Below are positions 1 to 64,000 of a stretch of 64,000 nt of DNA, piece by piece. Each line of letters starts with the position of its first letter. Positions within the stretch are counted from its first letter, which is position 1. The position numbers and the translations under genes were made by a program. Source of the stretch: Thermoplasmata archaeon (lineage in GTDB: Archaea > Thermoplasmatota > Thermoplasmata > Thermoplasmatales > Thermoplasmataceae); the NCBI GenBank assembly GCA_021806235.1, contig JAJZXU010000027.1:1-64000 (forward strand), given 5' to 3'. A model generated the notes under the pieces. That model made no database searches, was not told the origin of the DNA, and saw only the letters and a program-made list of their open reading frames with translations.

Positions 1-191
1 GGAAATGCTTTCTTTACCTCAGGTATTTCATTTACCTGGGAATAACGGGTTACCTTCCTTCCCATTCTGTATGCGTATATTCTCTGCTGAAGCATGGCGT
101 TATACAGCTCACGGCAGGCGTTAAGGGTGGATTCAAGAATACCGATCTGTTCCTTATCCGGATAGATCCTGAACTTATATGCCTTTATCAT
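1..191 (-). CDS. tnpB: TnpB-like (IS200/IS605 OrfB) N-terminus, truncated by window edge
   Basis: Minus-strand translation MIKAYKFRIYPDKEQIGILESTLNACRELYNAMLQQRIYAYRMGRKVTRYSQVNEIPEVKKAF is the classic OrfB N-terminus; overlaps tnpA stop (ATGA). Confidence 0.9.
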   Translation of the reverse strand, partial: MIKAYKFRIYPDKEQIGILESTLNACRELYNAMLQQRIYAYRMGRKVTRYSQVNEIPEVKKAF

Positions 192-685
192 ATTCCCTTC
201 TGGCCCTCCACATATTTCTCTATAGTATCTAATGAAACATGGCCATGTGTGGACACAAAATAACTCCTTGTCCACAGGGTTGGCAGCTTTCTCTTCAGTT
301 CAGGGAACTCAGCCCTGAGTAATCTTGATGTTCTGCCTTTTATCTTTGTGATTACACCGTTTGGTGCTATTGTCGGATCTGTTTTGATGAAGAGGTGCAC
401 ATGGTCTGGCATGGTTTCCAGTGCTATGACCTCCCAGTTATTTTCCTGTGCAACACCCATGATTATCTCATTTAATCTAATTTCAATATTCCCTGTAATT
501 AGCTTTCTTCTATATTTGGGGCACCAGACAAAATGATAGTTCATGAAATGAACAGATGTGTTAGAACTGCTGTACCCCTTTGGCATAATTGTAGATATAT
601 TATCCGTATATAATATTATTGGTTCGCTCTCATCCCACCCATAAATGGTGTGGGTTTTCTCGCTCACTGTGATAAAAACACACAC
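188..685 (-). CDS. tnpA: IS200/IS605 family TnpA (HUH Y1 transposase); true start may be internal (MNYHFVWCPKYRRK)
   Basis: HFVWCPKYRRK, MPDHVHLFI (HUH motif) and Y near C-terminus in EKYVEGQ. Confidence 0.93.
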   Translation of the reverse strand: MCVFITVSEKTHTIYGWDESEPIILYTDNISTIMPKGYSSSNTSVHFMNYHFVWCPKYRRKLITGNIEIRLNEIIMGVAQENNWEVIALETMPDHVHLFIKTDPTIAPNGVITKIKGRTSRLLRAEFPELKRKLPTLWTRSYFVSTHGHVSLDTIEKYVEGQKGI

Positions 686-857
686 ATTTTAAATAATTAT
701 GCTGCATATAATTATTTTGTGAAGAATAATGTTATAATTGATAGATAGTATCCAGATACAGTAATGGCGGGTACCTGAAGGTTGCAGTATATTTCAGATG
801 TGGAAATACTCTCTAATTTTTTATACATATCCGTTTGCATCAGGATTATTATTTCCC

Positions 858-2165
858 TTAAAAATTGTTGAGGTCTCCATTTATTTTTACCCATTCACCA
901 ATGGATTCATAAAATCCAAATATCAGTACATCTTTGATATTTAAGACTATTATATTTCCCCTCATCATTTTCTTTCCGTTATATATCAGCACACCAAAAT
1001 TCTGTTTGAACTTTGATATGAAGTAATTCAGGTTTTTTATATACTCTTCCCTAAATGCATCAGATGACTTTACCTCTACCGGAATCAGGTTTTTTCCGTT
1101 GCCTATGAGGCAGTCCACCTCTTTTCCTCCCTCTCTCCAGTATCTTTTGATATTAAGCCTTGATACAATGAGTGCTTCTATAATCTTCCCTTTCTCAATT
1201 GATGGATTTTCTGCCAGGGACAGGGATATATCGTAAGGATACACCTTTCTCTGTTTTCTGGATTCGGAAAGTGTAGATGGCCTGTAGTTCTTTATAACCC
1301 GGATAAGTTTTGAGAACTCCAGCATGTAAATATGCCGTTCTACTTCCTGCTTTCTTTTCGCCAGTGCCCTTGAAAGAGAGTCAACATTAAGGATCATGCC
1401 AGGTTCTGAGAAGAATATATTAACAAGGGAGTTTAACAGGGGTATATCAACATTTTTAAACTCCTGAATTAAATCCTGGCCTATTATCTTTGAGGTAACG
1501 CTCTCCCGTATGTACTCATATATTCTTCTTTCGCTGTCAATACCTGCCAGTTCTGGAAATGGCTTCCTTACGTAGGCCTCCATTTCCACTCCAATATCGT
1601 CCTCGTATAATCTAATATTATCTAATTTCTTCCCATGCCTCAGGGAGTAATATTCATTTATCGACAGAACCGGGACATCTATAAGGTAGTGCCTTCCAGC
1701 CAGGTCGTCAATTGCCCTGTGTTCCAGTTGCAGTGATGCAGACCCAGATATTATAAACCTTATGTTTGGGAATGCATCGTATATCATTTTCACCTGCTGG
1801 CTCCAGCCACTAAGTTTTTGAACCTCATCCAGAAACAGGTATATCTTTTCCTCTTTCCAGTTGACGCCGGTTATCTCCCGATACGAATACAGGATTGATG
1901 TTATATCCACTGAACCGTAATCGAATGTGAAATAAGCGATATTCTGTGGTTTAATTTTTTTGAGCAGAGCGTCTACTATCTGATACATTATTGTTGTTTT
2001 CCCGACTCGTCTAAGCCCTGTGAGTATTATAACCTCTTTATACCCGGTAAGTAGTCCGTACGCTTCTTCGAATGCAGGACGTCTGTACTCCCTGGCCAGA
2101 TCTCCACTTACCATGTCGGATGTCCACCAGCCATTAAGAAGTCGTAGTGCCTCATTAATTTCCAT
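858..2165 (-). CDS. AAA ATPase of the AAA_14 / DUF4143 family
   Basis: Walker A GLRRVGKTT, YLFLDEVQ, ISGSASL, C-terminal EVDCLIGNGKNLIPVEVKSS nuclease-like domain. Confidence 0.85.
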   Translation of the reverse strand: MEINEALRLLNGWWTSDMVSGDLAREYRRPAFEEAYGLLTGYKEVIILTGLRRVGKTTIMYQIVDALLKKIKPQNIAYFTFDYGSVDITSILYSYREITGVNWKEEKIYLFLDEVQKLSGWSQQVKMIYDAFPNIRFIISGSASLQLEHRAIDDLAGRHYLIDVPVLSINEYYSLRHGKKLDNIRLYEDDIGVEMEAYVRKPFPELAGIDSERRIYEYIRESVTSKIIGQDLIQEFKNVDIPLLNSLVNIFFSEPGMILNVDSLSRALAKRKQEVERHIYMLEFSKLIRVIKNYRPSTLSESRKQRKVYPYDISLSLAENPSIEKGKIIEALIVSRLNIKRYWREGGKEVDCLIGNGKNLIPVEVKSSDAFREEYIKNLNYFISKFKQNFGVLIYNGKKMMRGNIIVLNIKDVLIFGFYESIGEWVKINGDLNNF

Positions 2166-2180
2166 ATGTATTGTTTAATA

Positions 2181-2217
2181 GGAACGAATACTTATAACTT
2201 TCGTTCCCAATTGGAAC
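2181..2217 (-). promoter_or_regulatory. Palindromic operator-like site flanking TATA box of the 858-2165 ATPase gene
   Basis: GGAACGAA (2181-2188) and TTCGTTCC (2200-2207) perfect 8-bp inverted arms around TTATAA, plus another GGAAC at 2213-2217; start codon at 2165. Confidence 0.55.
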
Positions 2218-2449
2218 TTATGTTTACAATAAAATAAATTGAGAGAATAAAAGATATGTTTCTGTTTTCTTCCTGGAATGAAATAGGAAAGTAAAACTAT
2301 GCAGATGTTCCTAAACAGTTAATGTCTCCGGACTTTACCCGATTATTTCCATAGCCCTGCTTGTAATTGGTGCCTTAATTGAAGCTTCACCTGGCATATA
2401 CAGTTTTAATTTTTATTTTTTGATTAGAAATTATTGAATTATTTTAAAT

Positions 2450-5176
2450 ATGATTTTGTTATCTGTATATGTGTCTTTATCGCTTAATAATGTTTTTGAC
2501 TTACTTAATCCGGAGATAGTAGAAGCAGTAAATAAAAACAGTATAACAGAGCCAACAGAAGCACAGAAATTGGCAATACCTGAAATTTTAACCGGCAAAA
2601 ACGTTCTGTTAATATCACCCACAGGATCCGGAAAAACCGAAGCCGCATTATTACCATTACTTAATAAAATATATCTGGAAAAACCAAAACCAATATCATT
2701 GTTATATATAACACCCCTGAGAGCATTAAACCGTGATATGTTATCAAGGTTATATAATTACTGTGCGAATTTATCCATAAACGTTCAGGTAAGGCACAGT
2801 GATATATCCCAGAGCCAGAAAGAAGAAATCAAAAAACATCCTGCAGAAATACTGATTACAACGCCAGAATCATTGCAGTTATTGATGATGAGCAAAAAAT
2901 TGAGGGAGCATATTCAGAACATAAAATATGTTATAATAGACGAAGTTCATGAAATGGCCCAGAATGAAAGGGGCTCACAGTTTGCAATAGCAATGGAGAG
3001 ATTGAAAACACTTACAGGCAATATACAGGTAATAGGTTTATCCGCAACTGCAAAAAACGAGAATGAACTTGCAGGCTTTATAGCACCTGATAACAATATA
3101 GAGATAATAAAGCCAGAAATAGATAAAAAAATGGATATAAATGTACTTTTACCGGAAAAAAGCAATGACAAAATTGCAGAACTAATGGCATGTGATAACC
3201 AGTATGCAGGTGCAATAGAAAAAATTCATGATATTATAGAGGAAAATAATGGAACAATAGTTTTTGTTAATAGGAGATACGTTGCAGAGGATATATCATT
3301 CAGATTAAGATTATGGCTGAAAAATCCGGATATAGCGGTGCATCACGGTTCATTATCAAAGGAGACAAGGGAAACAGCAGAAAATGATTTCAAGGGAAAT
3401 AAGATCAGGGGTTTAATATGCACATCCTCTTTGGAATTAGGTATAGATATCGGAACAGCGGACATGGTTGCCCAGTTTAACTCCCCAAGGCAGGTAAATA
3501 AAATGGTTCAGAGAATAGGCAGGGCCGGGCACTCATTAACAAAAATTTCAAAGGGCATGGTAATATGCAACGATGTTATAGAACTTGAGGAGGCAGTAGC
3601 AATAGCGGACAATATAAAGGATGGCAATCTTGAAAATGTAATGATAAGAAAAAATTCATTATCAACCGTTGCAAACCAGATAATGCTTGAATTAAATTAC
3701 TCAAAAAAGATTGATTATAAATATTTTTACAATATAATAACAAAAGCATATCCATTCAGGGATTTAACCTTTGAAGATTATTATTCCGTTATAGACTTAT
3801 TATCAAAAACAAGGAAACTAATAATAGAAGATAATTTTATAATAAAAAGGTATTCTATACTGACTTATTTTATAGAAAACATATCCATGATTGCAGGAGA
3901 AAAAAATTATAAGGTTATCGATGTAATCAATAAGAAATTTATCGGTACATTGGATGAAAAATATGTAGTTAGTGAGGTCACACCCGGATCCTATTTTGTA
4001 ATAAAGGGTTCCACATGGAGAACAATAAGAATAGACGATGATAAAATTTATGTTGAATCCTTCAGCACTGCAGCAATAGCACCCCACTGGACAGGTGAGG
4101 AAATACCCGTATTATATGAGGCAACGCACAGGGTTTCAGAGAACAGAAAAATGAAAGAAATACCGGATTTTATAAATGAAAATGGGAAAAACGCTCTTGA
4201 AAACTGGTATAAAAATGATCTGGCTACCCTGGACAGGATAATCATAGAAACACACAATGCAGAGATAATAATTCAGATATTGCTGGGTAGCCTTGGCAAT
4301 TTTACCCTCGCCGAAATATTAACGGGATTATTAACATCCATTACAGGTGAAAGTGTTGAAATGGATTACTCGCCATACCATATATACATGAAACTGGCAA
4401 GGAACATGACCTCAGAGGATATAAAAAATATTATTAAAGGCATAGATGTAAACAATTTAGATGGGTATGTCAAATCATCCGCAAGGAGGTCAAGATTTTT
4501 TAACAATGTATTTCTATATGAGGCAAGGAAATTCGGCATAATTACAAACAAAGCAGATATGACAAGGCTAAGATTTGAAAAAATAGTGGATGCATATTAT
4601 AACACCCCTATTTATGAGGATTCCATAAGAAAATTAATTTTCGATTATATGGATATGGGAATCTTAAAGGATTATTTATCAGAAATAAATGATGATAATT
4701 TTGTTTTAAAGGATAAAATCTCGGAATCATCAAATATATTTCTATCCCACTATTCTGAAAGAATTGCACCATTAAAGCCAACAAAAACAATTTTAGAATC
4801 AATTAAAAAGAGGTTACTGAATGAAGAAGTTATTTTATACTGTACATCATGTGGAAACAAAAGAACAAAAAAAATAAAGGACATATACGATATTAAATGC
4901 CCCGTTTGCCATTCACATTTAATAGCCTCAATATCCAAGTTTGATGAGGATTCCTTAAAGGACATAAAAAACCCAAAGGTAAAGAGAAAATTTGTAAAAA
5001 ATGCACATTTAGTACGTGAACACGGCATAACAGCCATAATGGTAATGGCTGCACGTGGTGTTGGGCCAGAAACAGCATCAAGGATTTTAGAGGTTTCATA
5101 TCTCAACGATGAGGATCTGATAAGAAGATTATTATACGCAGAGACCGAATTTGCAAAAAATAAACAGTACTGGTGA
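2450..5176 (+). CDS. Lhr-like DEAD/DEAH-box helicase
   Basis: EPTEAQKLAIPEIL, SPTGSGKTEAALLP, DEVHEM, GLSAT, QRIGRAGH, C-terminal Cys pairs CTSCGNKR / CPVCHSH. Confidence 0.93.
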   Translation: MILLSVYVSLSLNNVFDLLNPEIVEAVNKNSITEPTEAQKLAIPEILTGKNVLLISPTGSGKTEAALLPLLNKIYLEKPKPISLLYITPLRALNRDMLSRLYNYCANLSINVQVRHSDISQSQKEEIKKHPAEILITTPESLQLLMMSKKLREHIQNIKYVIIDEVHEMAQNERGSQFAIAMERLKTLTGNIQVIGLSATAKNENELAGFIAPDNNIEIIKPEIDKKMDINVLLPEKSNDKIAELMACDNQYAGAIEKIHDIIEENNGTIVFVNRRYVAEDISFRLRLWLKNPDIAVHHGSLSKETRETAENDFKGNKIRGLICTSSLELGIDIGTADMVAQFNSPRQVNKMVQRIGRAGHSLTKISKGMVICNDVIELEEAVAIADNIKDGNLENVMIRKNSLSTVANQIMLELNYSKKIDYKYFYNIITKAYPFRDLTFEDYYSVIDLLSKTRKLIIEDNFIIKRYSILTYFIENISMIAGEKNYKVIDVINKKFIGTLDEKYVVSEVTPGSYFVIKGSTWRTIRIDDDKIYVESFSTAAIAPHWTGEEIPVLYEATHRVSENRKMKEIPDFINENGKNALENWYKNDLATLDRIIIETHNAEIIIQILLGSLGNFTLAEILTGLLTSITGESVEMDYSPYHIYMKLARNMTSEDIKNIIKGIDVNNLDGYVKSSARRSRFFNNVFLYEARKFGIITNKADMTRLRFEKIVDAYYNTPIYEDSIRKLIFDYMDMGILKDYLSEINDDNFVLKDKISESSNIFLSHYSERIAPLKPTKTILESIKKRLLNEEVILYCTSCGNKRTKKIKDIYDIKCPVCHSHLIASISKFDEDSLKDIKNPKVKRKFVKNAHLVREHGITAIMVMAARGVGPETASRILEVSYLNDEDLIRRLLYAETEFAKNKQYW

Positions 5177-5272
5177 TTTTATTCTTCATCCAGATTATTT
5201 TACAAATGTGGCAATATAAAGCATAAAATTAAACCCCGGGAAAATTAATATATCGTTTAAACATAAACATAT

Positions 5273-5423
5273 ATGGTAAAAACAATAACTATTAAAGATG
5301 ATGTTTATAATAAATTAGTTACAGTTAAAAGACCGGGAGAAAGTTTCAGTGACCTATTCAATGAATTATTAAAATACTCATCTGCAGAAAATATATTAGA
5401 TGGGTTAAGTGGGTCAAGGTTAT
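5273..5423 (+). pseudogene. VapB-type antitoxin 5' portion, C-terminus displaced by insertion
   Basis: MVKTITIKDDVYNKLVTVKRPGESFSDLFNELLKYSSAENILDGLSGS then breakpoint; likely C-terminal part at about 6018-6086. Confidence 0.7.
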
Positions 5424-5760
5424 GATTTATGTTAACCATGTTAACATTCATCTTTGGAAGTTATCATCTTTCATGAAGAGCTTAAACTTCGTTGCCTTAA
5501 CCCTAAGGCATCTATCCCGTCCCCTTTCGGTTCGGAGACTGCTTTCTTATATAAAATCACGTTTCCGCCGATTTCAAAGCATGACCTGTTTTGCATGCGT
5601 TTTACCCCTGGTCGGGAACCCTATACGCATCGAGCCCTTCTTGCAGAAGAGATTTCATTCCTGTTCATTATTTTCCAGCACCCCTGTCCTCTGGACTTAT
5701 GCAGTTATGCTGGAAAACTCGCATTTCTTTATTACGCTGTATTATAAAAATATTTAGATG
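5418..5760 (-). mobile_element. Relic of a tnpB 3' end plus right end (minus orientation)
   Basis: Right-end block GATAACTTCCAAAG..ATGTTAACATGGTTAAC..ATCATAACCT on the minus strand matches the end of the IS607-type element at 7350-7405; upstream reads as tnpB-tail-like CFEIGGNVILYKKAVSEPKGDGIDALGLRQRSLSSS. Confidence 0.6.
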
Positions 5761-5764
5761 AAAC

Positions 5765-5954
5765 CTATGGCGATTATTAACCGTTATTTTTGGTGAACCA
5801 AAAGTTGAATTTAACGATATATATTCGGACTCTGGGAGAAATTTTCAAAGAAACTACATTACAGTGTAGGAAAAATTATGCTAAAAAAGGCGTAAATTAC
5901 AGGTTTCTCGTTGCGAAAAACCACTATAGATCTAACACTTGATAATCGCCATAG
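5765..5954. mobile_element. MITE-like insertion, 190 bp, 13-bp perfect TIR, 8-bp TSD
   Basis: CTATGGCGATTAT at 5765-5777 and ATAATCGCCATAG at 5942-5954; GATGAAAC at 5757-5764 and 5955-5962. Confidence 0.8.
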
Positions 5955-6017
5955 GATGAAACGTTAAATGGTGAAGGGTGTTATAAGTAGTTAACATAAT
6001 TAATAGAAATTTAGACT

Positions 6018-6086
6018 ATAGAATTTAATTTAAAGGAAAAAATGATTAATGATATATACAGAAAAAGGGGCGAAAAAAGATTTTGA
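6018..6086 (+). pseudogene. Displaced C-terminal part of VapB antitoxin
   Basis: IEFNLKEKMINDIYRKRGEKRF* ending in a stop that overlaps the VapC-like start (TTTGA). Confidence 0.6.
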
Positions 6087-6193
6087 TACTTATAGATACA
6101 GATGTTTTGATAGAAATTGTGGACAAAAATTCTAACAAAGGTGATCTGACAATAAATGAACTGCGTTCATTGCAAGAAAATATATTATGCTAA
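6083..6193 (+). pseudogene. VapC (PIN domain) N-terminal fragment
   Basis: LILIDTDVLIEIVDKNSNKGD is a PIN domain N-terminus, then truncated. Confidence 0.65.
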
Positions 6194-6237
6194 AAATAGA
6201 TAACTATATTTAGTAGTGTATTATTAAAGTATTAACA

Positions 6238-6825
6238 ATGAAAGCAAATGAAGTTCTTAATCTTCTCCGAATAACAAGAAAGACACTCCACGTCTATGCA
6301 CACAACGGGAAGATCCGGTATAGAGTATTGCCCAGTGGATATTATGATTACAATGATGGGGATGTTTACAAACTCCTAAACAGGGATGTGAAACGCAGGA
6401 CTGTTATCTATGCACGGGTATCAACATCAAAGCAGAAAAATGATTTAGAAAACCAGATTGAGCAGTTGAAGCAGTGGTGTTTCATGAACGGTTACACAAT
6501 CAATGCAATATACCCGGATATAGCATCTGGCATCTCATTCGAGAAGAGGAAAGGCTTCTTTGAGATGCTTGATGAAATCATTAATTACAGGGTTGAAAAG
6601 GTTGTAATAACATACAGAGACAGGTTAACCAGAACAGGTTTTGAACTGTTTAAATATTTATTTCAGAAGTTTGGCACTGAGATTATTATAATCTCAGAGA
6701 TAGGCAATACCGAGCTCGATTCCAAAGAGGTGTTTGATGATATAGTTTCAATGCTTCATTCATATTCCATGAAGATGTATTCTAAAAGAAAGAATCATTC
6801 AATTGAGGTTGGCTATGAAGGTTAA
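6238..6825 (+). CDS. tnpA: IS607-type serine recombinase TnpA with MerR-like N-terminus
   Basis: YARVSTSKQKNDLENQIEQLKQW; HTH start MKANEVLNLLRITRKTLHVYAHNGKIRYR; YRDRLTRTGFELF. Confidence 0.92.
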   Translation: MKANEVLNLLRITRKTLHVYAHNGKIRYRVLPSGYYDYNDGDVYKLLNRDVKRRTVIYARVSTSKQKNDLENQIEQLKQWCFMNGYTINAIYPDIASGISFEKRKGFFEMLDEIINYRVEKVVITYRDRLTRTGFELFKYLFQKFGTEIIIISEIGNTELDSKEVFDDIVSMLHSYSMKMYSKRKNHSIEVGYEG

Positions 6826-6830
6826 CAGAA

Positions 6831-7352
6831 CAGATCTGGATTAATGGAGATGATAACCTCAGTAAATCTGCACATTTTTCAAAGAACCTTTATAATAAGG
6901 CAAACTATATAATCAGGCAGGAGTTCTTTGCAACCAGAAGATGGACAAGATATGGGGAACTTAATAATATACTGAAAGATTCTGAAGAATATAAATCATT
7001 GCCGGCACAGACCTCACAGGGCATTCTAAAATTACTGGACAAATCATGGAAGTCCTTCTTTAAAGCAATAAAGGAATGGAGGAAAGACCCTGATAAGTTT
7101 TTAGGAAGGTCAGGATTGCCGCATTACAAGGAAAAAGATGGTGAACATATACTTGTATTCACAAACCAGCAGTGCAGCATTAATGATGGAATATTAAAGT
7201 TCCCGAAGCTCATTAATATGGAGGTTAAAACAGGGTTAGAAAATATAGATTTGAGGGAAGTAAGAATAGTACCTGAAGGTACTGGATTTTGCCAACGGGA
7301 TAGAGGGTATAGGGTTATACCCACGGAGTTTAAGCATCCCACAGTTCTGTGA
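6831..7352 (+). pseudogene. tnpB: TnpB (IS607 type), frameshifted near start and internally deleted
   Basis: QIWINGDDNLSKSAHFSKNLYNKANYIIRQEFF is the TnpB N-terminus; RuvC-like catalytic region absent; joins directly to a right-end-type tail. Confidence 0.75.
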
Positions 7353-7506
7353 GATGATAACTTCCAAAGGTGGATGTTAACATTGTTAACGGAAATCATA
7401 ACCTAAAAGTTACAGTGGCACCTAATTTAGATAAAAATTAAAATATAACAATCAATAAATTTTATATAACAAAAAATTTATTTAATGATTTATTTATTAA
7501 ACTATT

Positions 7507-7869
7507 ATGGATTTAGAAAAAATGATATTAAAATATCAGAATAAAAATCTACAAAATCCAATAATTGTTGAGGGAATAAATGATATAAAATCATTAAAGA
7601 AAATAAATTTTACGGGGAATATAATCAATATAAACAGGGGCAAATCACTGTATAATTTTTCAGAATATATTTCTAATGGCTATAATACTGTTATATTATT
7701 AACGGACTTTGATAAAAAGGGCATTTTTCTTAAAAATAAAATAGAATCCTATTTAAATTCAATGGACATCAATGTGGATTTACAATTATGGAATTATATA
7801 AAAAATAATTGCCATATAAATGATGTTGAGTCGATGCCGGCATTACTGGATAATAACATAATTAAATAA
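7507..7869 (+). CDS. Toprim-domain protein (UPF0292-like)
   Basis: PIIVEGINDIKSLKKI and VILLTDFDKKG are Toprim motifs. Confidence 0.75.
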   Translation: MDLEKMILKYQNKNLQNPIIVEGINDIKSLKKINFTGNIININRGKSLYNFSEYISNGYNTVILLTDFDKKGIFLKNKIESYLNSMDINVDLQLWNYIKNNCHINDVESMPALLDNNIIK

Positions 7870-7946
7870 TTATATTAATATATATATCATATAATATAAT
7901 AACCCTATATATAGAAAAGGTTATATAGAAGTTTATTTTTACTAAT

Positions 7947-9605
7947 TTGATAGTTATGATTGGTGGTCAACCCATATTTATATTAAAAGAAGGAGCAAAA
8001 AGAGAAAGCGGCAGAGATGCAATGCATGAGAATATTGACGCTGCAAAGGCAATAGCAACATCAATAAGATCCACATTAGGACCAAGAGGAATGGACAAAA
8101 TGTTAGTCGATTCCCTCGGTGATATTGTTATAACCAATGATGGTGTAACAATTTTAAAGGAAATGGATGTTGAGCACCCTGCTGCAAAGATGATGGTAGA
8201 GGTTTCGAAAACCCAGGACAGTTATGTAGGCGATGGAACAACAACTGCCGTTATAATTGCCGGGGCATTGCTGGATCAGGCAAATACATTAATAAACCAG
8301 AATGTTCACCCCACAGTAATAACAGAGGGTTTTAAAATGGCTGCAGTACAGGCTTCAAAAGTTTTGGACGATATATCAAAGCCCGTAAAGATCACAGATA
8401 AGGATATATTAGTAAAAATGGCAAAAACATCCCTTAACAGTAAAAGTGCATCTGTTGAAAAGGAATTATTAGGAGAAATTTCATACAATGCAATAAAGAA
8501 CATTGCAGAGGAAAGAGATGGAAAATATTATGTTGATTTCGATAATCTACAGGTAGTTAAAAAATACGGTGGAGAGCTTAGCCAAACACAGTTAGTAGAT
8601 GGAATTATACTTGACAAGGAAAAGGTACATCCAAACATGCCAAAAATTGTAAACAATGCAAAAATAGCATTGCTGGATGCCGCCCTTGAGGTCAAGAAAC
8701 CTGAATTTGATACAAACATACAGATAAGTGATCCTAATATGATACAGAGGTTCCTCGGGCAGGAAGAAGACTTATTAAAGGAAATGGTAGAAAAATTAAA
8801 GGCAACAGGTGCAAATGTTGTACTGACCCAGAAAGGAATAGATGATATGGCACAGCATTACCTCGCTAAAGCTGGAATATACGCAGTGAGAAGGGTAAAG
8901 AAAAGCGATGTTGATAAATTATCCAAGGCAACAGGTGCAACAATAGTATCGTCACTGGAGGAAATATCAGAACAGGATCTTGGACATGCAGAAACAGTAG
9001 AAGAAAGAAAACTGGGCGATGACTATATGACCTTTGTAACCGGTTCAAAAAACCCAAAGGCAATAAGTTTACTGGTAATGGCAGGAACAGAGCACGTTGC
9101 AGATGAAATGGAAAGATCATTAACAGATTCATTGCATGTTGTGGCTGCAGCTGTTGAAGATGGAAAATATATAACAGGCGGTGGAGCAGCAGCAGAAGAA
9201 ATCGCATTTAACATAAGAAATTATGCTTCAAGGGTCGGTGGAAGGCAGCAATTGGCAATAGAAAAATTTGCAGATGCAATGGAAGAAATACCCAGGGCAT
9301 TATCCGAAAACGCTGGACTTGATCCTATAGATATATTAATAAATATAAGAAGCGAACATGCACAGGGACACAAAACATATGGAATAAATGTCTTTAATGG
9401 AAACGTAGAAGATCTTGAAAAATCAGGTGTTATAGAACCAATAAGGGTTGGAAAGCAGGCAGTTGAAGCCGCAACAGAAGCCGCTGTTATGATACTGAGA
9501 ATAGATGATGTCATAGCAACAAAATCATCCAGAGGCGGGTCACCCGGAGGTGCTCCTGGAGGAATGCCCGGAGGCATGGGTGGAATGCCAGGTGGATACG
9601 AATAA
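7947..9605 (+). CDS. Thermosome (group II chaperonin) subunit
   Basis: [56 protein letters not shown]-rich C-terminus. Confidence 0.98.
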
Positions 9606-9794
9606 GTCCATAAAATTTATTTTTTTATATCAAATTTATTTCTGTTAATTTACTGCAAAATTTAATGATGTTGCGTTTTTATAAAATATTATTATGTAAT
9701 TATTCCGGTGATGAAAAAATATCTGTTTGAAAAATTGAATGTGTTTATAAAATATATGCATAAATCTCTAAATATGATATTTTAATATAGAAAT

Positions 9795-10088
9795 ATGATT
9801 AATGTCGGCTTATATTATAGGGTGAGAGATGGTCATGAAAGGGATTTTGAGGATAAATTTAACGGTGTAGTTGATTTATTGAAAAGCAATGATGTTGGTT
9901 TTATAGATGGGAAATTATACAGGGAAGTGAAATGTCCTAAGGAATATATGATATATACAGTATGGAAAGACAAAAAATCATTTGAGGATTTCATACAGAT
10001 GGAAGCATATAAAAATACTGTTGATTATGGAAAAACAATACTTGATTCAACACCAAGGCACAAAATATTTGGTGAATCAGTAGATTAA
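9795..10088 (+). CDS. ABM/HmoA-like monooxygenase-fold protein
   Basis: MINVGLYYRVRDGHERDFEDKFNGVV...MIYTVWKDKKSFEDFIQ pattern. Confidence 0.65.
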   Translation: MINVGLYYRVRDGHERDFEDKFNGVVDLLKSNDVGFIDGKLYREVKCPKEYMIYTVWKDKKSFEDFIQMEAYKNTVDYGKTILDSTPRHKIFGESVD

Positions 10089-10115
10089 TTAATAAAATTT
10101 ATAATCTTTTAAACA

Positions 10116-11462
10116 ATGCAATATAAAATGGAAATTTATTATAAAAATGGTACTATTATATCTGATTCAGGCGATAATAATTTATTACAGTACGATGAAA
10201 GAATAAAGGCGTACAGGGCACCTGCATATAAGTATCCGTTTATAATAAAAAAATTTAAGGATATAAAGGATAATGTTTTCAATGAAAAAAAACTGGATAT
10301 AAGTTCAAACATCGAACTGAGGCCATATCAGAAAAAATCTCTTGAATTATGGAGTAAAAACGATTATTCCGGGACAGTAGTGCTGCCAACAGCAGCTGGT
10401 AAAACAATTTTAGGTATATATGCAATAACCATGTTAAAGGTATCAACAATAGTAATAGCCCCAACGATAGAATTAATTATACAGTGGAGGGACAAATTAA
10501 GGAATTTATTAAATGTAGATATAGGGCAAATTGGTGGTGGGGAAAAGGAAATTAGGGATATTACGGTTTCAACCTATGATTCGGCATATTTAATGGCAGA
10601 TCGCCTTGGCAATAAATTCAAATTTATTATAGCAGATGAGATACATCACATGTCATCTGAAAGTTATATGCAGATAGCAAAAATGTACGCTTCACCATAT
10701 AGATTGGGTCTAACTGCAACATATGAAAGAACAGATAAAATGCAGGAAATTCTTGAAAACTATATGGGAGGTAAAGTTTTTGAACTGGGCTATGAGGAAT
10801 TAAATGATTATATATCAAATTATAAAATCGTTAGAATTCCTGTGGAATTAAGTGAGGAAGATGAAAAGGAATATGAAAAAAACCATCAAATATTTATTTC
10901 CTACCTGAGGAGCAGAAACATAAAATTAAATGGAAATATGGACTTTGAAAAGTTTATAATGACCTCGTGGAATCCTGAAGGGAAGGAAGCATTAATGGCA
11001 TGGAGAAAAGCAAGGTCAATAGCATTCAATGCGGATAAAAAGATTGAATATCTCAAATATTTACTAAGCAAACATGCGGGAGAAAAAACTATAGTATTTT
11101 CAGAGGATACAAACACAGCATATTTAATATCAAAGGAATTTTTAGTTCCGGCAATGACATATATGACCCCGGGAAGAGAACGGAAAAAATATCTGGAAAT
11201 GTTTAAAAATGGGGAAATAACAGTTTTAGCAACATCAAGAATTTTAGATGAGGGTGTGGATGTGCCCGATGCTTCCGTGGCAATAATAATGAGTGGTTCC
11301 GGGAGTACAAGGCAATTCAGGCAACGGCTGGGGAGAATATTGAGACCATCTGAGGGAAAATCAAGCTATTTATATGAACTGGTATCAGCAGGCACAGCAG
11401 AATATGGTACTTCAAGGAGGAGGAGAAAAGGTGTTCCCGTCGGGATTAATGATAACCCGTAA
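10116..11462 (+). CDS. XPB/Rad25-like DNA helicase
   Basis: LRPYQKKSLELW, LPTAAGKTILG, ADEIHHM, GLTATYER, RQRLGRILRP. Confidence 0.9.
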   Translation: MQYKMEIYYKNGTIISDSGDNNLLQYDERIKAYRAPAYKYPFIIKKFKDIKDNVFNEKKLDISSNIELRPYQKKSLELWSKNDYSGTVVLPTAAGKTILGIYAITMLKVSTIVIAPTIELIIQWRDKLRNLLNVDIGQIGGGEKEIRDITVSTYDSAYLMADRLGNKFKFIIADEIHHMSSESYMQIAKMYASPYRLGLTATYERTDKMQEILENYMGGKVFELGYEELNDYISNYKIVRIPVELSEEDEKEYEKNHQIFISYLRSRNIKLNGNMDFEKFIMTSWNPEGKEALMAWRKARSIAFNADKKIEYLKYLLSKHAGEKTIVFSEDTNTAYLISKEFLVPAMTYMTPGRERKKYLEMFKNGEITVLATSRILDEGVDVPDASVAIIMSGSGSTRQFRQRLGRILRPSEGKSSYLYELVSAGTAEYGTSRRRRKGVPVGINDNP

Positions 11463-12735
11463 AACAAAAACAGGTTTAATATTCCCCGTATTTTTATCCG
11501 AGGAAAACAATGATTATATACAGAGTGTATTCAATGTTTTCAATAACAACATAAATAATAAAAAGGAAAATATAGAAAAAGATTTGAAAGAACTGGAGAT
11601 AAAATCCTCAAACACAAAAATAATAAAGGCATTATCACTGGTTTTTTTCAGAAATTCGATTTTTGAGCCAGCAGTTGAAGTTAATGCAGAATCCCTAAGG
11701 GAAGATGTATTTAAGGCAGCAAGAATACCACCGATTGATAATGAGGATAAGGAAACAATATTAAAACCTGTGGAAGAAAAATATGATTTAAGTGTAAATG
11801 AAATAATTGATGGGTTGTATTCAGATAAGGATAGTGAATTGTTATTAAAAAAGATATATTCAAAGGATTTTAATGAAATAGCAAGGATTTATAATTTAGG
11901 GCAGATGGAAACAATTTTACTAAAATGTATGGAAATGACAGTAATTAATTCCTCTGACTGGAACTACACATTAAGGTCAATAAAGCGTCTTGGATTATTA
12001 TATAAAACTGTAATCAATGATAATAAACTTGAATCAATAAAGGTAACAGGACCCACAGCAATGTTTGAAAATACAGATAGATACGGTAACAGGTTTGCAT
12101 TTTTGATAGAGAAATTGTATACCTTAAATGAATGGAGTATAGAGGCCGATATAAAAATAAAAGATAAATATAAAGACACAACAAAAATTTACAAATTAAA
12201 ATTGAGTGATAACATATCATATTATTTACCCGAGAACCATTATAATGATGAAATAAAATACGATTTTATTAAAAAATCTGAACCGCTGGTAATAAATAAT
12301 AATGTTTATTTCCCGGACTATATAATGAATATAAATAATAAAAAAATTTACATAAACGTGTCAAACATAAAATATATAAAAGACGATGAAATTTTAAATA
12401 AAGAATTAAAAAAACATGTGGACTGGGAAACAATTTATATTATTAATGAAAAGGATAAAAAACCTAAAAATTATATATATTTTATAAATGATATTGATTT
12501 TATATCGCTAAAAAAAATAATGGAAGATAGATACAATACAGGGAACAACCTTAAAAAGGAACTGGATGATTCATCAATAGAGTCAATTAAAAAGGAACTG
12601 GAAAAACTTTACCCTGATACGGATAAAATGATAAATTATATAGAGTCACAGGGACTTGTTCCTGAAAGGTTATTACCTGCACTGGGTTATAAATTAAAAT
12701 GGAAAGGCCTTGATTTATTAATTGTAAAAAAATAA
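11449..12735 (+). CDS. Bax1-like (DUF790) XPB-binding nuclease; start chosen at 11449 rather than 11374
   Basis: Begins MITRKTKTGLIFPVFL; directly follows and overlaps XPB by 14 nt, as in archaeal XPB-Bax1 pairs. Confidence 0.75.
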   Translation: MITRKTKTGLIFPVFLSEENNDYIQSVFNVFNNNINNKKENIEKDLKELEIKSSNTKIIKALSLVFFRNSIFEPAVEVNAESLREDVFKAARIPPIDNEDKETILKPVEEKYDLSVNEIIDGLYSDKDSELLLKKIYSKDFNEIARIYNLGQMETILLKCMEMTVINSSDWNYTLRSIKRLGLLYKTVINDNKLESIKVTGPTAMFENTDRYGNRFAFLIEKLYTLNEWSIEADIKIKDKYKDTTKIYKLKLSDNISYYLPENHYNDEIKYDFIKKSEPLVINNNVYFPDYIMNINNKKIYINVSNIKYIKDDEILNKELKKHVDWETIYIINEKDKKPKNYIYFINDIDFISLKKIMEDRYNTGNNLKKELDDSSIESIKKELEKLYPDTDKMINYIESQGLVPERLLPALGYKLKWKGLDLLIVKK

Positions 12736-12756
12736 TTATAGATTTATTATAAAAAA

Positions 12757-13455
12757 TTATGTGGTAATGCTCGTTATTTTTATTTTCGGCGATGTAAAAT
12801 GATTTTTACCATTAACAAAATAAAAGTTATGATAATATCCATGCGTATGATCTACTATGAATATTTTATTTAATGTGAATTTCAGATAATATGAATAATT
12901 ATGTGGATTTTTAACACCATTCAGCCAGTTTGTCTCACTTATTATAAATGATAATGTATAAATATTATTGGATTTAACGGGTATGGATAGTGGAACTGAT
13001 TGATAATAGCTGGCATTTCCGCCATTTCTCAAAAATATACCATTGCCGTAGCCTAACCCACCCAGTGTAAAATTATCTTTCTGTGTGTAATTAATATTAA
13101 TACCTTCTGTATTATATGTTATATCTCTGGATAAAATTGCCGAGTATGTTACTACTGAGGTACCATTATAAATTCCTAAATTTTTTATCGTACTGTTCAC
13201 ATTATTTATTATACTACTGTTAACTAAAGTGTTAATATGCAATCTTCCGGTAGGTACATTTATTAAGGTCATGTTTATAATAAATAAATTCGTTTTATTG
13301 TTTGATAATATATTTGCATTGGTTTTATAATTTACATTTTTATTCACCAATACATCATTGTTCGGTATGTAAAAACTATATAACACAGCAGAAGAAATTA
13401 TTATTAACGAAATAACTGTTGCAACTAAAACTCTCTTGTTTAGCATTTTATCCAC
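12757..13455 (-). CDS. Predicted exported/membrane-anchored surface protein
   Basis: N-terminal signal anchor NKRVLVATVISLIIISSAVLYSF; Asn/Thr-rich ectodomain with many N-x-S/T. Confidence 0.6.
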   Translation of the reverse strand: MDKMLNKRVLVATVISLIIISSAVLYSFYIPNNDVLVNKNVNYKTNANILSNNKTNLFIINMTLINVPTGRLHINTLVNSSIINNVNSTIKNLGIYNGTSVVTYSAILSRDITYNTEGININYTQKDNFTLGGLGYGNGIFLRNGGNASYYQSVPLSIPVKSNNIYTLSFIISETNWLNGVKNPHNYSYYLKFTLNKIFIVDHTHGYYHNFYFVNGKNHFTSPKIKITSITT

Positions 13456-14375
13456 CTGAAAGCATACGCCATATTTTTAGAACTCCCAGAATTTAAAGCC
13501 TGAAATTTATATTTCCCTCCCGAATTTGTCGGTATTTTATATGTAAATGAGTTATAATGGTAACTGAATGTTCCCCAGCACCATGTACCCACTGTTGATA
13601 TTAAATTTAAAGTGCCGGGGAGAAAACAGGAAGTTCCGGATATTACTACCTGTACTCCGAAAGATATAACCTCCTCATGGATAGAACTTGTTGTAAACGA
13701 AACATATCCAGCTGCACCAGATAGTATTTCCATGTTTGGTGATTTGTCCTTCCATGTAGAGGGGTTAAATCCATTGCAGATGAAAACGGAATTATAGCCA
13801 TTTCTTGTAAATGAACTTGGCTCATAGCAATCGCTTTTGGATCCGGGTGCAAGTAAAGGTTGTGATACATATTTACTCGGTGGTGTTGTTATCTCTGCAA
13901 CATAGTTTGCAGGTTTAGGACCAGGGCATCCCCCTCCGGATGGTGAATATTTAAGAACCACTGGATAAATTGTCCATGTAGCCACCCCTACCCATGCAAC
14001 CGCTGATCCGTTTTTTATACCTGATAATTTAGTAGTTGACGTGGTTTTTGTACATGATGTGAAACCGGACATGTCATACTGTACCTTAAATGATTGACCG
14101 GAAGACGCACATGCACTGCCTTTATATGGTGAATTTAATAAAATTGTAGGCGTCCATAATTTAACACTCTTCACCGGGCTACCTAAGCCCCAATAATAGT
14201 GTCCATAAGGTCCCAGTTTATGTAAGTTTGTGTTATTAACACTGGCAGCAGGAGTTGATACAAATGGTTCACTACTACTAATACTGGTTTGGTAATTATA
14301 ATACACTAAACCGGAAAAGCCAATAGTTATCATTAGCGTGACAATTGATATCGCTATAATAATTTTTTTATCCAT
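13440..14375 (-). CDS. Predicted exported/membrane-anchored surface protein
   Basis: MDKKIIIAISIVTLMITIGFSGLVYYNY signal anchor; Cys-containing ectodomain. Confidence 0.6.
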   Translation of the reverse strand: MDKKIIIAISIVTLMITIGFSGLVYYNYQTSISSSEPFVSTPAASVNNTNLHKLGPYGHYYWGLGSPVKSVKLWTPTILLNSPYKGSACASSGQSFKVQYDMSGFTSCTKTTSTTKLSGIKNGSAVAWVGVATWTIYPVVLKYSPSGGGCPGPKPANYVAEITTPPSKYVSQPLLAPGSKSDCYEPSSFTRNGYNSVFICNGFNPSTWKDKSPNMEILSGAAGYVSFTTSSIHEEVISFGVQVVISGTSCFLPGTLNLISTVGTWCWGTFSYHYNSFTYKIPTNSGGKYKFQALNSGSSKNMAYAFRWIKC

Positions 14376-14384
14376 ATAAACGTT

Positions 14385-14435
14385 AATATATTATATATTA
14401 TATATTATATATTATATACATATATTTATAGAACA
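14385..14435 (-). promoter_or_regulatory. Promoter/leader with heptanucleotide ATATATT repeat and TGTTCTATAAA element
   Basis: TGTTCTATAAA (minus, 14425-14435) also upstream of 20359; about 4 tandem ATATATT units to the start codon. Confidence 0.5.
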
Positions 14436-14556
14436 CATTCCTATGTTAATACTAATAAATAATTTATCGATAAAATAAATTATGCAAAAACTAATATAAT
14501 GTCTAAGTCTCAACACGTTTTGAATTATGTAATGTATAACATTGGTTAAATATAAT

Positions 14557-14931
14557 TTAAATATAATTCCAGAGTGGATCCTGCCATAGATCGTATTCTT
14601 CAGTTACATCCCTTACATTTATTACTGTAAAATTTTTGTCCTCCATAGATTTTTTATATAAGTCCATTAGGGAATTAAAATCCATCTTCGATAATTCGTT
14701 AAATTTTTCCTTAATTTTCTTCTTTATTTCCGGATGTAAATCATTTACCTTTTTACCTCTGTATAAAACTCTGTAATACTTATCCTTATCCAGCGTAACA
14801 TGAAATATTCTCCACGATATATCCACATTCTCATTATTTTTAAAATAATTTCCCGTTAGATTTCCGAGAGCGGTTACAACCTCTGTATCTTTTTCATTAT
14901 TTAACTGGAATGCTATTTCTAAACCATTCAT
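14557..14931 (-). CDS. Hypothetical protein
   Basis: Intact ORF, charged, no recognised motif. Confidence 0.5.
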   Translation of the reverse strand: MNGLEIAFQLNNEKDTEVVTALGNLTGNYFKNNENVDISWRIFHVTLDKDKYYRVLYRGKKVNDLHPEIKKKIKEKFNELSKMDFNSLMDLYKKSMEDKNFTVINVRDVTEEYDLWQDPLWNYI

Positions 14932-14955
14932 GTATTTATATATAATTATACTTAA

Positions 14956-15411
14956 TTATTTTTTCTCTATTATTCTATCCCTTATTATATACCATGTACC
15001 AAGCGCTATTGTTCCCAATTTTCCATTATTATCATATAGCTTTGTTTCAATGATAACCGCCGTGCGACCCGGCTTTATAATATCTGTCACGATTTTAAAC
15101 GGACCTTTATGCATCGGGCTTAAAAAATTTATCTTTAATTCCTGTGTCACCTGGTCTATTCCATCATTTACAGTCATTGCTGTTAAACCACCCGCATAGT
15201 CAAGGGCAGCCATAATCATACCGCCATGCAGAACATTTCCTGCCCTTGTTATCCCCTCACTAAAAGGCAATGAAAACTCGCAGTGACCCTCTTCCATTTT
15301 TGTAATTTTTATATCTAAATATGCAACAACACTATCATTATTTCTGAAAAATTCATTAAGGTCATCAAGATTTTTTGCCATTTCCATTATTTTACCCACA
15401 CGATCTTCCAT
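14956..15411 (-). CDS. Hotdog-fold thioesterase (PaaI-like)
   Basis: NVLHGGMIMAALDYAGGLTAM active-site pattern. Confidence 0.85.
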   Translation of the reverse strand: MEDRVGKIMEMAKNLDDLNEFFRNNDSVVAYLDIKITKMEEGHCEFSLPFSEGITRAGNVLHGGMIMAALDYAGGLTAMTVNDGIDQVTQELKINFLSPMHKGPFKIVTDIIKPGRTAVIIETKLYDNNGKLGTIALGTWYIIRDRIIEKK

Positions 15412-15494
15412 CGTGAGTAATTACAACGTTACTTATAATTTTTTATTTATATTTTTCCACAAAAAAACTTTATAAATTGGAATGTTATATTATT

Positions 15495-15782
15495 TCTATG
15501 CCAATGTATGAAACTGGAAACAGTTTGGATGAAAAAACAAAGGATCTGTCCAGAGCAAGGCAGTCTTTGATAGAAGAAATGCAGGCAATAATGTTCTACG
15601 ACGAAAGGGCATATGCAACCACGGATAGTAATTTAAGAGCCGTTATAGAACATAACAGGGACGATGAAAAGGAGCATTTTTCATTACTGCTTGAATATTT
15701 GAGAAGAAACGACCCACAGCTTGACCGTGAGTTAAAGGAAATATTATTCTCAAAGAAAGAGTTGAAGGATCTGGGAGATTAA
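15495..15782 (+). CDS. Encapsulated-ferritin (EncFtn)-like ferritin-fold protein
   Basis: LSRARQSLIEEMQAIMFYDERA...LRAVIEHNRDDEKEHFSLLLEYLRRNDPQLDRELKEILF matches EncFtn pattern with E..EKEH metal site; start taken at MPMYETG. Confidence 0.75.
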   Translation, partial: SMPMYETGNSLDEKTKDLSRARQSLIEEMQAIMFYDERAYATTDSNLRAVIEHNRDDEKEHFSLLLEYLRRNDPQLDRELKEILFSKKELKDLGD

Positions 15783-15922
15783 GCAATATGCCTTTAATAT
15801 AAAATAATAAAATAAATTAATTTTTATTTTTGGTTTAGAAACACATTTTCTGTATGTTATTGAGTTGTTAGTTACAGGAATGTTTAGAAAGTATCAGATT
15901 AAAATTAAGGGAATTATCTTTA

Positions 15923-16095
15923 TGGTAAAACAATAAAAATCACTGATGATATTCTCAGAGGTCGTAGAATTCTTTACTGGTGTAAAAGCCGAAAGAAAAT
16001 GCCTAGAGGAAATTGCTGAACCATTATCTGCAGAGAAGGTAGTTTCAAAAAGTGTGGATGCGGACAAAGAGGTGGACAGAAAATTATATGATTAA
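15923..16095 (+). pseudogene. Possible degenerate VapB-type antitoxin
   Basis: MVK-IKITDDI-like start, frameshift, then SEVVEFFTGVKAERKCLEEIAEPLS...DRKLYD*. Confidence 0.35.
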
Positions 16096-16366
16096 AAAAT
16101 TATTAAAATTATTTTTCCCATACTATTTTCATTTTAGAGGGCAATATTTCAAGTTTATAATCCGGTTCAGAATCTTCCGTGTTTATCCAGGCAACTTATC
16201 CCCAATTCCCCATATTACCTGATATATGTAGAGTTTGGGGAAGTCGGATAATATTATATATAATATTTTAATACAGGAAGAGAAGATAGCCTCGTGAATA
16301 AATATATTGCTTAATATATAAATAAAACCATTATGATCGGGGGTATTTACGATAGGGTGAATCATA

Positions 16367-17158
16367 ATGGAAGCAAAATTAAAAAACGAATCCGTTAATA
16401 GGGTTATACTTGAAGCTGAACATATTGATTTCTCATATGATAATGGTTACAAAGTTTTTGAAAATATAAATATTGAAGCAGAGACAGGTAAATTTATTGC
16501 CATTATAGGGCCATCAGGTATCGGTAAATCCACCTTACTGAGAATTCTGGGTGGATTTTTAAAGCCAGATAGTGGTAAAATTAAATTGATGGGAAAACAA
16601 TTATACGAACCAACACCGGAGGTTGCACTGATCCATCAGTCAATTGTAACATTTCCCTGGATGACGGCTGAGGAAAATGTAATGTTGTCTATGAAAACAA
16701 AGAATATGTCACGCAATGAAATGGTTGAAAAGGCAAAGGTTTCACTGTCAAGGGTTGGACTGGAAGGTTTTGAAGATCTGTATCCGAAAGAAATGAGTGG
16801 TGGTATGAGACAGAGAGTGGCAATAGCAAGGGCCTTTGCGGCTAATCCCCATGTATTTCTGATGGATGAGCCCTTCGCACATCTTGATGAGTTAACCGCA
16901 GAGGGTCTCAGGCAGGATATATACAATATATTATTCAGCGGAGAAACACCATTAAAATCAGTTATAATGGTATCGCATAACCTTACCGAAGTTTTAGAGC
17001 TGGCGGATGAAATTTATATATTAAATAATATACCCGCATCAATAATAGGCAGGGTAGAGGTAACAATGCAGAGACCAAGAAACCCGAGAAGTGATGAATT
17101 TAATTCGAATCTTGATATGCTATATGGTTATCTAACACCACCGAGAAATAAGAGGTGA
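16367..17158 (+). CDS. ABC transporter ATPase (nitrate/sulfonate/taurine type)
   Basis: [47 protein letters not shown]. Confidence 0.93.
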
Positions 17159-17162
17159 TAGG

Positions 17163-18785
17163 GTGAATGAACTACTTTTAATAATTCTTGGTGTTCTTGC
17201 AACTGCCATACAGGTTATTATACTGGTAATATTATCAATAATTAGCGGATGGTTCCTTGCATACGCATCAATAAAGTCAAAGATATTTGAAAATATATAT
17301 ATTATATTTATAGAAATATTTGAATCCGTTCCCGTTATAACATTTTTCCCGGTTGTACTTATAATATTTATAACAAGGATAGGCGGTCCTCTGGGAACCC
17401 AGCTTGCAACGGATTTCCTCGTTTTTACTGCAGTGGTATGGAATATATGGATGGGGGAATACCAGGCTTTTAAAACCGTTCCAAATGAAATGGTTGAGGT
17501 TACCCAGAATTCAAGATTTGGATTATTTTCAAAATTGAGATACCTGTATATACCCTTCTCCATTCCAAGGATAGCGGCAAATTTATTTCCCAGCGTCTCT
17601 GATGGATTTTTTTACATTACAGTAAGCGAGGTTTTCACTGTTGGCGTACATTCATACCAGACGTTCGGTGTAGGTTCTGTTCTGGATACCTTCGTTGCAG
17701 ATGCAAATTTGCATGCAGTATATTTAACACTGCTAATTCTTGGAATAGTTATAGTATGTGTAATATTAATACTGAGGGAATTCAGCAGATATGCTGTAAG
17801 CAAATATACCCTGGATACTGATGCACCGATTTTAAAAAGGGGCCGTTTAAATATTAAAGAAACAACAAGAATATTCGCAGCTATATCGAAAAATCCATTA
17901 AGCAGATTATCAAGGTACTATAAATATAGAGAAAATGAAAGGCATGAAGAAAAATACGAGAAAAAGGAAAAAAAGAAAAAATATTACAGATATGGATATG
18001 GGGCTATAGCCATATTATTACTTATATTAATTCTGTATGAAAGTGTATCACTGGTATTATCTGTAAAAATAGATGAATGGTATACATTATTTAATGGGAC
18101 TGGATATCTATTATACAGTTTAGGCTATGATTATTTAAGGGTTTTGACAATATTATTGATATCAATGGTTATAGCAATATTTTTAGGTTACTACCTGGCT
18201 GTGCACAAAAGGGCGGAATTTTTTGGAATACCCGTTATACAGGCATTGAGCTCCTATCCTGCTCCCATATATTTCCCGTTTTTATTCATATTAACTGAGC
18301 CATATATAATAGGTGTTTTTGGCGGTTTTACCAATGAATTATATGTACTATTTCTGGGTTTTGTAAGTACATTTTATTATGTTCTCTACGCGTTCTGGAT
18401 GGGCGTTAAGGCAATGCCTGGTGAGTACTGGGAAATAACAAAAAATCTAAAACTTGGATTTTTCAAAAAAATGAGGAAGGTTATACTGCCATCAACATTT
18501 CCCTATCTGATAAGTGGCATATCATCAACAATTAACAGTGCGTGGGGAGGGTTAATGATAGGTGAATACTGGCCTGATATATATGGAACACATAGCCTTG
18601 AAATACATACCGGATTAATGAAAACAATAGATCTTGCAACCGCAAATGGCAATATTGCACTGGCAGCGTGGGGATCACTGATATTTGGCATAATAGTTGC
18701 AGTATATTCGGTGGTGTTTACAAGAAGGATGATGGATGTCGCACAGGAAAAATATGTTGCAGAGGAGGGTGTATACTCTTCATAA
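17163..18785 (+). CDS. ABC transporter permease, duplicated (two permease domains)
   Basis: Two repeats of EAA-like loop: EMVEVTQNSRFGLFSKLRYLYIPFSIPRI and EYWEITKNLKLGFFKKMRKVILPSTFPYL. Confidence 0.88.
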   Translation: MNELLLIILGVLATAIQVIILVILSIISGWFLAYASIKSKIFENIYIIFIEIFESVPVITFFPVVLIIFITRIGGPLGTQLATDFLVFTAVVWNIWMGEYQAFKTVPNEMVEVTQNSRFGLFSKLRYLYIPFSIPRIAANLFPSVSDGFFYITVSEVFTVGVHSYQTFGVGSVLDTFVADANLHAVYLTLLILGIVIVCVILILREFSRYAVSKYTLDTDAPILKRGRLNIKETTRIFAAISKNPLSRLSRYYKYRENERHEEKYEKKEKKKKYYRYGYGAIAILLLILILYESVSLVLSVKIDEWYTLFNGTGYLLYSLGYDYLRVLTILLISMVIAIFLGYYLAVHKRAEFFGIPVIQALSSYPAPIYFPFLFILTEPYIIGVFGGFTNELYVLFLGFVSTFYYVLYAFWMGVKAMPGEYWEITKNLKLGFFKKMRKVILPSTFPYLISGISSTINSAWGGLMIGEYWPDIYGTHSLEIHTGLMKTIDLATANGNIALAAWGSLIFGIIVAVYSVVFTRRMMDVAQEKYVAEEGVYSS

Positions 18786-18846
18786 TTTTTACTTAAAACT
18801 TATTATTTAGCATTAATATTAATAACCTAAAAGTTATTATCCAATT

Positions 18847-19314
18847 ATGGATGTAATAGATCCAAACGCTAGAATAGCAGACCTTGTAGGTTTATTGTAT
18901 GTTTTAAGTAATATATTTGATGGCAAAACTGATTTATACAGATTGGAGAAAGAAATGGAAGTAGATATAGATGATTTAATGCCAATAGTTTATACGGCTT
19001 CAAATCTGGGACTGGTAAATGCTGAATCCGGTGATATATCAATAGCCGAAAAGGGTATAGAATACATAAAATCAGGGATGTTTCAGAGAAAAAATATAAT
19101 AAAAAGCTCATTAACAAAGATAGAGCCATTCAACACGGCGATATCCATGAATTCATTTTCCATAGATGATTTACTGGACAGGTTAAAGGAAAATGGTGTC
19201 CAGACATTCAACAATCCGGATGGAAGCCATGACCTTGAGGTAATTTTAATTGAATGGGGAATGTATTCAAAATTATTGAAAAAAACCGACGATGGCTTTG
19301 AGGTAATTTCATAA
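18847..19314 (+). CDS. Stand-alone AAA-associated C-terminal domain protein (AAA_assoc_C-like)
   Basis: DPNARIADLVGLLYVLSNIFDGKTDLYRLEKEMEVDIDDLMPIV resembles the C-terminal domain normally fused to such ABC ATPases. Confidence 0.7.
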   Translation: MDVIDPNARIADLVGLLYVLSNIFDGKTDLYRLEKEMEVDIDDLMPIVYTASNLGLVNAESGDISIAEKGIEYIKSGMFQRKNIIKSSLTKIEPFNTAISMNSFSIDDLLDRLKENGVQTFNNPDGSHDLEVILIEWGMYSKLLKKTDDGFEVIS

Positions 19315-20265
19315 CATTTCTGGAATCATCTTTGAAACCATTTTAACAAGGTTTTTTGCCGTTTCGGATATTTCAAAATCCGTTGCAAATGCATGTATCA
19401 TTCCCAGTGCACGTATCCCAATGGCGTTTACATTATCATTACGCAGTTTTTTATAAAGTGATTCCACCGGGTCACGCAGCGGATCATACTCATTGGCAAC
19501 AATTATAGTAGATGGCAAATTTTTAAAATTATCCGAAACTAAAGGTGAAAAATATGGATTAATTATATCTGAAAATTCATTTCTGTACTGTTCACCGAAA
19601 AACATAATATCCTTAGATGTTAATACATAGCCATCGGAGTATTCCAGAAATGATCTAGAAAAGTTATCCGGTGCCAGTGATGGGTACAGTAAAACCTGTA
19701 AATCCGGCAGGGGTAGATTCTCATCCCTTGATTTCAATGATAGAGTTATTGCGAGGTTAGCACCGGCGCTATCGCCGGCAACACATATTTTATCTTTAAT
19801 TTTAAATTCATTTTTATTATTATGTATATAATGGAATGTATCGAACGCATCGTTTAATGCCGCAGGAAATTTATTTTCCGGTGCCAGGCGGTAATTTACT
19901 GAAATAACCTTCATTTTTGATTCCCTTGCGATGAACCTGCAGAGATTATCATGTGTTTCTATATTTCCAAAAACAAAACCACCACCGTGATAATAAATTA
20001 TTGCTGAATCAGAATTATTATCATCGTATACCCGCGTAATAATATCCCTATCCTTCAGGTGTATTTTTACATCCTTCACATCATTAACCGGTATTCTTTT
20101 ACTCTGCATGCTTATCGAGTTTTCATCCATAAACTTCCTTAAAATTTTCGGATCCATCTTAGTTATATCTGCTGATTCCTTAGATAGTTCTATTAAACTT
20201 CTAAAATCTGGGTCTACCATAACTTTTAATGCTGAATGATATTTTAAACTATCGGATTGAAACAA
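19309..20265 (-). CDS. Alpha/beta hydrolase, HSL-type esterase
   Basis: YYHGGGFVFGNIETHD and GDSAGANLA. Confidence 0.92.
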   Translation of the reverse strand: MFQSDSLKYHSALKVMVDPDFRSLIELSKESADITKMDPKILRKFMDENSISMQSKRIPVNDVKDVKIHLKDRDIITRVYDDNNSDSAIIYYHGGGFVFGNIETHDNLCRFIARESKMKVISVNYRLAPENKFPAALNDAFDTFHYIHNNKNEFKIKDKICVAGDSAGANLAITLSLKSRDENLPLPDLQVLLYPSLAPDNFSRSFLEYSDGYVLTSKDIMFFGEQYRNEFSDIINPYFSPLVSDNFKNLPSTIIVANEYDPLRDPVESLYKKLRNDNVNAIGIRALGMIHAFATDFEISETAKNLVKMVSKMIPEML

Positions 20266-20309
20266 TTAGTATGATATCCCGAAATGAGTTTTATATAATA
20301 CAGCACACA

Positions 20310-20358
20310 TGTTCTATAAAAGCTTTTATATATTATTTATATATATATATATACATAT
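20310..20358 (+). promoter_or_regulatory. Promoter/leader with TGTTCTATAAA element and TA-repeat tract
   Basis: TGTTCTATAAA at 20310-20320 identical to that upstream of 14375; (TA)n to start codon. Confidence 0.5.
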
Positions 20359-21816
20359 ATGGAAAAGCATATAAATAAAAAAGTTATTATAGCAATATCA
20401 TTTACTACAATAATGATAATGGCTGGCCTTGCTGATTTGGAGTATAATTATTATAATAACAATTATAATTATAGTAATAGTATTAATATTAATAATAACG
20501 GCAATGGAAATATACATTTATCATTAATAGGTAAAACTGTTTATATAAATTCATTTAATCATCTATCTCCATTAAAGATAAATGTCTACAGTATAAACAA
20601 TGGTAAAATTACTAATTTAAATTTCAACATCACGAATATTGCAGTAAAGAAGAATTCATTCGATATATTTGAAAATAATAGTGAAATGAAGATGTCAATA
20701 ATATTATCATTGAAAAACAATAAAATATACATGTATAATATATTTAAAAATAATATGAATAAAAATATAAGCTTTATTGATGTAATGAGCATAAAGACAA
20801 TGAAATCCCAATACTCAATTTCAAACAATAATAACATAAAAACAATGAATAATAATACTGCAATACCATCAACATATTATAATATAAACACAAACAATCT
20901 AAATATAAACTGGTTACCTGACGCATCTATATTCCATTATGGATTAGTTTATAGAAATAATTACAATAATATAGAATTGCCCTTCGGTCCAATAAACCTG
21001 CATAAAAATTATACATATTCAATGCATCCTATTATAATATATAATAGTAATGCATCAAACGGCATACAATCAGATATTATACCCGGTGGAGGTGGCCCAG
21101 TCTTTGAATATGCACCGACAAACATGACCTGCTATGTATATAATAGCAATGGTAAGGAAATAGGCACATATACATTAACATCATATGATGGTACCAAGCA
21201 ACCCGATACCACAGTATACAAGCCGGCTAACCCAATAGATTTAAACTTTGCAACAGGTGCTTCATATCCAAACGCTGATGGTGTTTGGAAAATAAAGCAA
21301 ACACTTTCATATGGAGGTAATGAACTTGGTTGCAGTGGTGGTTACATGAAAATTATGCATGTACATATTGCAGATCAGAATAGTGCTGATAATACATTAA
21401 CTAACATAGATGGATATTTAATTTCAGCAGTACTTTCTGCTGTTGGTTTTCACATACCAAATCCATTACACTTTATATCCAAAGCCTCTAATAGTCCGTG
21501 CACTGAAAACCCATATTCAAACACTATGACAGGCGAGATAGAACCGATAGGATTTTTTGTAAATGAATATTGCCCAATATGGCAGAGTACAAATATTGGT
21601 AGTAAGGAATATGGCAAAAAATCATATATGTTTGGCATTGGCTCTGACTTTAAATTTAGTTTAGGCAATTTAAATCCAAATACCGTGGATGCATACCTTG
21701 TAGATTACAGTGTGCAGGTTACATTTGAATCCGGATATGTAGGTTCACCCAGTTATTATACAAGTCCATGCTCAACACTGGTAACGGGCATAAATATGTG
21801 TTATACGTCAAATTAA
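20359..21816 (+). CDS. Predicted exported/membrane-anchored surface protein, Asn-rich
   Basis: NKKVIIAISFTTIMIMAGLADLEY signal anchor; low-complexity YNYYNNNYNYSNSININNNGNGN. Confidence 0.6.
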   Translation: MEKHINKKVIIAISFTTIMIMAGLADLEYNYYNNNYNYSNSININNNGNGNIHLSLIGKTVYINSFNHLSPLKINVYSINNGKITNLNFNITNIAVKKNSFDIFENNSEMKMSIILSLKNNKIYMYNIFKNNMNKNISFIDVMSIKTMKSQYSISNNNNIKTMNNNTAIPSTYYNINTNNLNINWLPDASIFHYGLVYRNNYNNIELPFGPINLHKNYTYSMHPIIIYNSNASNGIQSDIIPGGGGPVFEYAPTNMTCYVYNSNGKEIGTYTLTSYDGTKQPDTTVYKPANPIDLNFATGASYPNADGVWKIKQTLSYGGNELGCSGGYMKIMHVHIADQNSADNTLTNIDGYLISAVLSAVGFHIPNPLHFISKASNSPCTENPYSNTMTGEIEPIGFFVNEYCPIWQSTNIGSKEYGKKSYMFGIGSDFKFSLGNLNPNTVDAYLVDYSVQVTFESGYVGSPSYYTSPCSTLVTGINMCYTSN

Positions 21817-21831
21817 TAATGGTGAGATAAT

Positions 21832-22527
21832 ATGAATAGAAAAATAATAGTAATACTGGTAATATTTATAGTTCTTATAATTCTAATTCCGTCATTAATA
21901 TATATAAGAACAAACGAACCCGGAAGAATATATGTAAATGATAATTTAATTCATGTAAGTAACGAATATCAAAATACATCCAAGGGTCCGATTATATACC
22001 AAACTTCTAATATTTCTGTTAATAATAAAAATCTGGAATTTGCAGTCGCCAATTTGATAAATGCAGGTCTAGAATGTGCTGGTCAGAATAATTCGCATAA
22101 TATTAATTATAACTATACTTTTAACCTGAGTAAACCCACAAAATACCATATAGATTTTATACTTATGAATATGTTTTTGCTAAAAAGTAATATTAATAAT
22201 TTGGGAATAAAAATGAATTCCGCTGAATTAGTAAATACAACACATAATGTATCATACAATGAAAGTTTAAGTTATGGCCTGGGTAACGGAAGTTTAAGTT
22301 ATGGTTTTGTTAACAAAACCTGCAGCATTGTAGGTGGAAGTGGGCTATTTATGGCCATGACATACGGTCATACAAGCGATAGGAAACCTCTCTTTTCCAT
22401 TAATCCACTTTTAACATATACTATAGTTATATCATTTACATTATACAAGGACTATTTCATAGGGTCATCCAACCTTGGAACTTACAGCATTTATTTAACA
22501 CATTTCCCGGTAAAAATAATAGATTAA
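21832..22527 (+). CDS. Predicted exported/membrane-anchored surface protein
   Basis: MNRKIIVILVIFIVLIILIPSLIYI anchor; SYGLGNGSLSYGF resembles GGLGYGNGIFL in the 12757-13455 protein. Confidence 0.55.
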   Translation: MNRKIIVILVIFIVLIILIPSLIYIRTNEPGRIYVNDNLIHVSNEYQNTSKGPIIYQTSNISVNNKNLEFAVANLINAGLECAGQNNSHNINYNYTFNLSKPTKYHIDFILMNMFLLKSNINNLGIKMNSAELVNTTHNVSYNESLSYGLGNGSLSYGFVNKTCSIVGGSGLFMAMTYGHTSDRKPLFSINPLLTYTIVISFTLYKDYFIGSSNLGTYSIYLTHFPVKIID

Positions 22528-22820
22528 TAAACATACAACAAATAATTTTATTTGCCTCACTTAATTTTGGATAGTTCTCACCAGGAATTTATACATATAG
22601 TTGGACGCTGTAAAAATAGATTACGTCTACTTTTTTCCATGTATACACAATGAAGATATGATAATTAGAAGATATCAGGGGTTTAAAAAAATCATGGTGG
22701 CTGTTCAGTATTTTCAGATACCTATTATGCAAAATAGCAGGGGTTAGAGATCAAAACATGATCTATTCCCACATTAAATTTTATTTTAAACCTTTTTATA
22801 ATATGTATCCATTATTATAT

Positions 22821-24200
22821 ATGGTAGCCAAAAAAATAAAAGGTAATAAAAAAATATATGGTACATATAGCAACAGGGATTTTAATGAGCCAATACCAGA
22901 AAATAGATTTCCGGAAACAGGCATGAATGCAAGGGCGGCATATGAATTAATTCATGAGGAGTTAAATCTTGATGGTATCCCGGAGTTGAATTTAGCAACA
23001 TTTGTAACCACGTGGATGGAACCTGAAGCCGATAAATTATATATGGAAAATGCACATAAAAATTTTATAGATAATTTTGAGTACCCGCAGATAAAAAAGG
23101 AGGAAGAAAGAATAGTAAATATTTTATCAAGGTTATACAATGCACCGGAAGAGAATGATTTTACCGGTACCTCCACAATAGGTTCCTCTGAAGCGATAAT
23201 GCTGGCATTACTGGCACATAAATGGAACTGGAAAATTAAAATGCAGAAAATGAATAAGGATTACAGTAAGCCGAATATTGTTTTTGGAGCAGATACACAT
23301 GTAGTATGGGATAAATTTGCAAAATATTTTGATGTTGAACCCAGAGTAATACCACTGGATAAAAACACCATGGTTGCCAATCCGGAAGAATTAATTAAAA
23401 ATGTTGATGAGAATACTATTGCCGTCGGTGCTGTTTTGGGAACAACCTTTACCGGTGCGTTTGATAATGTCAAAAAAATCAACGATTTACTGGAAAAACT
23501 CAAAAATGAAAAAAATATAGATGTACCGCTCCATGTGGATGCTGCCAGTGCTGGTTTTATTACGCCGTTTATAGAACCCGATTTAAAATGTGATTTCCGT
23601 TTAAGCCATGTACAGTCCATCAATGTATCCGGCCATAAATTCGGTCTGGTATATCCAGGTATAGGCTGGCTACTATTTAAAAATAGAGGTGATCTACCTG
23701 AGGATCTAATATTCTACGTAAATTATTTGGGTGATGAAATGCCAACATATACATTGAATTTTTCAAAAAGTGGATCAAATATAGCTGCACAGTATTATAA
23801 TATAATAAGGATGGGGAAATCCGGATATAAAAAAATTGCTGAGAATATGATGGGTAATGCAAGGTATTTATCAGAGAGGATAAAGAAAATAGACAATTTT
23901 GAAATTGTCAGCGATGCCAGGCATATACCTGTTGTAACATTTAAACAGAAAAATAAGGATAATTTCACCTTATTTGATCTGTCATCCAAACTGAGGTCAT
24001 ATGGTTGGATTGTCCCGGCATATTCCCTGCCAAAAAATGCGGATGATACTGTTTTAATGCGTGTTGTAATAAGGGAAAGCTTTAGCAATGATATGGTTGA
24101 CCTGTTTATAGATAGCTTAAACACTGCAGTTGATAAATTAAAAGGAAATAATAAAGCAATAAAAAGTGTATCACCCAGAAAGGGCCATTTTGTTTCATAA
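22821..24200 (+). CDS. Glutamate decarboxylase-like PLP enzyme (start may be 22758)
   Basis: LHVDAASAGFITPF and INVSGHKFGLVYPGIGW (PLP lysine motif). Confidence 0.92.
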   Translation: MVAKKIKGNKKIYGTYSNRDFNEPIPENRFPETGMNARAAYELIHEELNLDGIPELNLATFVTTWMEPEADKLYMENAHKNFIDNFEYPQIKKEEERIVNILSRLYNAPEENDFTGTSTIGSSEAIMLALLAHKWNWKIKMQKMNKDYSKPNIVFGADTHVVWDKFAKYFDVEPRVIPLDKNTMVANPEELIKNVDENTIAVGAVLGTTFTGAFDNVKKINDLLEKLKNEKNIDVPLHVDAASAGFITPFIEPDLKCDFRLSHVQSINVSGHKFGLVYPGIGWLLFKNRGDLPEDLIFYVNYLGDEMPTYTLNFSKSGSNIAAQYYNIIRMGKSGYKKIAENMMGNARYLSERIKKIDNFEIVSDARHIPVVTFKQKNKDNFTLFDLSSKLRSYGWIVPAYSLPKNADDTVLMRVVIRESFSNDMVDLFIDSLNTAVDKLKGNNKAIKSVSPRKGHFVS

Positions 24201-24220
24201 ATTTTATAAATATTTTAATA

Positions 24221-24247
24221 TACTTTTAAGTAATATACTTTTAAGTA
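24221..24247 (+). promoter_or_regulatory. Two tandem palindromic sites at promoter of 24249 ATPase
   Basis: TACTTTTAAGTA at 24221-24232 and 24236-24247, ending one nt before the ATG. Confidence 0.5.
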
Positions 24248-24248
24248 T

Positions 24249-25610
24249 ATGAAATTTATAGATCGGATAAATGAATTAGAAACGTTGAATCTTAGATATA
24301 ACCGTAACAGGGCAGAATTTGTAGTAATTTATGGAAGGCGCAGGGTTGGTAAAACTGAATTAATAAAACAATTCATGAAAAATCACGAGGGCATAATATT
24401 TACAGGAAGGGAAGAGTCGGAAAAAATACAGCTTGAAAGGCTATCAAAAATACTGGGCAATTTTTTTAATGATAACTTTTTAAAGAGCAATTATTTAAAT
24501 AGTTTTGACTCGTTTTTTGAGTATTTATATAATAAAACAATAGATAAAAGACTGGTAATAGTAATTGATGAATTTCCATATATTGTTAAAAATAATGGTT
24601 CATTATTATCTATTTTACAGGATTACTGGGATAGTAAATTAAAATATACGAAGATATTTTTTATTATTTCCGGATCAAACATGTCGATGATGGAGAATAT
24701 TGTAATTTATAAATCGCCATTATATGGAAGAAGGACAGCACAGTTAATGATTAAACCTTTGGAATTTATGAGTTTAATAAATTATTTTGGGGACGTGGAG
24801 AAAACAATAAAATACTACAGTATTTATGGGGGAACACCGGCATATATAAATGAGGTAGATAAAACAAAGGACTTAATGGAAAACGTTAAAAATAATTTTT
24901 TAAGCATCGATTCATTTATAAATCAGGATATCATGTTTTTATTGAGAGAAGAGCTTGATGAGCCCAGATATTATTTTTCAATACTTGAAGCAATAGCAAA
25001 TGGAAATTCAGCCCTCGGTGAAATAATTAATTACACGGGCCTTGAAAGGTCTCTTCTAAGTAAGTATATAAGTGTATTAATCGATATGGATTTTATAAAA
25101 AGGGAGATACCAGTAACGTTAAGCAACAAAAGTAAAAAAGGGATTTATAAGTTTAAGGATAATATGATTGCATTCTTTTTCAGATATATCTATAATAATT
25201 ATGATTTTATTGAAATGAATAAGGTTAATGAATTATTGGATATAATCAAGGATGATTTAAATACATACATAGGCCATACGTTTGAGGATATATCAATAAA
25301 TTTTCTGATAAAAAACAACGGTAAAATAATAAAGTTTGATAAAATAGGAAAATGGTGGTATAAGGATTCAGAAATAGATATAGTTGCACTGAATAATTTA
25401 AACAATGAGATAATATTTTTTGAATGTAAATGGAAAACATTGAGTGATTATGATGTAAATAATATATTATTAAAACTGAAGGATAAAGCTAAAAATGTTA
25501 AATGGAAAAATAGCAGGAAGGAAAAATTTGGTGTAATCGCAAAGGAAATTATAAATAAGGAGAGGATAGATAAAAATTATATTGTAATAGATTTAAGGGA
25601 TTTTCACTGA
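24249..25610 (+). CDS. Archaeal P-loop ATPase (ATPase_2 / DUF234 type)
   Basis: VIYGRRRVGKTELIKQF, VIDEFPYI, FFIISGSNMSMME, C-terminal DSEIDIVALNN..FFECKWK. Confidence 0.88.
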   Translation: MKFIDRINELETLNLRYNRNRAEFVVIYGRRRVGKTELIKQFMKNHEGIIFTGREESEKIQLERLSKILGNFFNDNFLKSNYLNSFDSFFEYLYNKTIDKRLVIVIDEFPYIVKNNGSLLSILQDYWDSKLKYTKIFFIISGSNMSMMENIVIYKSPLYGRRTAQLMIKPLEFMSLINYFGDVEKTIKYYSIYGGTPAYINEVDKTKDLMENVKNNFLSIDSFINQDIMFLLREELDEPRYYFSILEAIANGNSALGEIINYTGLERSLLSKYISVLIDMDFIKREIPVTLSNKSKKGIYKFKDNMIAFFFRYIYNNYDFIEMNKVNELLDIIKDDLNTYIGHTFEDISINFLIKNNGKIIKFDKIGKWWYKDSEIDIVALNNLNNEIIFFECKWKTLSDYDVNNILLKLKDKAKNVKWKNSRKEKFGVIAKEIINKERIDKNYIVIDLRDFH

Positions 25611-26795
25611 TTATTCCAGTTTTGTCCCCTTTGTTTCAGGTAATAGCAGTGTCAGTAATATTGCAATAACCATTACTACTGATAAAAATATATATGCATT
25701 GAAATAATTTTTCCCCCTTATAAGCAGCGCCATTGCAATAACGCCGATAACAGCACCGACCTTGCCCATCATGGACGCAAATCCGTACGATGACCCACGG
25801 AATCTTGTAACTGTAACTTCTGCAGGTATTATTCCTACTGTGGCTCCATCAAAGGCATTGAATAATTCAAGGAGTGCAACTATTATAATAATGCCGGTTA
25901 GAAAATAATAATGTGGCAGTATTATAAACAGTATGGCCATTAAAGCAAAACCAGTTATCTGTATAACCTTTCTCCCAAATTTATCAACAACCTTCATGAC
26001 ATATATACCCGATAATATGCCTATTACAAGGAAAAATGTGGTTAACAGGGCATTGTCAACATTATTGACGAAATGGCCAATCTTCAATATTGTCGGCAAT
26101 GTTAGTGATAAACCATATGCAACAATATCATACAGAAACCAGATTATGGCAGCCAGGAGGACATCCTTATAGTACTTCCTTGAAAACATCTCGAAAAACT
26201 TTGTTTTTTCCTTTTTATTTTCCCACATTTTTGATTCAGGCAATGAAAATCTCATAAACTCTACAATTATTGCGGGTATTATGGAAAGTCCCAGCATCAA
26301 TCTCCAGCCAAGGTTATCTAATGGAAATGTAAATATTGCGATTATTGCACTGCTGATAGACCCTACACTGAAAAAAACCGCTGCAAGTGCAAGATAAAAA
26401 CCTCTCTTTTCATCCGGGGTTACTTCTGCTATGTAAGAATTTGCAACCGGATATTCCGCACCCAGAATTATGCCAAGTAAAATCCTTGAAACAAATAGCA
26501 TTATAAAATTAAATGAGAATACCGATATTAAATCAAATATAATAAAAAATATTAATGTTGATAGATAAATTTTTCTTCTACCGAAAATATCACTGATATA
26601 ACCTATCATTACCGTACCTATAATAGCACCCATAATCACGGATGCGATTATTAACCCGTATTCCAGCGATGTCAAGGCTATATAATTCTGTATTAATAAT
26701 ATTGCAAAGGCCATGACAGTTAACTGATAACCGTCAAGGTACATACCAAATGATGATAAAATAACGATTTTATTTACATCTGAATTTTCATTCAT
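25611..26795 (-). CDS. MFS transporter (sugar/phosphate-like)
   Basis: GYISDIFGRRKIYLSTL, multiple TM helices, SYIAEVTPDEKRG. Confidence 0.88.
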   Translation of the reverse strand: MNENSDVNKIVILSSFGMYLDGYQLTVMAFAILLIQNYIALTSLEYGLIIASVIMGAIIGTVMIGYISDIFGRRKIYLSTLIFFIIFDLISVFSFNFIMLFVSRILLGIILGAEYPVANSYIAEVTPDEKRGFYLALAAVFFSVGSISSAIIAIFTFPLDNLGWRLMLGLSIIPAIIVEFMRFSLPESKMWENKKEKTKFFEMFSRKYYKDVLLAAIIWFLYDIVAYGLSLTLPTILKIGHFVNNVDNALLTTFFLVIGILSGIYVMKVVDKFGRKVIQITGFALMAILFIILPHYYFLTGIIIIVALLELFNAFDGATVGIIPAEVTVTRFRGSSYGFASMMGKVGAVIGVIAMALLIRGKNYFNAYIFLSVVMVIAILLTLLLPETKGTKLE

Positions 26796-26901
26796 TTATG
26801 TGTAAGTTATAGTTAAATTTAAAGCTTATCTATATTGTCACCGTATTAATATATATTCTACATAGCAATAAAATAATATATAAAGGTATAATACTCATTG
26901 A

Positions 26902-28182
26902 ATGGAAAAAATAGCTATAATAGGTGCGGGTATAACCGGTTTATTCTCCGCATTGAATCTATCATTAGATGGTTATGATGTTACATTATTTGAGAAAGAT
27001 AGCCTATTATCCGGTACATCAGGAAGATTCCACGGTATGTTGCACAGTGGTTCAAGGTATTCCCTAAATGATGAAAGATCCGCAAGGGAATGTATTGGTG
27101 AAAATAAGTTATTAAGCAAAAATGCGGGTAATTTTATTAAGAATACATCAGGATATTTTGTCTCATTAGATGATGAGGATTCATCATACGGTGATGAATT
27201 ATTTAAAAAGAATAAAAATATCGGAATAGAAACTGAAAATGTGGATATAGATGAAATGTTAAAGAAAGAACCATATTTAAATAAAAACATAAAAATGGCG
27301 TTGAAGGTTCCGGATAAAATAATATACGCACATTCATTTGCCTCTGCAGTAGCCATTGAATCAATCATGAATGGCACAAAAATTAGGTTCAATTCACCTG
27401 TAATTTCCGGTGAGATTAAAAATAATGATGTTACTTCGATAAAATACAAAAATAATAACAATATAATTTCAGAGACGTTTGATTACATAATAAATACAAC
27501 AGGTCCATGGTCAGGTAAACTATTAAAAAATTTTAAAATAAGCGATTTTGATGTCATGCCAACCCTTGGTTATATGGCATCATACGACAGATTATTTGTA
27601 AATTCAATAATAAACAGAATGAGAGAACCATCGGATGGCGATATAATACTGCCATACGGCTCAAAATCCGTTGCCGGTACAATGGCAATTATTTCAGAGG
27701 ATCCGGATAACAATGAAGTAGATAATGAGGATGTCGATACAATGATTTCTGAAATATCGGATATGGTCCCATCAGTAAAAAATTATAATTATGAAAAATT
27801 ATACTATTCCATGAGGCCATTGATAAAGGAAGATGATTCAAGGAGTTCAAGGGACTTTAATATTTATAATAATTACAGTAACATGATTACAATTATAGGC
27901 GGCAAATTTACAACATCAAGGTTAATGGGAAAATCCATATCAGAACATATCTCAAAAATATTTGGTAGTAAAAGCAGCGATACCAGCAGGATAATACTTG
28001 ATAATACCCTTAATAATTTTATAGATAAATATAGAAATAATATAGATAATACATTTCTTGATTATATAAATTCATACAGTAACAGTATGGATTATGAATA
28101 TAAACTGCATATTGAAAGTGCGTTTCTCTTAAATGAGGCTATGAAGGTGAATAAATGGAATTCGATGGAAAATTCAGTGTAG
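26902..28182 (+). CDS. FAD-dependent glycerol-3-phosphate dehydrogenase-like protein (GlpA-like)
   Basis: IGAGITGLFSALNLSLDGYDVTLFEKD; GTSGRFHGMLHSGSRYSLNDERSARECI; IIGGKFTTSRLMG. Confidence 0.85.
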   Translation: MEKIAIIGAGITGLFSALNLSLDGYDVTLFEKDSLLSGTSGRFHGMLHSGSRYSLNDERSARECIGENKLLSKNAGNFIKNTSGYFVSLDDEDSSYGDELFKKNKNIGIETENVDIDEMLKKEPYLNKNIKMALKVPDKIIYAHSFASAVAIESIMNGTKIRFNSPVISGEIKNNDVTSIKYKNNNNIISETFDYIINTTGPWSGKLLKNFKISDFDVMPTLGYMASYDRLFVNSIINRMREPSDGDIILPYGSKSVAGTMAIISEDPDNNEVDNEDVDTMISEISDMVPSVKNYNYEKLYYSMRPLIKEDDSRSSRDFNIYNNYSNMITIIGGKFTTSRLMGKSISEHISKIFGSKSSDTSRIILDNTLNNFIDKYRNNIDNTFLDYINSYSNSMDYEYKLHIESAFLLNEAMKVNKWNSMENSV

Positions 28183-28601
28183 ATAAAAATCCGGAATACT
28201 TAAACAATTTTTTTTCGGACATAAATAATGTTGTGCCATGTCTGCCAGGTATATACGATATTGAAAATTCTGGTGATGAAATAAAATGCAGGATAAAGCT
28301 TGATGTAAAAGATATGAAAATATCTGCAATGAGTACAATAACCGGAAAAATGGTATTTAAATACAGTTTAGGTCAGAACTCGTTATCTGTAACCGGAACG
28401 GGAAGAATGGCTGGTTCAAAAATAAAATTTGGCATAGATATGAATTATAATGGTAATGGAGTCAGTTCTCAGGTAATCTGGAAAAGTTCATTTGATTTTG
28501 GTCTGATAATAAAAATAATGAACAAGGATAAAATAAATGAGATTTCAATGAAAAATATAGACCAGACCATGAAATGCATAACTGAAAAAATCAATAGTTA
28601 A
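28155..28601 (+). CDS. CoxG-like SRPBCC-fold protein
   Basis: LPGIYDIENSGDEIKCRIKLDVKDMKISAMSTITGKM...GTGRMAGSKIKFG. Confidence 0.65.
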   Translation: MEFDGKFSVDKNPEYLNNFFSDINNVVPCLPGIYDIENSGDEIKCRIKLDVKDMKISAMSTITGKMVFKYSLGQNSLSVTGTGRMAGSKIKFGIDMNYNGNGVSSQVIWKSSFDFGLIIKIMNKDKINEISMKNIDQTMKCITEKINS

Positions 28602-28721
28602 ATGTAATATTTTAATTATTAATGATAAATTTTATATTAAAAATAAAAATATTATATAATTTGTGTATATTTCATCAATATAATCAAAAAATATTTAATA
28701 ATACTTAAAACTTGCAACCTT

Positions 28722-29552
28722 ATGCTTTCATTTGTTTATGATATGATTAACTGGGAGGAAAAACAGTTAATAAAAAAATTCAGGGATACCGGTATACCTG
28801 TAAATTTAATAGATGCAAAAAATAATGAATTGAATTTAACCGGTAAAAATAATATAGATGACACTACATTTATAAGATGTTTAAGCCATAAAAGGTCACT
28901 TTATTATTCATATATACTTGAATCAAATAATGTTAATACAATAAATTCATTCAATACATTTAATATTGCCGGAAATAAATTATTCACAACATCATATTTA
29001 CATAAAAATAAAATACCCACACCTGAAACACATGCATCATTTTCTAAGGATAATGCAATAGACACATCAAGCAAAATGGGGTATCCTCTGGTTTTTAAGC
29101 CGGTAAGTGGCAGCTGGGGTAGAATGGTCTCCCTTATTAAGGATGATAATTTTGCAGAAACCATATTTTCAATGAATGATATGGTAAATGATAATGTATA
29201 TTATTTACAGAAATACACTGAACGGCCTCCAAGGGATATCAGGGCAATTATAATAAACCACGAACTTTCTGCGGTTACATATAGATTTTCATATGAAAGC
29301 TGGAAAACCAATTTATCTCTCGGCGGTAACGTGGAAAAGGCAGATCTTGATGAGGATGAAAAGGAACTGTTAATAAAGGTGGGTGAATTATTTGATCCAG
29401 GCGTAATTGGAATAGATGCTATGGAAACAAAGGATGGACTGGTAATCCACGAGGTTAACAGCAGGGTTGAATTTAAGGGTGCATCGAAGGTCTATGGTGA
29501 TAAAATAATAAATGATATTGTAAAATTTTTTAAGGATCTATTAAGCAATTGA
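28722..29552 (+). CDS. LysX/ArgX-like ATP-grasp ligase
   Basis: GYPLVFKPVSGSWGRMVS; PPRDIRAIIIN; VIHEVNSRVEFKGA. Confidence 0.8.
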   Translation: MLSFVYDMINWEEKQLIKKFRDTGIPVNLIDAKNNELNLTGKNNIDDTTFIRCLSHKRSLYYSYILESNNVNTINSFNTFNIAGNKLFTTSYLHKNKIPTPETHASFSKDNAIDTSSKMGYPLVFKPVSGSWGRMVSLIKDDNFAETIFSMNDMVNDNVYYLQKYTERPPRDIRAIIINHELSAVTYRFSYESWKTNLSLGGNVEKADLDEDEKELLIKVGELFDPGVIGIDAMETKDGLVIHEVNSRVEFKGASKVYGDKIINDIVKFFKDLLSN

Positions 29553-29585
29553 AAAATGTTATAAATAAAGTTAACATTTAATTTC

Positions 29586-31532
29586 ATGGAAGAAGATAAA
29601 ATGCCAGAATTTGAAAGATTTTCAGTCAGTAATATGGATTTATCTGCAGATATTATTAATGATTTCTATGAGTATGCAAATGGAACATGGTTAAAAAATA
29701 ATCCGATACCGGAGGATAAACCATACTGGGGTACATTTATGAAATTATATGAAAGGAATATGTACCTTCTAAAGGATTTAGCTGAAAATGCCAGTGGAAA
29801 TTCGGATAATTTAAACGAAAGAATTGTCGGCAAATTCTATAAATCGGGTATGAACGCGGATTTGATAGAAAAACTTTGTATTTCTCCAGTAGAAAATTTA
29901 TTAAACTCTATAGATAATATAAAGTCAAAGGATGAAATACCGGAAACCATAAGGAAATTGCATTCCATGGGTTTACCTGCATTTTTTAATTCCGAATCGT
30001 TCAATGATGAAAAGAACAGTTCCATATATTCATTTTATATGGTGCAGGGTGGTTTATCCCTGCCTGATCGTGATTACTATATTGAAAAACATTTCTCCGG
30101 GGTACTGAATGATTTTCTCTCATATATTGAAAATATCCTGTCATTTTCAGGGTATAACGGGGAGGAATCAAAATTACACGCAGAAAAAATACTCGAAATA
30201 GAAAAGGAAATAGCTGGTTTTAGCAGAAGCCAGGAGGACCTAAGGGATAGCGAAAAGAATTATAATAAATTCAGTATAAACGGGTTAAATGAGAAATTCT
30301 CAATGATAAAAATGGAGGATTATATGGATTACCTTGGAATTTCCAAAGTAGATTATGTTATAATCGGCCAGCCGGAATTTTTTGAATCACTGGATAGAAT
30401 TATAAATGAAAAACCGTTAAGCGAACTAAAAATTTATTTAAAGTATGGTATAATAAACTTTGCAGCACCATATTTAAGTAAAAACTTTGCTGATGAACAT
30501 TTTAATTTTTTCAATAAAAAACTTATGGGACAGCAGAAACAGGAGGCAAAATGGAAAAATGTAATAAGAGTAATAAATATGTGTACAGGTGAAGCCCTGG
30601 GTGAATTATATGTGCATAAATATTTCACAGAGGAATCGAAGAAAAGGATGGAAATACTGGTAAATGATTTGAAGGCCACGTTTAGAAGCAGGCTGGAAAA
30701 AATTACATGGATGGGTAATGAAACCAGGGAAAAGGCACTGGAAAAATTTGATAAATTCAGGGCAAAAATTGGATATCCTGAAGTTTTCAGGGATTATTCC
30801 CCGATTTTGATAGACGAAAACGATTACCTTGGAAATATAATAAGGTCATTATCATTCGAGGTGAAGAGGCAGGCTAACCGTGTGGGAAAACCCATAGACA
30901 GAAAGGAGTGGCAGATGAATCCACAGACAATAAATGCATATTTTTCACCAACAGATAATGAAATAGTATTTCCAGCCGGAATCTTACAGCCACCATTTTT
31001 CGATGACACAGTGGATGATGCTGTCAATTATGGTGCCATAGGTGGTGTAATAGCACATGAAATTACACATGGTTACGATGACCAGGGAAGTAAATACGAC
31101 GTCAACGGTAATCTAAATAACTGGTGGACAGAAGAGGATAAAAAGGAATTTGACGGGTTAACAAAAAGGGTTATAGATCTGTACAGTTCAATTGAGATCT
31201 TACCGGGAATTAAGGTACACGGGGAAAGAACTGTAGGGGAAAATATAGCAGATTTTGGTGGTGTAAGCATAGCATACGAGGCGCTGGAAAGAAGATTGAA
31301 AATAACCGGTGACCGCAAAAAGATAGATAATTTTACCCCGGAACAGAGATTTTTCATATCATGGGCAAATGTATGGAAAGAAAATATCAGCGATGAACTG
31401 CTAAAAATGCTTGCTGTAAAGGATCCTCACGCACCTGCAAAATTAAGGGCAACACTGCCTGTTTTTAATCACCCTGAGTTTGAAAGGGTATTTAATAGGG
31501 AGCCAGATAAGGATAAAATATTAATCTGGTAA
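29586..31532 (+). CDS. M13-family zinc metallopeptidase (neprilysin-like)
   Basis: GGVIAHEITHGYDDQGSKYD and ENIADFGGVSIAYEA. Confidence 0.95.
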   Translation: MEEDKMPEFERFSVSNMDLSADIINDFYEYANGTWLKNNPIPEDKPYWGTFMKLYERNMYLLKDLAENASGNSDNLNERIVGKFYKSGMNADLIEKLCISPVENLLNSIDNIKSKDEIPETIRKLHSMGLPAFFNSESFNDEKNSSIYSFYMVQGGLSLPDRDYYIEKHFSGVLNDFLSYIENILSFSGYNGEESKLHAEKILEIEKEIAGFSRSQEDLRDSEKNYNKFSINGLNEKFSMIKMEDYMDYLGISKVDYVIIGQPEFFESLDRIINEKPLSELKIYLKYGIINFAAPYLSKNFADEHFNFFNKKLMGQQKQEAKWKNVIRVINMCTGEALGELYVHKYFTEESKKRMEILVNDLKATFRSRLEKITWMGNETREKALEKFDKFRAKIGYPEVFRDYSPILIDENDYLGNIIRSLSFEVKRQANRVGKPIDRKEWQMNPQTINAYFSPTDNEIVFPAGILQPPFFDDTVDDAVNYGAIGGVIAHEITHGYDDQGSKYDVNGNLNNWWTEEDKKEFDGLTKRVIDLYSSIEILPGIKVHGERTVGENIADFGGVSIAYEALERRLKITGDRKKIDNFTPEQRFFISWANVWKENISDELLKMLAVKDPHAPAKLRATLPVFNHPEFERVFNREPDKDKILIW

Positions 31533-31534
31533 TA

Positions 31535-32503
31535 TTATAAATTTTCACTTATATACTCTTTTATAGCATCTATTGCAACATCATTTTCTTCCTTTTTTCC
31601 AACTGTAACTCTTGATCTATCATTTAATAACGGTAATTTTCTTATGTGTATATCACGTTTCTCCATATAGCCATATAAATCCCCCTTTAAAAGCAGGAAA
31701 TTAGCCCTGCTGTCAAAGGCAATATCCTTAATGGCGCTGTAAAAACGTTTTCTCTCATTAATTATATATTTTACATGTTCCTGAACAGTTGAATAATGTT
31801 TCATCATGATTTCTGCAAGTTTTGCTGATAAAACATTTATGTAAAATGGGGCCTGTAATTTTTTGATATTTAATGCGACGTTTCTGTTTGCAATGCCATA
31901 GCCTACTCTTAAACCGGCCATGCTGAATGCCTTTGAAAATGTCCTTAAAATTATCAGATTATCATATTCATTTAATAAATCTGTGTAGTCCTCACCAGAA
32001 AACTCGTAATAGGCATTATCAATTATTGTGGGTATGTGCAGGTCAAGAATCTCTTCAATCTGATCTCTCCCTATTAAATTGCCAGTTGGGTTGTTTGGTG
32101 AGCATATAATTATGAGTTTCACATTATTTTTATTTGTAATATTTTCAGTATCCAGGGAAAAATCACTCTTTAATGGGACATTTATGGTATCATATCCATA
32201 ATTATTCGCATAGAACTGGTACATTTCAAAAGTTGGTGTATTTACCAGTATATTACCCCTTGCCTGCTGAATAATAATATTTAATAATTCATCGCTGCCA
32301 TTCCCAACAATTATATTATCACCATTAAAACCTGAAAAATCACCAATTTTTTCAAGCAGTGATGGTAATCCCTTTTCAGGATACCTGTTTAAATTTGTTT
32401 TCTTAATATATTCCATAAATTCATATTTTATATTTTCCGGTATATCAAATGCATTCTCATTTTTATCTAAATATATCGTCATATTCGTGTATTTTAATAT
32501 CAA
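31535..32503 (-). CDS. hisC: Histidinol-phosphate aminotransferase
   Basis: IVGNGSDELLNIII, SPNNPTGN, RTFSKAFSMAGLRVGYGI. Confidence 0.92.
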   Translation of the reverse strand: MILKYTNMTIYLDKNENAFDIPENIKYEFMEYIKKTNLNRYPEKGLPSLLEKIGDFSGFNGDNIIVGNGSDELLNIIIQQARGNILVNTPTFEMYQFYANNYGYDTINVPLKSDFSLDTENITNKNNVKLIIICSPNNPTGNLIGRDQIEEILDLHIPTIIDNAYYEFSGEDYTDLLNEYDNLIILRTFSKAFSMAGLRVGYGIANRNVALNIKKLQAPFYINVLSAKLAEIMMKHYSTVQEHVKYIINERKRFYSAIKDIAFDSRANFLLLKGDLYGYMEKRDIHIRKLPLLNDRSRVTVGKKEENDVAIDAIKEYISENL

Positions 32504-32841
32504 TATTAAATTTAACTGTACAGATACCTTTCACTTCAAATACCGGTATATGCCCCTATAAGAACTACAGGGATTATAAAATAATGTAACCTTTACTGAT
32601 AAATTATTTACATGTGTCATCATGCAAAGATATATCAACGTATTGTGATTATATTATAGGAATTAACCACATAATTCACGCATTATGTTTACACCGCGTT
32701 GCCGGCACGTACTGGACATTATGCTGGAATTATGATGCTGGAGGCGCATGGTGAAATGGTAATAAATTTATCACGGAAAATCAAAAAAGAAAGATACCAA
32801 ATAAGATATTTATTCCTATATTCGTTGCAGATATTATTGTT

Positions 32842-32994
32842 ATGAACATATACTATAGATTTTTAACACTTGATAAATATTATATTGACATAGTTTTAGG
32901 TATAACTGATATAATAATACTTGTGTATGCCATTGATAGATATTTAGACCATATCAGAAAGAAATGGCAGGAAAGCCATGAAGATCTCAAATAA
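32842..32994 (+). CDS. Small predicted membrane protein
   Basis: MNIYYRFLTLDKYYIDIVLGITDIIILVYAIDRYLDHIRKKWQESHEDLK; upstream frame open without ATG. Confidence 0.35.
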   Translation: MNIYYRFLTLDKYYIDIVLGITDIIILVYAIDRYLDHIRKKWQESHEDLK

Positions 32995-33056
32995 ATTTTA
33001 TAATGCGTTATATATTATCTTGAAAAACAAGAAAATTATAAATGTTAATTATATTA

Positions 33057-33689
33057 CCATCAATGAATCCTGTAGATAAAGTAGTTTTAATAATAAACGG
33101 GGATATTGGTTCGGGCAGCTATATTGCAGAAAACCTTGCAAAGAATAGATGTAAAATTGCATTGACGTATAATGATAAGAATATAGCTGAAGGTATAAAG
33201 AAAAAAATAGAAAAGGTTGAGGGCATAATAAACATATACAGTAATGATGATATCGATAAAATATTAAAAAATGTAAATAATGACCTCGGCAGTGTAGATA
33301 TTCTGATAAATAATGTATATGTACACGATGATAAACCCTTTGAGGAATTTTCATTGAAGGATTTAAAGGATTATGATATTTACCACAATTATGTAAAGGC
33401 TTCTGGGAGATTTTTATCCGGAATAATGATAAATATAATATATTCTGGCCATGACGGTTCATGTTACAGGTCAATTAAGAACATATTTAATAATATAACA
33501 AAAAACATAAAAAATGATAAATACAGGGCAGTCTCAATAAATGTTGATAAAATTGATGTAAAATTTATTGATAAATCAAGGGTTCCAGATATAAGGGGCA
33601 AAATAACTTCTAATGATATTGCAAATGCAATAATTTTTTCTCTTGTGGAAGAAAATTTCTCGAATAAAATAATAGATTTGTCACTGTAG
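33057..33689 (+). CDS. SDR-like (Rossmann) protein, divergent
   Basis: INGDIGSGSYIAENLAKNRCKIALTYND, GSVDILINNVYV. Confidence 0.6.
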   Translation, partial: PSMNPVDKVVLIINGDIGSGSYIAENLAKNRCKIALTYNDKNIAEGIKKKIEKVEGIINIYSNDDIDKILKNVNNDLGSVDILINNVYVHDDKPFEEFSLKDLKDYDIYHNYVKASGRFLSGIMINIIYSGHDGSCYRSIKNIFNNITKNIKNDKYRAVSINVDKIDVKFIDKSRVPDIRGKITSNDIANAIIFSLVEENFSNKIIDLSL

Positions 33690-33691
33690 AC

Positions 33692-34630
33692 ATGTTTATA
33701 AATAAATTTATTAATAAATATACATTACAATTTATTATGGATGATGATACGTTAAATAGAATTTTAAAAATGAAAAACATGGTTTTTGAGAATTTGATGG
33801 AAAGTTATCTGCCATTTCCAATAGACAAAAAATATTATTCATCATGGACTGATAAGTTACCTAAAGATGGTGATACGGTAATATATACATCATACATGTA
33901 CCAGATTTCAGGTATATTAAAGAGGTATGAAAAACTATTTCCTAAAATTTCAAATATAAATGTACCGAAAAGGCTGATGGGATTATCAAAATTTCTAATT
34001 AAACCCGGAGAAAGTGAGATAAAAAGGTCATTTTCCATTATGAATAATATAGTAAATATCCTGCAGAAGAATCATATAAACTTTGGATATTTATATGATG
34101 ATGAGCCATATTCTGGAGCCATATTGCTGGAATCTGGATTTTTAAAGGAGTTCATGGAGTACGGGAATAAACTGAACGACTTTTTTAAAAGCAGGGGCAT
34201 AAAGAGGATAATAACATTAGACCCGCACACAACAAATGCATTGAAGAGACTGAAAACAATGATAAATTTTGATATAGATGTAAAAAATTACATAGAACTG
34301 ATAAATTTTAATGGCAGTGGTGAATATGTAATACATGACTCGTGCCTGTATTCCCGTGCCATGGATATGTACGGTTTAATAAGGGATAAAATAAACAAAT
34401 CAGGAATAAAAATTAATGAGAATTATCTAACAACAAGCAAAGATATGGGAACATGCTGTGGTGGACCATTATCCCTGATTTCTGTAAATGATAGTGATGA
34501 AATAGCAAAATTGAGGTCAGAAAAATTACTAAAAATAAATAATAATGTTCTGGTTATGTGTCCCCTATGTTATCAGAATCTATCACCGCATGTTGAAAAT
34601 ATAAAGGATCTGGCTGAGGTGATATCATGA
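33692..34630 (+). CDS. LutA/GlpC-like CCG-domain protein
   Basis: IHDSCLYSRAMDMYG, GTCCGGPLSLI, MCPLCYQNL. Confidence 0.8.
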   Translation: MFINKFINKYTLQFIMDDDTLNRILKMKNMVFENLMESYLPFPIDKKYYSSWTDKLPKDGDTVIYTSYMYQISGILKRYEKLFPKISNINVPKRLMGLSKFLIKPGESEIKRSFSIMNNIVNILQKNHINFGYLYDDEPYSGAILLESGFLKEFMEYGNKLNDFFKSRGIKRIITLDPHTTNALKRLKTMINFDIDVKNYIELINFNGSGEYVIHDSCLYSRAMDMYGLIRDKINKSGIKINENYLTTSKDMGTCCGGPLSLISVNDSDEIAKLRSEKLLKINNNVLVMCPLCYQNLSPHVENIKDLAEVIS

Positions 34631-35763
34631 ATTATGAATGGAATGTTTCGATAGATAAGGCAATATTAAATAATGCACCAAATGTGAATAAAATTTTGGA
34701 AGATAATCCATATATAAAGGAGACGGCAAAGGAATTAAGAAGTAAAAAACTTGATGTTCTGGGCAACATTGATTTTTATATAGATAAAACGGAAGAGAGT
34801 GTTAAAAGATCCGGTGGCAATTTTCATTTTGCAAAAGATTCCAGCGAGGCAATGGAAATAGTAAAGGGAATAATCAAAAATAATAAAAATATTGTTCTAT
34901 CCAAATCAAATGTATTATACGAAATAAAATTAAGGGAAGAATTATCAAAACTGGGCAAGGATGTCTGGGAAACAGATTTAGGTGAATATCTGGTACAGAT
35001 AAACAACGATATGCCATCGCATTTAATCGCACCGGCAATACACCTATCAAAAGAGAGGATATCAAAACTATTGAATGAAAATCTTGATAAATCAATCAAT
35101 GAAAATACATCTGTTGAGGACATGGTTAAGGCGGTAAGAAAATTTTTAATGGAAAAATATTTAGCCTCTGAGGTAGGAATAACAGGTGCAAATGCAATAT
35201 CTGCGGATACCGGTTCCGTTTTATTAATAGAAAATGAGGGAAATATAAGAATGGATACTGTATTGCCGGGAATACATATAGCCATTACTGGCATAGATAA
35301 AATAGTTCCAACATTAAAGGATGCATTCAATGAGGTTATAGTCCAGGCTTCCTATGCAGGTTTTTATCCACCAACATATATCAATGTTACATCTGGACCA
35401 AGTGCCACCGGGGATATAGAACTGCAGAAAGTTTCTCCGGCAACCGGACCCAGGGAATTCCATTTAATTGTTATAGATAACGGAAGAAAGGAGGCAATAA
35501 ATTCTGATTTAAGGGAATCATTACTGTGCATAAGGTGTGGAAGATGCTATTTTTCATGCCCTGCATACAAATACTATGGAAAGGACTTTGGTGACTCGCC
35601 ATATACAGGACCAACTGGAATTATGTGGTCTGCAGTAACAGCAAAGAAATACGATAAATCATTACTGTGTATGCATTCTGGCGGGTGTAAGGAGGTGTGT
35701 CCCATGGATATCAATATACCGGAAATGATAGAGAAGATAAAATTCAGGTACACAGATAAATAA
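34627..35763 (+). CDS. LutB-like iron-sulfur protein
   Basis: CIRCGRCYFSCPAYKYYG and CMHSGGCKEVCPMDINIPEM; overlaps LutA-like gene. Confidence 0.85.
   Translation: MNYEWNVSIDKAILNNAPNVNKILEDNPYIKETAKELRSKKLDVLGNIDFYIDKTEESVKRSGGNFHFAKDSSEAMEIVKGIIKNNKNIVLSKSNVLYEIKLREELSKLGKDVWETDLGEYLVQINNDMPSHLIAPAIHLSKERISKLLNENLDKSINENTSVEDMVKAVRKFLMEKYLASEVGITGANAISADTGSVLLIENEGNIRMDTVLPGIHIAITGIDKIVPTLKDAFNEVIVQASYAGFYPPTYINVTSGPSATGDIELQKVSPATGPREFHLIVIDNGRKEAINSDLRESLLCIRCGRCYFSCPAYKYYGKDFGDSPYTGPTGIMWSAVTAKKYDKSLLCMHSGGCKEVCPMDINIPEMIEKIKFRYTDK
35680..35748 (+). repeat. 69-bp direct repeat copy A (lutB 3' end)
   Basis: GGCGGGTGTAAGGAGGTGTGTCCCATGGATATCAATATACCGGAAATGATAGAGAAGATAAAATTCAGG, identical at 36137-36205. 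Confidence 0.95.
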
Positions 35764-35868
35764 CCATATAATTCAAAAATCGTTCATCAATAGCGTATAT
35801 GGCGTAATTTATTTAGTTTTTATAATAATTATATTACACTCAAATTGCAATTTCCCTGTGTTTAACTT

Positions 35869-36090
35869 TTATATGTCCCCACAAAACGGATCAGGATGAA
35901 AAAAATAATGTCCGTTCCAATAGCTTGTTCCAACATGAAAAAATTGTGAATTTATAGAAATAAGGTCATGGTAATGTGGTCCTCCGTTGAGTAAAGGGCC
36001 GGCTGTTATCCTGGGAATAACCGGTGCAAAGAATATAAATAATACAGCAACTATGACAAATGTTATGGCTGCAATGATTTTTCTATCCAT
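35869..36090 (-). CDS. Short predicted exported protein
   Basis: MDRKIIAAITFVIVAVLFIFF anchor similar to MDKKIIIAISIV of 13440-14375. Confidence 0.45.
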   Translation of the reverse strand: MDRKIIAAITFVIVAVLFIFFAPVIPRITAGPLLNGGPHYHDLISINSQFFHVGTSYWNGHYFFHPDPFCGDI

Positions 36091-36136
36091 ATATATACCT
36101 ACCAGTTTCTAATATATAAACATTATGCACTCACCC

Positions 36137-36205
36137 GGCGGGTGTAAGGAGGTGTGTCCCATGGATATCAATATACCGGAAATGATAGAGAAGATAAAAT
36201 TCAGG
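36137..36205 (+). repeat. 69-bp direct repeat copy B (orphan lutB 3' end)
   Basis: Identical to 35680-35748; continues in frame to ...FRETG*. Confidence 0.95.
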
Positions 36206-36279
36206 GAAACCGGTTAAACTCTATAATATATTTTTAAATCGACTATAGATATGTTTATATCAACCTATAAATTTCTAAT

Positions 36280-36693
36280 ATGATAATAATGGATAACATA
36301 AATTTATTTGATAAAAACGTGAATAAAAAATATAAAGGGTTAAGAGAAGATATGCCTGCAGGCAGTATAGAAATTTTATCTCCGGATATAATAGATATTA
36401 TAATACACAATATGGGAATAAAAAAATCAATGGATTATACGGAAAATGGCATAACATACAATGTAACATTCAGTTCATATACAAAACTTGATGATGATGG
36501 AATGGTCGGAACATATGTTGATCCTCCTGAAGATAATAATTTCAGGGACATTAAACTGATAGTTACCGGTTTCCATAAAAAATGGGACACAGAGGTAACA
36601 TTATCCCATGAGTATATCTCTGTTATGCCGGACCGTGAACTAAAACATTTAATAAACTTCCAGAGGGTTATTTTAAAAACTGGCAAATTATAA
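36280..36693 (+). CDS. Hypothetical protein
   Basis: Intact 137-aa ORF with own promoter-like region. Confidence 0.5.
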   Translation: MIIMDNINLFDKNVNKKYKGLREDMPAGSIEILSPDIIDIIIHNMGIKKSMDYTENGITYNVTFSSYTKLDDDGMVGTYVDPPEDNNFRDIKLIVTGFHKKWDTEVTLSHEYISVMPDRELKHLINFQRVILKTGKL

Positions 36694-36766
36694 TTTTATA
36701 ATATTTTTTATCTGTAATATCAAAGTTGATGATAAGTATTAAATATAATATTTATATAACTTTCCT

Positions 36767-36934
36767 ATGGTAGAAATGGTGTATATAAAAAATATCGTCA
36801 GCAAAAGCGTTTCCATGATATTAGATATACATCATCATAGGGATATAACCACATCCAGATATAGTTCTGCCAGCGATAATTATTCTTTACTGAAACGTGG
36901 TTATATTGAAAGTTATAGATCCCCTATTAAGTGA
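36767..36934 (+). promoter_or_regulatory. Candidate his-operon leader ORF containing HHH
   Basis: MVEMVYIKNIVSKSVSMILDIHHHRDITTSRYSSASDNYSLLKRGYIESYRSPIK*; TATA-like TTTATATAAC at 36751; overlaps hisZ start (36897). Confidence 0.45.
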
Positions 36935-37685
36935 AATATCCAGAACAATAAGGCGGGTATTCGACGATTATAATTACATTGAAGTATTTCCGCCGATAAT
37001 TAACAGTGGAAAATTGAATGGTTTAAAACTTCTTTATAATAATAATATATACACAGTAGATCCGGATATAACACTGAGGCTTCTGGATATGAATAAAAAA
37101 TATTTTATAAACAATCCAAGAATATATTATATTTCAGGTTCAGTGGATGAATATTTAAATGAAACATTAAAGGCTGGCCTGGAGCTGATAAACAGCGATG
37201 AGTTCAGTTCAAACATTGAAATAATAAAAACTGCAATGAAAACGCTTGAAAAATTATCAGTATCTGATTATAATATAGATATAAGCCTATCCTATCTTTA
37301 TAAGAAATATATAAAAAATAAAAAATACAGTAAAATAATGGAATACATTAAAAAAATGGATTATAATGGTATAGAAAAGATGGATATCGATAATAAAAAT
37401 GAAATTATTAATTTAATGAACACAAGAACAGATAAAAGCAACATAGAATTTCTGGATAAAATTGTAAAAACGATAAATGATAATAGAATTAACATAGACT
37501 TTGGAACTGTAAGGTATTTCAATTATTATGATGGCTTAATTTTTGAAATTTACAACAGTAATGGTTTTATAGCTGGTGGTGGCAATTATAAAATAAAAAA
37601 TATGAATGCATGTGGTTTCTCATTCAATGTTAATAATATTTATAATACCGTAAAAGGAAATTTAACTGAAGGTGTGAAGAAATGA
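36897..37685 (+). CDS. hisZ: ATP phosphoribosyltransferase regulatory subunit (HisS-like)
   Basis: Degenerate class II aaRS fold: IRRVFDDYNYIEVFPPIIN, YYDGLIFEIYNSNGFIAGGGNY; directly precedes short-form hisG. Confidence 0.8.
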   Translation: MVILKVIDPLLSEISRTIRRVFDDYNYIEVFPPIINSGKLNGLKLLYNNNIYTVDPDITLRLLDMNKKYFINNPRIYYISGSVDEYLNETLKAGLELINSDEFSSNIEIIKTAMKTLEKLSVSDYNIDISLSYLYKKYIKNKKYSKIMEYIKKMDYNGIEKMDIDNKNEIINLMNTRTDKSNIEFLDKIVKTINDNRINIDFGTVRYFNYYDGLIFEIYNSNGFIAGGGNYKIKNMNACGFSFNVNNIYNTVKGNLTEGVKK

Positions 37686-38290
37686 AATTTGCAGTACCGC
37701 GTGGTAGATTAATGAAAGATTCAATAACGCTATTGAATAAATCAGGAATAAAGATAGATATAAAAGACGACAGGAAACTATTTTTTTATTCCAGTGAAAA
37801 TGAAATAATATTCCCAAAACCGATGGATATACCCACATATGTTGAATATAATGCAGATATAGGCATCTGTGGGTCAGATGTTTTAATTGAAAATAAAAAT
37901 TATGTTTTTTCCCCATTAGAACTCGATTTTGGCAAATGCAGGTTAAGCCTTATATCAGATAAAAAATATAAGATCAGGGATTTATACGATTTAAAAATAG
38001 CAACAAGGCATCCTGAAATAACATACAATTACTTCAAAAATCTTGGAATAAATGTGAATATAATAAAACTGAATGGTTCACTGGAAATTGCACCGCTCAC
38101 AGGCATTGCTGATGCAATAGTTGACGTTGTTGAAACTGGAGAGACCTTAAGGAAAAATAATTTAGTTGAAATTAAAAAAATAATGGATGTTTCCGCCGTT
38201 TTAATAGTAAACAGGGTATCCATGAAAACAAAATATGATGAAATAAATAATTTTATTGACAGTGTAAAGGGTGTTTTATATGAACTCTGA
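37682..38290 (+). CDS. hisG: ATP phosphoribosyltransferase, short form
   Basis: [39 protein letters not shown]. Confidence 0.96.
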
Positions 38291-39410
38291 AGGTTATGTA
38301 AGGAATATATTAGATGATATAGGGGAAAGAAAGGAGGTGGCACTGAAAGAATACTCAAAAAAATTCGATAATTATGCCGGGGAGTTTGCCGTAACAGAAA
38401 ACGAATTCAGGGAAGCAGAAGAATTAATAAATGAAACCGATAAAAATATTATAAAAAGAACATATGAGAGAATATATAATAACCATTTGATACAGAAAAA
38501 TGAGAGTAAGTTCAGGTTCTACAACGGTTCAATCTATGGAATAATATATAAACCGATAGAAAGAATAGGAATGTATATACCCGGGAAAAAACCATTGCCG
38601 TCAACGGTAATGATGATAGGTGCCCCCGCAAAAATAGCCGGTGTAAACGATATAATAATAACCGTTGCGCCTGATAATAACGGTAAAATCAATCCATATG
38701 TTTTGTATATAGCCAGGTTTTTAGGAATAAAAGAGGTATATAAATTAGGGGGGATACAGGCAATAGCAGCAATGTCATATGGAATTTCAATGAAAAGGGT
38801 TGATAAAATCTTCGGCCCCGGAAATATATATGTAAATGAGGCAAAAAGGCAGGTTTATGGCATTACCGGCATAGATGGTTTATACGGCCCCTCTGAAATA
38901 TGTGTAATTTCTGATGAAACATCAAATAATGATTATATAATTTCCGATTTAAACTCACAGCTGGAACATGGAGAAACCTCAAGGGCATGGCTGTTAACCA
39001 CGGATAAAAATATAGAAAATAAAATAGAGAATAAAAGAGTAGAAATCTACGTATTTGATGATATAGATATCCTAATAAATAAGGTTAATGTACTGGCTCC
39101 TGAACATTTAGAAATTCAGTGTAAGGATCCCTTGAATTTATTGAACAGAATAAAAAATGCCGGTGCAGTTTATATGGGCGATTATACACCGGTACCTGCA
39201 GGAGATTATTTCTTAGGGGTTAACCATTTACTGCCTACAGGTGAAACATCCAGATTTTCATCGGTTTTAACTGTGGATGATTTTATGAAAAAAACATCAT
39301 TTGCATACACATCAAAATCAGATTTTGCCTCAGATTCATACCTCGGTATGAGACTGGCGGAAATAGAAAATATGAATTTACATAAAAAATCTATGGAGGT
39401 AAGGAAATGA
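38280..39410 (+). CDS. hisD: Histidinol dehydrogenase
   Basis: [55 protein letters not shown]. Confidence 0.97.
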
Positions 39411-39931
39411 TAAGGAATACAGACGAAACAAAAATAGAGGTTATAATAAATAACGATAAAAATTACATAAATACGGGAGATAAAATTTTAGATCATATGA
39501 TGAAGACATTATTTTTCTATATGAATAAAAACGTTTATATTAAGGCTGAATACGATTTAAGGCATCATTTATGGGAAGATCTAGGCATAACAGTGGGCAT
39601 GGAAATAAAAAACAATATAAAAAATATAAAAAGATTCGGGTCATCCATGATGCCAATGGACGATTCATTAATACTGTTATCCCTGGATATCTCAAGGCCA
39701 TACATTAATTTCAAGGTTGATTACAGCAACGCTGAAGGTTTTGAATTAAATCTGTTATATGAGTTTTTGTGGGCACTGGCAAGAACTTTATCCATGACAC
39801 TGCATGTTATAAAATTAAATGGCAGTGATCCACACCACATAACGGAAGATGTATTCAAAAATTTAGGCAATGCCCTAAAAATTGCCTTAGAGGAATCTGG
39901 CAGGATAGAGAGTACAAAGGGGGTATTATGA
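39407..39931 (+). CDS. hisB: Imidazoleglycerol-phosphate dehydratase
   Basis: [42 protein letters not shown]. Confidence 0.96.
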
Positions 39932-40497
39932 TATCAATAATAGATATAAAGACGGGCAATGTAGCAAACATAAATAAAATATTAAATGGTAAGATTACAC
40001 TGGATCCTGAAACAATAGAGAAATCAGACAAAATTGTTTTTCCCGGAGTAGGTTCTCTTGATTATGTAAATAATATAATAAAGCCAGTTAAAAATATACT
40101 ATTAAAAAAAATAAATGATGGAACACCATATCTCGGTATATGCCTTGGCCTGGAAGTATTATATGAAAAAAGTGATGAGGGGAATACCGGAGGATTAAAC
40201 ATTTTTAATGGCAGAATAAAAAGATTTAGTGGAATAAAAACACCCCATATGGGATGGAATACCGTAACTATAAAAAGAGACTCACCCTTATTCAACGGTA
40301 TAAAAGATAATTCATATTTCTATTTCATGCATTCGTATTACCGTGAAATAGATGGTAATACAGTGGCTGAAACAGAATATAATATAAATTTTTCATCTGC
40401 GGTAAATAGATCCAGTGTGTATGCGGTTCAATTTCATCCTGAGAAATCAGGAGAAAATGGGATAAAATTACTGAAAAACTTCAGGGATCTGCTATGA
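39928..40497 (+). CDS. hisH: Imidazole glycerol phosphate synthase glutaminase subunit
   Basis: FPGVGS, TPYLGICLGLEVLYE, MGWN, VQFHPEKSG. Confidence 0.96.
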   Translation: MISIIDIKTGNVANINKILNGKITLDPETIEKSDKIVFPGVGSLDYVNNIIKPVKNILLKKINDGTPYLGICLGLEVLYEKSDEGNTGGLNIFNGRIKRFSGIKTPHMGWNTVTIKRDSPLFNGIKDNSYFYFMHSYYREIDGNTVAETEYNINFSSAVNRSSVYAVQFHPEKSGENGIKLLKNFRDLL

Positions 40498-41180
40498 TAG
40501 ATATATATCCTGCAATAGATATTTATAATGGGAAGGCGGTTTCCCTAACAAATGGAGACATAAACAATAAAAATGTTTACGGTGACCCTGTAGAGTATGC
40601 TATGAAATTTACTGAAAAAATAAAAAGATTACACATAATAGATTTAAACGGTGCACTGACAGGCAATAAAAAAAATATAGGAATTATACAGGAAATAATA
40701 AGTAATGTAGATGCTTTTGTACAGGTTGGTGGTGGCTTCAGAACATTAAATGATATAAATTATGGCTATAAAATCGGTGCAGATAGCATTATACTTGGAA
40801 CATCCGCCTTAAATGATGAAATAATTGAAGAATCCTCTATTTACAGTAATGTAACTGTAAGCATTGATGTATTTAATAACAGCATAAGGACTAATGGATG
40901 GAAAACCAACTCATATGTAAATTACAGTGACTTTTATAACAGTTTAAATAAAAAAATTAACAGGTTTATCTACACATCAATAAAGAATGATGGAACTAAA
41001 AAAATAGAAGATATACAGAAATTCTGGAACAGTGAATATTTTATGTATGCCGGTGGTGTAAATACAGTAAATGATATTATAAGCATACAAAATTCTGGAT
41101 TTTCCGGTGTTATAATTGGTAAGGCATTATATGAAAACGGTATAAAAATGGAGGAATTAAAATGCTTGCAAAAAGAATAA
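40494..41180 (+). CDS. hisA: ProFAR isomerase
   Basis: IDIYPAIDIYNGKAVSL, LHIIDLNGA, VQVGGGFRTL. Confidence 0.95.
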   Translation: MIDIYPAIDIYNGKAVSLTNGDINNKNVYGDPVEYAMKFTEKIKRLHIIDLNGALTGNKKNIGIIQEIISNVDAFVQVGGGFRTLNDINYGYKIGADSIILGTSALNDEIIEESSIYSNVTVSIDVFNNSIRTNGWKTNSYVNYSDFYNSLNKKINRFIYTSIKNDGTKKIEDIQKFWNSEYFMYAGGVNTVNDIISIQNSGFSGVIIGKALYENGIKMEELKCLQKE

Positions 41181-41914
41181 TTGCTGCTCTTGATGTAATA
41201 AATGACTCGGTTGTTAAGGGTATAAATTTTGAAAATATAAGAAATGTTGATAACCCCGTCGAGCTCGCAAAGAGATACGAAAAGGAAGGTATAGATGAAA
41301 TTGTATTTTTAGATATTACTGCAACAAATGAAAAAAGGAATATACTGAAGGAACTTGCCAGAAAGGTGGCATCCGAGATTTATATACCGTTTACGGCTGG
41401 AGGTGGCATCACTTCAATAGAAGCTGCACTGGATATAATAAAAAATGGTGCAGATAAGATATTTATCAATACATATGGAATAGAAAATCCTGAAATAATT
41501 ATAAAATTATCGGATGTACTTGGGTCTGCAAATACAGTAATAGCAATAGATGCAAAATATGAAAATAATAATTATTATGTGTACTCACACGGTGGAAAAG
41601 TAAATACACATAAAAATGTAATTGAGTGGGCGAAAACAGTAGAAGATTATGGTGCCGGGGAAATACTGGCAACATCAATAAACTATGATGGCACAATGGA
41701 TGGTTACGATAACAATCTAATAAAATTATTATCAGATAAGGTAAATATACCGGTAATAGCTTCCGGCGGTGCTGGAAAACCTGAGGATTTTTTAAACGTT
41801 TTTAGATCAGGTGCGGATGGGGCACTGGCAGCATCAATATTCCATTATAAAAAATATGGTATAATGGAAATTAAAAACTATCTGAAGGAGAATGATATAA
41901 ATGTCAGGCTATGA
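41162..41914 (+). CDS. hisF: Imidazole glycerol phosphate synthase cyclase subunit
   Basis: [47 protein letters not shown]. Confidence 0.97.
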
Positions 41915-42515
41915 TTTAAAATTTGATGAAAACGGTTTAATCCCCGTGATAGTACAGGATTATGAGAATAATGAAGTTTTAACCCTGGGATATATGAACA
42001 GTGAAGCCTTTAACAGAAGCCTTGAAACTGGGTATGTCCATTATTATTCAAGGTCTAAAAAAAGAATAAGAATGAAGGGTGAGGTAAGTGGAAATACACA
42101 GACCATAAAGGATATAATGATTGACTGCGACAGTGATACACTGTTAATTAAGGTCGATCAGAAAGGTAGTGCATGCCATCTGGGTAATAGAAGTTGCTTT
42201 AGAAATCTGGATGAAAAAGCAAATAAAAATTATATAGATTATTCCTTAGAGGTTTTATTAAATCTTGAAAATTTAATTTACAAAACAAAGGAGACACCGA
42301 GAGAAAATTCATACACAACATATTTATTTAACTCAGGAGAAGAAAACATAAGGAAAAAGGTTGGTGAAGAGGCCGTTGAAACAATTTTAGCAAAAACTAA
42401 TGATAGAATAATCTACGAAACATCCGATTTATTATATCATCTACTCGTCTATTTATCATACAATAATATAAAAATATCGGATATAATGAATGAATTAAAC
42501 AAAAGGAAAAAATAA
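41901..42515 (+). CDS. hisIE: Bifunctional phosphoribosyl-AMP cyclohydrolase / phosphoribosyl-ATP pyrophosphatase
   Basis: [28 protein letters not shown] (HisI) and [13 protein letters not shown] (HisE). Confidence 0.96.
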
Positions 42516-42582
42516 TTTATTAATTTTAGCAGAAGGGAAACAAATCCCTAAAAAGTCTATATATTATAGGCATTTCAATATT

Positions 42583-43617
42583 TTAATGTGCACCCGGTGG
42601 AAATATAATATTATCAAAATCCATATACGGTTTCTCATCAAATCTCAATAGATCTGGATTAACATTTTTCTCTACCGCAAGATAATATGCAAGATAATAC
42701 AATGGTACAGTATTTATTACAGGCTCTAAATATTCATCAAGTTCCGGTAAACTAACGTTAAAATCACCGTTGCCATTTACTGTTAATGTTTTTGTTCCGA
42801 TTATTTTACATGCATTTACTATATCCCTGTGCCTCAGGTCTACCGTTTTATTATTTAATATTATTAATAATGATTTATCATCTATTATTGATGTACACCC
42901 GTGATTGAACTCTTCCAGTTCTATGCCCTCTGCATGGATATGTGCAGCTTCCTTTATTTTCTGTGCAACCTCTCTTGCAACCGGTAATTCCGGTCCAGCA
43001 CCGAGAACAAATATTTCATTTACATATGATAATTCTCTTGCAATTTGATGCATTTTATCATCCATTGTTTTTATTAAATCCTTTATTATACCTATTATTT
43101 TATTAATATCTATATCTAAATGCGAATAATTTTTAGCAATATACATTGAAGCTATTGCATTATCAAAGAACGATTTTGTATTGCATAGAGATTTATCCTC
43201 AGAGTTTATTATTATACTCTTGTCCGATATTTTATCCATGGGTGTATTTTTATAATGCGTTATTCCCACAATGTATGCATATTTTTTTAAATGCATCATT
43301 GAATCCACTGTAGATTTTGTTTTTCCACTATTTGATAGGCCTATTAATACCCCGTGCGATGGCAGTTCATAATTCAATAATTCATAGGATTGAATAAATT
43401 TATAATCAAGCCCAGTTTTTTTTAGAAAACCGGCGCCTATCTGTGCTGCATGATAGGCTGTTCCATTTCCTGTAAAAATTAATGTAGACTGTAAAAATGA
43501 ATAATCAAGGTTCTCCATTACACTTCCTGTTACATCCAGGGATTCTGGTGTTTCCCTTAACATATCATACATAAGATAGGGGTGCTTATCTCTTTTTTCC
43601 GGTATTTCATCCGTCAT
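42583..43617 (-). CDS. SIS-domain isomerase, GlmS C-terminal-like
   Basis: GNGTAYHAAQIGAGF, SNSGKTKSTVDSM, GAGPELPVAREVAQKIKEAAHIHAEGIELEEFNHG. Confidence 0.88.
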   Translation of the reverse strand: MTDEIPEKRDKHPYLMYDMLRETPESLDVTGSVMENLDYSFLQSTLIFTGNGTAYHAAQIGAGFLKKTGLDYKFIQSYELLNYELPSHGVLIGLSNSGKTKSTVDSMMHLKKYAYIVGITHYKNTPMDKISDKSIIINSEDKSLCNTKSFFDNAIASMYIAKNYSHLDIDINKIIGIIKDLIKTMDDKMHQIARELSYVNEIFVLGAGPELPVAREVAQKIKEAAHIHAEGIELEEFNHGCTSIIDDKSLLIILNNKTVDLRHRDIVNACKIIGTKTLTVNGNGDFNVSLPELDEYLEPVINTVPLYYLAYYLAVEKNVNPDLLRFDEKPYMDFDNIIFPPGAH

Positions 43618-43672
43618 GTTTACTGTATATGTGTATTATTAATATTTATTTCTAAAATAAATATTTATGAAT

Positions 43673-45544
43673 TTAACCTATCTTTATATCAGAAAGGTTA
43701 TTTATCAATTTACCGTTAGAATATTCTGCTATTAATTTATTATAGGATGGTAAATATTCATTTGTTTCCGTATTTACTATATACAGATTTGATACATTTT
43801 TTATTTTTTCCGATATATATTTTAAATCATTATACGGGTCACTGTTGAATATATTCCCCCTACCATCAGTTATCAGTATACTTATTGTTTTTATTTTCTC
43901 ATATGCTGATAGTTTATATATATTATACAGTGCATCATACAGTGGTGTTTTCCCTGAACTTTTTATATTACCTATCTCATTTTCCAGTTCTGTAAAATTC
44001 CTTGAAAAATTTAAAACAAGTTTTGAACTGTAACCGGAAAAGGATAATAATGCAATCCTGCTCCTTATCAAATATATCTTTTTTAATAACAGATTTGATA
44101 TATTCTTTGCAATGTTTATTCTTGAGTTAAAATTCATGGATTTACTTGAATCTATAGCTATTATAACTGGAATTGACCCCTTGGAATACACATTCTTCAT
44201 CACAATTGCGTTATAATTTATTTTTTTATACCCTGATATTCCAGAATTCAGTACTGAAGACCTTATATCAATATTCCTGCCGTTTTTAGTGCCCATATTC
44301 CTGTAGCTATCAGAAATACCGGATTTACCGGATTTTTTTGTTTTAATCTTATTGTTTACACTCAGTTCTATGTTATTTATTTTATCTTCACTGTTTTTTT
44401 TATTACTCCTATCATTCCGGTTTTTATCATCCTGATTGCCCGTATTATTATGATTATTCTTTACACCGGTATTATTATTCAGATCATTATCAATATTATC
44501 ATGTTTACCCTTATTTTCACTGTTTTTTTCATTATCCCTCCTATCATTTCTTTGATTACTGTTATTAAAATTATAATCCGGGCTACTCCTACCCTTCTCC
44601 CTTAATCTGTGGTTTAAAGCGAATTCCAGTGCCTTCTTTATATCTCCGGAATTTGCATTTTTCCTGTTATTATATGCTGCTATTGCCTTTGCAGCTTTTA
44701 TTGTGCTTATCATTGTTCTATTGCTCAGTGAATTTTCTATAATGATATTTGCTATAAAATTTAAATATTCATCATCTATTTTTACCTCATTTAATATAGC
44801 CCTTGCATTTTTTATCCTATCCCTTATTTCATTATCCCTGTTCTTATATTGCTCAATGAATTTTTCTGGGTTTAAGTCAAATTCCTCGACCCTCCGTGAT
44901 ATTTCTATTAATTTTTCGGTGCTGGTAGGTAATTTTCCCTCTACGGATATGCCAAACCTATCCAGTAACTGTGGCCTCAATTCACCCTCTTCGGGATTCA
45001 TTGTACCCACTAAAATAAATCCTGCGGGGTGTATATATGACACTCCCTCGCGTTCAACTATGTTTATTCCAGAAGCTGCGGAATCAAGTATGGAATCCAC
45101 TATCGAATCATCCAGTAAATTTACCTCGTCTATGTATAGAATTCCCCTGTTGCCCTCACCTAATAACCCCTCTCTTAAAACTGCCCTGCCCCTTATCGCA
45201 TTTTTAATATCCAGTGAACCAACAACCCTATCCAGAGTTGCACTGTTAGGCAAATTAATTATTTTTATTTTCATGTTTTCAATTTCTAAACTGTTATTTT
45301 TTTTCCTTTCAAGGCATTCATCACACAGGTTACCGTAAGGGTTGCAGTGAAATCTACAGTTTTTAACAGCCTTAATTTCAGGCAGTATTGAAGATAATGA
45401 CCTTACCATTGTGGACTTTGCTATGCCCTTTGGCCCGGTTATTAAAATGCCACCAATTTTACTATCTATTGCATTTATGATCAGGCCCAGCTTCATATCA
45501 TCGTCATCAACTATTGCGGAAAAAGGAAATTCATATGTTTTCAT
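43673..45544 (-). CDS. Magnesium/cobalt chelatase ChlI/ChlD-like (AAA+VWA)
   Basis: GPKGIAKSTMVRSL, LYIDEVNLLDDSIVDSIL, VWA motif AIDSSKSM; Asn-rich linker between domains. Confidence 0.92.
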   Translation of the reverse strand: MKTYEFPFSAIVDDDDMKLGLIINAIDSKIGGILITGPKGIAKSTMVRSLSSILPEIKAVKNCRFHCNPYGNLCDECLERKKNNSLEIENMKIKIINLPNSATLDRVVGSLDIKNAIRGRAVLREGLLGEGNRGILYIDEVNLLDDSIVDSILDSAASGINIVEREGVSYIHPAGFILVGTMNPEEGELRPQLLDRFGISVEGKLPTSTEKLIEISRRVEEFDLNPEKFIEQYKNRDNEIRDRIKNARAILNEVKIDDEYLNFIANIIIENSLSNRTMISTIKAAKAIAAYNNRKNANSGDIKKALEFALNHRLREKGRSSPDYNFNNSNQRNDRRDNEKNSENKGKHDNIDNDLNNNTGVKNNHNNTGNQDDKNRNDRSNKKNSEDKINNIELSVNNKIKTKKSGKSGISDSYRNMGTKNGRNIDIRSSVLNSGISGYKKINYNAIVMKNVYSKGSIPVIIAIDSSKSMNFNSRINIAKNISNLLLKKIYLIRSRIALLSFSGYSSKLVLNFSRNFTELENEIGNIKSSGKTPLYDALYNIYKLSAYEKIKTISILITDGRGNIFNSDPYNDLKYISEKIKNVSNLYIVNTETNEYLPSYNKLIAEYSNGKLINNLSDIKIG

Positions 45545-48500
45545 TCATTTTCACCCTCTATTTCCATATACTCATTTTCTAATTTATTTTTAATATCATC
45601 ACTGGCATTCCATATATTTCTCCTATATGCTTCAATTAACCTTGACGTTATTTCTGATAATGCCCATGGATTCTCCTTTTTAAACCACTGTTTCATTTCA
45701 TCGTTTAAAATAAATTTATCTGTTATATTGTTAAATATATTATCATTAACCATTTTTGTTGTTGCAGCCCAGCCATATAAATGCTCTATTTTTTTAAGCA
45801 TTTCTGTAGCACCCCTATAACCGAAGTTTTTCTGTGCATTAATCCACGAATCATTTAGCAGTTTTCCTATAGCCGTTCTCTCTATTTCCTCTTTCATTGT
45901 TCTTACCTTAGGTTTGTTTGGGTTAAATGTATCCTCAAACATTAAGTTCGGTTTAGAACCCGATTTTTTAGCCATAAGATAAAATCCTCCGGCGTATGAA
46001 TAATTACATGAATCATCATTTATATCTATCTCATCGATTTCACGTTTATGCACTATTGTTTCTATATTTTTTGATATTGATAGCAGTTCATTTCTGGCTC
46101 CTTTCCCGAAATTGTTATTACCGTAGGAGTACCCCATCCATTCTATAAAAACATCAGCCAGGTCATTCTCTGTTTTCCATTTTGATGATTCCACGGCATT
46201 GCTTACCCCGGAACCATATGACCCCGGTTTAGAGGAAAATATTCTATCAAGGTGATTATATTTTCTGTAATGCTTTATTATATAATTTGAATCCTCATCC
46301 TCATTTAGGGCAGCAACCTTTTTTATAGCCATATCTATTAACTCTATTATATTGAATAAATTGTCCCTTACTATGCCACTTGATTCAATAACGACATCTA
46401 TTCTTGGCCTTTTCAGAATATCCAGTGGAATTACCCTAACATCCCTTATTTTTTTTGTACCTTCCTGCCATACCGGTTCCACACCAATTGTATATAAAAT
46501 CTGTGAAATCAGTTCACCATCTGACCTATATGCATCGGTGGACCATAAAACAAAGCCTATTGTTTCCGGGAATTTATTATCCCTTTTATATTCATTTTCA
46601 ATTAATTTATTTGCTAAAATAACACCGATCTGCCATGCTGAATAACTCGGTATCTTAAATGGGTCTACGGCATAGAAATTTCTTCCAGAGGGCAAAACAT
46701 CATATCTACCCCTGGATAATGAACCCGATACACTGGCTTCAATATATTCGCCATTTAATGCCTTCAGCAGGTTAATTTTCTCATTTTCAGGCGAGTATTT
46801 CAGTTTTTTAATAATATCCCTTTCAGTTTCCGGTATACCCTCATTTTTCTTTAAGTGGTTATTTATAATCTCCCTGGTTTTTTCCTTGCCGTATTTCTTG
46901 TATAATGAATCGTCAAACCTTGTTGCAGTTATAACATAGTCCGATATATCATTATCATCTATGTTATTTGAATATATATACAGTCCCTTCGATATAACCG
47001 AATCCTTGAATAAATTCAATCTGTGCTCTATTTCATGCGTGGCCTTATGATAATCATCGAAATCTATGGTTAACCCTATTTTATCTGTTATATCCTTTAT
47101 TTCCTTAATTATCATTTTTTCTCTGGCACCATTCTCTGCTTTTTCGGATTCCTCATAATCATCGATTAAATCCTCCAGTTTTTTTACATCATCAGGCACC
47201 TCATCATATTCGGTAGGCGGTGTTATATAATCCAGCAGGACAGCGTAACTCCTTCTCTTTGCAATTATACCCTCACCGGGAACACTGGTTGAATATAAGT
47301 ATAAATTGGGTACCTCCCCTATTGAAATTTCAGGAAAATCTGATGGCGATAAGCCCAGACCCTTGCCAGGTGTAAATTCCAGTGTTCCATGTGTACCCAC
47401 GTGTATTATTGCATCTGCTTTAAATATATTCTGGATATACTTATAAAATGACAGCCAGTAATGCGTTACAGGCGTCAGTGAATCATGTATTGTCCTTATG
47501 CTATTAACGTTATCAGAAAACGTTATCCTTTTTGGCTGTATTCCGATAAACACATTGTTAAATAACATACCTGCTATGTAAAAATTATTGTTTAAAACCA
47601 TATAATCCCTTTCACCGTTTATATTGCCCCATTTATTTATGATCATTTTTTTTGAGTCTTCCGGTAATTCAGAAAATATTTGATTATATTCATTTAAAGC
47701 CATTTTATAAACATAACCATTTTTGTTAATTATTTCGTCTATGGTTGTCCATTTTCCTTCAGGTATTGCCTTTCTTTCCATTATAGTTTTTATTAATTCC
47801 TCTCCGTTTTCAGGTACATGATTAATATTATAACTGCTGTCCCTCAATATTTTCATTATATTTGTTACCGAATTTAATGTATCCAGCCCTGTTGCTGTTC
47901 CTATATTTGCCTCCAAATCCTTAAAGGATGACCCCGAATGCAGTATAATAGCTATTCTCTTATCGCTGTTATTTTTATATTTTAAATTTATCCAGGTATT
48001 TATCCGGTTTACCATATAATTTACCTGTTCTTCAACAGGAACCAATTCCCTGTATACCGTATTTTTTTCAGTTACCTTTTTGATTAAGCCGATTAATACC
48101 GGTTCTATTGTACCGTCCATTTCAGGTAACATTGCACTCATTATTGTGGAAACAACATCCAATCCGCTGGAATCGATCCATTCATTATATTCCTTATAAT
48201 AATAGGTCAGGCCCTGGAATACGGGTACATTTAGATTTAATAACGTTGATTTGTCCTCCTTTTTAATCAATGAAAACGATAATAAATTTATGATTGCATC
48301 TACCCTTTTATTGTTATAATAGAAATATTCGTTTATGCATTCCTCTGCACTTTTTATGTTTCTGGCTTTATCCCCAAAACCATTGGTAAAAACCGGTATT
48401 GCCGATATATGTTTCTCATTTAATTTATCAATAATGTAATCTATAATTTTTGTATCATTATCAACCCATGCAGTTCTATAAAACAGTATACCAACCTTTC

Positions 48501-48948
48501 TATCAAAATTTGCGTTGCCATAGCTGTATATGCCAGAAAAAGGTAATTCCTCCGGTTCTTTATATTTATTTTTATCAAATATACTCTGAACGAACAGTAC
48601 CATGTTTTTTATATTTTCATAGCCACCGTAGAAATAATAATCTGAAACCTTTTCCTCTATAAATTTATTTACGGTTGAATATTTGCTCAATATTGGGTCT
48701 ATGGCTATAACATATTTCTTATTCTTTAATATATTTTCAATATTTTCCATTATATTATTATAAATATTCTCCCCTGAAAAATGGTGTATGAATACTGCAT
48801 CAGAATTTTTCATAAAATCAATAAAATCATCATCTATTGGGTCTAATCTTGGATATTTTATCTTAATTTCATTACCCGTTTCTTCCCCGGCCTTTAAAAA
48901 AGATTTTATTACAGATCCATTCCAGCCTATGAGTACAGTAAACTTCAT
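45541..48948 (-). CDS. cobN: Cobaltochelatase CobN-like subunit
   Basis: HVGTHGTLEFTPGKGLGLSPSDFPEISIGEVPNLYLYS, LPSGRNFYAVDPFKIPS, Large CobN/BchH domain length. Confidence 0.93.
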   Translation of the reverse strand: MKFTVLIGWNGSVIKSFLKAGEETGNEIKIKYPRLDPIDDDFIDFMKNSDAVFIHHFSGENIYNNIMENIENILKNKKYVIAIDPILSKYSTVNKFIEEKVSDYYFYGGYENIKNMVLFVQSIFDKNKYKEPEELPFSGIYSYGNANFDRKVGILFYRTAWVDNDTKIIDYIIDKLNEKHISAIPVFTNGFGDKARNIKSAEECINEYFYYNNKRVDAIINLLSFSLIKKEDKSTLLNLNVPVFQGLTYYYKEYNEWIDSSGLDVVSTIMSAMLPEMDGTIEPVLIGLIKKVTEKNTVYRELVPVEEQVNYMVNRINTWINLKYKNNSDKRIAIILHSGSSFKDLEANIGTATGLDTLNSVTNIMKILRDSSYNINHVPENGEELIKTIMERKAIPEGKWTTIDEIINKNGYVYKMALNEYNQIFSELPEDSKKMIINKWGNINGERDYMVLNNNFYIAGMLFNNVFIGIQPKRITFSDNVNSIRTIHDSLTPVTHYWLSFYKYIQNIFKADAIIHVGTHGTLEFTPGKGLGLSPSDFPEISIGEVPNLYLYSTSVPGEGIIAKRRSYAVLLDYITPPTEYDEVPDDVKKLEDLIDDYEESEKAENGAREKMIIKEIKDITDKIGLTIDFDDYHKATHEIEHRLNLFKDSVISKGLYIYSNNIDDNDISDYVITATRFDDSLYKKYGKEKTREIINNHLKKNEGIPETERDIIKKLKYSPENEKINLLKALNGEYIEASVSGSLSRGRYDVLPSGRNFYAVDPFKIPSYSAWQIGVILANKLIENEYKRDNKFPETIGFVLWSTDAYRSDGELISQILYTIGVEPVWQEGTKKIRDVRVIPLDILKRPRIDVVIESSGIVRDNLFNIIELIDMAIKKVAALNEDEDSNYIIKHYRKYNHLDRIFSSKPGSYGSGVSNAVESSKWKTENDLADVFIEWMGYSYGNNNFGKGARNELLSISKNIETIVHKREIDEIDINDDSCNYSYAGGFYLMAKKSGSKPNLMFEDTFNPNKPKVRTMKEEIERTAIGKLLNDSWINAQKNFGYRGATEMLKKIEHLYGWAATTKMVNDNIFNNITDKFILNDEMKQWFKKENPWALSEITSRLIEAYRRNIWNASDDIKNKLENEYMEIEGENE

Positions 48949-49023
48949 AAAATTAAAGTTAATTTTAGTATATAATTTTTTGTGTATAAAAATAATTTAT
49001 TTTTATGCAATTTAATTTATATA

Positions 49024-50280
49024 TCACCTTGGATGGATTACGACACCTGAAGGAGCCCCGGCACCCTTTGGTTTGAACAGTATTGATAGAGCACTGTTGT
49101 TTCTTCCGCCCATGTTCACTTCTTTTAAACCCCTGAAAAGAAAAGCCGATACAAATCTGCCTGAAAAAACTATTAGATATGATAATACTAAGGCAAACCT
49201 TATTGGTTCAAAGGATAAAAATAATGTCAGTATATATCCACCCGAAAGTGCACCGAAGAAATAGACAATGCCATTGAAACCATTCAGTATAGATATATAC
49301 TCTGCCTTATTATTCCGGGGTACAATATCCAGGGTGTATGATGTTGTGATAGTATTCTGAATCGAGCCGATAAAGCCACTATAAATTTCAAGTATGATAA
49401 ATAATGGCAAAACATTAAAAAATGCGTACATTAAAGGTATGCCACTGAGCATTATTCTATTTAAAAATATTAACGGCACCCTGTTAACCCTGTCTATAAA
49501 TTTACCTATGATATACTGTGTTAGTAACATTGTTAGTGTTGATGATACCGTTAATAATGCCACAATATCCAGCGAAAAATGCATTATTGAAACTATTGTT
49601 ATAGGGAACATTGGCCATGCCATTGACCAGAAAAATGATTGAATGTTTGTTGCCCTGAAATATTTATAAAATATACTGTTATTTTTCAAATTTTTTAATG
49701 TTTTATACAGATTTCCGGTCATAACGGTTTTACTTTTTGATTCCTTTAATTTGAATACGGTTATAGCAGAAACAATATATGAAGCCGAGGCTGCTGTAAA
49801 TGGTATCATAACTTCATTTTTATTTTTATTCAGGATAAATACCATTGCTATTAAGGATATTACTGTTCCAGCAGATGCTATATTATTTATAACTGTTAAA
49901 AATTTGCCCCTTTCAGATATAATATTATCCGCTATAAAAGAAAACCAGTTAACAGTTATCATTGCAGAAAATATCGATATTAATGCATATAAAATTATTA
50001 AATTAACAGGCGTTTTTGAATAGGGGAGCATAAACCATAGAACTGCAAGTATAATGCTCCCGGTAACAAGAAACGGTGTTCTCTTACCTATTCTATCACT
50101 GATTCTACCCCAGAGGATCTGACCTAAATTGCTCAGGGAATTCGATGAGGACTGCAACCATCCCATTTCTGCCGCTGTCGCACCAATCATAACACCGAAT
50201 ACCCCAACAAATGATGCCGCTACAGTGGCACCCACTGCAATTACCAGGGATCTTAATGCTATAAGCTTTCTATTGTCCAT
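49024..50280 (-). CDS. MFS transporter
   Basis: QILWGRISDRIGKRTPFLVTG and multiple TM segments. Confidence 0.88.
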   Translation of the reverse strand: MDNRKLIALRSLVIAVGATVAASFVGVFGVMIGATAAEMGWLQSSSNSLSNLGQILWGRISDRIGKRTPFLVTGSIILAVLWFMLPYSKTPVNLIILYALISIFSAMITVNWFSFIADNIISERGKFLTVINNIASAGTVISLIAMVFILNKNKNEVMIPFTAASASYIVSAITVFKLKESKSKTVMTGNLYKTLKNLKNNSIFYKYFRATNIQSFFWSMAWPMFPITIVSIMHFSLDIVALLTVSSTLTMLLTQYIIGKFIDRVNRVPLIFLNRIMLSGIPLMYAFFNVLPLFIILEIYSGFIGSIQNTITTSYTLDIVPRNNKAEYISILNGFNGIVYFFGALSGGYILTLFLSFEPIRFALVLSYLIVFSGRFVSAFLFRGLKEVNMGGRNNSALSILFKPKGAGAPSGVVIHPR

Positions 50281-50330
50281 TTATTTGTAGTTTAATGTAT
50301 ATAAATATTTTAACATATCCTTTAAAACAA

Positions 50331-50687
50331 TTACAGATGTGGTTGAAATGTCATTGATATGCTTATGCCACCAGGGATTCCTATTGATATTGAAAAATAC
50401 AGGACACCAATTTTCCCCGCTATTTTATCTATAACATTTTTCTCCTTTTCGAACCAGTCAGACAGCATTGAAATTAAATCAGGCCTTTTACTTAAAATTG
50501 AATTAATAAAATTATTAATCTTTAAAATACCGAAATATGCCTTATATGGGTGCAGATCTTTTATTATATCTATTTTCATTTCACCGTATAATTTTTCTAT
50601 AAAGGATGGCAGATCCATAAAATCATATTTAAAATCATCATCATTTAAATTACTGGCTTCCCACTTTTTATATATGTCATCTATCAT
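50331..50687 (-). CDS. Hypothetical protein
   Basis: Intact ORF; antisense ORF 50359-50715 judged spurious. Confidence 0.45.
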   Translation of the reverse strand: MIDDIYKKWEASNLNDDDFKYDFMDLPSFIEKLYGEMKIDIIKDLHPYKAYFGILKINNFINSILSKRPDLISMLSDWFEKEKNVIDKIAGKIGVLYFSISIGIPGGISISMTFQPHL

Positions 50688-50810
50688 GTTAGATTATTAT
50701 ATTTACTATATTTAAATCATCGTTTTTCACCCATGGAATCCACTTTTCCAGGGCTGGAAATAAAAGCAGATAAAAATAAAACTTTACCCTATTATTCACT
50801 ATAGACAACT

Positions 50811-51032
50811 ATGGTTATTTCAACAATTCAGATAAGGGAAGAAACAAAAAAGACGCTGTAGTCCATGAAGCTTCATCCCAGAGAGACCCATGAAGAGGTA
50901 ATCGAAAGAATGATCGAGGATCTTAGTGAGCTTAATGAAGAGACGAGAGCAGAAATTGAAGAAGCCCACAATGAAATTGAATCAGAAAAATTCATCACAC
51001 ATGAACAACTGAAAAAGGACCTTAGTCTCTGA
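50811..51032 (+). pseudogene. Antitoxin-like protein with in-frame TAG (or reinitiated at 50865)
   Basis: MVISTIQIREETKKTL*SMKLHPRETHEEVIERMIEDLSELNEETRAEIEEAHNEIESEKFITHEQLKKDLSL; TAG at 50859-50861. Confidence 0.7.
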
Positions 51033-51286
51033 TGGAATACAGGATAATCTGGTCCATCAAGGCAGCAGGGCAGATGAATCGCCTTGATCGATCTGTTGCT
51101 AAAAGAATCTACAAAAAAGTAGACCAACCGTATCAAAATCCAGAAAGGTACGTTGAGAAACTTGTCTGGTATCCATATTACAGGTTCAGAGTTGGAGATT
51201 ATCAAGTAATTTTTGATATTAAGCATGAATCTGTTAGAATAATGATCTTAAAAGTTGGGCATAGAAGTAATGTATATGAGCGTTAG
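51032..51286 (+). CDS. RelE/ParE-type toxin
   Basis: YRIIWSIKAAGQMNRLDRSVAKRIYKKVDQ...YPYYRFRVGDYQVIFDIKHESVRIMILKVGHRSNVY. Confidence 0.92.
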   Translation: MEYRIIWSIKAAGQMNRLDRSVAKRIYKKVDQPYQNPERYVEKLVWYPYYRFRVGDYQVIFDIKHESVRIMILKVGHRSNVYER

Positions 51287-51434
51287 TGTGAGATAATTAA
51301 TACCCGTTTAAAACAGCAGTCGAATTCACTCAATCCATAATTCGATGTGCTCAGTTCTCCTGCGGGAGCCGAAATAAATAAAACTATTTAAGACTGAAAC
51401 TATAAATATCTACTTCTAATAATATTATGGTTAT

Positions 51435-51905
51435 ATGAATAATCTTAATAGTATTATAGAAAATGCCTGGAAATACACGAACGATCCTGAAAAACTGATA
51501 AGGACATTTCAGGAGGTCTTTGATGATTACAGGGAGAATCCAATTTACCTCTTCGAATATGCAAATGCCTTAGATTTTCTGGGAAAGGAAGCCGAAGCAA
51601 TACCTCTATATCAACAGGCTTTATCGTTAAGAATTTCAGGGAAAATTAAAGTTCAAACTGAAATTCAGTTAGGGAGTTCACTCAGCGTTACAGGCGACAA
51701 TAAAAGTGCCATATCGATCCTGGCCAGAGTGCAAAAGGAAACAGAGGACCCTGCTGCTCTAATATTTCTCTGCATTGCATTATTCAGATCCGGAGAAACC
51801 AGAAAGTCCCTTAGAACAGCTCTAGGTTTCATCCTATCAGGAAATCAGGGGTTATTGCCTGAATATAACAGGGCTCTTATGCAATACCTTGAAGAAATAC
51901 ATTGA
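51435..51905 (+). CDS. TPR-repeat protein
   Basis: ANALDFLGKEAEAIPLYQQALSL helix-turn-helix repeat pattern. Confidence 0.75.
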   Translation: MNNLNSIIENAWKYTNDPEKLIRTFQEVFDDYRENPIYLFEYANALDFLGKEAEAIPLYQQALSLRISGKIKVQTEIQLGSSLSVTGDNKSAISILARVQKETEDPAALIFLCIALFRSGETRKSLRTALGFILSGNQGLLPEYNRALMQYLEEIH

Positions 51906-52009
51906 TTTATTCTCAGTGTACGTTAAAATCCTGATGCCATTATTTACATTCCCTATGGCATGTAAGAAGATAGGATAATGCTCTTCAAGTGTGGTTTTTA
52001 TTCTACAAG

Positions 52010-53329
52010 CTAGAATTCTACCGCATAGGTTCTAAGCGCCCATTGCGTGAATGTCAACGTTTCTATCCCTTTTTCCACTCTCATGGTTTTGTCTACAGCA
52101 TTGAAGGTTATGAGTATGCTTCGTTTAGGCTTAAGGCGCTGTGTTGCACTCAGCAGAGGGTGCAGTTCTCTCTCCATATTATCATGGTTAAGTTCATAGG
52201 TAACCTGCAGCAACTCTGTTATGGATCCACCCTCTGATATTACGAAGTCTACTTCTCCATCCTTATCGCTTAGATAATTTATTTCGATGGAAGGATTTCG
52301 TTCTTTCATTCGAAGAAGTTCAACAAAGACAGAGTTTTCCAGTAATTTCCCGTACTCGACATTTGATATCAGCAGACCTATTATACCATTATCCACAATA
52401 TACAGCTTCTTTCTGGATTGATTTGACCTCTTGAAGCCTTTGAAGAACTGCATGAGCTGGTAGAAGAGGAAAGTCTGTTCGCCGAACTTGATGAAATTGT
52501 TTATAGTCTGTCTGCTTATTTCAAGATTTTGGCTATTGAAATAATTATGGAGTTTTACTGTACTAAAACTACTGCTATATGTATTTATTGCATATCTGAA
52601 GACCATCTCCAGTTTATTTACATTTTCTATTCTATACCTGCTTACTATGTCCCTATATAGTATTGCGTCATAATAGGCACTTATGATTCTCCTACTTGTT
52701 TCCTTCTCTTTTTCAAAGGCAATCTCTGGAAATCCACCATTTATTATATATTCCCTTGCCAGGGCGTTAATTCTATGGCGTTCCTCGCCATAGAGTAAGC
52801 TCTTGCTCATTTTTACTCCTTTCGCTACCAGAAACTCTCTAAATGAAAATGGGTATAATATGTAGGTGATGTTTCTTCCAACCAATGATGTGGCAATCTC
52901 TCTACTCAGAAGTTTAGAACTGGATCCGGTTATGAATATCCTGTATTTCTTTGAATCATACATTCTTCTGATCCACAGTTCCCAATTCTTCACGTTTTGT
53001 ATTTCATCCAGGAATAGAAAAATAATATTATCCTTCTCAGGAGCTGCAAGTTCCATGTAAACATCGAGCATATCATCAAGGTCGCCGCTTGCCAGGTTTA
53101 CCAGCCTATCATCATCGAAATTTATGTAAAGAATATTCTTTCTGGGGATGTGTGTCCTGGTCAGTCTTTTTATTATATCGAAGAGCAGGTAGGTCTTGCC
53201 CGTACGCCTCACACCAGCTATAGCTATAATTTTATCGGCATTTAGGTTTACCTGTACATCTCTTTCTACTGTTTCTGGCAGATCTCTGGAAAGCCATTCG
53301 CTTATCACATACCGGAATTCTTCTTTCAT
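52010..53329 (-). CDS. AAA ATPase of the AAA_14 / DUF4143 family
   Basis: IAGVRRTGKTYLLFDII, IFLFLDEIQNVKNWELWIRR, ITGSSSKLLSREIATSLVGR, KDGEVDFVI. Confidence 0.9.
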   Translation of the reverse strand: MKEEFRYVISEWLSRDLPETVERDVQVNLNADKIIAIAGVRRTGKTYLLFDIIKRLTRTHIPRKNILYINFDDDRLVNLASGDLDDMLDVYMELAAPEKDNIIFLFLDEIQNVKNWELWIRRMYDSKKYRIFITGSSSKLLSREIATSLVGRNITYILYPFSFREFLVAKGVKMSKSLLYGEERHRINALAREYIINGGFPEIAFEKEKETSRRIISAYYDAILYRDIVSRYRIENVNKLEMVFRYAINTYSSSFSTVKLHNYFNSQNLEISRQTINNFIKFGEQTFLFYQLMQFFKGFKRSNQSRKKLYIVDNGIIGLLISNVEYGKLLENSVFVELLRMKERNPSIEINYLSDKDGEVDFVISEGGSITELLQVTYELNHDNMERELHPLLSATQRLKPKRSILITFNAVDKTMRVEKGIETLTFTQWALRTYAVEF

Positions 53330-53331
53330 AA

Positions 53332-53382
53332 TGTCTTAGATAGAAGACATAAATATTTAAATATTGTCTTTTGTAGAAGACA
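53332..53382 (-). promoter_or_regulatory. Two 18-bp palindromes bracketing the TATA region of the 52010-53329 ATPase gene
   Basis: TGTCTTAGATAGAAGACA (53332-53349) and TGTCTTTTGTAGAAGACA (53365-53382) flank AAATATTTAAATAT. Confidence 0.65.
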
Positions 53383-53577
53383 TTATACAGGGACAGAATT
53401 TTATTGCCCAGAATAAACTTACTTACGTCCTCAGTATTGGTCACCGTTTCTGGTGGACCTGTTATTTCTGATTTCCATGTTTTCAATAATAGCCAGAATT
53501 TATTTTATGATGACTACTATAATGTTCCAGGAGTAATATTAGAAAAGTCACAAAAATAGCTGGAGACTAAAGGATAT

Positions 53578-53784
53578 ATGGGAAGGACTGAATACAGAAA
53601 GGCCAGTGTAATAGAACCCAGAAGTGTTGAGGAGTTAATTTGTAAAATTTCTTCATCCGCAAAGAAACCGGGATATGAGTATGCATTTACTGGAATGGCA
53701 TGTGTATCTCTGGTTTTCCTCAATACCTGCAAAGATAAAATTTGTATAATAATATACTCATTTAATATTAAAACTAGCAGATAA
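53578..53784 (+). CDS. Small ORF, possibly a gene remnant
   Basis: MGRTEYRKASVIEPRSVEELICKISSSAKKPGYEYAFTGMAC; short, unclear. Confidence 0.25.
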   Translation: MGRTEYRKASVIEPRSVEELICKISSSAKKPGYEYAFTGMACVSLVFLNTCKDKICIIIYSFNIKTSR

Positions 53785-53830
53785 TAATTAATTTCAATAA
53801 ATATTTTAAATAATTAATAATATACCTCTC

Positions 53831-54370
53831 ATGTTATTACCTAAAAAGATATTCTTCACCAGAGGAATTGGCAGGGGTGAAACACAACTGCAATCCTTTG
53901 AAAATGCATTGCGGGATGCTGATATAGCCCCCTATAACCTGGTGAGTGTGAGCTCTATAGTACCTCCATACGCGGAGATAGTTGATAAATCCGAGGGCAT
54001 TAAATTACTATCATATGGTCAGATACTGTTTACAGTGCTGGCCAGGAATTCATCAAATGAGTTAAACAGGATGATTTCATCGGCGATAGGTGTCGCAGTG
54101 CCATCTGACAGGGGCAAATGGGGATATTTAAGTGAGCATCATTCATTCGGGCAGACAGAGAATGATTCAGGTTATTTTGCAGAGAAACTGGCAGCTGAAA
54201 TGCTGGCAAGCACAATGGGCATGGATGATCGTTTGAAATGGGATGATAATAAAAAGGAATATGTTCTGGGCGATAAAATATTAACTACGAAGAATATGGC
54301 GGCAACAACGGTTGTTTTAAAACCGGATGAGTGGGCTACCGTTATAGCTGCTGCAGTATTAGTGGTGTAA
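53831..54370 (+). CDS. pdaD: Pyruvoyl-dependent arginine decarboxylase
   Basis: [39 protein letters not shown] (SVSS cleavage site). Confidence 0.95.
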
Positions 54371-54374
54371 AGTC

Positions 54375-54690
54375 AGCTACCCACGGATAAAGCCGTGAGC
54401 TTGTCCCGCGAGGGCAACGCAAGAGTTGCTCGGGGGGTCTTGAAAATATGAAAAACATATGCACGGTACAGGCTCATGTGCATGTACTGCAAACAGTATA
54501 ACATACCGAAAAGATGGAATAAGGATATAGAAAAGCCCAGTCTCTCCATTATGGATACAAAGCCTCAAGCCCTACTGGGAAAACGCCATAATACCATGCC
54601 ATGAAAGCAGTAGGTGAGCCGGATGCGGGAAAACCGCAAGTCCGGTTCGACGAGGGGGATGTGGGTAATGCCATAACTCCACTCTATTAA
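54375..54690 (+). mobile_element. Mobile-element remnant with possible group II intron domain V/VI
   Basis: Hairpin CCCACGGATAAAGCCGTGAG at 54380; GAGCCGGATGCGGGAAAACCGCAAGTCCGGTTC near 54615 followed by GACGAGGGGG...CCACTCTATT. Confidence 0.4.
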
Positions 54691-54854
54691 TGGAAACACA
54701 CAGTTATGGTAAAAGTGTAATTATTAAAAAAGGTGAAAAAAAAGATGAATATAAATGTCAGAAAGGTAAAGCTAAGAAGGTATGGCAAGAGGTTGGAATT
54801 TAATCTTCAATTCCTCTCACCCATAAAGAGGTGTAGAGCCCTGGAGGCGACCAG

Positions 54855-57557
54855 ATGAGTGAGATAGAGGAAAAGTGGAGTAAATTATGGTATGAAAATC
54901 ACGTATTTGAGCCGGAAGTAGATAAAAATAAAAAAAAATTCTTTGTGACGGTTCCATGGCCATATACCAATGGCTCACTACATGTAGGTCATGGCAGGAC
55001 ATATACCCTGGGAGATATCATAGCGAGATATAAGAGGTTAAGGGGTTATAATGTTTTATTCCCAATGGGTTTCCACGAAAGTGGTACGCCCATACTGGCA
55101 TTTTCCGAGAGGTTGAGAAATAATGATGTCGATACTGTAAAATTATACAGGAGTTATTTATCGGAATATGAAAAATCCGAAAATATAGAGAAAATAATAG
55201 AGAACTTCAGGGAACCTGAAAATATAGCTAATTATTTTTCAAGGGTTATAATCAAGGATTTTAAAAATTTAGGTTATTCAATAGATTGGACAAGGAACTT
55301 TACATCTGCAGATAAATTTTACCAGGAGGTTGTTAAATGGCAGTTCAGAAAATTAGAATCACTCGGGCTCCTAAAAAAGGGTGAATACCCAATACTGTAT
55401 AGCATAAATGATGAAAATGCGGTGGGGGAAGACGATATAAAGGATGGAGATACCGATAAGGTAACAGTTGAAGAATTTACAGGTGTAATATTCAGGGGCA
55501 GAAACTATGACCTAATAGCAGCATCATTGAGGCCCGAAACATTATTCGGTGTTACAAATTTATGGATAAATCCGGAATCAAGATATGTTTTAATTGATTA
55601 TAAAAACAATAAATACGCAATGTCATATGATGGTTATGCCAAATTCTCATTACAGCATGAGAATGTGAAATTAATTTCAGATATAAATAATGATGATATA
55701 TTACATGAACAGTTTAAGGTTCCTCTCTCTGATATTTATGTAAATGTAATAAAGGCATCATTTGTTGATCCCGATAACGGGACCGGTATAGTTTATTCAG
55801 TTCCAGGTCATTCAATATTCGATTATATATACTTTAAAAATAATAATATAAACGGTGAAATAAAAAAGGTTGTTAAAACCAATGACATAAGTGTTAAATC
55901 ACTGGTAAAAAAATATGATTTATTCAATAACGATTCGAAATTAAAGGAAGCAACACAGGAATTATATAAGGAAGAATTTTATAATGGGACATTAACTAAT
56001 TCAGAAAAATATTCAGATTTAAGTGTTCAAAATGCCAGGGAGTTAATAAAAACTGATTTACTGGAAAGTAATAATGCAGTAATATTTTATGAAACAACAA
56101 GGAAAGCGGTAACAAGGTCAGGTTCAAAGGTTATAGTTGCAATACTAAAGGATCAATGGTTTATTGACTATTCACAGAAATGGTTAAAGGAAAAATCACA
56201 CGATTTAATAAATTCAATGAGATTCTACCCTGAATTATATAGAAAGGCAATGAATGATGCAATAGACTGGTTAAGGGAAAGACCTGCCGCAAGAAAAAGG
56301 GGCATAGGCACTAAACTACCATTTGATGAGAGATGGATTATAGAATCACTATCGGATTCAACAATATATATGGTTGTATACACAAATAGAAATGAGTTAT
56401 ATAATATATATAACCATTTAAACGGTATAGATGGTGATATTTTAGACCATATATTCCTGGATAAGGATTTAAGAAATAAATATGATAATTATACCATGGA
56501 AAATATAATAAAGGCAAAGAATGAATTCGAATACTGGTATGGCAATGATTTAAGAATAACAGCACCACCGCATATTTCAAATCATCTATCATTTTACATA
56601 ATGAACCATGCAGCAATATTTTCCGGTAAGTATTTACCCGGTGGTTTAATGATTTCAGGCTTAGTGATATCAAATGGTGCGAAGATTTCAAAAAGTAAGG
56701 GAAATGTAATATCATTACTTGAAACAGTTAAAAAATACAGTGCGGATATTTACAGGTTATTTATTGCAGTTGGCGCTGACATATCCTCCTTACTGGACTG
56801 GAATGAGCGTGATTTAGCATCAATAATAAAAAAGCAATCATCATTTTTAAACACATTTGAAAATTATTCAGACAGTAATGAGGATATTAATAACTCGATT
56901 TATAAATGGTTTTATTCATCATTTTATAAGAATTTAAAAGATTATTTTAGATATATGGAATCCATGAATATAAGAGACGCCTATATATCAATATTTTACA
57001 ATGTTTTAAATGATTTAAAATATGTTGAAAACAGGGGAGGAAATATAAACACCGCATTAAAAATCGTGATGCATGACTGGTTAATTGCATTATCTCCTGT
57101 TATGCCATATTCCTGTGAAGAATTATGGCATAAATATGTTAAAAATAGCTTTGTGAGCGCAGAACATTTAGATTTCAACATAGATGATAAAATAGATTAT
57201 AACATACTGAGATCAGAGGAATACCTTGGTAGGGTTGTAAATGATATAAGGGAAATACTAAAAATCATAAAAAATAATGGTAATAATATTAATTTAACGG
57301 TTTACGGCGATAAACAGAAAATTTTCATTGAAAATTTCAATAATAAAACACTAAATAAACAATATAACATCATGATTAAGGATTATATAAAAAACAAAAA
57401 TAAGATAGATAGTAATTTTCTCGATGAATATAATATATTAAATGCAAATAAAGAATTTATAGAAAAATCATTAAACATGAGGGTAAACATAACAAAATGC
57501 AGTGAGATATTACAGAAAAATCCATGGCCCGGAAGACCATTAATAAAAATAGAGTAA
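54855..57557 (+). CDS. leuS: Leucyl-tRNA synthetase, archaeal type
   Basis: PWPYTNGSLHVGHGRTYTLGDIIARYKRLRGYNVLFPMGFH; KISKSKGNVISL. Confidence 0.96.
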   Translation: MSEIEEKWSKLWYENHVFEPEVDKNKKKFFVTVPWPYTNGSLHVGHGRTYTLGDIIARYKRLRGYNVLFPMGFHESGTPILAFSERLRNNDVDTVKLYRSYLSEYEKSENIEKIIENFREPENIANYFSRVIIKDFKNLGYSIDWTRNFTSADKFYQEVVKWQFRKLESLGLLKKGEYPILYSINDENAVGEDDIKDGDTDKVTVEEFTGVIFRGRNYDLIAASLRPETLFGVTNLWINPESRYVLIDYKNNKYAMSYDGYAKFSLQHENVKLISDINNDDILHEQFKVPLSDIYVNVIKASFVDPDNGTGIVYSVPGHSIFDYIYFKNNNINGEIKKVVKTNDISVKSLVKKYDLFNNDSKLKEATQELYKEEFYNGTLTNSEKYSDLSVQNARELIKTDLLESNNAVIFYETTRKAVTRSGSKVIVAILKDQWFIDYSQKWLKEKSHDLINSMRFYPELYRKAMNDAIDWLRERPAARKRGIGTKLPFDERWIIESLSDSTIYMVVYTNRNELYNIYNHLNGIDGDILDHIFLDKDLRNKYDNYTMENIIKAKNEFEYWYGNDLRITAPPHISNHLSFYIMNHAAIFSGKYLPGGLMISGLVISNGAKISKSKGNVISLLETVKKYSADIYRLFIAVGADISSLLDWNERDLASIIKKQSSFLNTFENYSDSNEDINNSIYKWFYSSFYKNLKDYFRYMESMNIRDAYISIFYNVLNDLKYVENRGGNINTALKIVMHDWLIALSPVMPYSCEELWHKYVKNSFVSAEHLDFNIDDKIDYNILRSEEYLGRVVNDIREILKIIKNNGNNINLTVYGDKQKIFIENFNNKTLNKQYNIMIKDYIKNKNKIDSNFLDEYNILNANKEFIEKSLNMRVNITKCSEILQKNPWPGRPLIKIE

Positions 57558-57650
57558 TTAATACAAATGCCATAGTGGAGATAAACAGCCGGAAACGCTG
57601 CATTATTTTTCACAAGAAACCTGCTAAAATTCTGAACAGTGTACGGGGTA

Positions 57651-58135
57651 TTTTATCACAGTGAGCGAGAAAACCCACACCATTTATGGGTGGGATGAGA
57701 GCGAACCAATAATATTATATACGGATAATATATCTATAATTATGCCAAAGGGTTACAGCAGTTCTAACATATCTGTTCATTTCATGAACTAGCATTTTGT
57801 CTGGTGCCCAAAATATAGAAGAAAGCTAATTACAGGGAATATTGAAATTAGATTAAATGAGATAATCATGGGTGTTGCACAGGAAAATAACTGGGAGATT
57901 ATTGCACTGGAAACCATGCCAGACCATGTGCACCTGTTCATCAAAACAGACCCAACAATAGCACCAAATGGTGTGATTGCGAAAATAAAGGGCAGAACAT
58001 CAAGATTACTCAGGTTAGAGTTCCCTGAACTGAAGAGTAGATTGCCTTCGTTATGGACAGGGATGAGAATGCTGCTATAAATATAAAAATAGGGGACTAT
58101 TGCTATTCCTGTATGCATACATATATTTACAGAAA
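57651..58135 (+). pseudogene. Degenerate IS200/IS605 copy: tnpA with nonsense codon, joined to tnpB C-terminal motif
   Basis: Same left end and TnpA reading as 188-685; TAT to TAG change in M-N-Y-H-F-V; after KSRLPSLW a DRDENAAINI TnpB-like tail appears. Confidence 0.75.
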
Positions 58136-58139
58136 CTCT

Positions 58140-58835
58140 TTAAGAAAGTGTGGAGGGGCACTCCCGAATTGTGCAGCCTGTGTCCTCATCAGACCAGTTG
58201 GAGGTATAGCCAACCTATGAAAGAACTTGAAATCATAGTAGCGAATCGGACGCATCAGTCGAGTAATCTCTGGTGTGAAAGCTCCGAGGATAAAGCACCT
58301 GCCTTCGAAAGAAGGGGCCATGCAGAGGTGCAAGCAAGCAACCGGGCCGTAGCATAATGCCAAGCCTTAGTATAGCATCGTTAGTGCCCCCACGGGAACA
58401 TGGTTTAAGTGGACAAAATCTGAGCGGGACGAGTCATTGGTTCGGTGACGAAGTCGGAATTTCCGGACAAGTTTGGGTGAATGCATCCGGAAACCGCTCC
58501 GGTGTAATGGGAACAGCACGGTTGCAAGGTCTGATGGGCAAAGCAGGGAAAGACCTTGAACAAAGAGGGGCAGTGGAGGAATGCCTGGTGCCAACTTCAC
58601 TGGTCGTTCAAGGCCTGGCGGATCAGGAAGTAGTAGTAATGACACCTCTGATAATAAGGAGGAAGAGCAAAGGTCCTGTGGACATGGTGGTCTTTGGGAT
58701 AACGGATGGACAGGCCATTGCCCTTAAATGGGCTAGGAGCCCATATCTTTCCGATCTGAGTTACTGGAAACATATAGTTCCGGAGCCGTTAAATCAAAGA
58801 CGAAGTACAGATCAAACCGAAGGGGAAGGGTCTGC
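58140..58835 (+). other. GC-rich, probably non-coding structured segment; possible group II intron 5' domains
   Basis: GC clearly above neighbours; starts GTGTGG; ATAGCCAACCTATGA...TCATAGTAGCGAATCGGACG hairpin layout; no recognisable protein. Confidence 0.4.
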
Positions 58836-59100
58836 ATGATTGTAGGGACATCATGTTTGAAGCCGGATGGACGAAAAGCCCCAGTTCGGAATTTTAGAGA
58901 GGCGGCTGGAAACGGAACTCATGCAATCGTTTCAACGGGAGGTTGGAATATAATCAGATTGCACGAGAAACTGCGCTTGCTACCTACTCGACTACGCCTG
59001 AGGAGATTGGGGCTCTACCCGCAAGGGCAACCCCCCGTCATAGAAGCAGGAAGCCCACGGCTTTAGTCGCGGGAGGATGTCACGGAGTGTAAGTTTGCAC
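58836..59100 (+). mobile_element. Possible IS605-type tnpB tail and right end
   Basis: CLKPDGRKAPVRNF...LGLYPQGQPPVIEAGSPRL*; terminal hairpin GAAGCCCACGGCTTTAGTCGCGGGAGGATGTCAC. Confidence 0.55.
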
Positions 59101-59230
59101 ACACATAATTACTATACAGACATGGATGATTGCTGTGCCAGAAATAAGAATTGCAGTTAAGGTTCAGTGGTATATTGCTGCCAGAGTATAAATGTAAAAA
59201 ATTATATATCATCTTAAAATAGACCATTCA

Positions 59231-59302
59231 GGGCTCGTAGTCTAGTGGTATGATGTCTCCCTGACACGGAGAAGGTCACCGGTCCGAATCCGGTCGGGCC
59301 CA
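59231..59302 (+). tRNA. tRNA-Val (GAC anticodon)
   Basis: Acceptor GGGCTCG/CGGGCCC, anticodon arm TCTCC-CTGACAC-GGAGA, T-arm CCGGTCCGAATCCGG; CCA not encoded. Confidence 0.93.
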
Positions 59303-59352
59303 CTTTAAGTATTAAACGAATACTTTATTAATGATTCTAGACTATATGCTAT

Positions 59353-60636
59353 ATGACTTATAAACCGAAGTATGACGACCTAATGGAAAACCCGAAAATA
59401 AGAAGATGGTTTGAGAATCTAAAGGCTAAATCAATACTTACAGCAACGGTTTACCGAAGAACTTTAGGTTATTATTGTGAATTGGAGAAAACTACACCTG
59501 AACAACTTCTAACCGATATGGAAAAGTTAGAGTTCAGAGATACTTTCTTGGATTTTGTTAGAAGATTAGAGAAAGAAGGGAAAGCAGGGTCATATATTGT
59601 AAGATTTAAAAAGGTCTTACGGTCTTGGGCTAAATTTAATGGAATCGATATAAAGTTAGATGTGAACATAGCAAATGAAAACGAAAGCCCAACGTTAGAC
59701 AATGAAAGAGTGCCAAGCAAGGAAGAATTGAGCAGGATTTTAAGAAAAGCGACATCAAGGGGCAGAGTATCAATCTCTATTATGGCATTTTCAGGTTTTA
59801 GACCTGAAACATTGGGCAATTATGAAGGCATTGACGGATTACGATTAGGGGATATTAAAGAGCTTAAGATTTCAGATGAAATAGAGTTTACCAAGATTCC
59901 AGCCACAATAATGGTGAAGGGGAGGCTAAGCAAGGCAAGAAACCAATATTTTTCGTTTATTGGAGAGGAAGGTATAACGTATATCAAGGAATATTTGGAG
60001 GAGAGAAGGAAGAACGGAGAGGAGCTAACCTATGAATCCCCTTTATTGCAGTTCGATGTAAGAGGCACAAAGAAGAATGATTTTATGCGGACTATGTTGG
60101 TAACGAGAGACATCAGAGAAGCAATAACCACAGCAGGTCTAAAGATGAGACCTTACGTTTTAAGGGCTTATTTCAGCACAGCCTTAGACATAGCGGAGAG
60201 CAAGGGCTTAATATCGCACCCGTGGAGGCAGTTTATTATGGGTCATAAGGGCGATATAGAGGCAAGATACAGCACAAATAAGAGGCTACCGCCAGATATG
60301 ATAGAGGAGATGAGGGAAAGTTATCGTAAGTGTTTAAAATTCCTTGAAACGAGAATATCCGATGTTTCAGAGGACAACGCAAAGCTATTCTTACAGCAAC
60401 AGCTCTTATCGGCAGTGGGCTACAAGCAGGAGGAGATAGACAAGTTAGACCTTTCAAGCGTGAGCAATGAGGACTTTCAGCAGTTGTTAAGGGACAAGGT
60501 AGCAGGTGCGATGAGCGACAACGGAGCGAAGCAGAAGGTCATACCTGTAAACGAAATAGAGCAGTATATCAGCGATGGATACGACTTTGAAGCAGTATTG
60601 CCGAACGGAAAAGCGGTAATGAGGTTGAGGTTTTAG
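59353..60636 (+). CDS. Tyrosine recombinase/integrase
   Basis: FSGFRPETLG, RPYVLRAYFSTALD, MGHKGDIEARYSTNK; adjacent to tRNA 3' end. Confidence 0.88.
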   Translation: MTYKPKYDDLMENPKIRRWFENLKAKSILTATVYRRTLGYYCELEKTTPEQLLTDMEKLEFRDTFLDFVRRLEKEGKAGSYIVRFKKVLRSWAKFNGIDIKLDVNIANENESPTLDNERVPSKEELSRILRKATSRGRVSISIMAFSGFRPETLGNYEGIDGLRLGDIKELKISDEIEFTKIPATIMVKGRLSKARNQYFSFIGEEGITYIKEYLEERRKNGEELTYESPLLQFDVRGTKKNDFMRTMLVTRDIREAITTAGLKMRPYVLRAYFSTALDIAESKGLISHPWRQFIMGHKGDIEARYSTNKRLPPDMIEEMRESYRKCLKFLETRISDVSEDNAKLFLQQQLLSAVGYKQEEIDKLDLSSVSNEDFQQLLRDKVAGAMSDNGAKQKVIPVNEIEQYISDGYDFEAVLPNGKAVMRLRF

Positions 60637-61076
60637 TCCTTTTTCATACACTTTTCATATAAGAATGCGTAATCAAACCATAAAGCATAGCTTTTTTTTC
60701 GTTTCTTGTGTTGAGCTTTTATAATTTCTGACAATAATTCAACATCGTTTTCATTTGAAAAATCTAATATGCCTTTCCGAGCAGGTTTCCCGTATGGTTC
60801 ATAAGATGTTTCTAAAAATACTGATTTTATATCTTCCAAAAGCCGAAGAGCAGGACCACCATAATCAATTATAATCCCCACGTCAATTAAATCCTCAATA
60901 TGTTTTATTGCGGTCTTTGAGTTCATTTTACTTTTTACAAGTTTAGTAATCTTATATTGACTCATTGTCTTATCAGCAGATAGCATAGTATTGATGATTT
61001 CCTCGCAGTAAGCACATGAATAGTATTCTACCCACGATAAATATATGCTCATAGGTATAGTAATGGTATTAACCAT
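60633..61076 (-). CDS. Putative winged-helix regulator of the element
   Basis: MSQYKITKLVKSKMNSKTAIKHIEDLIDVGIII wHTH-like pattern. Confidence 0.5.
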   Translation of the reverse strand: MVNTITIPMSIYLSWVEYYSCAYCEEIINTMLSADKTMSQYKITKLVKSKMNSKTAIKHIEDLIDVGIIIDYGGPALRLLEDIKSVFLETSYEPYGKPARKGILDFSNENDVELLSEIIKAQHKKRKKSYALWFDYAFLYEKCMKKD

Positions 61077-61110
61077 ATATATTCTCTCATTGAATTACAA
61101 ATAGATAAGT

Positions 61111-61323
61111 ATGGTCGAACACGTTGATTTGATTTTGGTTAAAAAAACATCAATAAAACACCTTAAACATAGCTTTGCTAAGAAATTCCCAAATTCCCCC
61201 ATCCTACCAATTCTCTTATCTCTGCCAGACGTGGTTTCAGGAGAGGAGCTTGTCGGTGCAACCGCTATTTTGATGGATTTGCTGGATAGAGAAACCCATA
61301 ATAATATTGGAGGTGAAATATAA
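61111..61323 (+). CDS. Small hypothetical protein
   Basis: Intact 70-aa ORF directly upstream of the ATPase gene. Confidence 0.45.
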   Translation: MVEHVDLILVKKTSIKHLKHSFAKKFPNSPILPILLSLPDVVSGEELVGATAILMDLLDRETHNNIGGEI

Positions 61324-61325
61324 TT

Positions 61326-63185
61326 ATGATGGAAGCATTTAGCCGCCCCAGACGTAAACACGGACGTGTCGCAGTTGTGAGTGTGGCAGGCTTATTCGCT
61401 TTACTCGTGGCTATACTTCTAATACCCGTGTCTTTGGTAGGGGCAGTAATAACGAGTTGGATTATTTTTTGTATTGTTTTGAGTATTCTATGGAGAGCGC
61501 AGTTTGTGAGCCCGCAAAAAATACAGAATGAGATTTTAGCTATTGCAGATGTAAAACTAACGTGGCACGAGGACGAGAGCGGGAGGGGCTGGCAGAAGGA
61601 CAGAGAAACAATATATGAAGGGAAAATGGACATAAACGAATATCTCGAAAGAAAGGGACATAATCGCATTATAGCAGTTATGGGGGCTTCCCGTTCAGGT
61701 AAAAGTCAATTGGTCTATAAATTAATCCAATCCTTATCAGAAGAAAAGAAAATAATTTTTATGTTTAAGGCAACAGATGATTACACAAGGTTAGGCTATC
61801 CTACACTCTATATCCACAAAGCAGTTCCTAATGTTTTTATAAGTCCAGAGGCAGTGGCAAGGGCGTTTATAACGGCATTTCCAATCAGCGCGAGTATGCA
61901 GGGCATAACCGCTTCAACAGTCAGAGGTCAGGTAAAGCAGATAGCGGAAAAGAGCAAAAATTGGCAAGATTTCAAAAAGATATTGGAGGATATGCTAAAA
62001 TCCGAAAGTGAAAGCATTACCAAAGGAGCATTAAAGTTCATACAGAACAATTTGCCAATCATATATCGGGAAAATGTTTTGAATTATGAATTACCCAATA
62101 CTTGTGTAGTTGATTTTGAGGGTTCAGAGAACACCGAGGTAGATATGCAATTTTTCAAATTCTATGCAGAGTTCTTGCTTAATCAACTCTCTAAAGAGGT
62201 ATGGAACAAGAGGCAAAATACTTTATTCGTAATAGACGAGGCTCATTTATTGACAAAATCAGGGTTTTCTATAATACCAGAGATGTCCGCTCTCATTGGT
62301 GCAAAAGGTAGTATGATACTAGCTTCTCAAAGAATAGCGGATTTGCGAGGACAGGCATTAGATAACTGTAAAACACAATTCAGCTTCAAACAATCTGGCA
62401 AGGAGAATTTAGACGAGGTAAGTGCCATTAGTGATTTATTCCACCAAGTTGTAGCTCAAATGCTCTCTACTTACGAGTTTACGGACATCGGGCAGGATAG
62501 ACCCGACCAATATGTGATAATATATAGATTGCAGAACCCAAAACCGAAGTTATATTCCGTGAAGGAGATTACAATAAACAATAATGACAGCAAAGGCAAA
62601 GGGAGTTCCGAGGAAGAGAGGAAGGAGGATATAGACTATCAAAAAGTTATCTTTGAATTTCTATCACAGGCAGGAAATATACAGGATTTGGGAAAGCGTT
62701 TTGCCGAGAGATATGGTGGGGAGGGAGAGAATTATCGTTTAACTTTATATCGTAAGACATTGCCGATGCTTTTAAAATTAGAGAAAATAGACGTGAAGGA
62801 AGTTAATAACGTAAAATTTGTAAATGATAAACCTGACATCAAAGACACAAAAATCTATTTCCGAAACGGAGAAAATCCATCTGGGCTTCATACTTATCTT
62901 GTGAATCGAACGGCGGACGTGATTTATCATAAGGGAATTAATCCGAAAATACAACCATCGGGTATTAGCACGGCAGATATTGAAAGCGATAAATATGTTT
63001 TTGAGATTGAAACAGGGCTTAAAAACGATATCTCGGACATCAAGGACAGGATAGCCTATTATCAGAAACAGGGCAAGGAAACAATTATCATCGTCCCAAA
63101 CCAGAGTGAGAAAAAGAAGTATGTTGAGAAATACCCAGACGTAAAAGTGCTTACTTTGCCCGAATTACAGGAGGAAAAGCTATGA
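61326..63185 (+). CDS. HerA/VirB4/TraG-like ATPase with N-terminal TM segments and possible C-terminal nuclease-like domain
   Basis: GASRSGKSQLVYKLI (Walker A), NTLFVIDEAHLLTKSG (Walker B), SMILASQRIADL; N-terminal hydrophobic hairpin; C-terminal ADIESDKYVFEIETG. Confidence 0.8.
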   Translation: MMEAFSRPRRKHGRVAVVSVAGLFALLVAILLIPVSLVGAVITSWIIFCIVLSILWRAQFVSPQKIQNEILAIADVKLTWHEDESGRGWQKDRETIYEGKMDINEYLERKGHNRIIAVMGASRSGKSQLVYKLIQSLSEEKKIIFMFKATDDYTRLGYPTLYIHKAVPNVFISPEAVARAFITAFPISASMQGITASTVRGQVKQIAEKSKNWQDFKKILEDMLKSESESITKGALKFIQNNLPIIYRENVLNYELPNTCVVDFEGSENTEVDMQFFKFYAEFLLNQLSKEVWNKRQNTLFVIDEAHLLTKSGFSIIPEMSALIGAKGSMILASQRIADLRGQALDNCKTQFSFKQSGKENLDEVSAISDLFHQVVAQMLSTYEFTDIGQDRPDQYVIIYRLQNPKPKLYSVKEITINNNDSKGKGSSEEERKEDIDYQKVIFEFLSQAGNIQDLGKRFAERYGGEGENYRLTLYRKTLPMLLKLEKIDVKEVNNVKFVNDKPDIKDTKIYFRNGENPSGLHTYLVNRTADVIYHKGINPKIQPSGISTADIESDKYVFEIETGLKNDISDIKDRIAYYQKQGKETIIIVPNQSEKKKYVEKYPDVKVLTLPELQEEKL

Positions 63186-63886
63186 ATATCGTGGGGAAGC
63201 AGAATTTTAACTATAAACATAGGCTTATCATTCTATCCTTATTGTTCATATTTTTTAACTTTCCTATCTTTTTCCAACAAGTTCCGTGGAACACATTACC
63301 ACAATACACATTCGTTCCGAATTGGCTCTTTTACCCACTCATTTTTTCTTTTGCCATCGCTTTTATTGACATTATTATCTGGTTTGTAATTATGATTTTT
63401 TTGGAAGTTTTAGGTATTGTAGCGATGGTCTACGCTTTTTCTTTTACAGGGCTTTATTCTTTTTCGTGGGTATCTCTGGAAAACCCGATATTGCAAAGTT
63501 CTATGAGTATTAGTTTATTAATTATTGACGTGGTTTGGTATTTTGACTTATATCCACCAATCCACGCTTTGCTTACAAGAACATATTGGACTTCACCAGA
63601 GGATAGAGCGAGGAAAAAATACGAGAAAAAATTTAAATCAAAAGAAGAAGAGCCAGGCAACGAAACGGCAGAAAGAGAGCCTGTAATGATACACACTAAA
63701 GAGGAATTGGCACGATTACTGAATTTATGGCAACAGAAGTATGCTCAAGCAACAACAGAGGAGGGAAGGAAATTGGCTAATGAGAAAATTCGAGAATATC
63801 AGACTGAGTTAGAGAAGCTGAAAGCAAAGAGCGGGACGACCCCCGAAGAAAGAGCGAAGCTCACGCAAGGAGGTGATAATGAATGA
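63182..63886 (+). CDS. Multi-TM membrane protein with charged C-terminal tail
   Basis: Several TM helices, then MIHTKEELARLLNLWQQKYAQATTEEGRKLANEKIREYQTELEKL; overlaps ATPase gene. Confidence 0.6.
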   Translation: MNIVGKQNFNYKHRLIILSLLFIFFNFPIFFQQVPWNTLPQYTFVPNWLFYPLIFSFAIAFIDIIIWFVIMIFLEVLGIVAMVYAFSFTGLYSFSWVSLENPILQSSMSISLLIIDVVWYFDLYPPIHALLTRTYWTSPEDRARKKYEKKFKSKEEEPGNETAEREPVMIHTKEELARLLNLWQQKYAQATTEEGRKLANEKIREYQTELEKLKAKSGTTPEERAKLTQGGDNE

Positions 63887-64000
63887 GCATAAGAGATTGG
63901 TTCTTGAACCGTCAGATAAAGAAGATGCAGAAAGATAATAAGAAGAGGACAGACGCATTAGATGATTTTGTAAAGTGGACGGCAGGCTATAAGGAAGAAG
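63883..64000 (+). CDS. Partial ORF at window edge
   Basis: MSIRDWFLNRQIKKMQKDNKKRTDALDDFVKWTAGYKEE..., overlaps previous stop (AATGA). Confidence 0.5.
   Translation, partial: MSIRDWFLNRQIKKMQKDNKKRTDALDDFVKWTAGYKEE

Follow-up and report, generated by a model that had tools for sequence, protein, structure and literature searches.

A conserved histidine-codon leader ORF before the his operon of Ferroplasma and related archaea, and its likely role in translational attenuation

The histidine biosynthesis operon of Ferroplasma and its relatives, which are acid-loving archaea, is preceded by a short open reading frame (ORF) with a run of consecutive histidine codons, and it is near certain that this leader exists as a conserved element. 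We consider it likely that the leader is histidine-responsive and controls the his operon by translational attenuation when histidine is scarce. The DNA from which this proposal arose is a stretch of 64,000 nucleotides, referred to here as the window, whose genus is, as judged from its hisZ relatives, that of Ferroplasma acidarmanus Fer1 (G009). In the window, the leader and its histidine codons are located as follows:

36767..36934, plus strand: His leader ORF of 55 codons, ATG to TGA, peptide MVEMVYIKNIVSKSVSMILDIHHHRDITTSRYSSASDNYSLLKRGYIESYRSPIK followed by the stop (from the ORF list and orthologues in 13 other genomes)
36830..36838, plus strand: three consecutive His codons CATCATCAT, the proposed stall site (three to four consecutive in-frame His codons in 14/14 leaders)

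The original prediction, which had described a 55-codon ORF with three His codons in front of hisZ, thus finds its ORF at the same coordinates, with ATG 36776 as an alternative to ATG 36767 for the start. Likewise confirmed are its 38-nt overlap of leader and hisZ, counted from GTG 36897, and the stop in the hisZ frame (TGA at 36891-36893 of the window sequence). A 137-aa ORF for which no Pfam match was obtained is located upstream of the leader (window 36280-36693).

Taken alone, a single run of His codons means little, since the 1.93 Mb genome to which the window belongs contains the motif CAYCAYCAY 286 times, both strands counted; arithmetic from this genome-wide count yields a chance of about 1% for a three-His-codon run in any frame of a 130-nt leader. 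It is the comparison with relatives that lends the run its weight. When 117 genomes of the order were searched for HisG, 17 proved to be his-bearing, and 14 of these, from three genera, possess an orthologous leader, that is, all nine his-bearing genomes of the window's genus (the Ferroplasma group, including F. acidarmanus Fer1), all three of genus g18 (G026, G191 and G216) and both of genus g19 (G027 and G334). A separate search for HisZ in 61 genomes identified hisZ in nine genomes of the window's genus and in G026, and each of these ten carries an ORF at the equivalent place, with a start such as MATEMYIK and a run that reads IHHH, HIHHH or HIHHHH in leaders of hisZ loci. The leader precedes hisZ or, in g19, hisG; in the window's genus its TGA stop lies inside hisZ. 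What the orthologues have kept is (i) the reading frame, (ii) three to four consecutive in-frame His codons, and (iii) a TATA box of archaeal type some 24 nt ahead of the ATG. Hence, the check that the original prediction had named gave the opposite of the lack of conservation that would speak against it, with ORF, His run, promoter spacing and overlap geometry all kept among the relatives. Its own caveat that the CAT run might be a chance trinucleotide repeat can be discarded, because ORF and in-frame run are conserved in 14 genomes with CAC substituting for CAT in some.

The three HisG-bearing genomes in which the leader is absent are G239, G016 and G047. No small ORF with a His run precedes hisG in genera g16 and g8 and in family f5, or in 30 loci from other families of the class, for which the view extended over 1.5 kb flanks of hisG and operons with another first gene fell outside it. 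As side observations, the his genes of G016 (genus g8; L185:2390-4397) exhibit overlapping broken frames that are possibly assembly frameshifts, and G001, a genome of the window's genus with 80% completeness, gave no match for HisG or HisZ, so that its his operon may have been lost or may be missing from the assembly.

That the leader is read as codons is indicated by several of its properties. Its frame is open in all 14 cases (the single frame-0 stop counted for L184 is the leader's own terminator), whereas the other two frames contain stops, and the probability that a shuffled leader stays open amounts to 0.02-0.07 each. Gaps in alignments within a genus are multiples of three. The His codons are CAT or CAC, the latter in L008, L009 and L064, and this exchange favours conservation of codons over conservation of bases. 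The remainder of the peptide drifts, with pN/pS mostly 0.6-1.0, as is expected if the codons and the RNA alone matter; leader peptides are usually weakly constrained. One might instead regard the leader as encoding a working small protein which, for example, binds a metal through its His run, and the start motif M-x-x-x-M-Y and the HIHHH run kept in most leaders would fit such a product. The pN/pS values just given, the lack of any Pfam match for the peptide, a C-terminal part that is dictated by the overlap with hisZ, and the occurrence of the leader solely before his genes in the loci examined make this reading very improbable.

The genes downstream of the leader form an unbroken chain of overlaps from hisZ to hisIE:

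36897..37685, plus strand: hisZ, HisRS-like regulatory subunit of ATP phosphoribosyltransferase, start GTG 36897 or TTG 36906 (Pfam tRNA-synt_His, 1.2e-19)
37682..38290, plus strand: hisG (short form), ATGA overlap with hisZ (Pfam HisG, 7.2e-51)
38271..39410, plus strand: hisD, 20-nt overlap with hisG (Pfam Histidinol_dh, 2.4e-120)
39407..39931, plus strand: hisB (IGPD), ATGA overlap with hisD (Pfam IGPD, 3.5e-34)
39928..40497, plus strand: hisH, ATGA overlap with hisB (Pfam GATase, 5.6e-17, and operon position)
40494..41180, plus strand: hisA, ATGA overlap with hisH (Pfam His_biosynth, 2e-50)
41162..41914, plus strand: hisF, 19-nt overlap with hisA (Pfam His_biosynth, 2.2e-69)
41901..42515, plus strand: hisIE, 14-nt overlap with hisF (Pfam PRA-CH and PRA-PH)

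Since all eight genes overlap end to start, a gate placed at hisZ could gate the whole operon, and overlapping gene pairs of Haloferax volcanii have been shown to be translationally coupled (PMC6728339). Regarding the start of hisZ, the original prediction had placed it at or after 36897. This stands in so far as GTG 36897 is a possible start; the correction to be made is that TTG 36906 may be the start instead. Both codons are conserved in the nine members of the genus, and hisZ in this genus is devoid of a strong Shine-Dalgarno (SD) sequence. With the TTG start, the N-terminus would be equal in length to those resulting from the ATG starts in g18, and GTGRT would then represent a weak SD. 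The two codons are located in the same hairpin arm (see below), and the choice between them leaves the argument unchanged. A frame-shifted hisZ start was considered and ruled out, since each of the 12 hisZ loci preserves both frames.

The geometry of leader and hisZ also lends itself to plain translational coupling, in which the leader simply delivers ribosomes to hisZ (or to hisG in g19) and the His run is useless for regulation or merely slows ribosomes mildly. The leader stop indeed lies inside hisZ, or the leader is ATGA-joined to a relay ORF in g19, and coupling as such is known from Archaea (PMC6728339). We nevertheless regard this explanation as quite unlikely, since the leader stop does not coincide with the hisZ start but lies about 35 nt beyond it, no part of the peptide other than the His run is strictly kept across three genera, and the placement of a hairpin at the His run would go unexplained.

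This hairpin is the key element that the original prediction had missed. Its 5' arm is found at or just after the His codons and its 3' arm holds the hisZ start; in the window, the minimum free energy (MFE) fold and its pair table give:

36842..36852, plus strand: hairpin 5' arm GATATAACCAC
36897..36907, plus strand: hairpin 3' arm GTGGTTATATT, within which fall the hisZ GTG start and the greater part of the possible TTG start

In 12/12 hisZ loci the predicted MFE stem, computed with default parameters at 37 °C, connects the start or ribosome-binding region of hisZ with the His codons or with bases that immediately follow them, and is thus predicted to sequester the hisZ initiation region. The register of the stem differs between clades. 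In F. acidarmanus, GAAATAACCAC pairs with GTGGTTATTTT, with a double change at one pair when compared with the window; for L006-L009 it is the last His codons themselves that base-pair with the GTG region; L010 and L062 show a CTGTTTG/CAAACAG pairing beside a possible SD (AGGTCAGAAAATG); and the His codons of L061 form direct pairs with ATGATG. We take these differing registers to mean that the same outcome is maintained by different pairings. When stems were compared with those of shuffled spacers, the combined p value according to Fisher was 2e-5 for eight representatives, one of which (L064) was computed with a probably wrong hisG start or leader end, and this value, like that for stalling given below, is optimistic because loci within a clade share ancestry and are not independent; for the window alone, p is 0.11. 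Covariation of pairs is limited to one double change (U-A / A-U / G-U), accompanied by several one-sided changes that preserve pairing.

The pairing seen in L061 might suggest that the CAT repeats are kept as RNA and not as His codons, CAU being complementary to AUG and hence able to pair with a start codon. We find this scarcely credible: the CAT run lies outside the stem in L001-L005, three genomes retain the histidine with CAC, and the run never leaves the leader frame.

The hairpin also bears on the level at which regulation would occur. His-codon leaders of bacteria classically act on transcription, as does E. coli hisL, and archaea couple transcription and translation, so that an untranslated hisZ mRNA could be terminated. 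Accordingly, one may envisage transcriptional attenuation or polarity, with the position of the ribosome on the leader deciding whether RNA polymerase enters hisZ, for example by factor-dependent termination on untranslated RNA. Several findings render this unlikely. Between leader and hisZ there is no hairpin followed by a T-run, and in 12/12 hisZ loci the stem ends at the hisZ start region and not at a U-run. No site resembling an intrinsic terminator (GC hairpin plus U-run) is present in 36690-37000, and an Rfam scan of 36600-37050 gave no His_leader match at E up to 5 and nothing above chance.

We therefore return to translational attenuation, for which energy modelling provides further support. 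A stalled ribosome was imitated by masking the leader as far as 15 nt beyond the first base of the last His codon, and the cost of opening the hisZ start was recomputed. The modelled stall lowers this cost by 1.5-10.6 kcal/mol, as compared with means of -0.1 to 2.5 for shuffled sequences (Fisher p ~3e-6, seven representatives). The effect is weakest in the window itself (ddG 1.5, p 0.12). The same masking applied to 47 window ORFs of at least 150 codons gave a mean of 0.4-0.8 and a maximum of 4.9, and the opening cost of the start region averages 6.2 for window ORFs versus 7.4-16.3 at hisZ loci. The last His codon is separated from the hisZ start by 49-61 nt, which is enough for two ribosomes by usual footprint sizes. 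The energy model thus supports the view that a stalled ribosome would open the hairpin and leave space for a second one.

How ribosomes might reach the leader is suggested by its promoter region:

36739..36746, plus strand: TATA-like box TTAAATAT, centre about 24 nt before the leader ATG (from the sequence and the spacing in other loci)
36751-36758, plus strand: second TATA-like box TTTATATA (from the sequence)

In 11 other loci with an unambiguous TATA-like box, the leader ATG follows the centre of the box at a distance of 24-26 nt. For L001-L003, the TTAAATAT box is found at about 24 nt and a stronger match at 12 nt, the latter being compatible with initiation at the second ATG. From this spacing we infer that the transcript is probably leaderless, with its start at or near the ATG of the leader ORF; leaderless mRNAs are said to be widely used by Thermoplasma (PMC7531240).

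The mode of action that we propose can then be formulated. With an mRNA beginning at or near the leader ATG, ribosomes would load straight onto the leader ORF. With ample charged His-tRNA, they would cross the His codons fast and the hairpin would re-form behind them, burying the hisZ start, which would also be covered by ribosomes that continue as far as the leader stop, 38 nt inside hisZ. Upon shortage of histidine, a ribosome would pause while a His codon occupies its A site, and would cover or open the hairpin's 5' arm. The hisZ start, which lies 49-61 nt beyond the last His codon, would be exposed, a second ribosome could initiate, and translation begun at hisZ could pass to all his genes through overlap coupling. 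The original prediction had regarded the ORF as a candidate His-codon leader that might act by translational coupling or by ribosome stalling. Conservation of ORF, His run and geometry in relatives supports this reading and, because the hairpin joins the His run to the hisZ start, opening induced by stalling is the more specific proposal.

A different layout is observed in genus g19, where the leaders (MEAWMVSGGVVCNSAFLSGAFMHHHSHQY...) directly precede hisG. In G027 and G334, the hairpin AGCCATCAG/CTGATGGC follows immediately after the His codons and is located away from the likely hisG start, and a relay ORF of nine codons (MIQAASVTP and MIQAALGCA, respectively) shares ATGA junctions with both the leader and hisG:

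L064:3384-3413 and L184 2304-2333 (reverse complement): relay ORF between His leader and hisG, ATGA at both ends, conserved in two g19 genomes

The two ATGA junctions would favour translation of hisG when the leader is read through, which counts against the stalling reading. The modelled hisZ switch is not transferable to g19.

The leader appears to be particular to the his genes. No His-rich leader is located upstream of hisS, no comparable Trp leader precedes trpB or the trp operon, and the block before ilvB lacks a clear codon run, so that a general system of amino-acid leaders can be ruled out. In five Ferroplasma-group genomes (L162:1414-1575 and L163-L166), this block of about 60 nt with a TTTATCTAACAYCTGTGGCG-like core is conserved some 70-150 nt before ilvB and is accompanied by short GTG-start ORFs; it may represent a further leader or an RNA element.

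Attenuation by leader peptides is a textbook mechanism of bacteria, and the archaeal locus shares with such attenuators of amino-acid operons an ORF encoding HHH or HHHH before a biosynthetic operon, here in 14 genomes. It resembles the his attenuator of E. coli and Salmonella (hisL; Rfam His_leader), in which a short ORF with a run of His codons likewise precedes the his operon and adjoins an RNA structure. hisL acts by transcription termination at an intrinsic terminator, on a bacterial mRNA with an untranslated leader and an SD. The archaeal locus, in contrast, has neither a terminator-like site nor an Rfam match, its mRNA is likely leaderless, and its leader overlaps the first gene by 38 nt. 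In the proposed manner of action it resembles ermC/ermCL, for which translational attenuation has been described (PMC10219788), in that a ribosome stalled in the leader ORF would open a hairpin hiding the initiation region of the next gene. However, stalling in ermCL depends on a drug and the nascent peptide, whereas here it would occur at hungry His codons, in a leader that overlaps the gene and in an archaeal host. Control of initiation by amino-acid state through a hairpin is also exerted by the SD-sequestering T-boxes of actinobacterial ileS (PMC1262725), which, however, read the tRNA directly and without a leader peptide; before actinobacterial histidine operons, no conserved RNA structure was reported (PMC1262725). 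Finally, the ATGA overlaps that link genes here from hisZ to hisIE, and in g19 from leader to relay ORF to hisG, resemble the termination-reinitiation coupling of Haloferax volcanii (PMC6728339), which involves no sensing and to which the His-codon leader would add a conditional gate at the first gene.

A tool paper states in general terms that upstream ORFs regulate genes in Archaea too (PMC10219788), and in the open-access literature that was searched we found no archaeal leader-peptide attenuator of an amino-acid operon. What we describe has the appearance of a histidine sensor operated by the ribosome, a type familiar from bacteria and, to the extent of this search, not described in Archaea. 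The balance of probability favours the fuller proposal that it represents the first archaeal amino-acid attenuator based on ribosome stalling, in which a leaderless His-codon ORF unmasks a start site and gates an operon of overlapping, coupled his genes, with a second architecture (leader-ATGA-relay ORF-ATGA-hisG) in a related genus. Such a conserved case would show that archaea, like the bacteria with which they are compared here, read the supply of aminoacyl-tRNA by the position of a ribosome, and that they do so on leaderless mRNA and at the level of translation.
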